Below, in pieces: positions 1-64,000 of a stretch of 64,000 bases of DNA (positions are counted from its first letter, which is position 1; each line of letters starts with the position of its first letter). Under the pieces are notes generated by a model, which worked only from the letters and a program-made list of their open reading frames with translations, did not search any database and had not been told where the DNA came from. The stretch comes from Liolophura sinensis (lineage: Eukaryota > Mollusca > Polyplacophora > Chitonida > Chitonidae): positions 22,203,501-22,267,500 of the forward strand of contig NC_088303.1 of assembly GCF_032854445.1 (NCBI RefSeq), in the 5' to 3' direction. A program made the position numbers and the translations under genes.

Positions 1-543
1 TGCTGCAGATGTAGAAAGTATTATTGTACCCTGAAGACGTCTTCCTGACATCTCAGTTCTAGAGACTAAGTGAAATGTTAGTTTAAACTTATTTTGCATT
101 GGTGTTTCTGTTTTGAAGTGATTTTAAAGAAGAGCTGAAAATATTTGTGCTGAACTGGTTGTCCTGATTTTGTACGCGTAAAATTTATTTGTACATGTAA
201 ACATAAGTGTTTGTATACATGGCATTCACGAGGGGTAGGCAGGTCTGTGTTATGTATTTGTTTGTTCTGTCTGTACTTTGAGGCCCTGCTACTCCATTTG
301 TTTTCGAATTCAGATTTCCAGAATTACTGTACCATTGAATTGGCCTGTTATCATTCGTCTTGTCAAAATTGACGAATTGCTTCATGTAAACGTGGTTTAA
401 AGTATGACGTGACTCCAGAGTGAACCCCAGACCTACCACTTTAGGAGGAGACACTCTGCCGCTTCATCATGATAGTGTGGGTAGCTCCCCATTTACCAGT
501 TTGTCTAACTTTCTGTTCTTCACATGACGCTGTTTTGTTCCAG

Positions 544-1576
544 ATTTTTATAATTTTGACAATGGGTCTAGCCCAGATACAACACAGGAGGATGCTGACG
601 AACTCTTCTTCCCTGAAGGTGAGAAAACTGGTGAGAATTCCCACAAAAAAGAACTTGCCTCATTGTCTGTGAGTAGTGAAAACAGCCTGAGCTCTGATGT
701 GACATTACTTGGGCACAACACAATTTCCACCGACTCAGTCAGTGGCCATCTTGATGATGACCTTCAGGAGGACCCTGACAAAGGCTCACAGAAAGACATC
801 TCTGATTGGATCAACCAGTTGGACACGTTGAGGCGGAAGCTAGTGGAGCTCAAGAAGAACAGGTGTGTTTTTTTTCTTTCTAAGCCAAAGTTGTACCCCT
901 GGGTTGGTGAGGGTGAGTGAGGGAGAGGGGAGGAGGGCTGTTCTTATAAAACATTATGTGCCACCTTAACATACTAAGATCTTCTACTGTATTAGAAACA
1001 CTGATTTTACGAAAAAATATTACTGGAAAGTGTAATTTGTGTGTGTGTGTGATTTTTGATTATTTATGTGGAGACATGTATCTGAACTGAATCGTGTTAG
1101 CCTCCTTCCCAAAATGTATCATGTACTTTTGCTAAGGTTTCTCGTGGCTTTGAAAGATTTCTTCTTCTGTCAAACCTTTTCTAAATTTATAAATGTTTGT
1201 TATAACCTTTGTGACAATCATGGGTTATGTAAAGTTTTTATGCAGTTTATATCTGTTGGGAATGTAGAGTCTACTTTTCACATTTTTATAACCTGTACAA
1301 CTTCAATATTTCAAAATAACGTACATTCTGAAAAGAGCCTTTCTGGTATTGATCATGGTTGAATGCATTTGTCTGAATGTGATGTTAACTTTGAGCAGGA
1401 TAAAGATTCGAGATAAACGCCTGCGAGCCAGAGATGAGAAGGAACTGTTTATTTGTGAGGAAGAATTTCAGCGATTAGACGATGCCTGCAAGGAGACAGG
1501 TCAGGAGATATCTGAGCTAGAGGGGCGGATCAAGCTGGTGGAGGGACACGAGTTGACACACTCCACGGAGGCCTAG
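544..1576 (+). CDS. 3' end of an unrecognised coiled-coil protein gene (two coding exons)
   Basis: Two exons join in frame: 544-862 (acceptor ttgttccag, donor AG|gtgtgt, phase 2) and 1399-1576 (acceptor gagcag, stop TAG at 1574-1576). The first encodes an acidic, Ser-rich low-complexity stretch, then a basic/Leu-rich helix (DTLRRKLVELKKN). The second continues as a charged helix (KRLRARDEKEL, ISELEGRIKLVE) ending in THSTEA. The heptad-like spacing of Leu/Ile suggests a C-terminal coiled coil, so a dimerisation or scaffold tail is plausible. I do not recognise the family, and the N-terminal exons lie outside the window. The open frame continues in phase with the upstream acceptor, so 544 is an internal exon start and not a translation start. 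The protein could belong to a cytoskeletal or trafficking adaptor, but nothing here proves that. Confidence 0.7.
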
Positions 1577-2160
1577 CCAGCACAGAGAATCTTACAGGTA
1601 TGAGAAATATGGGCAGTGGTTTTCAGGTTATGCCATAAAATTTGATGATTGCAGGTTATTTATCCCCATATTGAAGATATTCCAAAATAAAATTATGGTC
1701 AGAAGGCTGATAATTCATCATTTCAGTTCAATTCTGCTATTCCACTCACATCACTATAACTTGATGATAACATTTCTGTACATATGGTGTGCAACACTCA
1801 CTGGGGAAAAGATGTTTGCATAATAAACACAGAAATGCAAGGGCTGTTTGGCAGGAGTGGGGAGGGTTGAGAGAATAATGATCTTGTGAGGTTTTGTATT
1901 CAAATTCAGCAGGCGATCATGTGTTGTGTACTTTTGTGTTGACATCAGTGTTAATTGTCTGGTGCTGTATGATGTGTACAGGTTTTGTCTGTATTAGTAA
2001 CCCTGGCACATAAAAAAACAAGGGAATATCAGTTGATTAGATGTATATATGATGTTTGATTTATATTTCTGCTTTCAGATTGTGTGTCTGATGTACAGGC
2101 TGCTATACACGTAACATGTATGGAGGAAGACTTCAGACTAACGTTGTGACTACTTCATGC
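1577..2160 (+). other. 3' UTR with a spliced intron (1598-2078)
   Basis: After the stop at 1574-1576 a good donor (cttacag|gtatga) lies at 1597/1598 and a good acceptor (tgctttcag) ends at 2078. The 3' UTR therefore appears to contain a 481-bp intron. The junction lies only 21 nt after the stop, inside the ~50-55 nt limit below which nonsense-mediated decay is not triggered. The UTR end is not certain; an AATAAA at 3171-3176 is one candidate signal. Confidence 0.45.
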
Positions 2161-5100
2161 TTAACTTCCTAAGTGCCATGTTTGGTTGTGAATTGTATTT
2201 TTTTTTAACCTTTTATTGTTTTTGTTTATTATTATTATTACCATTTCTACATGGACATTTTGTCCCATTTTTGTAAGGGAGCATCCATAGTTCCATTTGT
2301 ATATAGACATGTACCTGCTCATTGAGTTGTTCTCCTGTGTTGTTTTTACCTTGTACATAATTGCTCCACCTGTGGAATATCCTCTCATTATGGACATAAT
2401 TGAGCAGATGTGCTGGCTGAACCTGGGTCAAATTTGCAAACAAATGATCAGTGGCAAATTTAAGTGAAACATTCAGTTTGAAAAAATCGGTGTGTAGTTT
2501 TATGTTTTTTAAAGGCTTGGGATACTTTGTCGTCAATAATACTGGACGTTCATGATTTGGGAATCATAATATTTTATTTTGGGTATAAATATGTTAGACC
2601 CGTATAAATTTACAGTATAAAAGCTCTGTACAATTACTGACTATTACTGTGTTAAAAATTTTGCTCCTTTTGCTCTACACTCCCATCCCCTTTTCCTGTG
2701 GATCCTTGGACTGTGATGAGCTCCGTTTAACCATTTTTTCTGCTATATATTTGATAATATTTGGAAAATACCAAGTTGGAGATCACAAACAAGAAGATCA
2801 AACTGCAAATATTTATCTTCCGATTTTGTTTTTTTTTTTTTTTTTGTTTTTTTTTTTAATTTTAATAATTTTTTTGTCCATTATATATATATATGTATAG
2901 CCCCAGTAATAGGGATGGAAACGAATAGACTTTTTCATGAAAATATCCTTCTCAAGTGAAAGTAACCACCATACGTACAATTTATTGAAATACTCAGATG
3001 CTGTTAATCTCTCTGTTATATCTTATTCTTGCTATGGAGACTGTAGTACCTGTATTCAAATTTGTTGACTCATTTTCAGAGTACCTTATTTGTTTTTGTT
3101 GAAGGTTGACATGGTTGATATTTGCATAAAATTTGATGGGGGGAAAATACGTTAAACTTTAAGTCTTTTAAATAAAGGCATCCGTCCAACGTTGCTCTGG
3201 AAATTAATATCTGAAATACTCCAGACATACTCTGTGTCACTAAATAGTCAATAAAGGTGCCTTAAAAATAATGCTCTCACTGAAAAGTACTAAAATCCTT
3301 CATTCTTAACAGAATATCATTTCATGTGTAGTCAGATCTCAAAGCTCTTCTGGTAAAGTGAATATACTTCAGTTGATTTATTTCCTAACTATTAGTTCAG
3401 CTAGGATTCATCTTATAGTCATTGAACCACATGTAGATCATTGACATTCAGGTTGAAGACGAATAAGAAACAGACTAAAACTCAATTGCATATGGACAGA
3501 ATGAATAGCAAGAGACTACAACTCCTCGTGAAAATAGTGTATTAAACTAGAAAGAGATTAAAACTCCTCTACCGTGAACTTTCATTTCTGGTTTCCTACA
3601 TTTCAGTAATGAAGGTTTTCTTTTTACGAATGTTGCAAAGAGCACATATAAATTTAGTTCAGGTTTAGTTCAATAGTAATACAAGGTAAAGGGTCACAAA
3701 AATATTTCTTACTTAGAAAATGTAATATGATACATGTAGTAATAATTTTGAGTATTTTGAGCTAGTATGGATTTTAATGTATGAGTTATAGTCTTTACTC
3801 TTGTAGTTTGAAAGAATAATTCATTGTGTTTGTTGAGAAAGAAAAGGTATTCTTGTTCATGTATGTTACAGTTATTTAGACACTTTGTAGTGTTGGAACA
3901 TTTGTATTTATGATAGAACATTTTGTAACAGTGTACAAATGTTGTGCATGGTGCTGATCGCTTACACCAAATTTTGATGCTGGTACTATTACAATGTGCT
4001 CCATTTTTCTCATGTTGTGATCATTTTCCCTGCAAATATTTCATCAGAATTTTACAATTGGGTGTGCAAGAAATATTCTTTTTTATGCCAAAAAGGAAAT
4101 GACTGCATATTAATGACTTCTAAACTTTTCGTATGCAAAAAGGTTGAGAAGTCAGGTTATGATGCGTACATATATTCCCTCCACTTGAAATTTCTCTATA
4201 TTATCCAAAGATTTTAATCATATTATAACAATATACCTAACCTCTCTACCTGTATTGGTTTGCACGCATACTGTTGTACCATGGTTGTCATGACAAAATG
4301 TTTTGACTTTACAAAAACCTGGTTGCTGAAAGTGTTTGTGGTTTGGTGTTCAACACTAATGGAATACATAATATTTAATTACAATGTGGAGATACAAGTT
4401 ACAACAAACATGATATTTTCTCAGACCTGCTTATAATGACCCAATCACAAAGATTTGTCATTGTCCATTAACTCCCTCTAGCAGAGTTATTGTTTTCAGC
4501 TTTAATACCTTTCTAAATATTAAAAATGTTGGTCAGGTTTTTACCACACATGTATAGTAATATTCTCAGGTAGTATAGGGCTGATATTTACACGCATAAA
4601 TCTGGATGATAAAATGAAGAATACTGTAAATAATTTGTAACTGTATCCTGTTTTGGCATCTTCATTCACTGCTGTGCTATTACCAAATATTACAGTATGC
4701 TTACTGCTACTTGAGCTGAGGAGTACCATTTAAGATAAACAAGATGGTGATTGTCTGACAGAAAAAAAACCCTTCAAGCTTTTCCCATGGCTTGCCCTAC
4801 AGTCTTGTTAGTTTTATGTATTTAAGCTTTAACAATAGAATTGATCAGAATGATAATTCTGAGCCCCAAAAGTAATGTTAGGCTGCATTTGTTGAAATAT
4901 TTACCACACTGACTTAGCCTTATTTATGGGGTCCAATGCAAGCAAATGTATAATTTTGTTAAAATAAGAAATGTATAAAAAGAGTCTGGATTTTCAGAAT
5001 TAAATATTTTTTTAATGTGTTGATTGTCACTGACCAAGGACTTTGTGAACCAATACATTCTTCTGGAACTTGAAGGCAGTCATTGTTAGTTTTTGCAAAA

Positions 5101-5300
5101 ACCTGTACCAATTCAAATTATAGCCTGACAGGAAAAGTTTCACGTTTATGTAAATGTGTGGTTTAAAGGATACATGAAAAGGAACTATAAAACAAACATT
5201 ATGTTTGTATGCCAGATGAAGAAAATTATGCCCTGGAAGTTTTGTTCAAAAAAAAATTCATTTTGGAGGGGTATGCATATTTTCCGACAACGGCCAGATT
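2161..5300. other. No gene seen; possible long 3' UTR then intergenic or intronic DNA
   Basis: The stretch is AT-rich with homopolymer T runs (2828-2870), a short TA run (2882-2894) and AATAAA signals at 3171 and near 3250. No open frame here has splice sites, biased codon use or a recognisable motif. Confidence 0.4.
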
Positions 5301-5307
5301 TTTTCAG

Positions 5308-5579
5308 AAATTACGTCATAGTTGATCTTGCTCGGAACTCGGTGAACATCTCAGAAGTGCCCCGGCCCGGTGAACCGCGTCGCTACAGTGTGGGCAAGGT
5401 GATGTACACAGATACTGTATGGCTTCTGTGGGCCAGCTTAGCGCCCCTCCGTGCCCCTACACGCACCCTACATTTGGTCTGTTCCCCCCACACCTTCGCC
5501 CCATGTGGCCAGATCTGTTCGGTCAGTCACTCACAGATTTCTTTTTAAACAGGGATCATCCTTGACGTTACGGCTGTAA
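5308..5579 (+). CDS. Candidate terminal exon pair (5308-5398, 5553-5579), protein family unknown
   Basis: A locally GC-rich block starts after a good acceptor (gattttttcag, ending 5307) and reads NYVIVDLARNSVNISEVP, then a Pro/Arg/Gly-rich stretch to YSVGK at 5398. A donor (AAG|gtgatg) follows. The next acceptor (tttttaaacag) ends at 5552 and adds GSSLTLRL and a stop (5577-5579). AATAAA lies at 5614-5619 with T/GT-rich sequence after it. The intron is 154 bp. The first exon needs two bases from upstream, which is the phase left by the donor at 862 of the upstream gene. It could therefore be an alternative last exon of that gene or the end of a separate one. Gene identity is unknown. Confidence 0.35.
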
Positions 5580-5613
5580 GCTACTTAATTTCCGGACTGA
5601 CCGTTGGAGCGTT

Positions 5614-5619
5614 AATAAA
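5614..5619 (+). promoter_or_regulatory. Candidate polyadenylation signal AATAAA
   Basis: AATAAA lies 35 nt after the candidate stop at 5577-5579 and is followed by a T/GT-rich stretch, the usual layout of a cleavage site. Confidence 0.35.
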
Positions 5620-8110
5620 ACTGTACTTTGAAGCTTTGTTTGTACTGTTATATGTTACTACACATGATAATCTGCACTTTAAGAAATCAAACCAAAGTGT
5701 TTCATGCATCCATTAATAATCCTGTAAGAAACTAGATTTTTATCTATTGAAATGGTACAATTTACCTTTAGCCCAGCATGTACATGTGTCTACAGATTTT
5801 CTTCTTTATGGATATGTCTTATGTTCTTTTATTTGCTTTTTTCATCATTATTGTTGTGAAACTTTAAATCTGTCCATTTCTAGCAAAAAGTTGTCCTTGT
5901 CTAACTTGTGTTTTAGTTTTCCACATATTATATCGTGTCAGTTTTTAAATGACTGCCTGTACATTTGTAGCCATCCATGCTATTTTTTTGATCTTTTGAT
6001 TTCAGTCCAAGTTTATAGTAATAATATCATGGGTGTGTTTTTATCATGTTTTCACTGGTGCAAAGAATGTGCAAAATTTACTGTGGTAAAATGCCAGTCA
6101 CATGTATACATGAACAGTAGTGTTGTTATATATATTTGCTTGTATGATGTAAAAGTTATTTTGGTACTACCAATAAATGACCAAATATGTGTAGCCCATA
6201 TTTGTAACACAGTCTTGTTGTAATGATGGAAGTGTACGTGTAGATATTTCAGCTCTGACATTTCGATCACAATGCTGACTGATTTGTGTTATTCAGCTGG
6301 CAGCCTCAGTGATAGATTAGTCTCCCTTGAATAGGTGCAAAACCCAGACAGACATAATGGTCGAATAAAACCTGTAAGTAATGTGTTATGAACATGGGCA
6401 TATTGTAATGCAAAACTTGGACTATTTGTGTGTCGAATTGTGCTAAAAAATGTTAGGCATTGCACTTGCTGTGTTGCAACAACATTCTGGCTTTGTTTTT
6501 GACCATAGTAGGAAAAAAAACATAAACAACACCGAAAACCAATGAAGGGTACATGTTGGAATTCTTTGTGGACTTTAAACAGTTGTCAGCTTAAACGTGA
6601 AGTTATTCATGAAGTCTGTTTAAACTTGTAAATTTCAAGTATGAAGATCTTAAAACTGTTAGATTTCAACTCTTTACAAAAGATTCCTTGCTGTAAAACA
6701 GCCTTGTCAGTGTGCATTATTGGACATTATTTTCCTTGTAAAGTACTGATAATAGCAATATTACATTACTGCAATGCTTTTCTCAGTCTTGTGTAAAATG
6801 GTTAACCTGTTTGGGTGTAACCACATTTTTTAGGCATTTGCGATAGCTTTTATATAACGTTGGCTGTGGTTGCTTTTTTGTGAGCATCAATGGTGTATGA
6901 CTATTGTGTTAAAACATAACCAAATGGAAGCTCTGAGCCCTATGACTTAAACTTTTTTGTTTCCACCTGACTGAGCATTCCCCAGACCAAGCTTTGTCTA
7001 TTCCTTTTGTCAGCTGTACCATACTCCTGTGCACCTCATGCACTCAATTCCAATCAATTCCAGGTGAGAATCCAGGTCATTATAAGTGCACCACTTACAC
7101 AGTTTTAGACCAGATACCATTGGTGCAAGATGTTTTAATAGAGATTTTGATAGTTTTATAACCTTTCTGATTATTTTGTTTCTTTTTTTCCCCCCACATG
7201 TGGGTTTATACATGTACATCATCAACATTGCTAATTTCATGTGTTTTAACAACTAAAGATGGTAGAAGGCTTAATCCATATATCATGCATAAAATGTAGG
7301 ATCTATTTTTTGATTTTGTGGTTTATATACATGTACCTCTCATTTTCGATCAGTTGCTATTCTTTTTTCCTAGATTCTGTGAAATATACCAAGGTTTTGA
7401 GGAATTATCATAATATTTCTTGTAGTGTGTCATAATCAAAGTTCACATGCCACATGATGATCAAATAATGAACCAATTGTAAAAACTACACTTTATGTGG
7501 AATGAACAACAGTTATACTCATCTGTTGGAAACATCTATTTTAGACATATGTAAATCCAAAGGGTCAGTACCGTCTAAAGACAACTGTCTTTCAAATGTC
7601 ATAGGGAAGAAGTAAAAGTGCAATATTAAGTAGATTTTTTCCTTGTCCTAGAAGCGATATTTCCAGACTGATGATTTTGACCATTAAGTCCAATTAGAAT
7701 TTCTTATCTCTTTTGTAAATACTTCTGTGCTAGAAAGATATTTGTAAATAGATTCAGAATTTTTGTTATTTTTGGGTAACTCTGAAAGTAAGAAGTATGA
7801 GTGAGTGTGTGTGAGTGAACAGATGAATTTACTTCTTCTTTGATGTTGTCATTTCATATTTCATCTTTTGTTTGTTTTTTTACCTTTCTCTAGATGAGAC
7901 CTGCTCAGACCAAGGTTTTGTTGACATTTCAGGCATTCTGTCAAAATGCTGAATAAAGTATGTTTTACATACAGAGTTTGTTATCAGGGTTCTTTGGTCA
8001 GCAAACAAATGATTTAATTGGAATCATGTATTTAGATCAGGTGCATTATTATGTCACTTCATCCTAACTGTTAAGTTTATATACAAATTTAAAAGGTTAC
8101 AGTGTTCACC
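5620..8110. other. No gene seen
   Basis: AT-rich DNA with scattered tacatgtaca motifs. Open frames such as 5747-6223 lack flanking splice sites and have T-rich, low-complexity translations, so I see no supportable gene. Confidence 0.4.
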
Positions 8111-8121
8111 TCTAAGTCAGG

Positions 8122-8373
8122 AGGGGCGTCCGTGGCTGAGGGGTTAGCACACCAGTGCTGCACAATGACCCTGGAGCCTCCCACCAATGTAGTTGCTGTG
8201 AGGTCAAGTCCAGCTCATGCTGGCATCCTCTGCAGGCGGCATGTGGGAAAATCAGCAACCTGCAAATGGTCGTGGGTTTCCCCCGGGCTCTGCCCAGTTT
8301 TTTTGAACTATAATGCTGGCCACAGTCGTACAGGTGAAATACTCTTGAGGACGGCGTAAAACACCAATCATGT
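8122..8373 (+). mobile_element. tRNA-derived SINE, full-length-like copy
   Basis: The head (gtggctgaggggttag, box A-like) starts about 8124. The body includes tccagctcatgctggcat, aacctgcaaatggtcgtggg and ctctgcccag. The conserved tail (gctggccacagtcgtac ... cggcgtaaaacaccaatca) ends about 8373. The same tail recurs in both orientations elsewhere in the window, which defines the family. Confidence 0.75.
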
Positions 8374-8530
8374 AAAATATTCTAATAAAATCTAAGTCGG
8401 GAAACCTGGGATTAAACCCAGGTCTGGTTGTACCAAAGACAAAAACGGTATTTATTGCTACCTCTGTCGGTGCTCAGCACTGAGAGGTTAGAACAAGGTA
8501 AGAGGGCTGGTTGGCATGGATCCAGTATGA

Positions 8531-8715
8531 TTATTTATTTATTGGTGTTTTATGCCATACTCAAGAATATTTCACTTATACTGGCAGACCTTCCCACATA
8601 CATCCGGAGAGGAAGCCAGCATGAGCTGGATTTGAACTCACAGTGACCACATTGGTGAGAGACTCCTGGGTCATTACGCTGTGCTAGCACACTAACCAAA
8701 CTGAGCCACTGAGTA
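8531..8715 (-). mobile_element. tRNA-derived SINE, same family, inverted
   Basis: It begins with a ttatttatttattggtgttt tail. The reverse complement reads through the SINE body to the tRNA-like head near 8713 (ctaaccaaactgagccactg on the plus strand). With the copy at 8122-8373 it forms an inverted pair about 160 bp apart. Confidence 0.7.
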
Positions 8716-9153
8716 TAATGTGGGGTGTCATGTCAGGTGTCCTCGGCATGATGCTTAGTGGCAACACCATTTGCTGGCATTAACTTGCCTGCCGCAAGAC
8801 AACACAGTATATGTACTCACAACTACCCTTGAATCCTTGACATCATACGACTGAAAACTTATGTACTACGTTAAACCCTAAGCATAAATATATACATACA
8901 TACATACATACGTACATAGACACATACATACGTACATACATGTACATACCGAGGAGGTTAGCGTGCTACATTCAGATACCTCCAGCATGAAACCAGAATG
9001 ACAGCTCTTATGTATCTGTGAAGTATTTTGGACACCTGCAACTCCCCTAGAAGTTTTCACAAAGCACGGAACATAAGAATTTATTCGTCCAGGTATGCAC
9101 ATACTTTGGTAACTATATTTTTAGACAAAACCACCTATGTGGCATCTCATCTC

Positions 9154-11590
9154 CTTGTTGCAGGAGGGTTTCATGTTACTGTCACATTACAAGAACATCC
9201 ATCTCCTCGCAGCAGGAGGGTTTCATGTTACTGTCATGTTTCAAGAACATCCATTTCCTTGTTGCAGGAGAGTTTCATGTTACTGTCACATTTCAAGAAC
9301 ATCCATTTCCCTGTGGCAGGAGAGTTTCATGTTACTGTCATGTTACAGGAACATCCATCTCCTTGTGGCAGGAGGGCTTCAGTACTGTCACATTACAAGA
9401 ACATCCATCTCCTTGTGGCAGGAGGGTTTCATGTTACTGTCACGTTTCAAGAACATCCATGTCCTTGTGGCAGGAGGGTTTCATGTTACTGTCATGTTTC
9501 AAGAACATCCATTTCCCTGTGGCAGGAGAGTTTCATGTTACTGTCACGTTTCAAGAACATCCATCTCATTGATGCAGGAGGGTTTCAGTACTGTCATATT
9601 ACAAAAGCATCCATCTCCTTGTGGCAGGATGGTTTCATGTTACTGTCACGTTTCAAGAACATCCATGTCCTTGTGGCAGGAGGGTTTCATGTTACTGTCA
9701 TGTTTCAAGAACATCCATGTCCTTGTGGCAGGAGGGTTTCATGTTACTGTCACGTTTCAAGAACATCCATTTCCTTGTGGCAGGAGGGTTTCATGTTACT
9801 GTCACGTTTCAAGAACATCCATGTCCTTGTGGCAGGAGGGTTTCATGTTACTGTCACGTTTCAAGAACATCCATGTCCTTGTGGCAGGAGGGTTTCATGT
9901 TACTGTCATATTACAAGAACATCCATGTCCTTGTGGCAGGAGGGTTTCATGTTACTGTCATGTTTCAAGAACATCCATGTCCTTGTGGCAGGAGGGTTTC
10001 ATGTTATTGTCATGTTACAAGAACATCCATGTCCTTGTGGCAGGAGGGTTTCATGTTACTGTCACGTTTCAAGAACACCCATTTCCTTGTGGCAGGAGGG
10101 TTTCATGTTACTGTCATATTTCAAGAACACCCATTTCCTTGTGGCAGGAGGGTTTCATGTTACTGTCACATTTCAAGAACATCCATGTCCTTGTGGCAGG
10201 AGGGTTTCATGTTACTGTCATATTACAAGAACATCCATGTCCTTGTGGCAGGAGGGTTTCATGTTACTGTCACGTTTCAAGAACATCCATGTCCTTGTGG
10301 CAGGAGGGTTTCATGTTACTGTCATATTACAAGAACATCCATGTCCTTGTGACATGAGGATTTCATGTTACTGTCATATTTCAAGAACATCCATGTCCTT
10401 GTGGCAGGAGGGTTTCATGTTACTGTCATATTTCAAGAACACCCATTTCCTTGTGGCAGGAGGGTTTCATGTTACTGTCACGTTTCAAGAACACCCATTT
10501 CCTTGTGGCAGGAGGGTTTCATGTTACTGTCACATTTCAAGAACATCCATGTCCTTGTGGCAGGAGGGTTTCATGTTACTGTCATATTACAAGAACATCC
10601 ATGTCCTTGTGGCAGGAGGGTTTCATGTTACTGTCACGTTTCAAGAACATCCATGTCCTTGTGGCAGGAGGGTTTCATGTTACTGTCACATTTCAAGAAC
10701 ATCCATGTCCTTGTGGCAGGAGGGTTTCATGTTACTGTCATATTTCAAGAACATCCATGTCCTTGTGGCAGGAGGGTTTCATGTTACTGTCATATTTCAA
10801 GAACACCCATTTCCTTGTGGCAGGAGGGTTTCATGTTACTGTCACGTTTCAAGAACATCCATGTCCTTGTGGCAGGAGGGTTTCATGTTACTGTCATATT
10901 ACAAGAACATCCATGTCCTTGTGGCAGGAGGGTTTCATGTTACTGTCACGTTTCAAGAACATCCATGTCCTTGTGGCAGGAGGGTTTCATGTTACTGTCA
11001 TATTACAAGAACATCCATGTCCTTGTGGCAGGAGGGTTTCATGTTACTGTCACGTTTCAAGAACATCCATGTCCTTGTGGCAGGAGGGTTTCATGTTACT
11101 GTCACGTTTCAAGAACATCCATGTCCTTGTGGCAGGAGGGTTTCATGTTACTGTCATATTTCAAGAACACCCATTTCCTTTTAGCAGGAAGGTTTCAGTA
11201 CTGTCACATTAGAAGAACATTCATGTCCTTGCAGCAGGAGGATTTCAGTACTGTCATGTTTCAAGAACATCCAGTTCCTTTTAGCAGGAGGGTTTCAGTA
11301 CTGTCACATTAGAAGAACATCCATCTCCATGTAGCAGGAGAGTTTCAGTACTGTCATATTAGGGTTTCAGTACTGTTATATTACAAGAACACCCGTTTCC
11401 TTTAAGCACGAGGGTTTCAGTACTGTCATATTGTACGAACGCCCATTTTCTTGTAGCAGGAGGATTTCAGTACTGTCATATATTACAAGAACACCCATTT
11501 CCTTGTAGTAGGAGAATTTCATTACTGTCATATGTTACAAGAACACCCATTTCCATGTAGCAGGAGCGTTTCAGTACTGTCATGCTCACC
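9154..11590. repeat. 52-bp minisatellite, about 40 regular units plus degenerate 47-50 bp units
   Basis: The unit caggagggtttcatgttact... repeats with exact 52-bp spacing (e.g. starts at 9419 and 9471) to about 11,180. It then decays into shorter units lacking the catgtta segment, to about 11,590. Units differ mainly at one block (cacgtttc, catatttc, catattac, catgtttc), and these variants recur in an alternating order, suggesting a higher-order pattern. The plus strand has no stop in any frame of the unit, and 52 is not divisible by 3. A frame of 718 codons (9028-11184) therefore runs through it by cycling through all three phases. I see no evidence that it is translated. Confidence 0.95.
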
Positions 11591-11595
11591 TCCTT

Positions 11596-12838
11596 TTCAT
11601 GTTTCAATACGAAAGCAGTACGTCCCCTGCGGCATGTATCTGCTTTTATGTACATATGAAAGCAGCACACACCCAATGTCTTATGGCTGGTGTACCCATG
11701 CATATGAAAGTAGCACACCCCCAATGTCATATGGCTTGAGTATCCATGCATATGAAAGTAGCACAACCCCAATGTCTTATGGCTTGTGTACCCATGCATA
11801 TGAAAGTAAGCGCCCCCCCCACCCCCCGCCATGCCTTATCACTGTCGTACCCACATATATGAAAGAGCACACCTCCAATGTTTATGGCTTGCATACCCAT
11901 GCATATGAAATGTACACCCTGCCCCCCACTCCCAAAATCTTATATGACAAAGCTGGCATATATGGAGGTTGCACACCTCCTATGTCATATGGCTGACGTA
12001 TACATGCATTTGAAAGTTGCAAACTCCCAATGTCATGTAGCTGGAATACGTGTGCATATGACAAACCTGGCATATATGGAGGTTGCACACCCCCAATATC
12101 TTATGGTTGGTGTACCCATACTTATGAAAGTTACCCCCCCCCCCCCCATCCTCAAGGTCTTATGAGTGGCGTACCCATGCCTATGAACGTAGCACACCCC
12201 CAAGGTCTTATGGCTTGGGTACACATATAGCCATGGGTACTCGTGTAGCTGGAGCATGTGTACACGAGACAAAGCTGGCATATATGGAGGTTGCACACCT
12301 CCTATGTCTTATGGCTGACGTATACATGCATTTGAAAGTTGCAAACTCCCAATGTCATGTAGCTGGAATACATGTACATATGACAATGCTGGCATATATG
12401 GAGGTTGCACACCCCCAATATCTTATGGTTGGTGTACCCATACTTATGAAAGTTACCCCCCCCCCCCCCCCCCTCAAGGTCTTATGGGTGGAGTACCCAT
12501 GCCTATGAACGTAGCACACCCCCAAGGTCTTATGGCTTGGGTACCCATGTAGCCATGGGTACTCGTGTAACTGGAGCATGTGCACACGAGACAAAGCTGG
12601 CATATATGGAGGTTGCACACCCCCAATGTCATGTAGTTGGAGTATGTGCACATATGACAAAGCTGGCATATATGGAAGTTGCACACCCCCAATGTCATGT
12701 AGCTGGAGTACGTGGACATATGACAAGGCTGACATATATGGAGGTTGCACACCCCCAATGTCATGTAGCTGGAGTACGTGGACATATGACAAAGCTGACA
12801 TATATGGAAGTTGCACATCCCCAATATCATATGTATAC
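11596..12838. repeat. Complex minisatellite with 48-, 66- and 322-bp periods
   Basis: Units of about 48 bp start with catatgaaag (11,701 and 11,749). The segment starting acaaagctggcatatatgga occurs at 11,947, 12,269 and 12,591, exactly 322 bp apart each time, so a higher-order unit was duplicated. From 12,591 the array switches to a 66-bp tandem period (12,591, 12,657, 12,723, 12,789). Long C tracts sit at matching offsets (about 12,131 and 12,457). The many open frames here are by-products of the repeat. Confidence 0.92.
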
Positions 12839-12888
12839 ATGTACAATTTATACTAAACTTACACAGACAGTATGACAGTAAACTCAGA

Positions 12889-12910
12889 CCCCCCCCCCCC
12901 CCCCCCCACC
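12889..12910. repeat. Poly-C tract
   Basis: Near-pure run of about 19 C at the edge of the preceding array. Other C tracts lie at about 11,812, 12,131 and 12,457. Confidence 0.9.
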
Positions 12911-15900
12911 GGCTGCACATCGCCTCTCTTACACAAAACACAAAAAACACTCATATTCAACATCATCCTGCAGATTTATTGACATTTCTACAGAACTGTG
13001 TAAGTGTTTGAAGTTCGGTAACAATTACACAGAGATTTCTTACAGTCAAAAGAAAAAAAAGAAGACATTTGTTACAATTACATGCATGATTCAACTTACA
13101 AAATCGTGATTAAAAAAATTATTTTCTTTTTACACACACCATATGGTTGCAATGTCTATGATTCAATCGCAAAATGCATGCAGCAAATTATAATAATCTA
13201 TTGCAAAAAAACTCAATTTTGGAGAATCACCTGAAAAATCATGGTTGAATAACTGGCCTTGTAATCTATGCATGCGGCCTTTAATTATTTGATTACGTGT
13301 ACTACCTTACTTAATTTATTACGATCTTGTGCTTAGCTTTGCTAGACATCACAGCATATGGCCTTGCTTAAATTTCTCTGATGGGTTTAAGATTTTGGAC
13401 AAATGATGAAGTGGAGAGTAGAGGTACTGTTACCCACAATTTGAAGGCCTTTCTACCTGGATGAACATGAGGGCAAATAATTTAATCCATTTTAAATTGC
13501 GCATTAATGCATGTTTCTGGGCTTTTCAAGCAAATGTCATCAATGGAATGAACAGTCTAATCAAAATGTTGAATACTTTAATAAGTGAATACATGAAAGC
13601 TGACATTTCGTCCAATATTTAACATTGATTTAATACTGTACTCATAATCCAAAAACGTTTCCTTTCAATCCTCACTTGGTATATTCATTTGTTTCGGTCA
13701 GCACAGGATGCATCATTACAATACAATTTATAGGTACAATAACTTCTTCCACCTTCTCTCCTTGTAGTCCTGGTCTTGCCATTAAAGTTATTTGTAAACT
13801 GAAAATAACCTGCCTTAAAAATAATACAAACAAGCATGTATTAATTTATCTACATTATTCTGTGACATGCTTGCACAGAATCCGGTTCCGTTTTCAATGA
13901 CCTTCTCCCCACCCTAGACAGCCCGTATACCTTGGTGTAATTTGCACAGGGAAGTAATTGTTGTGAAATCTTTCATCCGTATATCATTCTCCAAAATGAT
14001 AGGAGAATACACTTAAGCACATGTGAAGCAATTGAAAAATTACAGAAATTATAGGCAAACATAATACAAAACAAAACAAGGCCACAACCGTCTTCAGTAA
14101 TAACATGCTTGACATAAAACAATTATTCATCTCATCTTTTCCGTAACATAATGTTTAGGAGCAACTCAAATTTACAAATTGCCTATATACATGTATGTGT
14201 GATAGCACAAAAACTACAAAAACAAAAAGTGCTGTTACATTCTAAAACAAAAATTAAAAATATACAAAGGCCAACAGTAGTTAGCAGTACTGAAGATTGT
14301 CCTTTTCAAAACACATTCACATTTTCAAACCTAGATTTTCAAGTCTAATTCTCTTTTAACAGCTACTTTTTTTTTCCTAAGCTTCTGTCATTGTCCTAAT
14401 GGGAGGCATGTCCATCAGAAATTCAGGTCCAAGCTCAGCAGTAGGTCATGCACTTCTGTGATAGTATTATTGGTCATTAACTTTACTTGATCAGTGCAAA
14501 GCAATGAGATTTAACACATGCATGTTACCACACTGTGCAAGAAAAAGGGACGAAGCCGCAGTTCAAATGAGTCAAACATTGTCCCTCACAAATTCATGCT
14601 GTCACGTCTGCAAATCAGAATCCTGATTGTCCAATTTTATTTTTATTCTTTGTCATGGCTTTCTCCAAGTTTGTAAAGCAAGTATGAAATGCCCTTGAAG
14701 TGAGAAACCTAATGGATACTGTTAACTTTTAAGTCCAACAAATCTTGAAGTCTACTGTAAATAGTGACAAGACCAACAAATACAGGAGTGAATTTGAACA
14801 TAATGATCACTCCAGCAGGAGCCTGAATCGCCTTTATTTGGACAGATGTTAGATAGGTTAGGGAGAAGGCATGCATTAGGAAGGAAAAAGGTTGTTGTTG
14901 TTAAATAACTGCGTCACTACTGGTAAATGTACATATAAATATTAACCAATAATCTGTAACTTTCATACAAAAAATTTGTATGAGAAGATGTAAGTGGTTT
15001 GTTAGTCATCAAAGTTATAAAAGCCTGCAACTGTACATTGTCACAAGTAGCTTACACGTAAGTATATAACTCATCTTTTATGCAAATTAGCGCATGAATG
15101 TGTACACTACATGATATCAAAACATCATGATTATGTTGTCATATGTAAATTTTAGAAAGATATACTGTCATTAGCAGAGAGCTATTTTGCAATAACAACC
15201 TTTTTCTTGTCCTTTTTCATTGAAGTTGTATCTCTCCACAGGAATAGCTTACATTAAGTAGAAACGTAATACTGAAAATATGCGAGTAATGAAAAAAACG
15301 TGTACATAAGCAACAGAAATAACAGACAAACATGCTTAAATGATAAATGTTACTGGAAAACATGAAAGAAAGAAAAAAATAAAACACACACACCAAAGAC
15401 ATCAACACTACATGTGAACAGATATAACATCAATTGTAACAAAGCTTTTACATGTCCAAAAATATTATGTTAAAAAGATTTAATGTGGTTTACACTGAGC
15501 CACCAAAGCCCAATGATATCTGTTGTTTTTCACAGACAGGTAGGCCTATACTCACAATCATATTATAACTTATCATAACTAACGACTTATCAATGCTGAA
15601 CAAAAATGTAGGTACGCATGGATCCATAAAAACAATTAAATTCCCTCATGTTCTCCTTGTTTATACATGCATGGCATAAAAGGAGAAAAACATACTGTGT
15701 TTAAAATGACCTGCATTTAGAATCAATATGCAAAGTATTTACAGTTTGTGTTTGAAAACGTTTACGTATACAAAAATTGGTTCATGTTAAATTTTCTCAA
15801 CAACATGTACATGTAATATGCTGGTTTCCTCCATTATTACTATTTTAAAATATGTTTAGAATCTATATGTACATGTATGCATGTATGCATAAAGATGGCT

Positions 15901-16454
15901 TCTAAAACTGTAGTGTATATATTAAAGATTTGGAAAAAGAAAAAAAACAGTTTGCGTAAAAGCAAAATCAAAGTTCACCACATCATAGGAATATACTTAG
16001 CCAGAACATACAAAAATATTATATCAATTTACATGTGTCATTAAAACTGTTTTTAATTACTCTTAATAGACACTTTAATAAATGGGCATATAAAAGAGGT
16101 AACCTTTCGAAAATACATGTCATTTCTGCCCTATCTGATAATTCCAAATCTTTTAAATGTTTCAGACAGGTACATACTTAGATTGTGGACCAATCAATAA
16201 CTTGAATACGATTGCCTACACACCTACACAATCTAACAATGAAACATAAAATTGAGTTCATGTTAATCTCATCAGTATAAGTTTTCATCACATGCCTACA
16301 CTAAATCTCAGACAATTAGAACAAAGGGAGTTTTATGTGCACATACACATGTATAGACCCAACCTAGATTATCAACACTAAACCTGTGCTGGGTTTTAGC
16401 CCTTTTATCTAACAGATCTCTCTCTCTCTTCCCTTGTGATGTGGTCATCCATAA

Positions 16455-16710
16455 ATGAACTTACATGTGGCATACTACAGAGGCCCCCCCAATCTAGCAT
16501 CTTACACAGGGTCTTTCTGGAGCACCCCCCCCCCACCCACCACCAGCCTATTACAGAGGGTTCCTCTAGCATATTACAGAGACCCCCTTGAGCACATTAC
16601 AGAGGGCTCCACAAGCATAGTCCAGAGACCCCCTCGAGCACATTACAGAGGGCTCCACTAGCATATTCCAGAGGGTCCCTTTACAGGTCCACTCTAGCAT
16701 ACTGCAGAGG
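16455..16710. repeat. Degenerate tandem repeat (attacagagggctcc units)
   Basis: Repeated segments of the form attacagagggctccacta alternate with cagagaccccctcgagcac. Spacing is irregular at about 25-30 bp, and a C tract lies inside. Confidence 0.7.
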
Positions 16711-17369
16711 CCCCATCAGGCAATGAAATAAATTACCACATAATCTTTAAGAATGCCCAGGCATATCTGCTTCAAGAAAACCTTAATTTATACCTACTTG
16801 ACATGGTGGCTTGGTTAATAATGTACACTCTTGTTATAAGCTGCTAACATTTGAATTAAAATTATTAATTTTCACAATAGTTCAAATTTCGAGTTCAAAA
16901 AAAGGGTTTTTATTTCCATTTCCATTCAACATGTCACATCACATGACATAATGTAAATATTTGGAGAAATAAAAAAAAAATCAAATCGTATTGTTTCATC
17001 TTGAAAAGCACACATTGTTCTTTAGCAAAAGTTTCATTTTATAAAGAAGTATCAACTATGAACGCTATCCCTTTTATCTTTTTGAACATGAACACAAACC
17101 GCAATAAAATATTCAATGGCTGATTTAATGAATCAATAATGAACCATCATGACTTAATAGCACAGTAGCAGTATTACAATTATGCCATTGAAAAATACTT
17201 CATTCAGCAGGGCCTTACTTCAATAGTTACCTTAATTCTACAGTACCATCAATAATATGTGGAGATCAAAATAGGCATTGGCTTTTATGGCCTTCTTCAC
17301 TTCAGAAAACTTTGTCATTTGAGGCTAAAGTCTTTTAAAACAGAAGGGGAAAACACTTCTCAGTAAAAC

Positions 17370-17610
17370 TGTAAAACAGTTCACTTGTATACCATAACAG
17401 TCCACTGAGATACATGTGATATAACAGTTCACTGAGATAGTATAACAGTCCACTGCAATAGTACAACAGTCCGCTGATATTGTATAACACCAGTGACAAT
17501 GTAAATATCATGCAGATACTATAACAATGCACTAAGACAGTATGTCTTTTTCAGATATTACAACAGCCCACTTGAATTGTATAATAGCTCACTTGGATAC
17601 TGTAAGTTAA
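17370..17610. repeat. Degenerate 22-24 bp tandem repeat
   Basis: Recurring agtataacagtccactgaga-like units with point changes across about 240 bp. Confidence 0.7.
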
Positions 17611-18953
17611 AAGAGAGACTTTAATTCAGAGATACTACAAGAAATCTTTGGGGTACCATAACATCACTGGGGTAAAGTAACAGACACTTTGATGTTTATA
17701 TCAGTTCTCTGTCATACTACAAGAGTGCAAGACAAACCTCTTTCCAGAAAAGAATAAAACCTTAAATTTTTCCTCTAATGAATTTCTAATGATAGTACTT
17801 ATTTCAAATACTCTGCTTCAAGGTCAACTCTACAATATATTTTCTACAATGTACCACTGAGAGCTGAAATTAGCGGCTGAAACATATGTGCACATATGTC
17901 CAGTCTTTCTCCATAAAACAAACTATCCATCACCTGGCCAGTCTCTGTTTTACAGAGACTACACTTAATTTGTCACAATCTTACAGCGACTAGACGCTTA
18001 GAATGTCATAATACACAGATTTATATGTAGCATCTCCAGTAGCTCACGTATGAAGCAGGTGTAATCCTGGTTAGGATGTTACAAGACATTGCTACTCTGT
18101 CCATAAGGGCTAGCATCGACAATAAAATCTGTGACCAACAATGAGTTGTGAATGTGTTGGGCTATGTTTTCAAAGAACTCTTCAGAACACACGTCATGTA
18201 TGACATAACCAAGAGACCCAGTGTTGGTAAACGTTCTCAGTGAGACAGAAAAACAATGTGCTGCAGCAAATTGCAAATACATGTAAACTACGGGTCTAAC
18301 TATTCGCAGCAAGTATGAAAGGTAAACTTTCACAGCTAGTGCTAAAAATACCACATGTAGTATGCAAATTTTGAGAGTCCAAAGAGAGGACTGATCAGTC
18401 CTCTTCATGAAGCCGATAACTTGCTCTAATCACAACGTATAGAAAAAGGGCATTTCTAGTGATCACAGATAAATGTTACAGTTGTCAGCATGATGTTCAG
18501 GCTGGTTCCTCTCACCATCTTAGTCACAACAGAGATAGGTAAGCGTGGTCCATGCAGAAGCTGAGTTTTATCCACCACAAAGAAAAAAAAGGACTTTGGT
18601 CAGCGAAGCAGATTTTCTGTCAGAAACTGTTCTGTACAGTGTTCAGTCACTTTGTTTTCCTATAGCACCCAGCTCATTTCCTTGAGCTACCTCTCATTCC
18701 ATTGATGGGGCCTAAATTTTGGTACATTTTCCCTGGATCTTCAGGTTCCCTGTGATGAAGAAAGATGAAATAAATGTACTTATTTACTTCACTAATGTGG
18801 GATATATGGTAGTTGGCTGAGCGAAGGAGAAAAAATACTATACATGTAAATCATGGCTGAGGTGGTAAGAATTGGACTTGACACTGCTATTCAACAATTA
18901 GTGATGAATAGACAAATCTAAAACATTCTCATGACAAAAAAAAAAATGTTACA

Positions 18954-18959
18954 TTTATT
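18954..18959 (-). promoter_or_regulatory. Candidate polyadenylation signal for SHP2
   Basis: On the minus strand AATAAA lies about 270 nt after the SHP2 stop codon (19,226). It is the nearest clear signal, and longer UTRs remain possible. Confidence 0.3.
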
Positions 18960-19225
18960 CATTACATAGCAATTTTTTTGAAAGTCAAGCTGTGAGGCGT
19001 AATTCTGAAATCAAGTAGCTCCTTTTAACCATCGCTTTTTTCCAAATATATGGCAAAGTATATTTTCTACTTTATATATTTCTGAAAAATGCAAGGAATA
19101 ATCAACATTTAAGAAAGTAGCATAGATCAGTGATAACAACATCTTCAGATGTCCTAGCTTGCTACTTTAATCATTAAGTTTTTCCATTAAAAAAAGCCCA
19201 ATGGGAATGTGAAGAAATGTGACAA

Positions 19226-19369
19226 TTACTTTGGTAAATCTCTAGCCTGTTTTTGAGCTGCCCTGGGTGGAGGTTGAAGTGTTCCAGAGTTTGCTCCCCC
19301 TGTTCTAGACGATTCATACACATTCGCATACGTAATGTTTGTATACTCCCTCCCTGCCACAGTGCTTCT
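19226..19369 (-). CDS. PTPN11: SHP2 C-terminal tail exon with two YxN motifs
   Basis: It begins [18 protein letters not shown] and ends in a Pro-rich stretch ([10 protein letters not shown]) and DLPK, then TAA. EYTNI aligns with human Tyr542, and YANV resembles the human Tyr580 site (YENV). Both fit the GRB2-SH2 consensus pYxN. Here they sit only five residues apart instead of almost forty. The tail is shorter than in vertebrates. Confidence 0.92.
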   Translation of the reverse strand, partial: RSTVAGREYTNITYANVYESSRTGGANSGTLQPPPRAAQKQARDLPK

Positions 19370-22300
19370 CTGGAACACAGAATGGGGAAAATATCATAGA
19401 TTAATGCTGCCATCTTTAATATAAGGTACACTAATTTCCACCAGTCATCAGAGATTCACAACTATTTGAAGGATGCACTGCTTTTACACTGCTTTTTGGG
19501 AATACTTAACAAGATTTATTTATTTATTTGATTGGTGTTTTACGCCGTACTCAAGAATATTTCACTTATACGATGGCGGCCAGCATTATGGTGGGTGGAA
19601 ACCGGGGGAAACCCACGACCATCCGCAGGTTGCTGGCAGACCTTCCCACTTACGGCCGGAGAGTAAGCCAGCATGTACTTAACAAGATATTTGTTATAAA
19701 GAAACCAAATCCTAGATTGTAGTTATACAATGTTTATCACCTGAGTGACAAGTATGTAGTGTGAGCCCTACTTTTCAGCTTTGTGTTACATGTACTTACA
19801 GTAATGTAGAGTGCTGCCATTGTGTATTACCTGCAGTGCAGTACAATGAGGTGAAAAACTGAACGCCTGTCTGTCTTAGTGTTGTGTTTTACCTACAGTA
19901 ATGTGCAGTACCCAATGAGGTGTAAAACTGGAGACCTTTCTGTTTTAGTGTTGTGCTTACCTATAGAAATGTCAAGTACCGATTGAGGTGTAAAACTAGA
20001 GACCTTTTTGTTTTAGTGTTGTGTTTACCTACAGTAATGTGCAGTACCCAATGAGGTGTAAAACCGGAGACCTTTCTGTTTTAGTGTTGTGTTTTACCTA
20101 CAGTAATGTGCAGTACCCAATGAGGTGTAAAACTGGGGACTTTTCTGTTCATTGTGATGTGTTGCCTACTGATGCTCATTGTCATGTGTTGCCTACTGAT
20201 GCTCACTGACATGTGTTGCCTACTGATGCTCACTGTCATGTGTTGCCTACTGAAGTTCATCGTCATGTGTTGTCCACTGATGTTCATTGTCATGTGTTGC
20301 CTTCTGATGTTCACTGTCATGTGTTGCCTACTGATGTTCATTGTCATGTGTTGCCTACTGATGTTAACTGTCATGTGTTGCCTACTGAAGTTCATCGTCG
20401 TGTGTTGTCCATTGATGTTCAATAACAATATTAAGACTGGGTTATCAGATGAAGGGCTTGCTGTTTACATGCTCTGCCTGTATCCTCCTCTGCTCTGTCT
20501 CTATATAATGTTGTACAGCCAGGTAGACAAACTTATACTGGGCTTCTGTCTGCACCATTCCTGACCGTTGGGACCGGATCGTCTGTATTGTCTTCTGTAT
20601 GTCAATCTCCACATCCAGTCCTGTAAAACACAAGTCATGAAGAAATCCCATGGGAAAAATAATCTGATAAACTACTGTTGAGTTTATTTGGCTGTTTTTG
20701 TTTTCATGAGGGTTATGATTCTATCAGCACATGCCGTAGGAGTAGGACGGACTGACTGTGATTTACTTGATTTATTTGACTGGTGTTTTACGCTGCACTC
20801 ATGAATATTTCTTATACAATGGCGGCATTGTGCTGGGAGGAAACCAAACAGAGCCTGAGGGGTACACACAACCATCTGCAGTTTGCTGGCAGACCTTTCC
20901 ATTTACAGCCTGAGAGGAAGCCAGCAACAGATTGTGACCATGGGCAAGTGTTAAAAGGGAACCAAATTTAAGACACAACATCTGGGGCCAATTCCACATA
21001 AACATTTCTGACTTAAGTCAAAATTTGAAATATAATTTTAGAGGTTAATTTGAGGCCCTAGAAATTACAATTTTGACCAACTCTTAGACAACTTCAAGTT
21101 TAATAGCACATTTATAATATAAACAAAGCATTGTGATGAAGTTTTCAATCTAATGTACATCAGAAACATCTTCATAAAATCGGCCCCAAACCATTTTGCA
21201 GACCTGAAAATGTGGCTGAGGAAGTTGGAGCTGGGTTAAGCACACATCATCATTAAATACGAAGGCAATCTGGCTGAGAACTTTATTTTTAAATTGTTAA
21301 CTGAACCAAATTCGAGCCACAAAAAAGTCTGAATCATCATTGGCTTGATGTCCAACAATGAAATAATTTGTTGGCAGGTTCAGTGGCAGTAATACAAACA
21401 CGACAATTGGACCAAAATAATAATTTTCAAACTATGTAGATTTTTACAACATGTTATCATGTAGAAGGAACTTACCTTTTGTTTTTATTTGGTTCAAAAT
21501 AATGTCGATAACAATAAATGTCCCAGTTCGACCAATCCCAGCACTACAAGAACACACAACAACAATATTAATACTAATTCATAGGAATATATTTATATTT
21601 ATCATATTTATTTACTTCTTCACAGACACTACACACTGGGTAACACTACAGCACTGGGTAACACTGCAGCACTGGGTAACACTGTACACTGGGTAACACT
21701 ACAGCACTGGGTAACGCTACAGCACTGGTTAATGCTACAGCACAGGGTAACACTGCAGCACTGGGTAACACTGTACACTGGGTAACGCTACAGCACTGGG
21801 TAACGCTACAGCACTGGATAACGCTACAGCACAAGGTAACACTGCAGCACTGGGTAACACTGTACACTGGGTAACGCTACAGCACTGGGTAACCCTACAG
21901 CACTGGGTAACGCTGCAGCACTGGGTAACACTGTACACTGGGTAACGCTACAGCACTGGGTAACCCTACAGCACTGGATAACCCTACAGCACTGGGTAAC
22001 ACGGCAGCACAGGGTAACACTGCAGCACTGGGTAACACTGGGTAACACTGTACACTGGGTAACGCTACAGGACTGGGTAACACTGCAGTTCCCGACTGTC
22101 AGGACTGTGATACTCAATGTCACTTCAACTCAGTCACAAAGTAAAGCAGATTTGCAGCATTCAAAAAGTAACTTTTGTCACAAGTTGAACCAAGTCATAT
22201 CACAGGGGTGCATTTTTCTGCAAGCCCGAATATTGTTATCTGTGAGAAATGTTTCGTTCCACTTGAACATACTGTGTGAACTTTTGTCTATTTTTATAAA

Positions 22301-25300
22301 ATGGAAATCAATGCAAGGGTGAAAGACAAAAAGTGGCTCTGTTTTTAAAAAAAATCCAGACTACTTCTTACTCCATTATAAATAGATTTCACCAGACATA
22401 CTCATAAATGCCACTTCCTCAAGTGTATTGGGCCTCTAGTACACATGAGCCAATCAAAAAACTATTTGTGCAGAAGTGACTTGCTTATCAAGATAGCCGA
22501 CCATACCTGCAATGGCTGACGACTGGTCCTGCTGAGGGGATTGCCTCCTGCTGGTCATTGACCTTCTGTAGGAAGTTGAGAACACTACCTGGGTCAAGTG
22601 GAACACCATAATCTGGCCAGATCATGTAATGAAACTGGTAGATCTTTCTCGGCACATCATTCTGAAAACAACCGCAAATTTCTTTACTTGTGTTAAAACA
22701 GATGAATATTTAAGAATATGCAACTTTTAGTCTCCTCTTCATTCACTGTTTACAAATATTCGATCAATACATATATATTTTGAGAGACATTCGGAAAGAG
22801 AAAACCAAGATCCTCTTTACTACAAAATACATTTATAATTCTGTATAAGGCCAATCGAAAACAATAAAAGAATCATCCTGAAGTAAAACCTTTTTTTGTG
22901 AGGAAATGTGGTGACACTACAGTTACTGTGTGGTGATACTACAATTATTTGTGTGGTGATACTACAATTATTTGTGTGGTAGCACTACAGTTACTTGAGT
23001 GGTGATATATATGCCACAGTCCTAATGACTTAGAAGAACTCTTTTGTTTATTATAGACTTTAATATCACATTCAAAAAACAGAGAAAATCAATTCATGTT
23101 TAAAAATTCCACGGTTCTGACAGCTCTTTCTGTGGTACTTATTCATATGGTTGATTATGTCGTACTAAGGAATATTTCAGTTAGACAACAATGGCTAGCA
23201 CAAAGGTGGGAGGAAACTGGGCAGAGATCAAGCTGGACTTGAACTCACAGTGATTGCATAAGTGATATGCTTCCAGGTCATTTTAATGTGCTAGAAAACT
23301 AACCACTTGGCCATGATTACTAATCACAGAATAGGTAGAAGTTGCCATTCACATAACCTTGTCATGTTATCGCTTAAAAATGTGACATGGCCAAACAAAT
23401 ATTTTATTTTAAACATGCTGTAAAAAAGAACAGAATTGCACAATCAGCAATAGGAAACTTCCCCATTCCCCATGGACTTCCCCATGCATGTAATTGTACT
23501 TGCTTGTACAGACCATGTAACGATATCTGAATGTTTAACACAAAACAATACAAATGTGTGAATGCAATTGATATATCTTTCAAACAGGTAAATTATACAA
23601 ACACAGACAGAAAAGGAGTTGTTTTCTACAATTTATATCATTTAAACTAGACTAACCAATGTTTTAAGAATCACAGAGGTTATGACTTACCTCACAGCCT
23701 TCTTTGCTCAATTCAAATTCTCGCAGGGAATAATCGGTCTCACTCTTCTCAAAAATGTGTTTTACAGTGAGTTTACCAGTGAAAGTGTTCACCTCACGGC
23801 AAGTGTTTGGTGCAGGCCAGTACCGCATACATTTGTTCTGGCAGAAAAAAACATACACAAGAAACCATGTTTTTAATACGCACCACCCATATTTTATTTA
23901 TTTCACTGCTGTTTGTGCCACTCAATAATATTTCCCTTATATGATAGCAGCCAGCATCACTGATTATAATTGGAGGAAATGGCCCCAATACTTAGTCAAA
24001 ATCATATATAATCACATCTCTTGAATTTTACATCTTCAGCCTGGTCTTTCACCACCAAAGAGCCACTGATAAATACTGGTTTGAATTTCTGCTTTACTGC
24101 GTTATAAGGCCTACTCTATACAGTTATGCATAAAACGATCCTTATTCATCTTTTTTCACCTGCAGTGTGACACATTTTCAGCTCTCTTCAAAGGTGAGAC
24201 AGGTGAGAAATCCCCATCAGAACTTACAGGTAAAATATAAGAAACGAAACAAACTTCAACGAAAACACACAGACAAAAAGTACCTTTCCTCTCTCCACTT
24301 CTTTGGTTGTCATGACGATGACACGAGCATTTTCCTGCCATATCATACGCCAAAAGTCATCAATTGTTGTGGGCAGACAGCCCTGTGTTGCAATGTACAG
24401 TTTTTTGGGCTCCAGTGAGTCTTCTTCTGACTAAAAATAACAGAAATTGCATCCATATTTATTTGCATTTCTACTTCAACTACAAGTTCAAGTATAATCC
24501 AGAAGACAACAACCTTAATTCTTCAACCTCATGAATAATTTTTATCACCTATATCGCCAAAGAGTGTTATGTAGGTAAATCACGGTTGGCAATAGTTTCG
24601 TATGTTCTTGTTCAGTACTGAATTTTCACCACACTCATACTACCATTCTACTGTATATATGTCAAATGAAATTTCTGCTATCCACTCTCATCAGGTTTGA
24701 TCAGTCTGTGACCAAGTATACAAGAACATGTCAAGAAATACTTTCTAACTCCCCGAACTTTTAATTTTTGACTTACACTGATGATGTTGGCATTGATGTA
24801 GTCAGATCCTACCACAGAAGGGTCCCCATCTCGCAGGATAACTCTGGTGTGATCAACTGTCAACACAATTCAAAATACACTCATGCTCATGGACAGCACA
24901 GTCTATATTCATATTTAAAATCTTTTCAACTTAATGAAGACATTAACAAAGAAGCTATATGGATACATGCATGTACGCACTTATTAACTGACTGATCACA
25001 TTAGATAACCGTGCCCACCGTAATTTCTCAACTGTTACCTGTATGAAAGAGGAACTTTCAGTGTGATTTATGCAATCTTTCAATATAATTTTCAACACAA
25101 AACCACAAAACTACATTGGTCAGATTGATCAATTTCAGGGTTTAACAAAAGGCATAACTGTATCAATCTACACACAGTAATGCTCCCAGAATGTGGTAAA
25201 ATAAACACTTTGCAAACATGTGAAAGGGTTGAAAAATTATAGGATTTTATTTCTTCTCAGTTCACAACCAGTTAACACCCTGTTTGACTTTTTGAGACCA

Positions 25301-28300
25301 CCTCTATCCACACATTTTGCACACAATACATTCTGGCAAAATACTTACATGGGAGGATATTCTTATATCGGTTCTTTGGCCTATTTTCTGGCCTCTGACC
25401 TTCCTTCCTGCTGTATAAGTGTTTCACTTCTTGTTGTTGCAGTTGCTGAAGTATTCAAAAACATAAGTTTCCACATCACAATGTAAAAAAAATACTCATT
25501 CAAGACATGATGTGATAGTGCATTAGTATTAGAATTATTTTAATTAATTATTTGACCAGTGAACAGCTAATATATTTATGGTAAAATGTATAATATTCCA
25601 AAGGTTCTTAAACAAATGCTACAAGAAAAAAAAAATTGCATTGATGAACAGAACAAACCTCAAACTCTTCCCAGAAGCCAGCTTTTCCCTTGTTCTCCTT
25701 ATCACTTTCCTTTCCAGGTTTTCCTGTTTCCTTCTGAAGTTCACGAACACGACTCTCAATACCAGACGCATTAATCCGAGTGGCATTAAATGGCTGAAAG
25801 AATACAACAGACAAAATTTGATTTATCTACTTACCCGATGTCTTACGATTAACTGTTAGGCCACTATTAAAATTATGTATATCAAGTATAACCAAATGGG
25901 CCATTAGAAATAGAGATCACAATACTTTTTTTTTTCGGAGTAGCTATTTTTCTTCCGATGCTAACTATTTAAAAATCTCTCCTTCTCAGTGCCCAGAATA
26001 GAAAAAAAAAACCCACAAAAAACAATCCCTACCAACGTGCCCTATTTTGTGAATTGGACCCAAGATATAGCCTAATGCACACTTCTCACAGGTTTTCCCG
26101 AAGGTCCCATTCCTGTATATCTTAATCCTGGCCACATCATCTATAACAATAGGTTATCAGCGTTTTCAGAAAATGAGCACTCACCTGCTTGAGATGAACA
26201 ACTGTGCCTGAGGTTTCCACCATAGGGTTCTTTTTGTAGTGCTCCACAAGCTCGGACAAACTCTCAAACTGTTCACCACCATATATGTCATACTTCCCCT
26301 CCTGAAACCAAAGGGTAAGAAGATGACAGTGCAGACCAAGAAAATACACCCAAGATCGTGAAGGTGTCCGCAAAGATCAACAAAATAAACCCAAGGTCAT
26401 GAAAGTGTTCGTAAAGACCAAAAAAATAAACCCGATGTCGAGACGGTGTCAGTGCAGACAGTGTCAGTAATCTGTACAGAACAACAAAATGATCGCAAGG
26501 TTGTAATGGTGTCCATACAGACCAAGAAAATAAACCAAACAGATAAGAAGATGGGTGTCATAATTACAATGGTAATCGTGGCTAAAAAAAGATGTTCTTT
26601 TCAATCCAAAACAAACTTATATCACAAGTCAGATAAATGTGAAAACTTCTTGAAGTTGTGGAAAGTAGTCATGATGTGAATAGGTCATTGAAAATGGAAC
26701 TCTTGGAATACAACCACATACATTTTGTATTCAATTTCCGATAAAGGAAAAAAATCTGATAATGATGGGAGCTGATTTCAGAACACTAACTTAAAGGTTA
26801 CGTAAAAAGTAATATAAAACCAGGAGTATGGTTTTAAGGAAAATGGGAACAATTTATATTTCTTAATAACCACTCTATTTTATACATATTTTCCATCCAT
26901 GGGCAGAAATATTCAGAAATGACTTCATTTGTGAACATGCTTGAAACTCGGAACCTAGTGCCTCCTATTCCGGCTCTCCCAAAGCGAAGTAGTTTAGACA
27001 GCTATCATTGCTGACATCACCCCAGCAGGCTACTTAATTTCCTACCCCCAACACTGGGGCATTTGGACAGCAAATTTACGGCCATTTTTAAGCCCTAAGA
27101 AAGTTAAGCTTTTTTGTACTACTGTACGTTAGGAGACATCATATGCTCCATATTATGAAACAAAAACCAAATGTTTCATGTATCTTTAAATTCAGAAATC
27201 CACCTTGTTAAGAAAAATAGTCTTTTGTGTGTGCTTAACTTCTTGTAAAGTGGACTCTAGCAAGTGACCCATTACCATCTGGTTTGGTTCCTCAGTTTGC
27301 ACAGGCTAGACGCCACAAGTCCTGAGTTTGAGTTGCATTTGAGCCGCTTTATTTACTGGTTTCGAGAGTGCTATTTCGACAGTGTCGGAAACTGAAGGCA
27401 AAACAGGCCTACTGAGTGTCTAGGCAATATACAAACTGTTAAATACCTGTGTAAGGCATCTTATCATGACATGTGTGACTCTGTCCTCACATCGCACTGA
27501 CAAAACATAATCCCCTGGTTTACTCTGACTTTCCCGAACCAAGAAGCTTCCATGTTTCCCTTTGTCGTTCAAATACTTTTCTGCTTCTTTGCCAGATATA
27601 TGACCGTGAAACCACCTGTAAATCAGATGCAAATGACATTTACATAAGTAATGACCATGTCCCTCAAGTATGCTTTGGAGTGCTATTTCCCACTTGGCCA
27701 TTGATGGAAATAATAATGACAGTTTTCAGGAAATATAAGTACACACTGTTGAAGGCTTTAGTCCACAAAGCGGATACTGAGAATACTAATGACAGTCGAA
27801 AGGGGTCAAACTGTCAGCATTGGCAAGTGGCTACCAATTATTTTTCCCTTGAAATTTGTTAATTTGTGATGTCATTTCTCTGCATCAAATCAAAGTAAAA
27901 TGAAAAAACAAAATCTGCATGTCATCATTTTATACTGGGTACATGTACAGTTTATCGCTTTCTGTCAAACAGGCTTGGTCAACAAAGCCCTGGGGAAAAG
28001 ACAGCCTTAAAATAATAAAAAATCATCGAACATGCTTATTCATTGTATAATGACTTGGATTGGAAACAAGAATCTCACAGATTATAAACTAGTTGACTTT
28101 ACATGATTTTTTTTTTTTTTTTTTTGCAGAACAAACATACCTCTCTGTTGTTGGGTCTGCAGAGTTGAGAGGATACTTCAATTCTATTGGCTGTCCATGT
28201 TTTTCCTTCAGTTGACTTTGGTTCTCCATATAATGCTGAACCAATTCTGCAAGCGTTGCAAACTTCTCTCCACCATACAGATCATAGAAATCTCCCGTGT

Positions 28301-31300
28301 TCTGAATCTTAATGTGAGTAACCTCCCCTGACCGCCTGAAAATCACCACACACATGACAGAGGGCAATTTGGCAAAAAATAAAGCCATCTCCTCAAAGAA
28401 AAAAAAAATAACATGCTTATACTTAGGAAACTGCACAAACCAGGGTGCTATTTGGTGAAAGGTAGCTATTTGGGATAACATAAAATAATAGTAAATGTTT
28501 GATTAGATATACACTGATCAATTTTTTGCCAAAAGCAAAAAGATTATCCCTGACTGATGATTAAGGCAGAACATTGTGAAATCTCATGAAATAATGCTCA
28601 TGTAATGTAGTTTACAAGTCTCTAATGAATACATTTTTAGCCATCATGTTGGCCTGAATGGATGCTTGGCCATCATTAAAAAATTCTTTCTTGTGGGGTA
28701 ACCTGATCCTATCAGGAAAAGCAGCGTAGGTTGGCTGGAAACTTTTTTTTTTTGGTCTGGCTATTAATGAAAAAATTAGGGGTTTTCAAAAAATTAACAC
28801 AGAATAAATATTATAGACAGAAGATTCATTAAAAAGCCTAATAAAAGTTAATTTAAGGCTTTTTTTGAAGGCTCCACTGAATTATCCCTCAAAAAGTATT
28901 TTTAATGCTGGGCTTGTAAAGTGAAAATCAGTCATTTAATGTGCATGTGAATGTAACAGTAGAAATACCTGACAGACAGAGTGAAATCTCCTGGGTTGCT
29001 CTCACTTCGGCGAGCCAGGAAACTTCCATCAAACCCTCGCTCCATCAGCAGTTTCTCGGCATCCACCCCACTGATGTTTGGGTGGAACCATCTGCAGAAA
29101 GTAAAAATCTCATATTTATTTGACTGGTCTCAACTGAGAGTTTTTCACTCATACCATGACAGTCAGGTTTATGGGTTGAGGAAACCAGCGAGTAAAGATA
29201 CCATCTCACTTCCCCATGCAGCTGACAATTTACTAATCAGATTTTTAATGTGACTTGTTCACATACTGTACATGTATATGATTGTGGTCACCTTTATGGG
29301 TGGCAGAAACCAGAAGAGGGTCAATGGAGTGCTGTGACATACGGTGTCTGCCAAATCATCACGCAGTTTAACAGTTGGTATAGTGAACATGCATCTCCTG
29401 TAAATCTTCAACTTTTCCCACACATAATTATACAATTATGATATAATTATACACACAATTATTATGAAAATCATGCCGAAAATGATTTGTTCGTGTCGTT
29501 ATATATGAAAGCTTCATAAAACTGTGCAGATTATTTCTCTACACCCCATAGTTCTCTCAGAATGTTTCGCAATATTGGTCACAGTGGTGGTTGTAAAGGC
29601 GTAATAATTAGGGTAGGTCAATAGGACTTCGCTTATTTGTGCCTGTAAGCCAGTGTCAGTAATGGGAGATACCGTATTCCAGATAAAAAGCAGATTAACA
29701 GGGCTGCATGTTTATTCCCTTATAAAGAGGCTTATTTTGTCAAGAGAGTTGGCTGTACATGGTATATGCTCAACAGAAGGCAGTAATAAGAAAGCTGACA
29801 TAACTTTCATCCAAACACAGTATTACAAAAGTATGCCCTAAGCTAGGGTGTCCTTTCCTTTTTTATGGAGGGGGGGGGGGAGGCAATTATAGATAGGCGG
29901 TGGAAATAGCCACCCTGCCCTGTTTTTGGGAGTGAACCTTTGTCCCTGGACTAGCTCCTTTGATTTCTAGTTTTCAGTTTCATACGGAATGCAGGGTCAT
30001 TGTCTTCCCACGAGCAAATTATAAATTGCAGTTTTTAAACAGCGATATCATCCTGATTTCATAAAACAGTTGTTCACTTCACTGTAAAACATGTGCATTC
30101 CATTTTAATACACCAACACAGAAATATCACTTTCTGTTGTTATCCAGGACTCCACTGAATCACATGATCCATAAATATCCTGTTTTCATGACACGTCTAC
30201 ACTATTAGTACACATGTACAAACAATAGAGTGATGTGTATAAATAACATCATTGCCTTCCTATTTTTCTCTGTTTAACACACAAAAAAAAATCATATGTT
30301 TTGGAACACACATTTTAATGTCATTAAAGAGTGCAACAGCCCTGTCAGTGCGTACAATACATGTACAAACAGTCGGTCAGGCTGAAGATGTATTAAAAAT
30401 ATACCCATGTACTGATGGTGGACACAGTAATGAAGTTCTGCAATACATATGCACATGGAGGACACAGCAATCCAGTTCTGAAATACACTGAACAGTTGGG
30501 AGAGTACATAATGAAGCTCTAAAAATACAAATGACATGCAGATGGAAGGTTTGGCGATAAAATTCTAAAACACAGTGTACATCCGGAGGAGCAAGTAATG
30601 AGATTCTAAAACACACTGTACATCTGGAGGAGCCAGTAATAAAGATCTAAAACATAGAGTACATCCAGAGGAGCATGTAATGAGGTTCTAAAACACAGTG
30701 TACATCTGGAGGAGCCAGAAATGAAGTTCTAAACACAGTGTACATCTGAAGGAGCCAGTAATGAGGTTCTAAACAGACTACATCTGGAGGAGCCAGTAAT
30801 GAAGTTCTAAAACACAGTGCACATCTGAAGGAGCAAGTAACGAGGTTGTAAAACACAATGTTCATTTGTGTGAGCCAGTAATGAAGTTCTAAACACAGTG
30901 TACATCTGAAGGAGCAAGTAATGAGGTTGTAAAACACAATGTTCATTTGTGTGAGCCAGTAATGAAGTTCTAAACACAGTGTACATCTGAAGGAGCAAGT
31001 AATGAGGTTCTAAAACAGACTGTATATCTGGAGGAGCCAGTAATGACGTTCTAAAATCAATGTACATTTGGGGGAGCCAGTAATGAAGATCTATGCAGAT
31101 GGATGACACGATAATGAAGTTCCAGGATACATATATACAGATGTACAGTTGGAGGCCTGTGGCTGAATTCTGAATTTCAAGTGATTTTGTCCTGCGAATC
31201 TACATAGAGCAGGCGTACTAGAATAGAGTATGTCAGCTACGGTTACATGTAGATGGGCAGATGCATGGCTACAATGTACAGGTACATGAATGCATACATT

Positions 31301-34300
31301 ATTACACACATATATCATTGTGCACAAGTAAACAAGTATGCATCAATACAGTGTTGTCAGATAATAAGCTATTAACTGTTTTTCTGCAAGCTGCATGACT
31401 TCTCCATCAACCACACTGTATGTCTATGGAATATCTAGACCAGACAGCATCACTGAGAGCGACTGTTACACTCAGCATCACTGAGAGCGATTGTTACACT
31501 CCGCATAACATATGCTAATGGCTCTAGTTTATGTCCCAAAATATGCTGTATGTAATGACTACTTGCATGCCTTTAAATGACGAATCATTCACAACATAAA
31601 TGAGTTTGTGGATGTAATTTTCATATATACCAGGTATACATGTACATATGTAAATTGTTTGTCATTTATTTTGTGCAACAGGTGATTCTGTCACACTTTC
31701 AGGGCCAACATTCAGTGTAATCCAAAAATGGATAAGAATCAGAAGGATAAATCTAATTATACCATTAGCGTAAAGTTATGATTCTTATTTCACATTATAC
31801 CTGATTCCCTTTTAAAAACCCATTCATATATAAATTTTTCACCTGTACCTACATACATCTGAAATCATTGCAATGCTGTTAATGGTATCCACATCAGCAT
31901 TTTAATACTTCCTTTTGATTATTTTTTTGATCAAAGGATCAATAAGCAATGTACAAGTACAAAAGTTCAAGATGTAATCCTACCTTTATAGATACTGTAA
32001 CTCTTCAACCTTTTCTCATGTTTGCAAGGTGTTCAATCAAGCACATTGGGAAGGCACAATTGTTTGCAGAGTGATAAAATTATACTTTCTGTAAAGGCCT
32101 GAAGTCCAACTAATATAGTTTGCTTCCAAAATCTAATTACAAATGTGCATAAATTGCTCTAAAACTTTTTGCACATAAAAGCGCAAAAAGGTTGAGGAAT
32201 TCGGGTACCACTGGTTTCTGTACATGTAGGTGTAATGGAGGTGAAAGCAAAACACAGCACAATCAAGGTTATACTCTAGAAACCATGCATGAACTAAATC
32301 TCTGAATTTAAGTCATTGTACGACTTAAAACTCTGTATTAAAGTCATGAAATGATTAAATCTATATATTAAATTTATGCATGGACTAAATCTCTGAATTA
32401 AAATCATGCACGGACTATATGTATTACTGTTATGCATGAAAGAAATCTATGTATTACACTCATGCATGGAATAAATCTGTGTATTAAATTCATACATGGA
32501 GTAAGTCTGTATTAAAATCATGCATGGCCTAAATCTATGTATTGCTGTTATGCATGGAATAAATCTATGTATTACACTCATGCATGGAATAAACCTATGT
32601 ATTAAATTCATACATGGAGTAAGTCTCTGTGTTAAAATCACGCATGGCCTAAATCTTTGAATTGCTGTTATGCATGGAATAAATCTATGTATTACACTCA
32701 TGCATGGAATAAATCTATGTATTACACTCATGCATGGAATAAATCTATGTATTACACTCATGCATGGAGTAAATCTATGTATTAAATTCATACATGGAGT
32801 AAGTCTCTGTGTTAAAATCACGCATGGCCTAAATCTATGTATTATACTCATGCATGGAGTAAGTCTCTGTATTAAAGTCATACACTGAGTAGTGTCACTT
32901 ATAGGCAACACTCATAAAACTGTCCAGATTACATGTATTTCTCTACACTTCATAGTTCAGAATGTTTCAAAATATTGATCGAGGTGGTGGTTGAAAAAGT
33001 TAAAGAATTAGGGCAACTACATGTACGTATTAATATACATGTACATCTACCATCAACTTCCTGGTTCACTATGTCAACAAAACGCCAACACTGACAGTAA
33101 ACCGATCCTCCAGAGTTAATGTGTTTTTCTGACTATGAAATACCTAACTACCAGTAAACGTATGTCTAAGTTTCTGTCAAAGATGAACGTGAAAGTAGTG
33201 AAATTTAGGTTATTTAGTCAGGGACTTGAAATCAACACACCAGTGCTTTAATGTTTCATCAGGCAGAAAAACTGCAAGAAAAATGCACTTGACTTAAATA
33301 GAGTCAATATCACCAGCTGATATCGTAATCTCTAACAGTCTTGTTCACAGTAAAATATACGTCTTCAAACACAATGGAATGCATTTTTTTCTGCACGAAA
33401 AAAAGACATGAACTAGTTTACATGCAGAGTATCATAGAAATGACAACAGACAAACAATGTCCTAGAAGTTCAAACTGCTTTTAGATGGTGGCAAATATGT
33501 ATACATGTAAATGTTTACCAATCTGATTCATTTTCAAAGAGCAGGTTTTTAAAGATACACTGTATCTGCTTCAAAGCAATCAATAGTTTTTGATTGAAGG
33601 GAAATGGGTTTGGATGTTGGTGAGGGCTTGGATGTTGGTGAGGGAATTGGATGTTGGTGAGGGTTTGGATGTTGGTGAGGGAATTGGATGTTGGTGAGGG
33701 CTTGGATGTTGGTGAGGGTTTGGATGTTGATGTTGGTGAGGGAATTGGATGTTGGTGAGGGAATTGGATGTTGGTGAGGGCTTGGATGTTGGTGAGGGTT
33801 TGGATGTTGATGTTGGTGAGGGTTTGGATGTTGGTGAGGGCTTGGATATTGGTGAGGGTTTGGATGTTGATGTTGGTGAGGGCTTGGATGTTGGTGAGGG
33901 CTTGGATGTTGGTGAGGGTTTGGATGTTGATGTTGGTGAGGGTTTGGATGTTGGTGAGGGTTTGGATGTTAATGAGGGTTATCTTGTTAGCTGATAAATA
34001 TTAACCTGTCAATGAACCACCTACATGTACAGTTTCTTGTATCCAAAAGGCATTGGAGGACACCTGGTCTAACACACCCACCCACCTCAACCAGTCCTTA
34101 TATAAACACACACTTCCCCAGGCTTCTACTTGTTTCCTTATCTATTAACTTCAATGTTCAGAGTATAATTTTTTAGACTTTCCCTCGGATGTCAGATTTT
34201 AATTTATCTATACTAAAAATTTCAACTGTGGAAATTTGCTTTGTGACCAAAGGTATTATCCCATACATCTACATGCACTAGGTGTTCAGTTCATGACCTA

Positions 34301-37300
34301 CAGATGTACATGTACTTCAGCTTTATTCCTGGCCATCACACATCGACATGTAGCACTTGTCACAACACAGTGCAAGCCACGTACCAAAGGTCAAAACAAT
34401 TATGAATTTAAGGGGATGACCAATCCCACCAGGAAGCTAGAAATCAAATCACCAGACCAACTACTGCTAAATGTATATGAAAAACTTCCTTATCCACATG
34501 TCCATCTTTTCAGTACCCTCACGCTTTGATAATGTTACCTAAAAAAATAATTTTTGCTTGTGACATTACTTATGCGTCTCCTGTACAGATACACTGAACA
34601 AAAAAAGAAACTTCACATGTTACTTTATATTCCAAAAATACCCACACAGAGCAAAGTGGGTTGCTAATAAATAAATCCGGTTTATAGACCTAATAAACAT
34701 ACACTAAAGCAGGACTAGGCATTAAGGTGCACTTGGAGCACCCTTCAGTCAACAGAGGCATGATAACGTCACGTTTTCACTTTCAATTTTTGATGGACTT
34801 GCCATCCATATTGGAGCTTGGTCAGCACTGCGCAGTCCCCCTTGTATTCATAACCAGGCAACACCAATGAACACAGCATTAGGCAACCAGTGCCACTGCT
34901 ACACCAAAATGGCATCCAGCTCTTGAACATCCTTGATGTCTCAAGGCACGAGGACTTCTTCCAAGGGCATGATGTTAATACCCACATTTTGCAGGAAATT
35001 TTGTGTCAAAACAGCTGTATGTAGTGTCGCATTGTCATGTAGAAATTGGAGGCCTGGACCAGGAGCAGCAATGAACAGCACCAGCTTCGGGACAAGGGCC
35101 TGGTCAGGATATCCCACTGTATTGAGGTTCCCGAGAAATACAACAAGACATGAGCGCACATTCCCGCAGAAGTGATGCAAATGACCTAGCCAAATCTGAT
35201 TGTTCTCCTGGACGTCCTGACCTGGATTGACCAAATGGGCGTAGATCTTTGGCAAGTTACATAATTGAGATCTTATATATACATATATGTGGTTTATAAC
35301 GAACATTAAGACTGCAAAGACATACATGATGAAACCAGTGAAAGCAATGTAATCTGCAAATTCCTTTTCCAAGGCCGGGCTTAAACCCACGCCTCATGTG
35401 TCCTATCAAGCAAGCACATTTTTTCCCACTGGACCACAACTCTCTCCACTCCTGGATTCTAGGCATAGGGTCAGGAGGCTTGACAAGTATTTATACTTAA
35501 TGAAGGGCAGTGGGTTCATACAGTGGGTTATTATTTTCAGTACTTCAGTAACTTCAGTAAATTACAGAATAACGATGACAGATGCCTACTTGTTACATCA
35601 TTCACAAGTACATGTATCTTCATAAATTAATGAGTGCAAATGTTTTGGGGTAAAGCCACAAACTGAGTGAAAAGCTGATAAATCAAAAATGAAAAAAAAA
35701 ATAAAAACAATAATGTTACAAAGTAATCAAGAACAAACCTCTGGGAAACCACAGCCACGCATTTTTTCTTTTGGAATCTGGGCATTACCATCTTACTTGA
35801 CTCCAGCACATCCAAACGAACAGAGCTACATGTACATCTGTGTAAAGATTACCAGTATCATCCAGTTTTAACATAAGCACCACGTGACTACATGTAGTCC
35901 TTAATTTCTATAATTATACATAGCATTTATGAAATTTCATCAGTCATCAGTCAACAAAATCTGAAGCTCACATTAAAATAAATGAAAATGACTATTTTAA
36001 CTGCTACAGGGACACGTACATGTATGATCAGAGCTAACCAATGGGTTTCTTACAGGAAGAAGTTGTTTTAATTATATGCAAATCATACAGAGTCTAGATA
36101 ATAAAGCCGAAGAGATGTGATGTCAGCTGCTTAAATGTCTACCCATTTCATGTGGATGTTCACAAATTTTTGATAATAAACAGCATGTTTATGTTGGTTC
36201 AAAAAGTCTCCAAAAATGTGAAAATGTTTAACCGTCAATATTCCTGCTGACAATATATGCTAAAATAGTTAAAATTTCACCCACACTAAATTGCACAATT
36301 TGCCTGATTGTGAGAATTCTATTGAGCTTAGAAAGGTGTTTAGATGTTTGTTTGGAAGATTGGATAATATCCTGCACGAAAATGGTAAGTTATTCAGCGC
36401 CAAAAATAAAACATTTGTAACATCTAAATACCTCTAAATATGTTGTGTTTAGGTTTCAAAACAATATTTCTTAACTCCAAAACACAAAGCCTTGAATTTG
36501 AAAGCCAAAACTGTTCAAAGTAGATACCTTTGAAGGGCCTGACACCACTACGCAATATCCCCAAATATTCTAGAACAAGAACAAATTTTGAGAAAAAAAA
36601 TTCTGCAGACTTGAATGTGACACACACACACACTAAAAAAAAAAAAAAAAAAAAAAAGATTTTTAACTCTCTACAAGACAGATATAAATGCATTTCTACA
36701 CTACATTATTTACATGTCTTCATCATTTACTATGTACATGTATGTACTTCAATGTGAAAACAGATACAATTTCTGAGGTTCATCATGCAGGCTCTAAATG
36801 AACTACTGTGGCTTAACTGATACATGTAGCTGTGGAATGTAAACAGAGTAGCAGTAATATGCTGCAAATGTACACAGAAATAGACTAGAGATGCAAAATA
36901 ATATGCATAGTGTGGTCCATGACTCAACACAGGAGGATCCTACAGTACATCTATTGACTTTGACATCCTACACACTTCACAGGCATGACAAGTCGTCATG
37001 ATTTAACATTGGCTTAGCAGGTCAATTATGGGCATTGACAACTGTTCTCACAAACACTATGATCGACTATCCCAGGAAATACCTGTTGTGTATGTACTCA
37101 GCTTCTGCTATTTGTTAGTTTATCAGACTCTAAGCCTCTGCTTGAGCTGAGCCTACCAAGACAGTTATGAGAGGTGGCCTGGGTTAACAGCTACAGCTGT
37201 ATGTGTTAATGATCCCTGCTGGCCAATGCCTCTAAAATGCTGCCACCCATGACTATAACCCTTCATCAGCAGCCAGGTTACATGGGTTGGTTTAGTGCAC

Positions 37301-40300
37301 AGGGTAATGATTTTTGTGATGCCCTTGATAATGTTGTAAAGCTTTGATGACAGACATCAGGACACTACACAATCAGTAGCGTTCACATCATTACGGCAGA
37401 TAACACCACTTCAAATAAACAATTATGTGTACATGTAAATTAATAAAGTAATTAAAAAGTCCACATGTACTAAACCTTTTCAAATGACACTGACGGATTT
37501 TATTTTTTGCTGCTCTCCACCTATCACTGCTTGTGGGGCCTTGGTGACAGTAACTGATTGAGGATGCTCGGTCCGCCATTACGCAGTCTAGTCTTCACTG
37601 ATACTACTTGTCTTCCAGCACGTCATAATGTAGGATAGTTCATCAGTAACTTGCCAGAAGTCACAGTAGTTTGGTCTGGGCACTCCAGTTTCCTCCACCC
37701 AAGAAACTGACCAACAGTGTACAAAAAAATTTTTGCGTACGGTGCTAAACAATAAACATCCTTTAGTTTTATTTTTTAATGAGCAGTTTACGACAAGCTG
37801 AGCACGTCACCATGCTTCACTGTGTACAAATGCATACAGTTTTTGCAGCAACATATCATGTGAACTGCAAATGAACAGAGACCAACGTACATTTATAAAG
37901 CATGGGAGACTGTCAATCAGCATACATTGAACAACTGTACCAGTTGGAACCAAGTATCTGCTACTTTCATGGAGAAGTTTTACAGTGACAGCTCACATCA
38001 CTCCGATCCGGTCACTCAGGGAAAAGTTGAATCGCTTCATTTTCCTTCTCCCTTCTTGTTAAAATAGCACATCAAATGGAAATTTTAAGAAGATGACACC
38101 CAAAACCATCCCACTCTTTTTGGAAAAACTAATGCTGGCACAACAACGTTGGGAAATATCTATGAATGAAAGCAGGGGGCCTCCGTGGCTCAGTCAGTTA
38201 GCGCGCTAGCGCAGTGTAATGACCCAGGAGCCTTGTTTTAGACATCCCATGATGTATCCCTTAAACTAGCGATTCCAAAACATATATGGTGGCACTTGCG
38301 TTGCCTCAAACAGGAAGTGGCGAAAGCTGACCTCATAAACAAACATAAGGGTACCCCTGTTTTATGAACATTTACTTCTTATGCATTATGGTATTTTTCA
38401 GACTCTCACGATTGTCCAGGTGACACGAGCACGAGGCCTTGACTCCAGTTTTTTCCCCCACAAATTAGGAGCAGGAGGTCACAGGTGAAAGTCATGAGTG
38501 AAAAATCCGTCTAAGTTGCAAAAATTTTGTAATTATTTTCTATTAACACCATGGACACATGGGTAATCTTCAAGAATATTGTATGCTGGACATGCTGAAG
38601 TGGACTGTTATAATGAAAGGGTCATGACAAAGTAGTTTTTGAAGCATTATTTTTACATTTTTATAGTTACACACGAGCATGCCGGTGATGACGCTAAGTC
38701 TAAAGAAGCCCCAAACAGGATATGTTGTTATTGTTTCGCTACAACCATCTGTTGTGACAATTATTGCCCTTTGTTAAACTGTGTCAAAAATGAAACTGAA
38801 GGAGAAACTGTCACCTTTTCCTGTTATTTACACATAGTATTTTAATACATTCATATTTTGGATATAATTTAACAATCCTCAACATTGATTCAACCAATCA
38901 GACTGTGGCCAAATAGCCACCTATGGTTGAAGCCTGCTATATGCTTTAGACAGTTTTACTTTAGTGAAACGACCTAGTCAATTTATTCTGTAGCCTACTT
39001 ACAATAGTTGGCTAAATTACACTTATCCAACGAACAGACCTCAGACGGCCACAGAAGTTTCGTGAAACGGGCCCGAGTTGTGCGGACATCCCGTCTGATC
39101 AGTTGCAGGTGCGTCAAGTACTTGAAAATGATTGATTACAATGTCTTGTCGAACATAACTAATGCACACAGCGCCAACTCCATGCATCCCATCCCCTAAT
39201 ACAAATACAACTACAACCATGCATAAATTAGATGACCTTTCTTTCCCATATTCAGAAGTACATGTACATATCAAACTCACCTATACATACACCTGTCTAT
39301 CCCATTCCCTATCAAAAACTAACAATTTCTTCTTTGGCTTCTGGCCAAATTCAGAAACGTTGACAGACAATATTCAACATACCACTGCACAAAATGCACA
39401 TACACTGCCTAGGTATAACAGAGTCAGCATGACAAGTTTCCTGCCATCTTGTATGATGTCAGTGCTTGTGGTGAACCGCCACTATCATTGTTGAAATTAA
39501 TTTCATTACTCATTTTCTCTTGAGAATGATGGGAAAAATCAGCCAATATTATCTGCTGACATAGGCGATTACTTAGGTGTAGCTCGTTACACCATTAATC
39601 TGTCCACTACTTAATTAGGGTGGTACTGTGTACCTCCTTGTTCAGGACAGTCAAGTTTATGACTCAGATGAGACCTTACCTCCAGCTCCAGACGATTTTG
39701 AGAGTTTGCATGTTACAGCAGTTCCTGAGGTAATAACAATACTAGAAAACGGTCAGGCACATCAAAGAATTGACATTCCCCCATCTATTGTTAATATAGC
39801 CACCCAGTTGCAAACAGAAGACCATGACTTTTCACCTCTCTCTAAATTAAGAAGGCTTTGCAAAGATTTGAGATTCACCATAATTTTGCAACCTGAAGAA
39901 AGACTTGACCTACAGAAGTTTACCTTGAGTTCGCAAACACAAGACAAGGGAAAGCATGGCCAACGAGACGTCTCCTCTATAGGGACACAAACGTTATCAA
40001 CAAGTCCAATATCAAGTTTAAACAGGCAACCTCACTACCACGTGAAAAACATCAATCAACAGTTCTAGTATAACTACACTTACAAAAGGATTTCATTTTG
40101 GCACTTTATTATAAACATGTAAATAGAGTTACATGTACTTCTTTTCATGACTTGCCAGAAAAACTTTCTGATCATGCAAGTATCACCATTAGCAACATAA
40201 ACAGACAAGCTTTAAAATCGAAGCTCAGACACCTGAAAATCGTTGATAGCAAGAGGAGAGGAAATTCCATTAGTACAGATCCAACAGAAAACTGTACGCA

Positions 40301-43300
40301 TGTACCAAACAGTTGTATCATCTTTGGCAGTTGAGTTAGCAGAGAAAAATGAACAACAACCGCAGAAAATTGAAAGTGAAGAACAGGTATGTTGATATTC
40401 TTCGAAAGAAAGAGATACTATCTTCCCATTTGTCTGAAAGAAAGTTACATGTAGCAGCAAAATAGTTTCAAGTGAGAGCAAAGCAGTTTAAAAGAAAACT
40501 GGAAAGGATGAAGCAATTAAAAGGCCAAACATTTTTCAGCGCCAATTAAGAAGCCTACATTATCTGTTAAGTGCCGATAAGTTATCCAACAGGTTAACTG
40601 AATTATTGACATCTTGATATCTCTGAAGGCTGAAAACAGAAGGTGCAAGAAAGAGATTTTTCCTTGACTGAAAATGGAAAGTTTGCAAACAAAACAAAAC
40701 ACATAAACTCACTTCAAAAAAAAGTTTTCAGACGACAAAAAGGAACTGTACTGACCACCTGGTTCTCTTGACCATACTGTAAGTCTTTTGCAATATACAG
40801 AGGAAGTTAATCTGCATGATGAAGATAAGCAGACTTTCACCACACAGTGCATGGCGTGTGTCAAGAATTTAGACACCCAGAACGTCCCCAATCACAAAAT
40901 CACACCTGTCATTGCACAAGTTCTGAAGTTAGTAGGAAAACATTCTAACAGACTTCCCAACCACAGCACAGTGGACATCACTGTTCAAGCAAATGGTTTG
41001 GTCAATAGCAGGCAGTTAGAAGAAGTGCTTCCAAAGGAGACAGACATTACCCTGTAAACAGATGGGACAAGTAAATTTGTCAAGTCATATTACATATACC
41101 TAACAACAAGTATGGATGCAAATGTGTAATATCTAGGTCAGAGAGAGATGTCAAATAAAAGTGCCTAGGCCTGCTTTGATACTTTTAAGGAAATTCTGGA
41201 AGACATATCAACATGTTCTGAGGAGAAGAAATGCAACAGAGGTTGGAAAACAGATACTGTCACAGATTAAAAACACAATATCAGATCGTGCCCGGACAGA
41301 AGTTGCCTTCCACCATCTCCTTGAATAATATAGAAAGAATATCCTTCTGTGGATTGCACCTCTCGGTTAGTTTTGCTGCAAGTTGTGCTTCAACCCTGCT
41401 AAAACCTGAAGCTACCTTTACTGCAGAACCAGTTGCTAGCTGGTAAATGCTTCAGCCAGAGTGAACAGGAGAAAAGTGGCTGCTACGGTTAGCTTGAAGT
41501 GTTTTACCTAAGTGTAGGTGATAAAGCGCTTTGTCAGGTTTCGTGGCAAGAGATTCAATATTATCTTTCTTTCGGTTGGGATCACTTTTTATCACAGAAA
41601 ACCAATTACTCAGATACATGGGACAGATAACAATCTACAGCTTAGAGACGTTTTTTGTTGTTCCACATAACAAGTTACCGGAATTTGTCTTGGATCAGCT
41701 CGACTTTTTGTTTAGGTACAAATCAAATGCTACAACTCTTACTAACGAGAGCATCTTAATGTATTCCATGAACAAGACGACATACTCACTAGATGGGTTT
41801 GAAGTTGAAAAGAATTATCAACTACTTGAAAGTGTGCAAGGAGAGCAAAGAAAGTTCAAGGAGTTATTTATGGAGAGGTGTAGGGAGATCCAAAATCAGA
41901 GGTTGGCTAGACTCAAACAAAAAGAGAAGGAATTGAGGGAGAAGAAAAGAAAGTTGACAGAGAAGGAGGAGAAGATGACTCAAAGAATTATCCATTATGG
42001 ACTTTGGCAGTCTGAGAGTCAAGTAGACTTGGGGAACTGCCAAAGGAGAAGGAGAAATGCCAAGCACTGGCAGGGCAGCTGAAATTTCGAAAGACTGTGT
42101 TATGCCAAGAAGCTGACAATTTATTATTTCTGCAGGGGAAAAAAGGTGATGATGGGAAGTATCATTCATATCCATCTAATAAACTAAAGGACAATTTTGT
42201 GAAACTAATCAAACTCTCTTACAACCTAGGAACAGTCGAACAGTGGAGAGCCTTTATTTAGTTGGGAAGTCAGTAAGACACAGATGTGAGGAGTGTGAGT
42301 GGGAATGCAGAGTGATCTCAGTTGTACCAGGGTATATTGACTTGTACAACACTGTTTACAAAGGAGATGACAGTGTCTACACTTACCGGCTATTTGACGA
42401 CAGCAAAGAGGGAAGTCTACTGATTATTCCAGCACAGGCAGCAGGATATTATTGTTCAAGTTCACGTAATGTGAAGCTTTGTTCAGTTTTAACTATTGTC
42501 CCAATAGGTTTATACACCTGCCTTTTCCAGAATTCATGTTCAGGTTATCACATACTACAATTTTCATCTTCACTTCTTGCATGTTAATCATGGAATACAA
42601 CAGTTGTTAATAAAATACCATTAATGATCCAGTTACTGCATAATACAGCATTCCAAACTGTTTGCATGTATTAGTCCTATTCAGCGGTGTTTCTTTTAAG
42701 TTATTATGTTTTGAAGTGACAAGTTATGCATGATCAGTTTTACAAAGAATAACACGCTGATATACTAATTCAAACACTTACTTGATTTTACCAGGTGATC
42801 ATTGCTTTAACTTGTTGCTATGTTAGCATTTCACTTTTATAATACATTGTTTACCACAACAAAATCATTTATGGTGAAGTTTTCCAAAGGAATTAATTGC
42901 TGAATTGTTTTCTTTAGTAATTCTCTCTGCTTAATAATGTAAAATCTTTAACCACCACAATAATCATCTCTGATGTCTATTTCTGGAATAATAATAGTAA
43001 TAATAATTCATTAATCAAAATATTATTTAAGAATGAATAAAGTTATATTCTGGACAGATTTGCTCTCATTATCAAAATGAGACCAATAAAATGATTGGTA
43101 AAAAAAAACAAAATTAAATCCCTTTACCACTATCGACTGCTATTTTTCATAAGCTTATATGCTTCAGAAAATAGACTTCAGGAAGAATGGGGCATGTTAT
43201 CAGGTATTTTTCAAAATCTTAACAGTTTCTTCAGTGAATACTCCATAATTTTTTCTTTTGATGACATAATTTTAATATGTCAGCCAGTAAATAATAGAAA

Positions 43301-43887
43301 GGTATCTTAAAAACTAGAATCATTTTCAGATGCCTATCTATGAGTGAGGTTATGTTTTCTCATGTTTTTCAGAAAGTTGGTGGAAGAGTTACATGTACCT
43401 GTAGGCTACTTCAATTGACTGACTTTTCCGTGAAAACTATACACTTCTGAAAAAATTCATGACTGATTTTGGGTGTTTTCTTGTATAATAAACTATATAG
43501 TTTTGAAATGTGAGTTGGTTTCTTGAATTTGGAGTGGGAGTGTTAATTTACTAAAGTTTGAACAAATCAACTAAATGATTCACAGAGAGGAGATAATGTG
43601 CACTTGATTACAGATGATGTAACGCGGTGATTATATTCAAGTATGTTTGACAGGCATGCGTTTAAACAGTTCAAAACTGTTTACATAAACACAGGCGGTA
43701 TGGTAACAGACAACAAGAACATTCATGTAGGTTAGTTTGCACACTGAGTCGATTGACTTGTAAAGCGTAGGCCTACACTGTTGTAATGTAAGCTAGTAGT
43801 AGTACATGATCAATTTTAACTCTGTACGCAAAGCTGATTGTTATAGGCTATATTCTCAGTTCTGTTTAGTTACCTTCTGGACATCAT
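19226..43887 (-). CDS. PTPN11: SHP2/corkscrew-type tyrosine phosphatase with two SH2 domains, complete
   Basis: A cytosolic protein-tyrosine phosphatase that couples phosphotyrosine receptors and adaptors to Ras/MAPK signalling. Coding exons on the minus strand, 5' to 3': 43887-43874, 29091-28969, 28335-28141, 27615-27447, 26301-26185, 25793-25659, 25445-25349, 24856-24777, 24430-24293, 23837-23691, 22661-22507, 21543-21476, 20620-20469, 19369-19226. Every junction is GT-AG and phases agree. The total is 1734 nt, 577 residues plus stop, against about 593 in human SHP2. N-SH2 (about 6-103) carries FLAR at Arg32, and C-SH2 (about 112-210) carries FLVRES at Arg138. The PTP domain has NRYKNILP, a WPD loop (Asp422), [10 protein letters not shown] (Cys456, Arg462) and QTEAQ. 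Asp61, Ala72 and Glu76 at the autoinhibitory N-SH2/PTP surface are kept. SHP1 is the alternative, but the N-terminus and the EYTNI tail favour SHP2. Odd points are Ser454 just before HC and a shortened C-SH2 loop. Confidence 0.97.
19514..19677 (-). mobile_element. SINE copy, truncated, in SHP2 antisense-matching intron flank
   Basis: A ttattt run is followed by gattggtgttttacgccgta, cacttatacgatggcggcc and ttgctggcagaccttccc. It lies about 145 bp upstream of the last SHP2 exon, in the preceding intron. Confidence 0.75.
19790..20145. repeat. 68-69 bp tandem repeat, about 5 copies
   Basis: The segment acctacagtaatgtgcagta or variants starts at 19,891, 19,959, 20,027 and 20,096, with a partial copy before. 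It lies in the last SHP2 intron. Confidence 0.85.
20146..20425. repeat. 27-bp tandem repeat, about 10 copies
   Basis: Units of the form tgatgttcattgtcatgtgt plus tgcctac repeat without a break. It directly adjoins the 68-bp array and ends 44 bp short of SHP2 exon 13. Confidence 0.88.
20469..25793 (-). CDS. PTPN11: SHP2 linker and PTP catalytic domain exons
   Basis: Eight exons: 25793-25659, 25445-25349, 24856-24777, 24430-24293, 23837-23691, 22661-22507, 21543-21476, 20620-20469. In order they encode the linker ([16 protein letters not shown]), KNRYKNILP (phosphotyrosine loop), [20 protein letters not shown] with [38 protein letters not shown] (WPD loop), [17 protein letters not shown] (P-loop, split by an intron after the Cys codon) and [15 protein letters not shown] (Q-loop). 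All catalytic residues are present, so the enzyme is predicted to be active. The last exon ends GAG CAT|gtaaac in phase 0. Confidence 0.95.
20767..20940 (-). mobile_element. SINE copy, degenerate
   Basis: gactggtgttttacgctgca, atggcggcattgtgctggga and tttgctggcagacctttcc match the family in inverted orientation, in the intron upstream of SHP2 exon 13. Confidence 0.65.
21627..22090. repeat. 18-bp-based tandem repeat array
   Basis: About 25 units of cagcactgggtaacgcta-like sequence, interrupted at intervals by ctgtacactgggtaac, giving a longer secondary period. It fills half of the 963-bp intron between SHP2 exons 11 and 12. Confidence 0.92.
22895..23005. repeat. Short tandem repeat, 4 units of about 24-25 bp
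   Basis: gtgtggtgatactacaatta-like units, in the intron between SHP2 exons 10 and 11. Confidence 0.75.
23140..23320 (-). mobile_element. Old SINE copy
   Basis: Diverged matches to the SINE tail and body: gtcgtactaaggaatatttc, atggctagcacaaaggtggg, ggacttgaactcacagtga and the head region aactaaccacttggccatga. Confidence 0.5.
23893..23980 (-). mobile_element. Old SINE fragment
   Basis: tatttatttcactgctgttt, caataatatttcccttatat and agccagcatcactgattat are recognisable but strongly diverged from the family tail. It starts about 55 bp upstream of SHP2 exon 10. Confidence 0.45.
26185..27615 (-). CDS. PTPN11: SHP2 C-SH2 domain exons (27615-27447, 26301-26185)
   Basis: [25 protein letters not shown] (Arg138) and THVMIRC are on the first exon; [14 protein letters not shown] and [16 protein letters not shown] are on the second. 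The segment between LSVR and THVMIRC is only CEDRV, much shorter than the human loop, and two residues (LT) are added after MIRC. Confidence 0.95.
28141..29091 (-). CDS. PTPN11: SHP2 N-SH2 domain exons (29091-28969, 28335-28141)
   Basis: The first exon carries WFHPNISG, the phosphate-binding Arg32 in FLARRS and GDFTLSVR. The second carries [20 protein letters not shown], then [13 protein letters not shown] and [12 protein letters not shown]. This domain senses bisphosphorylated partners and blocks the active site at rest through the loop around Asp61. Human Tyr62 is Phe here; Tyr63 is kept. Confidence 0.95.
29505..29620 (+). repeat. Interspersed repeat, copy 1 of a ~115-bp family
   Basis: It shares tcataaaactgt, cagatta, tttctctacac, catagtt, cagaatgttt and ggtggtggtt in the same order with 32,903-33,016. 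Confidence 0.6.
30480..31105. repeat. 41-43 bp tandem repeat, about 15 copies
   Basis: Units of gtaatgaagttctaaaacac plus agtgtacatctggaggagcca with small indels. Two larger neighbouring blocks (from about 30,840 and 30,910) are near-identical, indicating a recent multi-unit duplication. Confidence 0.88.
31995..32210. mobile_element. Small inverted-repeat element (MITE), family A copy 1
   Basis: The left end (tactgtaactcttcaacctt) is the near reverse complement of the right end (aaaaaggttgaggaattc). The internal part (tgataaaattatactttctg, aaatgtgcataaattgctct) matches copies at about 45,690 and 51,070. It has no coding capacity. Confidence 0.65.
32285..32892. repeat. 30-bp tandem repeat, about 20 copies
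   Basis: Units of tcatgcatggaataaatcta plus tgtattacac, with a longer block (about 240 bp from 32,510) repeated. Open frames on both strands are repeat by-products. Confidence 0.9.
32903..33016 (+). repeat. Interspersed repeat, copy 2 of a ~115-bp family
   Basis: Same ordered blocks as 29,505-29,620 in the same orientation, 3.4 kb away. Confidence 0.6.
33605..33985. repeat. 15-18 bp GT-rich tandem repeat
   Basis: Units of ttggatgttggtgaggg with ggaa, gct, gtt or ttgat insertions in a semi-regular order. The plus strand has open frames only because the unit lacks stops. Confidence 0.9.
34586..35270 (-). mobile_element. Tc1/mariner-like transposase relic, 5'-truncated
   Basis: On the minus strand the frame reads [20 protein letters not shown], then [20 protein letters not shown]. 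The latter fits the second catalytic Asp block (HDNAxxH) of Tc1 DDE transposases. Downstream codons are broken by frameshifts, and the third acidic residue is not recognisable. The 3' end is followed by a terminal-repeat-like sequence (tacactgaacaaaaaaagaa at about 34,586). The 5' part and the other terminal repeat are not seen. The element is dead. Confidence 0.65.
38175..38236 (+). mobile_element. SINE head fragment (tRNA-like)
   Basis: gcctccgtggctcagtcagt, then tagcgcgctagcgcagtgta and gacccaggag, is the best-preserved copy of the tRNA-like SINE head with its box A. The body is missing, so it is a 3'-truncated fragment. Confidence 0.65.
39625..42585 (+). pseudogene. Decayed multicopy (transposon-like) gene with coiled-coil and Tudor-like end
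   Basis: Fragments in one order and on one strand, split by stops and frameshifts: about 39,628-40,068 (acidic N-part with [12 protein letters not shown]), 40,098-40,334, 40,788-41,057, 41,315-41,446 ([17 protein letters not shown]), 41,531-42,082 and 42,243-42,440. The last coding blocks read [32 protein letters not shown], a charged helix of about 60 residues, [13 protein letters not shown] and [12 protein letters not shown]. The end ([33 protein letters not shown]) resembles a small Tudor/chromo-like barrel. From memory such proteins are found in many copies, uncharacterised, in corals and molluscs; that is recollection, not a search. It lies antisense in SHP2 intron 1. Confidence 0.6.
43874..43887 (-). 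CDS. PTPN11: SHP2 coding exon 1 (start codon, 14 nt)
   Basis: Minus strand ATG ATG TCC AGA AG then gtaact. Spliced to the exon at 29,091 it gives MMSRRWFHP, matching the MTSRRWFHP start of vertebrate SHP2. That match fixes both the start codon and the 14.8-kb intron. Either of two adjacent ATGs could initiate. Confidence 0.9.
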
Positions 43888-44268
43888 CTTGGACGGCTTC
43901 GTGCTGTCTTCACAGTCTATACAAAATAACTTCCAGCTACACTTAGACAAGTTGCCGACTTCACCATTCCATTTGTCTTTAAATGTGATGGCGGAAGTGC
44001 AGCCTCGTTTTCAGAATGTTTCAAAGTTGTCTCCCTTGAATTAATTTCTTCACTTCAGCCTAAGTTGAGAAAGCAGAAAAAAAAGAAACCAAAAAAAAAA
44101 CAAAAACAAATCAAAGTAAGGGAAACATTCATACCGTTATAATCTGTCATGGGGTGAGTTTATTCAGTAACTTGAGTAAAAATTGAGGAAATGAATTAAA
44201 GTCTGCTTAAGTATTTTTTACCTTTCGCTTTCTTAAAAAAGTTTGTAAGTGTGCATCGCAACAACAAC
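43888..44268. promoter_or_regulatory. Candidate divergent promoter between SHP2 and a plus-strand first exon
   Basis: Only 381 bp separates the SHP2 start codon (minus) from a plus-strand ATG at 44,269. ATGGCGGAAGTG at 43,988-43,999 combines YY1-like (ATGGCGG) and ETS-like (GGAAGTG) motifs. A second YY1-like ATGGCGGC overlaps the plus-strand start codon. Such motifs are typical of TATA-less divergent promoters. The transcription start sites are not visible. Confidence 0.4.
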
Positions 44269-45162
44269 ATGGCGGCGGAAACGCTGTGTGCAGCTGTTGT
44301 TAGACGGATGACGTGCAGGTAAATAATCAATAGTTGTCAGAGGACGTGGTTTGAAAGGCGATCGGATGGGTATGGAGGGAGGCTGCATCACACGTGGCAT
44401 TCTTTTAACAAGAATCAAGGGTAAACAGGTAAATATATTACATTAACCAGGCTTTATTTAGGCTTTACCAGCATGGCATCCGGGACTACACTATACTATG
44501 GTAGTATAGTGTAGGCGTGGCGTTACGTACATTTGCAAATAATATCACAGCTATGCAGTACGTTTTTCATCATGTATCATCTGGCACGATAGTAAACTAA
44601 CATTTAGTTTTACATGGGTAGTATCGTTTATGGGACAAAGTAAGTCTGCCAGATCTTCTCTGTTTCAATCTTGTGAAACATCCTAATTACAATGTGTGCT
44701 GGTGTTAATTCTTACAGGAAACAAGGGGCATATAGTTTTCTGACTGGTGATGCCTCGTTTTACCATGCCGCCGTCATGGTAGATCTCTCACATACAATGT
44801 CAGAAAATTACCTACCTTTGAACACTAACGACATATGCCCAGGATCTTTGCCCTCACCTATGGAAGCTGCATTAGGACATTTCGCCCTGCGACAGTGTAA
44901 ATCACGCACTAATGGTACAGTTCTAGTGTTTGTCTCCTTCGTCGCAGCACTAGGCCGGAGCAAATCCCGCACAAATGGTACTGTCCTCGGTAACGCGGGT
45001 CGTAGGAACGGTCACCCTTTGCATGCGAACAGTACCGCCTTTGGCCTTGCCCTTGCCCTTGCCCTTGTCCTCGCCCTCGCCTTCACATCGCCCTTGCTCT
45101 TGCGCCGTGGCCAGCCATGCCATTGTCGGCCACTGCAGGAGAAAGGTACCATTCGCGCATGA
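44269..45162 (+). CDS. Candidate two-exon gene (44269-44318, 44718-45162), family unknown
   Basis: ATG at 44,269 in an AACATGGCGG context reads MAAETLCAAVVRRMTC and ends at a good donor (TGCAG|gtaaat) in phase 2. The first acceptor downstream with matching phase (ttaattcttacag, ending 44,717) opens a frame that runs 445 nt to TGA at 45,160. The total is 164 residues. The second part contains a 63-bp direct repeat (KSRTNGTVL twice) and an Ala/Leu repeat of GCCCTT units, and it looks partly repeat-derived. The first exon could instead be a 5' leader exon of the PC7 gene; spliced to 46,179 it gives a short upstream ORF that overlaps the PC7 start. Confidence 0.3.
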
Positions 45163-45332
45163 TTTGCACCACCCGTGTGATGCAGGCAGCAGGGCGAGAT
45201 GCCTTCATCTGGCTTCCATAATGGCCACCATAAATTTGGTGCTGAAATAAATTGAAATTAACAAGGCTTTCACTTCCAGCCAGTGAAGTGGTACGATTTG
45301 TTAAAGTTATTTTCTGCAACAGACATCATGTG

Positions 45333-45600
45333 GGAACCTCTGTGGCTGTGAGGTTAGTCATGTTATTGTGCTGGAGTAACACAGTGACACAGGAGACTCT
45401 CAGCTGGGCAGTCCAGCTCATGCTGGCTTCCTTACCTGTCATATTGGAAAGTCTGTCAGCAACCTGCAGATGGTCATGGGTTTCCCAATTTCCGCCCACA
45501 ATGAAGTGCTAGCCACCATTATATAAGATATATGGGCCCCATTCTTGAATGAAACTCCTGTCAAATAAATAAATACATATAAATAAATTCTAATCCAGTG
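45333..45600 (+). mobile_element. SINE copy, diverged
   Basis: The head is gggaacctctgtggctgtga. The body contains cagtccagctcatgctggct, cagcaacctgcagatggtca and tgggtttccc. It ends in an aaataaataaat tail. Confidence 0.65.
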
Positions 45601-45690
45601 CAGTTATTATTGAACATGCTTTTTTGTGATTGTAAACATAATTATTATTTTAAGCATACAGATTTAAAATGGAATGTAGTTCAGTTGTAT

Positions 45691-45907
45691 TACTGTAATT
45701 CTTCAACGTTTTCACATGTTAACAAGGTTGTATTCAAGCATATTATTATAACGTGTATCGACTGATCAAATTATACTTTTCGTGACAGTCTGAAACTGGC
45801 CAATCCAGCCAGTGGGGTTTTGTCTCCAAAATCAAATTAAGTCTTTGCAAAAATTACATTAAAAATTGCTCTTTCATGTGTGAAAAGTTTGGAGGAGTTC
45901 GGGTAAC
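45691..45907. mobile_element. Small inverted-repeat element (MITE), family A copy 2
   Basis: The left end tactgtaattcttcaacg pairs with the right end gaggagttcgggtaac read in reverse. The internal sequence (tgatcaaattatacttttcg, ccaatccagccagtggggtt) matches the copy at 51,070 closely. Confidence 0.65.
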
Positions 45908-46035
45908 ACTTGTCTTCTTTTTCTGTAAAGATGCACAGAATTTGTTTCCTGTAAAAAAAAAAAGAATTCTTAGCATCAGTGTAATGATAGATATTATAGA
46001 TATGATACTAGTATTAAGGTAACCCTAATACAACT

Positions 46036-46110
46036 ATTACCCCTTTCATGCGGGCAAAGTTAAGCTGATTATACTTGCAAAAGTGGCTTTGAGCCAGTTT
46101 GCCGTCATTA
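46036..46110 (+). mobile_element. Fragment of MITE family B
   Basis: ttacccctttcatgcgggca, then aagttaagctgatta and agtggctttgagccagttt, matches the left end of the full element at 61,959. It lies 70 bp upstream of PC7 exon 1. Confidence 0.6.
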
Positions 46111-46183
46111 AAGCAAACAAAAAAGCATACTAATTAAAGCAGTGTGTTCTTCATCTCTTTCTGTGTATTGTATTTCAGAAACC

Positions 46184-46753
46184 ATGGTAACCTGTCAAAA
46201 TGGGAAGGAAAACGGAAGTAAGGAAATACATGTATACCTTATTCTCTTAGCCCTGTTGGTGTTGGAATGTGAGTTCAAATTTACAGAGGACAGAAATGGA
46301 ATGGAATCCAGACTGATTTATGAGTCTGCTAATGGAAGTTCTTATACAGGAATGGACAGCTACAATGGTGTGAAATTCCTCATCTGGGCCGTACATGTGA
46401 ATGTCACACATGACCAACATGATGTCACCAGTCAAGCTGACCTCATTGCGGATGAAATTGGCTTACATAAGTTGGGCAGTGTAGGAGAACTTGCAGATCA
46501 TTTTTTATTTTCGTATCTACCAGAATCTTCACAAGGAAACTTAATGCTGCTCAACCAAGTGTACTCTATTTCTGATGTGCATTCTATTCACAAGAAACAT
46601 GTCCCTGATTTTGAGGATGTTGCCAGTAATGTTGGTGTCAAGCTCTCCAACCATCCAGCTGTTGTTTGGTTTGAACGCCAGACAGCTAAGTCAAGACAGA
46701 AACGGTCAACGTTGCATTTTAAGGACCCCCAGTTTCCAAAGCAGTGGCATCTG
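46184..46753 (+). CDS. PCSK7: PC7 exon 1: signal peptide and prodomain
   Basis: After a polar n-region of about 16 residues comes a hydrophobic core ([13 protein letters not shown]), a signal peptide. The prodomain follows and ends at RQKR-S (residues 171-175), an R-X-K-R site for autocleavage, directly before [12 protein letters not shown] at the start of the catalytic domain. The exon begins at an acceptor (tatttcag, ending 46,178), so at least one non-coding exon lies upstream. Confidence 0.92.
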
Positions 46754-49700
46754 GTAAGTCTGGGTTCAGTCTAGATAAACATTTTTGATTTAAGATCAAT
46801 CAGATACTGTTCAAGAAGATTTCTTTATTATATGAACTATTATATTTATTATATAAATAGTTTTGTCTTCAAAATTAAATTAAAAATGTGCATAAATCAC
46901 ACACTGAAATTTGCGAAAAGGTTTTAGAAATGAGTAGATTCACTTGTAACATATTTTATGCATTCATGTGTACACAAAGAGAGCTTTTTTGCAGGTAAAC
47001 TTTAAGGAAGAGGAAATGGATATTAACGTGACCGGAGTTTGGGACAGAAACATCACTGGGCGGGGTGTTACCGTAGCAATACTTGACGATGGTAAGATGG
47101 TTGCTCTGTATGCCTGTTCATTTGCAATTTTTTCTTGGTTTTTCTTGGATATTTTTTTTTTTTTTTAGGATTTGTCACACATTTAGTTCTTCAGACCTAT
47201 TGACCTTTATTGTCACTAGTCAGCACTGACAAATATACATGTTGAAAGCAATTAATAACAGTGAGAATGTACTGTAGAGCTCAAAGGGGCTGTTTACTGG
47301 TGTACTGTAGCGCTTGGAAGAGCTGTTTACTTGTGTACTGTAAGACTCGAAGGGGCTGTTTACTTGTGGACTGTAGCACTCAGAAGGGCTGTTTACTTGT
47401 GTATTGTAGGGATTGGAATGGTTGTTTACTTGTGCTTTGTAGGGCTCAGCGGGCCTGTTTACTTGTGTACTGTAGGGCTCGGAAGGGCTATTTACTTGTG
47501 CAAAGGTGGCTTACTCTTTGATGCACCATTTTATGACTATTTAGTAACGTCATCACTCTCTGATATGTTGGTAGGTCTGGAGTGGACCAATCCTGATATT
47601 AGACCTAACTACAATGCTGAAGGAAGCTGGGATTTGAATTCTGAGGATGGAGATCCAATGCCGAGTGGGGTAAAAGGTTAGTCAGCCAGACACAGGTTTT
47701 TATTTTGATGGATGTAATTTGCCTCGTCATTCACTCAGGTATTTTGTACATGAACCTTTTGCACCTGGATATCTGAGATGCAAGCAAAGTAGTGTTGACA
47801 TTGTGAATTAGCATTTTGTTTACTATGTCGTCGCAGACCTGATTCCTGGAATCAGTAAACCTTTGGTGCTTGTTTTTTCACCAAGTACCGGCCATGATGG
47901 CTCAGTTGGTAGAGCATCCGCTTCATGGGTGGTAGATCCAGGGTCAGTCTGGGGTTGGGTCACACCTAAGACCTTAAAATTGGAAGTTGTGGCTTCCTCG
48001 CTTGACGTTCAGCATTGACTGGTTGATCCGTATCAGTATAATGGCTCATGTGGAGTGACTTACTTGCCTTTGGTAAGTCGCCTAAGTGAAGCAGCACTAG
48101 ATAAAAGAGTGGTGAAAATCTGTCCTTCAACAAACCTTTCCCTTGATGGACCAATACACTTCTGTGTCGATATTAGTTTCTGTGGCTTAGTTGTTGATCA
48201 ACATCATGACGTTATCACTGACTGACACCTCTTCATGTGATGGCACCTCATCACAGGTCGTGGTTCAGTAGAGAGAAAAATCCCCCGCTAATTTGTACCT
48301 TATCCTAAGGTAATCTATTTTTCACACATATGATATGTCGGATATGGTTATGATTTGATTCCTTATGAATTTTATCCAAGTGGGATTTCTAGGTAAGGTA
48401 CATTTTCATTGAAATTATGACACATAAAAATGTTAACAATCACGGTAACATTGAACTTTTTATCATTTTTTATGTAACCAAGCACAATTTCAGATGTGTA
48501 TTCTTTGTCTTAAAACATTATTGCATCATCTGTCAGACTCAGATCTGAGTGCATTCAGATTTTGAACCATGGTTAAATCATGCGAGTCAACAACCATGTA
48601 CAGCTGTTAGCTGTCATATGTACTGCAATCTCCCAGAGTTATAAGGAGGCAAGTGACTATATGAAGTCAGGTGTTTAAATTTCCTGACTGTATACCTCCG
48701 TTTTTATAGGCTTGAACCATGCTCAACCAACACTCGGGTGTTACACTGAAACTACGTAGAATGGATTCAGTAATTTTGTCTATATCATATGACTACTGAG
48801 CCAGAGTAATAAGTGAATTGTATTTGAGTCAACGTAAAGCACCAATTTAATAAGTAAGTAAGTAACAACTGAAATAGTTAAGATTTTATTCGGAAATAAG
48901 TTATGTACCATTGTTAACATTGTTTTTAATCCTTATCATGAAGTATTATTTTACTGTGTAACATTATAGTTGAGAATCACCATGGGACAAGATGTGCGGG
49001 AGAAGTGGCTGCAGCTGCAAATCATTTCTGTGGAGTGGGCGTCGCCTACGAGGCAAAAGTCTCGGGTCTGCGCATTCTGGATGGACCAATGACTGACAGT
49101 CTGGAGGCTTCTGGATTCAACAAAAATATGCAGATAAATGATGTGTATAGTTGCAGGTACATGTACAATCTAAGTGATACCCTGTTTATTTCACGCATAT
49201 GCACGTACTGCTGTCTGGTGGGCAAATATTTTCTCTATCTGAAATATGATACTGAAACATTAACATTGTATGTGACTTAATGGTTTTTGGAAGAAGTTGC
49301 CCTTTGGGCTGCTACTTTAGATCACAATGTTTCTCACGTACCTTCCAAAGGGCGCCGACTATCACGGGACTCTGCCCGATTTCCTCCACCGATAAACCTG
49401 AACAATTCTGTATACATCTAAGTGAAATGCTCTTGAATAACAGCATTAAACACAAATTAAATAAGTACTACATATACATGTATCTTAAGAACTAATAAGC
49501 TCTTGTGTTGATTGTATAACCATCATCAAGCTGCAACCTTTCTTGATTTATCTTGATTTCTGTATCTTTTCACACAGGTCTAATTGCTGTTACATACTTG
49601 TACGCACACATGTATAAGGCTTCAATTTATTAGTTAAACTGATTGTGAACTGTTATGGATTGATTGTTTGTGCTTCTAGTTGGGGTCCTGATGATGATGG

Positions 49701-52700
49701 AAAGACTGTGGACGGCCCTCAAATTCTTGCAAAGGTTAGGACAAAACTATGTTCTTGTTGTAATACAGATTGCATTCTGATATCCATATTCCACCATAAT
49801 GCAGGCTGTTATCGTATAGGTGAAATACATGTATTCTTAAGTACGGCACCAATCCGTCAATAACACCAATCAGTCAAACAAAATGAACATATCCTTGTTC
49901 TTACCGGCCTTGTTTATCACCTGGGGAATTTGTTTTGTACTCGACAAGGTAAAACTGACTCTGTGTCAGGATATGGCTGCCCATAGATAGTCCAACACTG
50001 AACTTATATTGACCAGCTCTGTGTTAGTTTCGGTAAAGTCTAGTAAGATTGAATGAGTCTTTATTAGTCGGACATTTCCTCCCAACGTCTCGTACTCAAG
50101 CAGGTAGGTCATCCAAGATTGACTTAATGAAATATGGAAACATAGAAGATGAGCATAGTGCATTGTTTGATATAGTGAATTGCTCAATGTACTCTTACCT
50201 AATGATTAATACCAAGAGAAGCATGCTGATCAAAATCAAGTTTAAGAAAATGTCTTCATTAATAAGAGAAACTGTTTACTAAGGGGATTATCTCCATTCT
50301 CTAATCTAGCCCTAATCTGGCCCTCAACGGGTATACGGCCGATGGGAGGGGGTTGGCAAGAAGCATGCTGTGTGGCTTATCATGCAAATACAAATCGGAC
50401 TGGCGACCTACTCATAATAGGCATGTCCGTTTATTCAGTAGAAATAATGGGCTGTAAATGGACTGAAAGCGGACTGAGTGGCTTGGTTGGTATTGGCAAA
50501 ATACTTCTAGGTGTTTTTATAGGTGTCAGTGTTGGCAAGTTTTATTATTTGATTTTTCATTTATTAGTAAATTTGTAAAAAAAATTTTTCTGCTCTTTGA
50601 TTTTGTAGAGAGCTATGCATCATGGGATAGACTTTGGTCGGCATGGTTATGGAAGCATTTATGTTGTCGCTAGTGGTAACGGAGGAGAGCATCAAGACAA
50701 CTGTAACTATGATGGCTATGCAAACTCTATTTATACAATAACTGTCGGTAAGAGTTTCTTCTGTGCTCAGTGACAGATTGTGAGACAGGCAGACACATTT
50801 ACATGTAGATCATCCAACTCATTAATCGGATTTCCTTTTTTCAATTTAATTTAACTTGGTACGCAAGTTTTTTTTCCCGATTTGGTGATGTACAAAAGAT
50901 GTGTTATGTCTTTTTTTAATTTAATATAACTTGGTACGTAAGTTTTTTTCTAAATGTTTTGATGTACAAAAGAGGTGTTATAAGAATAATGTTGCTTTGC
51001 TTGAGTTCACTAATCCTTGACCAATGATTTTCCTTATTGGATCTGCAAGAACTGGCATGATTGGAACAGTACTGTTATTCTTCAACCTTGTCGCACATTT
51101 GTAAGGTGTTTATTCCAGCAGACTCTGAGGGCATTACTCTACGTAGACTGATAAAATTATACGTTTTGTTAAGCCTTGAAATGTGCCAATCCAGCCAATG
51201 TGGTTTTCTCTCCAAAAGCAAAATAAGAATTTGCATAAATTGTACTTAAAGTTGCGCTTTTTTATGCAAAAGGTTAAGGAATTAGAGAATGTCTCACTGT
51301 TTGTCAGACGTGTGCTTGGAAATGTGGTTTCATTTATGACCCAGAAGTCTGGGTTTAATGGGGTCATACAAAGGAACCTGTAAATGGCATTTGTGCCTTC
51401 TGTAGTTTGAGATTCAGCATTTAGGCAAATGTACAATAATTTATTTATTTATTTATTTATTTATTTATTTGATGGGTGTTTTATGCCATACTCTTGTACT
51501 CACTATTTCACTTATACGACAATGGCCAGCATTACGTTGGGAGGAAACCCATGACTATCTCGCAGGTTGCTGGAAGACCTTCCCGGGTACATACAGTGAT
51601 TGAATTATTTACCTTGTTTTATGCCTTTTGCAACCTCTATATTAGTCAGCAAGGGACTAATTGAACATAAATGCACATATATATAAATCTGTGTGTTTAC
51701 ATGGTGGATGTAGTAACATTGTATAAAGATGAACGGCTGATCGTAGTTCTGAAAAAAAGTACATATACATGTAGTTCTGATGTAGTGTAACTCTTATTGA
51801 GTGTAGCTCTGATGGATTTTACATGTAGTTCTTATTACGTGTAGTTCTGATGGATTTTACATTTAGTTCTTATTACGTGTAGTTCTGATTTTATAATGTA
51901 GTTCTGATTGAGTTCAGTTCTGATTGAGTTTAGTTCTATTTGAATGTAATTCTGATTAAGTGTGCATGTAGTTCTGACAGATTGTACAGGTAGTTCTAAT
52001 TGAGTGTAGTTCTGATTAAGTATAGTTGTGTGTGTGCTGCAGGGGCTGTGGATGAGACAGGCCAGATGCCTTACTATGGGGAAGAGTGTGCTTCCATGCT
52101 GGCTGTCACCTTCAGCAGTGGGGGTCCTGACCGACGCAGTATTGTAAGTACCCAGTATGCCAAATCTAAGTCATATCGGTGCTTCACGGGATTGAAATAA
52201 TGTTTATTGAAAGAAGATTTTGAGAGTAAACAGGGTTCATCTCTGAAATGACAGAGGGCAAATTTGTCTTTATCAGTTTGACAGAAAAGCAAAGAGTGAA
52301 TATCTCATTAAATAGTGTTACATGTTTAGAGTTTTGCGAAATATACAAAGGTGAGCTTTTATACTCATTCTCAAACAAGTTTCTAGATATTGGACCTATA
52401 TTCTTTGTTCTGTGGACACACCAGGTGACAACTGATTGGCGTAAGGATGGAGGCACAGGGTGCACAGCACGCCATTCGGGCACCAGTGCTGCCGCCCCAT
52501 TGGCTGCAGGCATGATAGCTTTGATGTTACAGGCTCGGCCCTGTCTGACATGGAGAGATGTACAATACCTGATCATCCTGACAGCCCTAAAGGTAAATCT
52601 GTCTGATTGAGAGTCTGGTGTAAAATACCTGGTCACCCTGACAGCCCTAAAGGTAAATCTGTCTGATTGAGTGTCTGGTGTAAAATACCTGGTCACCCTG

Positions 52701-55700
52701 ACAGCCCTAAAGGTAAATCTGTCTGATTGAGTGTCTGGTGTAAAATACCAGGTCATCCTGACAGCCCTAAAGGTAAATCTGTCTTGATTGAGTGTCTGGT
52801 GTAAAATACCAGGTCATCCTGACAGCCCTAAAGGTAAATCTGTCTGATTGAGTGTCTGCTGTAAAATACCAGGTCATCCTGACAGCCCTAAAGGTAAATC
52901 TGTCTTGATTGAGTGTCTGGTGTAAAATACCAGGTCATCCTGACAGCCCTAAAGGTAAATCTGTCTTGATTGAGTGTCTGGTGTAAAATACCAGGTCATC
53001 CTGACAGCCCTAAAGGTAAATCTGTCTGATTGAGTGTCTGGTGTAAAATACCAGGTCATCCTGACAGCCCTAAAGGTAAATCTGTCTTGATTGAGTGTCT
53101 GGTGTAAAATACCAGGTCATCCTGACAGCCCTAAAGGTAAATCTGTCTGATTGAGTGTCTGGTGTAAAATACCAGGTCATCCTGACAGCCCTAAAGGTAA
53201 ATCTGCCTGATTGAGTGTCTGGTGTAAAATACTTGGTCGTTGAGAGCCTTAATTGTTATTCTGTCAGACTGAGTATTTGATCTGAGTATTGACCTAGTTT
53301 TCACCAACAGATTGATTATCAGCTGTGAAAAGGGGAGAATTAGTATCCATGAATTTGAATTGCCCCCTAACTGGTTCTGCCTGTGAGGTGTTTTTCTGGT
53401 AATGCATGAGTTAGTCCCCTTGCCCTAAAATGTTACCTCTATTATGTATTTAAGTGACAGTGTGGGAAGAAAATAAAGCACTAAATAAGTTTGAAGACAT
53501 TCTCCGTTTGTTCACAGGTGGACATAAATATTGGGAAGTGGCAAAAGAATGGAGCAGGTCTTCATCACAGCTTGGAACATGGATTTGGTTTGATGAAAGC
53601 TTGGAGGCTGGTTAATGCTGCTAAGGTAAGGGATAAAGATGAAAGCCATAAGGCTGATTAGTGCTGCTAAGGTAATGGGGAAGGATGGAAGCCTGGAGGC
53701 TGGGCAATGCTGCTGTGGTAATGGGGAAGGATGAGAGCCTGGAAGCTGGGCAATGCTGCTGTGGTAATAGGGAAGGATGAGAGCCTGAAGGCTGTTCATT
53801 GCTGCTATGGTAATGGGTAAGGATGAAAGCCTGAAGGCAGGTCAATGCTTCTAAAGTAATGGAGAAGGATGAGAGCCTGGAGGTTGGTCAGCTGCTGCTA
53901 TGGTAATGGGGAAGGATGAGAGCCTGGAGGCTGGTAATTGCAGCTAAGGTAATGTGAAAGTATGGGAGCCTGGAGGCAGGTCAAGGCTGCTAAGGTAATG
54001 GGGAAGGATGAGAGCCTTGAGGCTTGCCAATACTGCTAAGTTAATGGGGAAGGATGAGAGAGTGGAGGCTTGTCAGTGCTGCTAAGGTAATGAGGAGGAT
54101 AAGAGCTTGGAGGCTGGTCAGTGCTGCTAAGGTAATGGGGAAGGATGAGAGCCGGGAGGATGGTCAGTGCTGCTTTGGCAATGCAGAAGGATGAGAGGCT
54201 GGAGGCTGATCAGTGCTGCTAAGGTAATGGGGAAGGATGAGAGCACAGAGGCCCAGAGGCCTGTTATGGTAATGGAGAAGGATGAGAGCCTGGTGGCTTG
54301 GACAGGTCAGTGCTGCTAAGGTGAGGATGAAAGCCTGAGGACAGGTCAGTGCTGCGAAGGTGACTAAAGGTAAAACTTAGTCTCTGCAACACAGACAGAA
54401 TCATTGCCAACTCAGAAATAGCATTGTCATTAGAATTAAATTATTTATTAGTCACGATTTCTCGTTTTTAGAACAGATGTTGTACCATAAGCAAGTCATT
54501 AGCTTCTTCAAACGTTCACTGGTATCAAAAACAACATCAGTGGTATCAATAAATACTCCTGTTCCTGTCTTTAAAGCTTATAGCAAAAAATATCACATTG
54601 TATATCTTGACCAAAATAACACTGTCTGAATATGTCAGATTATGTGTTCTGATCTCAACAGGTTTGGAAGTCTGTACCCTGGGTGACTGTTTTCAACTCT
54701 GAGCTGTTCACACCAGATCAGCCCATACCCAACAACAATCAAGCCCTCATCCTCTCCCATACAGGTAAGGCCACCTACCTCTCGCCGCTCAGGTACTTCA
54801 CACTTAACCATTTAGAATTACTTGCTTTTTTAGTGTGGTCCAATTTTATACACCATATTATTTTTGCTGAGAAGATGAAGAAGTTTGATATTAAAGTATT
54901 GAAGGTAAAAATGTGACGTTCTTTAATGTACAACAGTTTGGAAAAGAAAGGACACCAAAATATCAAAAAGAAAAAACAAACAAACAAGAAAGACTTGCAC
55001 ATATATGTACTAGAGGATGAGTTAACTCACCTTGTACCAAGTTTGAACAAATTTAAATGTACATGTATACATGTGGACATGTTTTTATACCTGTGCTGCA
55101 GTCCTCAACAATAATAATCGTATTCCTCTTTGACAAACCCGTGCTTAAAATTTCTATGAAGGTTCTGGAAATGTGTTCATAATTTATTCTAATTTAGTGA
55201 CATCACTATATGACCATTGTTCAAATGTGCATGTCTTTACCTGTATCTGTGGTGTTGTTTTATGTCCAGTAACTGCTGCCATGATGTTAGGCTACGAGCT
55301 AAAGACATTAGAGCAGGTTCAGGTCATCGTGACCTTGTCACACTGGCGTCGTGGTAACCTGGAGATCCGCCTAACCTGCCCCAGTGGCACCCAGTCCATT
55401 GTAGGGGCGGCACGTCCCAAAGACAGGTAGCCTAAACAAATATGATGAACTTTTTTTATCATCACAAAAAAGTCTCTGTTTGTAGCGGAATGTTTAAGAT
55501 TTTCTAGAGAATGGTCGTACTAGTTCACCTTTCATTTTTTTCATGAAAAAGTCATTTATTTTTGAACATTATGTGCATGAAGAGATCACTGAAACATGGT
55601 TCTCAGTTCTTTTCTCTAAAATGTCAGATTAACAGCTAGCTGTCATGATGTCAACTAAAATACATTCTGCTAATAAATGCAATCTGGTTCTAAAGTACTA

Positions 55701-57994
55701 TATCTATATCAAATTTTGTCATCCTCTTCTGGGTCTGTAGCTCAGGAGAAGGCCTCAATGGCTGGGTGTTCTCCACTGTGCGGTGCTGGGGGGAGATGCC
55801 CTTGGGGGAGTGGAGCCTTACTGTGATTGATACTGGTATGTTATATTCATATACCCTCTCTCTTGTTGAACATACATGCAGATGGTTGCTCAAGAGGCTG
55901 ATTACAAATGGAATCATCGTGATTATAGTGTCAGTATTTCCCTTGTGTAAATTACTCACAACGTCAGCAAAAGAACTTAGCTGAATGCCTGACTGTCTCC
56001 AGTCTGCATTGTTGTAGAATAGGCATAGATTGTTGTTCGCCTTTTTGTATGTCTATTGTAGGAATGCTTAGTGATGCACAGTCAAAACATGTTTGTATTT
56101 TTTTTGTTCATTTGTGAAGCACAAATGTAACACACACTGTCTTGAAGTAGTGAGACTGACAGAGGTGTGGTCATAGAAGAACAATATACACTAATAAATG
56201 GTTGTAATGGGATCAGTAGAGAAAAAGGCAGTTGTGAGACAACCACGGGTACTTCCTTTTGTATTGTGGGATTTTTGAAGGAATTCCTGTAGTTAAGGGG
56301 AGATAACTGTTGTTGCAGGTGCGAAGACGTCAAACCCCACAGGCATGCTGAGAAAATGGCAACTCAGGCTGTTTGGGTCACCCATGACGCCAGAAGAGTT
56401 CCAATCCAGGAAAAGGTAACTCTCTAACATGATGTTGATTAAAATTAAATTTGTGACTGTTTTTAACTTTGTAATCAAGAGGATAATGATTCTGTTCTAT
56501 CCTCTCATTATTGAAAAAAAAAAAATGTTTGTGCACAATTTCGGCCAATATTGGCTGAGTGAATATTAGTACAATCTAGGTGGGAAAATATTCTGAAAAT
56601 GCGTCTAGAAGTATGTACTTTAAAAACATTTCAATTTTGTTCAACTGTATTGAAACGTTTTAGGTTGATCAGTGAGGCTATGTCGGGGAAGTTCCTGAAT
56701 GACAGCTACAATTTACCGTGTCCTCCTCCAGACAACACCGAGCCTGAAAAACCTGTGATAGAGGAGAGAGTGCTCAAGGTAAGGACATACACATCTGATG
56801 TATGGCTGCTTGCATTGTTGTATGTCCTAAGATGGTAATAAGCAGATTTAACTGCTTCTGCATGTCTGCTTTTGTTTTGTACAAATCCAGCTCATGCTGG
56901 CTTCCACTCCAGCCCTATATGGAAAGGTCTGCCTGCAACCTGCAAATGTTGTGGGTTTCCCCAGGGCTCTGCCCAGTTTCCTCCCACCTTAATGCTGGCC
57001 GTTGTCGTATAAGTGAAATATTCTTGAGTACAGAGTAAAACACCAATCAAATAAATAGATAAATAAATTTTGTGGTGTATGCTTTAAGTTATTTGTCGAG
57101 AGAAAATTTGTGTGCCACATTACTCTCAAAAAGCTGTGGATTTACTCTTTCCACTATTAACTACTGTTGTAAAAGTGAAATATGCTTGATTATAGTGTTA
57201 AGCACCTATCAAATCAGTCAATCAGTCATCTGTGGTATATGCAGAAGTTTGTCAGGTATTGTGCTGTGATCTTGATCCAGTAACTCCTGGCGAGTGAGGG
57301 GTCGTGCGGACTGTAGTTTTGTGTCAAAATGTTGTCTAGCTGCTGTAAATACTAAAGTGCAGTGGACCTATCCCAGTTAAGCTGGATGAAGTATTTACAG
57401 CTTTTGATAATCTCAAGGCTAATCCTGTTCTTGTGTGTTCTTTTGATTTACACAACATTTTCCCCCTCACAGGTGCTTCTACTGTCTGGAGCATTTTGTA
57501 TCTTTGTTGCCCTGTACGAGACCATGGAGTATGCCCTGTGTTACAATGACGAAAAACAAGAACACAAAAAGCTACTTTCATTGACAGCTCGGGCTCAGCG
57601 ATTGGCTCGTCGGCACAGTGGGGTCACATATCACCAGATATCAGGAGAGGACACAGCCATTGGTGTGGAGGAGGAGTGTATCCCCATGACAGCCTTACAG
57701 GAGCGCCATCTACTGGCAGTGGATGGTAACAATGAAGATGTTTTGTTCTGTGCAGAGACAGACACAAGTCTCAAAGATTTACACAATGGTATTCCAAAGG
57801 AAATTGTGGATAGTTTATCCCAGGATGAAATTAAACTAAACTTGGAGTTACAGGTTGGTGATAAATTTTGTGATTCAGAAAAACGTGAGATGCCAGAGTT
57901 GTTTGACCACAGTTTGGCCAGCTCTCTTGTAGTGGATCTTGGACATTCTCCAAGTTCGTCTTTCCCAACAGCAGAGCCCATGAGTAAGAGGTAA
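46184..57994 (+). CDS. PCSK7: Proprotein convertase subtilisin/kexin type 7, complete
   Basis: A calcium-dependent type I membrane serine protease of the trans-Golgi/endosome route, which cuts proproteins after basic motifs. Coding exons: 46184-46753, 46995-47091, 47575-47676, 48970-49156, 49680-49734, 50609-50747, 52043-52143, 52425-52592, 53518-53625, 54662-54764, 55270-55426, 55741-55835, 56319-56415, 56664-56778, 57473-57994. All junctions are GT-AG and in phase. The total is 2616 nt, 871 residues plus stop, longer than human PC7 (785) mainly in the tail. Catalytic Asp221 (ILDDG), His261 (HHGTRCAGE), oxyanion Asn361 (ASGNGG) and Ser438 (GTSAAAP) are all present. [19 protein letters not shown] and [12 protein letters not shown] place it with PC7 and not furin. 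Start choice: ATG at 46,184 in ACCATGG context, followed by a hydrophobic signal core. Confidence 0.96.
46995..52592 (+). CDS. PCSK7: PC7 catalytic domain exons 2-8
   Basis: Exons at 46,995, 47,575, 48,970, 49,680, 50,609, 52,043 and 52,425 encode in order: [20 protein letters not shown] and the Asp221 motif; [11 protein letters not shown]; the His261 block; [13 protein letters not shown]; the Asn361 block with [32 protein letters not shown]; and the Ser438 block with [21 protein letters not shown] and NIT (201, 209) are potential N-glycosylation sites. Confidence 0.95.
47262..47515. repeat. 36-bp tandem repeat, about 7 copies, in PC7 intron 2
   Basis: Units of gggctgtttacttgtgtact plus gtagggctcggaag recur. 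Because 36 is divisible by three, an open frame with a 12-residue period results. It ends about 60 bp before exon 3. Confidence 0.85.
47889..48250 (+). mobile_element. Second SINE family, tRNA-like head
   Basis: gccatgatggctcagttggt, then agagcatccgcttcatgggt, has a consensus box A (TGGCTCAGTTGG) and a box B-like stretch (gtagatccagggtc). It differs from the main SINE. It lies in PC7 intron 3; the 3' boundary is approximate. Confidence 0.55.
49785..49880 (+). mobile_element. SINE tail fragment
   Basis: caccataatgcaggctgtta, then tcgtataggtgaaata, taagtacggcaccaatc and caataacaccaatcagtcaa, match the main SINE tail. It lies in PC7 intron 5. Confidence 0.55.
51065..51292. mobile_element. Small inverted-repeat element (MITE), family A copy 3
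   Basis: The left end gtactgttattcttcaacct and the right end gcaaaaggttaaggaatta are near reverse complements. The internal sequence matches copies 1 and 2. It lies in PC7 intron 6. Confidence 0.65.
51434..51600 (-). mobile_element. SINE copy with expanded TTTA tail
   Basis: About nine ttta units precede gatgggtgttttatgccata, acttatacgacaatggcc and gcaggttgctggaagacctt. It lies in PC7 intron 6. Confidence 0.7.
51765..52032. repeat. Degenerate 17-30 bp repeat (gtagttctgattgagt)
   Basis: tgtagttctgat recurs about twelve times with irregular spacing up to the acceptor of PC7 exon 7. Confidence 0.75.
52557..53245. repeat. 60-61 bp minisatellite derived from the exon 8/intron 8 junction of PC7
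   Basis: Eleven copies (including the native one) plus a decayed twelfth. Each unit holds about 35 nt matching the end of exon 8 (cctgacagccctaaag) followed by the 5' splice site and intron start (gtaaatctgtctgattgag). The first three spacings are exactly 60 bp; later units with an extra T are 61. All eleven keep AAAG|GTAAAT intact. Confidence 0.95.
53518..56778 (+). CDS. PCSK7: PC7 end of catalytic domain, P domain and juxtamembrane exons 9-14
   Basis: Exon 9 (53,518-53,625) carries [20 protein letters not shown], which closes the protease domain. Exons 10-13 encode the P domain that stabilises it: [57 protein letters not shown] and [11 protein letters not shown]. Exon 14 encodes [20 protein letters not shown] and an acidic stem. 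All match the order in vertebrate PC7. Confidence 0.93.
53592..54366. repeat. 46-bp minisatellite derived from the exon 9/intron 9 junction of PC7
   Basis: About sixteen units including the native one. Each holds about 34 nt matching the end of exon 9 (gatgaaagcttggaggctgg ... gctgctaag) plus the donor and about 12 intronic nt (gtaatggggaag). Units are more diverged than in intron 8; some lose the GT (for example ggcaat near 54,178), but most keep aaggtaat or tggtaat. Confidence 0.92.
56886..57066 (+). mobile_element. SINE copy lacking the head
   Basis: aatccagctcatgctggctt, caacctgcaaatgttgtggg, ggctctgcccagtttcctcc and cgtataagtgaaatattctt, then an aaataaataga tail. It lies in PC7 intron 14. 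Confidence 0.7.
57473..57994 (+). CDS. PCSK7: PC7 exon 15: transmembrane segment and long cytosolic tail
   Basis: A hydrophobic segment ([15 protein letters not shown], from residue 699) is followed by a tail of roughly 150 residues ending TAEPMSKR. The tail has a basic patch ([12 protein letters not shown]), several acidic stretches and two Tyr (TYHQI, EYALCY), as expected of sorting signals. It is longer than the human tail and shows no obvious alignment beyond the membrane span. Confidence 0.9.
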   Translation: MLLLSGAFCIFVALYETMEYALCYNDEKQEHKKLLSLTARAQRLARRHSGVTYHQISGEDTAIGVEEECIPMTALQERHLLAVDGNNEDVLFCAETDTSLKDLHNGIPKEIVDSLSQDEIKLNLELQVGDKFCDSEKREMPELFDHSLASSLVVDLGHSPSSSFPTAEPMSKR

Positions 57995-59400
57995 CCCCAA
58001 ACCTCTTATATCAGACTTCCATTACAATGAACTGTCTCCAGGATGCGTAAAGTTTCCCTATACTGACAGGGTTTATTTGTCACAAATCTAAGATGTTACA
58101 GAATGACTTGCTCAAGTTAATGTTGCATTTTTGCAGTTCAGGAGCTGTGGTTTCATTGTATGATATACATGGCATAGTTTGGCTGTGTAAAAAAGTGAGA
58201 CACTGTGAAAAAGTACATAACTAAGAAAAGGTATAAAATGTTATTTTTGCCTTCTGTGAATATGAGTCAAGTTAGTTTATTATACACACTTCTATTTTTA
58301 TATTTTTATCAAGACTTTTTGGCCTGATTACTATTATTTTACAATGATACATATGAAAGTTCTTGTGAGAATTATCAAATCAGAGTTTGATATAAGACAA
58401 AACTTCAGCATTTGAGACTAGCAGATGTTGAGTTCAGTGATCATGCCCTGTCCAGGTCTTCTGTCGTGGAGCTTGGAAATGTGCTCCCAACATCAAACCA
58501 TGAACGCCTTTGCTTTGTGACAGCATTACATTTTAATTTGCCCCATATACAAAGAAAACTCTCAGATCAGCCCATTACCTGTAGTCCCTGTAGCAAAAAG
58601 TTTATTTTTATTTATTTTTTGTAAAAAGTTGTAAAAAAAATTTTGAGCACTATTAACAGAAACTTCAAAAAAAATTTTGAACAGTCCACATGATCTGTGC
58701 ATTTTTGTTTAACAGGGGTTTTGATCTGACTTGCATGTATGTTTTATCAGTGCAGTAGAAGTAGTAGTGGTTGTTGGCATTTAAATCCATTGTCTCAAAA
58801 CTTATATAGAAAGGACACTATGAGTGTAATGACGTATTGAGTTGGTGTGATTTATGGGAATATATATAGCAGGTTATTTTGAAAGATCAGCTGAGTTGAT
58901 TTTGTGATGTGACACTTGAGCATTCTTCCCCAATATAAGTGTGCCATAATATTGCGTCTGGTTCACATGACGGAAATTTGGGATGATGTGTTTACATGAT
59001 CAGAATAATGCTATGAAGTTATTTCAACAAAACTTATTAACTAAAAGAATTACTGCAAGCAGATCAGGTTTCTAAACTTCTTTTATTCATGAATAATTTC
59101 CACAGCTGTATGTCATGTCAACTGAAGCAGTGTTTCAGATTTGTTTTATCATGTTATACATGTATCTATTCAGAAACAAATTGATGCTATTCATGGCCAC
59201 ATTTAATCATGTTCGAACAAGTGGAAGAGACAAGGTTTGTGACCTACATCTCATTTTACAGACATTATATTTGTTAGGAAGGGAATGTACACGTGGTTGA
59301 TTTTCCATGTACATACACATAGCTGATGTATTTAAGATTTTATGTTCAGTTTGTAAACAACACGAGAAAAACAACCAATAAATATAGGCCATAAAATAGT
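57995..59400 (+). other. PC7 3' UTR (probable)
   Basis: No coding potential follows the PC7 stop. AATAAA at 59,377-59,382 with GT-rich sequence after it is a good candidate end; later signals (about 59,582 and 60,007) are alternatives. Confidence 0.4.
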
Positions 59401-61530
59401 GTTGATTTGAAAAAGAAGTTGTAATTCCTTTTATAGGCTTTCACAAAATTGATGGGGAGAAAAGTTCTCAATCAAGTATATTGGCGATGACGTTTATAAA
59501 AAGTTGCTTGGTGGCACCGCATCAGTCACATACAAACGCGAAAGTGTACATTTTCCTGACTGAGTATTTGTTAGTAAATAACAATAAAGAGGACAGTGAT
59601 GACATTTGGTGAACTGGCATAGTGAAATATTTATCATTTTAGAGAAGATAATGTACAGTTAGAACTGGTGGATATGTTCCTAAATCAACTTGCAGCTGTA
59701 AGGACTTGGAAAATGAGATGTATATGATGTAATTTCCTTTAAATTTCCATTCAGATGTATTATATAGATATTTATGAAAGACAGTATTTTAAATATGGTG
59801 TACACTAGCTCTGAGATTGGTTGGCCATGTTCCCAGCTTAGCCTCCATATTAGTGTATTTCTGAAAGCTAAGGTGGAAAGAATGACACAGATCTCAGATT
59901 TAGAGGTACATATACTGTTTTATATTTGTAAGTACATTCATACCGGTGATGACCAACCTCACCCACCAAGATCCCTCGCCATTTATTTATTTTCCCAAAA
60001 TATGCAATAAAGAGGTAAATATAACATGCTGATTTTTCATCATGAAGATTTGTTTGAATTGTTTTCTTAGTTGGAATATCATTGTTTTATGTGATCTCAG
60101 CAGAGTATGCTTTTCATTTACAGTACTCAAAAGCTCTGGTTAAATAGAATTGCATGCAGATCACATGACAAATGCTCTGTGTTTGTGGATTTACTTAAAA
60201 TGTTCTCTTTAATCTGTTCCATTTTGTATAGACTCTCCATACCCAAGTTTTTTTTTTAGCAGATTAATGCTGTTTTTTCCTTGCAGATGTTTCTCTGAGT
60301 AGATTAGCCCAGTTTGTCTGAGTAATGCTAATGGTTGATTTTTCTCTGCATCTGTGTTTAAACAGGATCATTGTGTGGACTAAATATGCCCAGCCTTTTA
60401 ACCCTATTCACAGGATAAAAACTAAAAGGTATTGTTTTGTTACAATTAACACCGTCATACATGTGATATATCATTATTGTTTTCTGCAGTGGGTAAATAA
60501 ATAGCAGGAAAAGTATGTTTGTTGTACATAGTTACGCATACAATTTATTGAGGAAAGTATTTGTTCTACTTAATTTTAAATGCATCATATGATAGAATTT
60601 TTGTCTGTTCTGTTACATGTATGTATCTATGTGCATTAAAAGCAGCAGTTGAAAGAGAGACTTCCTATTTCTATGCAAATGTAGAGAGGTGAAGAAGTGA
60701 TACATGGAGTGCATTGGACTATTCTTGCGCTCTCCTTCAATGTTATGCGAAAGAAGGGAGTAAAATGTCTTTTGTAACCGAGATGTAATAATTGTAGGAA
60801 ATAAATCTATATATTTTTTAATGGACGTAATTTCGTGTCAGTGTACATGTACCTGTAGACCAATATGGTGATTATTTGACTGGGTGTGATAGTTTCCAAA
60901 GTCAGGACCCTCTTACTTTGGAGGTTATTTGCAATTTCTGAAGGAATGAAGAACATAATTGTGGAGAAGTCGACAATTTTCTCGTTAAAACAAATACTCG
61001 TTGAATGGTTCAGGTAATATTGATGTATTGATTGTTTGATGTTAATGCTATACTTAAGGATTTTTCACTTCTGAGGTACGCCATGTTGAGATTTTAAACC
61101 AATTATTTCCTCTTTTATCCCTTTCACTTTATTTACCTGCTGCACTAGAAACTCCTCGTCTTCATTTCTTAAGCAGTTTTAGATGTTCCAAACACATAGA
61201 TTTTAAAAAATGAGATTTTCAGCTTTCTTCTTGGGACATAAAAATGGCTTTAAGCAAAAGTTTTCCTAATGCCCAAGGCCTAAGTCCGGAAATTAAGTAA
61301 CTTGCAACAACTCTGTCTTAATAGCCTTAATAACTCTGAGAATGGGCTTAAAAAAGAAGAAAATTTAAATATTAATCAAATACCATTGTAAAGAGTATGT
61401 AATTCCTCGCAGGTGCATATCATGAAAAAATCTAATATGTACTTCAAGTTGATAAATAAGCAATAAACTTATCGCCAAAATCCGCTGTGGACTACTCAAT
61501 TTCGCCTAAGGACTAGTCCTGAAGTCTTCT
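59401..61530. other. No gene seen
   Basis: AT-rich spacer between PC7 and the next CpG-rich block. No open frame with splice sites or recognisable motifs. Confidence 0.4.
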
Positions 61531-61539
61531 GTGTTAGGT

Positions 61540-61773
61540 GGAGAATTGCCGTCGGAAACCGCCGAAGTGCGGTTCGTACATTTCCGGTAGATCACTTCTT
61601 CCCAGAAGGTAGCGAACACTACAGTTCGTTTTCAGCTTGACGATCGGGAAACCGGAATGTTGGACGTAGGCTCCGAGTTTACACGAACAAGCGGGCAGTT
61701 TTAACGACTCTCACTGGCTGAGAGGCAACACACCTCCAGCGTACATTACGTGGTGTTTAAGATAGAGGACGCG
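61540..61773 (+). promoter_or_regulatory. Candidate promoter of a downstream gene
   Basis: A local CpG-rich patch in AT-rich DNA with two ETS-like sites (tttccggt near 61,582 and accggaat near 61,651), ending at an ATG-containing exon. No TATA box is evident. Confidence 0.35.
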
Positions 61774-61865
61774 ATGGACTCTGCGATTTATGCCAGCTTT
61801 GCCATTTTCAGGCTTTACGTGTTTGGCGAGGAAAAATCGCAAATTTATGCAGCAGGCACCACCAG
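61774..61865 (+). CDS. Candidate first coding exon, family unknown
   Basis: ATG at 61,774 reads MDSAIYASFAIFRLYVFGEE and then KSQIYAAGTT, ending at a donor (ACCAG|gtagaa) in phase 2. It directly follows the CpG-rich patch. No downstream exon can be assigned within the window, and I do not recognise the protein. Confidence 0.35.
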
Positions 61866-61958
61866 GTAGAAAAAAATATATGCTCTTTTCAGCCTACAGT
61901 GTCATGTTTTTAAGTTCTCTTCTTTAAGCTGATCCCGCGCTCCCATTAGCAGTATGTA

Positions 61959-62354
61959 CTACCCCGTTCACACGGTCAAAGTTAAGCTGGTTTAACTTGC
62001 GAAAGTTGGCTTTGAACTAGTTTCACGTCGCCCGTGTGATCGCAAGGTGTGATCACATTTAATCCGGTTTCTTTGCCCCAGCTAGCGAATTGGCTTTAAG
62101 CCAGTTTCAGGGCTTGATAAGACCTATCTGTGCCGTGTGGACGGTAACTGGATTAAATGCCCCGAGTACGCGGAGGTCAGGATGACGTCGTAATCACTAA
62201 ACTGGCTTAAATGTGACTGTGTGAACGGGCAAATCTCGTGATCTGGCTTAAAACCGGCTTGGCCATATGGAACGCACGCATTTTTTACAACTATTTCGAT
62301 TTAAACCAGTTTAGATTTGATCTGGTTTAAATTTTGGGCGTGTAAACGGGGTAG
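61959..62354. mobile_element. MITE family B, 396 bp, complete
   Basis: The left end CTACCCCGTTCACACG and the reverse complement of the right end CTACCCCGTTTACACG agree at 15 of 16 positions. If the element is taken as CCCCG...CGGGG, both flanks are TA, suggesting a TA target duplication. The interior has several ggttt/aaacc stretches in both orientations and no coding capacity. Confidence 0.75.
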
Positions 62355-62969
62355 ACGGCTTCTTACCTTTGACGGAAAATATGCATAAAATAGACCGTTA
62401 TTAAAAGATGTAATAATGCCTCAAAAATGATGTTTTATTATTATTACTTTTATTATATGTTACCGGTAAACGGAGTTCTCGCTTTTCTGGCTGCTGTTTT
62501 GCGTCAAGCAGGTTTGCCTTTGAGGTGCGTGTCGAGGGTCGATGGTTTTATCGGGGCAGTCCGGTTTCTTCCACATATGTCGTATTGAACACCGCGTTAG
62601 ACAGTAGTCAGTCAGTTGTGTAAGTAGTGTAACAATAATAGATGTAATCACTCTAAAATATAAACCTCCTGCAGAAGCTGACTGGTTCACTAGAAGCTTA
62701 CATTCCACTGTTTTAGAACATGTTAAATGGGTAAAACCGACCTCTTGTATGAGTTAAGGGACTTGTACAGTTCTTTTTCGAAAAATCAGGTCTCCTCAAA
62801 GAAAGCACAAGCAATTAGCTAACACGGGAAGCTTTTATGCGCACTAGTCACTAAAACTGATATCCTAAATAATGTATGGTTATAAGCATATGGTCAAAAG
62901 ATCAGGTTTAACGGATAACTTGATCTTTTGTGAATCAGAAGGGCAATCGCGTTTTGGAACGGTATTCCA

Positions 62970-63855
62970 TTTGTCCTTTTTGTGGAACACGACACCAGTT
63001 GTCCTGAAATCTTTTTGTGGAACGGGACCCTTCTTGTCTTCATATTATTTAGCGGAACGGGACCCTTGTTACCCTGATATCCTTTAGTGAAACGGGACCC
63101 TTTTTGTACTAATATCGTCTTTGTGGAACAGGATTCATCTTGTCCTGAAATTCTCTTTGTGGAACTCGACCCTTCTTGTTCTGATATCCTTCAGGTTCTT
63201 CTTGTCACAATATCCTTTAGTGAAACGGGCCCATCTTGTTTTGATATCCTATCGTCCAACGGGGCAATTCTTACCATGATATTGTTTTAGTCTAAGGGAA
63301 CTCTCCGTGTCCTGAAATCCTTAGTGGAACGGAACCTTTTCTTGTCCTGAAATCTTTAGTGGAACGGGGACGATTCTTGTCCAGTTATCTCTTTGTGGAA
63401 GGGGGCATTCTTATCCTGATATTTTGCTTGTGGAATAGGATCCTTCTTCTTCTATTATCTTCCTATCCTGATATCTTGTTTGTAGAACGGGTTCCTTCTT
63501 GTCCTGTTATCGTCTTTGTGGAACAGGACCCTTGTTGTCCTGTTATCCTCTATGTGGAATGGGGCCCTTCTTGTCCTGTTATCCTCTGTGTGGAACGGGG
63601 CCCTTCTTATCCTGTTATCCTCTGTGTGGAACGGGGCCCTTCTTGTCCTGTTATCCTGTGTGGAACGGGGCCCTTCTTGTCCTGATATACTTTGTTTGGA
63701 ACGGGACCCTCCTTATCCTGTTATACCCAGTGTGGAACGGGACCCTTCTTGTCCTGTTACCGTCCGTGTGGGACGGGGCCTTTCTGGTCCTGATATCCTC
63801 TCTGTTGAGCGAGAACACTGTAGTGGTGAAATGGCTTGGAACGGGACCGGTACTG
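62970..63855. repeat. 35-37 bp tandem repeat
   Basis: About 23 units of gtggaacgggacccttcttg plus tcctgttatcctct, most regular from 63,490 to 63,760. Open frames on both strands are repeat by-products. Confidence 0.9.
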
Positions 63856-63964
63856 CTCAATGGGTGTGCAACCTGTGTCTTGCCCATGTAATCTCAGGAA
63901 ATAATAGTTTCCCGAGAGAGCTAAAAGCCCAGTTCAGGTGGAAAGTGTCCAAAGAAAGCCATTA
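63856..63964 (+). other. Short open frame after the array, status unclear
   Basis: The frame leaving the array reads QWVCNLCLAHVISGNNSFPR to a stop at 63,962. It has a C-x-x-C pair but is too short and unsupported to call a gene. Confidence 0.15.
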
Positions 63965-64000
63965 GACATTTGCCATACCATTTGAGTCATTTACTTTCTG

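Follow-up and report, generated by a model that had tools for sequence, protein, structure and literature searches.

Repeats at exon-intron boundaries

The literature on boundary repeats that we found concerns human and lancelet genes. The 31-bp VNTR of human CBS spans the exon 13/intron 13 boundary, and in spanning such a boundary it resembles the arrays of the chiton Liolophura sinensis described here (coordinates refer to the window, the whole 64-kb stretch that was analysed, and all features lie on its forward strand). In lancelets, a class of minisatellites known as mirages occurs in Adh3, the globins BflGb6 and BflGb9, TnC and PGBD5 and, according to the accessible parts of the two reports, leaves regular splicing intact (PMC3087553, PMC3902484). 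The lancelet and chiton repeats have in common a unit which spans the boundary and splice signals that lie inside the repeats; the chiton arrays differ in their mollusc host, their 60- and 46-bp units and their up to 11 identical donors. Judged by their sequence, they belong to the mirage class.

Intron 7 of human factor VII contains near-identical 37-bp repeats, the first of which holds the native 5' splice site, and the accessible part of the report gives the most upstream of the repeated donors as the only one in normal use (PMC6627357). The native donor of chiton intron 8 (52593) likewise lies in unit one of its array, but gene and repeat are unrelated to those of factor VII, with its 37-bp unit, and use of the first site, reported there, is what we infer for the chiton. 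Internal tandem repeats at exon-intron boundaries of human genes are also described as forming novel introns, thereby changing gene structure; as far as the accessible part of that paper goes, the new introns are proposed within the repeats, whereas in the chiton an existing intron carries them (PMC2812944). A mollusc precedent for boundary-spanning repeats was not seen in our literature search, whose coverage mostly excluded subscription papers. The chiton arrays are a known type of repeat, here in a mollusc, twice in one gene and again in other chiton genes.

The host gene

The window contains a proprotein-convertase gene at 46184–57994 with 15 coding exons and 14 introns, specifying a product of 871 amino acids. 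The model was built from splice signals and open frame and describes coding exons; an additional noncoding exon upstream is compatible with it. The product possesses S8_pro-domain (3.6e-11), Peptidase_S8 (4.6e-51) and P_proprotein (3.5e-23) Pfam domains and matches furin at 2.2e-128. The label PCSK7-like rests on its C-terminal tail, which we take to be the distinguishing feature. Exon 8 (52425–52592) codes for GTSAAAP (codon 436), presumably the catalytic Ser motif, and its last residues are LTALK; exon 9 (53518–53625) ends with LVNAAK, followed by GTAAGG. The exon numbers 8 and 9 used in an earlier note on this DNA agree with our 15-exon model. Since the furin alignment runs ungapped over the native exon 8/9 junction, the first donor of intron 8 is still needed by the gene.

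The array in intron 8

Tandem Repeats Finder (TRF) analysis revealed a 60/61-bp minisatellite at 52559–53232 (period 60, 11.2 copies, 97% matches, score 1242), far above chance. It begins 34 nt inside exon 8 and crosses its donor, each unit joining the final 34 nt of exon 8 to the first 26 nt of intron 8, much as the earlier note had proposed in describing a minisatellite made from the exon end plus its own 5' splice site. The sequence CTAAAGGTAAAT is present 11 times within 52541–53300. The native 5' splice site, AAG/GTAAAT (52593–52598), lies inside unit one, and ten identical copies follow at 52653, 52713, 52773, 52834, 52894, 52955, 53016, 53076, 53137 and 53197, spaced by 60 or 61 nt. The motif is intact at all 11 sites and donor scoring predicts a U1 duplex of -6.8 kcal/mol at every one, which, as regards sequence and predicted pairing, bears out the suggestion of eleven equivalent donors. 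Nine of the 13 other donors of the gene score equal to or better than this.

Identity to the consensus, computed over 60 columns and so ignoring the additional T in 61-bp units, is 96.7–100% for copies 2–11 and 98–100% for copies 4–11. The 61-bp units are copies 4, 6, 7 and 9, while copies 2 and 3 form a block. The array closes on its 3' side with one more copy, now decayed (53223–53280; unit alignment score 55, against 112–120 for copies 2–11), which is an older seed; its GT shows hardly any pairing with U1 (+0.7 kcal/mol). A homogenised interior with a divergent outer unit is also the pattern given in the description of mirages. These comparisons support a recent homogenisation of the array, in keeping with the recent expansion earlier proposed from the similarity between units.

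Past the native donor, the exon 8 frame reads GTA AAT CTG TCT GAT TGA, that is, five codons and then, 15 nt on, the stop (52608–52610) that had been placed six codons beyond the donor. Whichever of donors 2–11 is joined to exon 9, the predicted protein ends at codon 479, so that the truncation before exon 9 expected from any downstream donor would apply to all ten.

The array in intron 9

A second array, absent from the earlier note, occupies 53592–54298 and was reported by TRF as a 46-bp minisatellite of 15.4 copies with 80% matches. This too begins 34 nt inside its exon and crosses the donor, the unit consisting of the last 34 nt of exon 9 and approximately 12 nt of intron 9, including the donor. 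The native 5' splice site, AAG/GTAAGG (53626–53631), has a predicted U1 duplex of -10.0 kcal/mol. The GT at the donor column is kept in 12 of the 14 units 2–15 and lost at 54007 and 54144. Of the GT-bearing copies, 13 of 14 are weaker than the native donor (-3.2 to -7.6 kcal/mol), and one, at 54321, equals it (-10.1 kcal/mol). Unlike the first array, this one has diverged along its whole length. Since 12 of the 38 nine-base windows of the unit are as well conserved as the donor copies, the latter are conserved no better than the rest of the unit, as would be expected for sequence without splicing selection. If a later donor were used here, a stop would be met 33 nt into intron 9.

Donor-spanning arrays in other chiton genes

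Further donor-spanning arrays were found in the Liolophura genome, where the exons upstream of them were called by eye plus homology. These concern ankyrin exons (L041, 8.9e-12; L055, 1.1e-3, below Pfam's cut-off), MED12 (L061, 5.7e-9), a TOM70-like gene (L046, 4.3e-4), METAP1 (L078, 1.7e-14), kinases (L096 and L104) and a kinesin (L145); in MED12 and METAP1 the alignment stops at the donor. The MED12 match replaced GINS1, our first guess for that locus, and L104, whose tested match is Pkinase, is presumably a GRK. The earlier note held that the majority of intronic minisatellites are built from something other than the neighbouring exon's splice site. This is likely in general, but with another such array one intron further on and these cases elsewhere the PCSK7-like array is not unique.

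At L104 the repeat copies pair with U1 at -9.5 versus -5.7 for the native donor, which makes use of the first donor less obvious in this gene. At L055 the 33-bp unit is open in frame and an in-frame stop is absent from the stretch examined; therefore, an argument from quick stops fails to cover every array.

Among donor-pattern arrays, one of the first eight groups of places on C1 was exon-anchored (L041). The perfect donor word had 111 matches, and the 100 listed gave 19 arrays, at least five of which looked exon-anchored by eye (L046, L049, L052, L055 and L061); three of these five are backed by homology, while L049 and L052 lack it. L044 and L051 are doubtful, and homology search returned no credible family for them. 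Of 20 swapped-motif control arrays, drawn from a list with at least 21, one (L078) also spans a donor, for which reason the control set is not clean; moreover, homology was run on L063 and L078 only, the other controls being judged by frames alone, so that donor and control sets were searched unevenly. Calling the exons upstream of arrays with a three-periodic Markov coding score was abandoned, since known PCSK7-like exons gave just -5.4 to 13.1.

Origin and splicing of the arrays

We consider it probable that these are neutral repeats of the mirage type, seeded across the junction and spliced at the first donor. A short stretch straddling an exon-intron junction by chance would have been duplicated in tandem, through slippage or repair, and then have spread and been homogenised via unequal exchange. 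With such a seed, the exon end and the 5' splice site would recur in every unit, the exon end itself being unit one. The spliceosome would pick the exon-defining donor, the first to leave the polymerase, and the remaining copies would go with the excised intron, which would be why the array is tolerated. A slip to a later donor would meet an early stop, after 15 nt in intron 8 or 33 nt in intron 9, and lead to nonsense-mediated decay. The donor array is probably harmless because the first signal is expected to be used; random seeding, neutrality and decay of mis-spliced RNA are likewise what we infer.

Perhaps the tandem donors are used instead, splicing sliding along the array so that truncated (poison) products adjust protease levels and copy number serves as the dial. 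The equality of the eleven donors in intron 8, ten of which lead to an early stop, would suit such a scheme, as would the only moderate strength (-6.8 kcal/mol) of a donor without a +5 G. We regard it as quite unlikely, however, because the accessible parts of the precedents describe either no aberrant mRNA or normal use of the most upstream donor alone, and because in intron 9 the weakness of 13 of 14 copies and the two units without GT reveal no upkeep. That a single copy in the animal was multiplied in the assembly is most improbable. Assembly errors commonly arise at tandem repeats and the coverage is modest (14X), but the HiFi reads (mean 8,347 bp) are long enough for a 0.7-kb array, the copy differences are structured (the four 61-bp units and the block of copies 2 and 3), the second array has only 80% matches and a like arrangement is found at further loci. 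A DNA search of the assembly with 52424–53300 gave one match, itself, although very common words were skipped and this is no proof. An introner or other dispersed element, for which copies elsewhere would be expected, finds no support in this search, which returned one locus with very common words skipped.

Frequency and placement

In a less biased sample, 3 of 110 exon 3' ends carried a donor-spanning array; among 70 acceptors there was one spanning array, plus a second, doubtful one. The sample of 110 excludes nine kinase loci ending inside the domain (L009, L012, L014, L021, L025, L027, L030, L031 and L035), where TRF (score >=70) left the 3' end of the exon free of arrays; the kinase loci L006–L035 were mostly long single-exon matches and of little use. 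The window contains 20 arrays, or 0.31 per kb. Random seeding at an assumed 0.1–0.3 arrays per kb would place 0.4–1.3 arrays among 110 donors, compared with which the observed three are a weak excess (P 0.01 at 0.1 and 0.15 at 0.3 arrays per kb); for one more array at any of the 13 remaining donors in the PCSK7-like gene, P is 0.05–0.14. Triples of the donor motif outnumber those of the motif read backwards 3.7-fold (5190 vs 1416), the swapped motif gives 1989 vs 1774, the perfect donor word 111 vs 69 (1.6-fold), and acceptor-motif triples are 2.5 times commoner than backwards, all being counts of matches and not of independent arrays. The excess of donor- and acceptor-motif triples suggests that junctions may be favoured seeds.

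Minisatellites in this genome might, then, arise preferentially at splice junctions, for example by way of R-loops, a paused polymerase or the AGGT core, making the placement of arrays non-random. The frequency among donors, the bias in donor-motif over swapped-motif triples and the arrays in two neighbouring introns of one gene point this way. Yet the triples are matches rather than arrays, the motif is abundant at junctions anyway, the perfect donor word gives merely 111 vs 69, and random seeding at the density of the window is not rejected (P ~0.15), so that we hold this to be unlikely. A broader form, in which junctions are favoured birthplaces in chitons, a few per cent of all introns consequently carry mirage arrays and the genome amounts to a natural collection of identical donors in tandem, is rather unlikely. 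If it were true, cases such as L104, with copies outscoring the native donor, would imply that position and not strength must decide the splice, and each further donor in L055 would add 11 residues.

With these arrays, the lancelet phenomenon would extend to a mollusc, with 3/110 donors as a first, rough frequency. The choice of 5' splice site among identical sites is usually studied in constructs; the chiton arrays are natural test pieces in which conserved genes present from several to over ten near-identical donors, and at least one of them (L104) has stronger copies downstream. In such genomes, ladders of false donors are to be expected during gene prediction.

Arrays in the furin-like protease gene

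The host gene (46184-57994) was modelled with 15 coding exons and 14 introns encoding 871 residues, in which Pfam recognises an S8 pro-domain, a Peptidase_S8 domain (residues 212-492) and a P domain (557-645). Its closest relatives of known structure are furins (2.2e-128); its C-terminal membrane segment and tail suggest that the gene may be PCSK7.

Array 1 (52559-53232) lies across the junction of exon 8 and intron 8 and has a period of 60, with 11.2 copies and 97% matches (TRF), much as the earlier note had described it. The donor word CTAAAGGTAAAT occurs 11 times (starts 52587 to 53191, spacing 60 or 61), and the supposed equality of these donors was borne out by scoring, all 11 giving -6.8 kcal/mol for the duplex with the 5' end of U1. 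The first is the native donor, since the furin alignment runs ungapped across the exon 8/9 junction (exon 8 end ...LTALK, exon 9 start VDINIG...). Past it, the exon 8 frame continues for five codons and then meets TGA (52608-52610), confirming the early stop. The claimed truncation of the protease domain also holds for the predicted products: joining any of donors 2-11 to exon 9 would end the protein at codon 479, past the GTSAAAP motif (codon 436), but before residue 492, where the Pfam protease domain ends, and before the P domain.

Copies 2-11 show 96.7-100% identity to the 60-column consensus, with two differences common to copies 2 and 3 and one additional T in units 4, 6, 7 and 9. The native unit departs from the consensus at four columns, three of them exonic, and a decayed copy is found just 3' of the others, at 53223. 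Reading both age and recency from the sequence, we infer an old array that was recently homogenised by block exchange.

The next intron of the gene holds a second minisatellite of the same arrangement, absent from the earlier note. Array 2 (53592-54298; 46-bp unit, 15.4 copies, 80% matches by TRF) starts 34 nt within exon 9, runs over its donor and is more diverged than array 1. The U1 duplex of its native donor was scored at -10.0, and those of the 14 GT-bearing copies at -3.2 to -7.6 in 13 cases and -10.1 in one; the GT at the donor column is gone in 2 of the 14 units 2-15. Mean identity is 0.897 for the nine donor bases versus 0.876 for the remainder, and because 12 of 38 nine-base windows are conserved as well as the donor, the copies show no sign of upkeep as donors. 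No array was found across a splice site at the remaining 12 donors or at any of the 14 acceptors of this gene.

Arrays at other loci

Further arrays were sought with splice-word patterns, and their 5' edges were then read for exon anchoring. Exon-anchored donor arrays were identified at L041 (an ankyrin gene), L055 (another exon, ankyrin-like), L061 (MED12) and L046 (a TOM70-like gene), as well as at L078 (METAP1), which came from the control set; two more (L049 and L052) were anchored by eye, without a database match. L055 (G000:C8:1479760-1480880, minus) carries a 33-bp array with no in-frame stop within the approximately five units of the stretch examined, so every donor further along would lengthen the product by another 11 residues. 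Likewise, no in-frame stop was present over the two further copies examined at L052 and the one at L061.

An acceptor-side counterpart is L191 (G000:C10:35008498-35009109, minus), where 5.9 copies of a 41-bp unit, comprising TTTTACAG and the opening bases of a ubiquitin-hydrolase exon, precede the real exon. At L192 (G000:C6:28004696-28005322), degenerate 53-bp units upstream of another such exon match may reach its acceptor, which is doubtful.

In structure, the chiton donor-spanning arrays are like the "mirages" of lancelets, the same structures being described in Adh3 and globins (PMC3087553) and in TnC and PGBD5 (PMC3902484); both papers report that regular splicing is left undisturbed. 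In human factor VII, whose intron 7 carries 37-bp repeats with copies of the donor, normal splicing is reported to use the most upstream one alone (PMC6627357). The mechanism we propose is that a repeat is seeded across an exon-intron junction and expands and that, by analogy with these relatives, it is probably tolerated through use of the first donor. This proposal is challenged or sharpened by the arrays of L055, L052 and L061, which show no stop in the stretches examined, and by L104 (G000:C10:22583766-22584186, minus), the best single natural test of donor position versus strength. L104 is a kinase exon whose coding sequence ends YRDLK; a 65-bp array spans its donor, and the U1 duplex was scored at -5.7 kcal/mol for the native site and at -9.5 for the copies. 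If strength decided, this exon would be extended and reach a stop after six codons.

Frequency and origin

Three donor words at 32-62 spacing gave 5190 matches versus 1416 for the reversed pattern, the swapped-motif control 1989 versus 1774, the perfect donor word 111 versus 69 and the acceptor word 1766 versus 709, all being counts of matches, several to one array. A less biased sample was drawn from exon ends picked from domain searches, blind to arrays. It comprised 40 exons out of 138 kinase matches and a further 70 exons, 52 kinesin (of 132) and 18 ubiquitin hydrolase (of 57). Selection was by hand and required a match ending within the domain and a short open frame, for the 70 also stop-free; fitting matches were taken only in part, three longer-frame kinase exons were added to reach 40, and the exons are not independent, several coming from one gene. 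Donor-spanning arrays were present in 2 of the 40 (L096, 67 bp; L104) and 1 of the 70 (L145, 63 bp). The pooled 3/110 (2.7%, exact 95% interval 0.6-7.8%) is a rough figure, as some match ends are perhaps not exon ends and arrays under about 75% identity are missed. The acceptor-spanning count is 1/70 (L191), leaving out L192. Three loci flagged by the script were not counted, the array beginning beyond the donor at L112 and stopping short of the acceptor at L143 and L171.

If arrays occur at 0.1 to 0.3 per kb and each donor offers a target of 40 bases, 0.4 to 1.3 of 110 donors would be hit by chance, and the probability of three or more is 0.01 to 0.15; the window itself has 0.31 arrays per kb. 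In a genome this rich in repeats, seeding at random would thus suffice as an explanation, and a moderate preference of arrays for junctions is compatible with the same figures.

Assembly and further repeats

A chiton assembly published as Liolophura japonica comprises 632 scaffolds that total 609,495,693 bases, the longest being 96,433,062 (PMC11068029); a correction renamed it L. sinensis (PMC12441733). On contig C99, seven mitochondrial COX1 matches (six full-length) follow one another about 15.5 kb apart at 8348-102844, which may reflect either mitochondrial DNA assembled as a concatemer or tandem copies in the nucleus; contig C632 (15,209 bp) has one.

The unit of a 49-bp array at L039 (G000:C1:504600-506000) is like an acceptor, a 12-base micro-exon and a donor (CACAG ATTTGTGATCAG GTAAGC), with no clear upstream exon. 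Among the acceptor-pattern matches listed, one (G000:C1:20174691-20174809, minus) spans TTTTCAGG to ACAGGTAAGT and resembles, by its sequence, a short exon that has its two splice signals and lies among repeated acceptors. Outside the host-gene model, the window also contains a large 52-bp minisatellite at 9143-11360 (42.9 copies, 92% matches by TRF).
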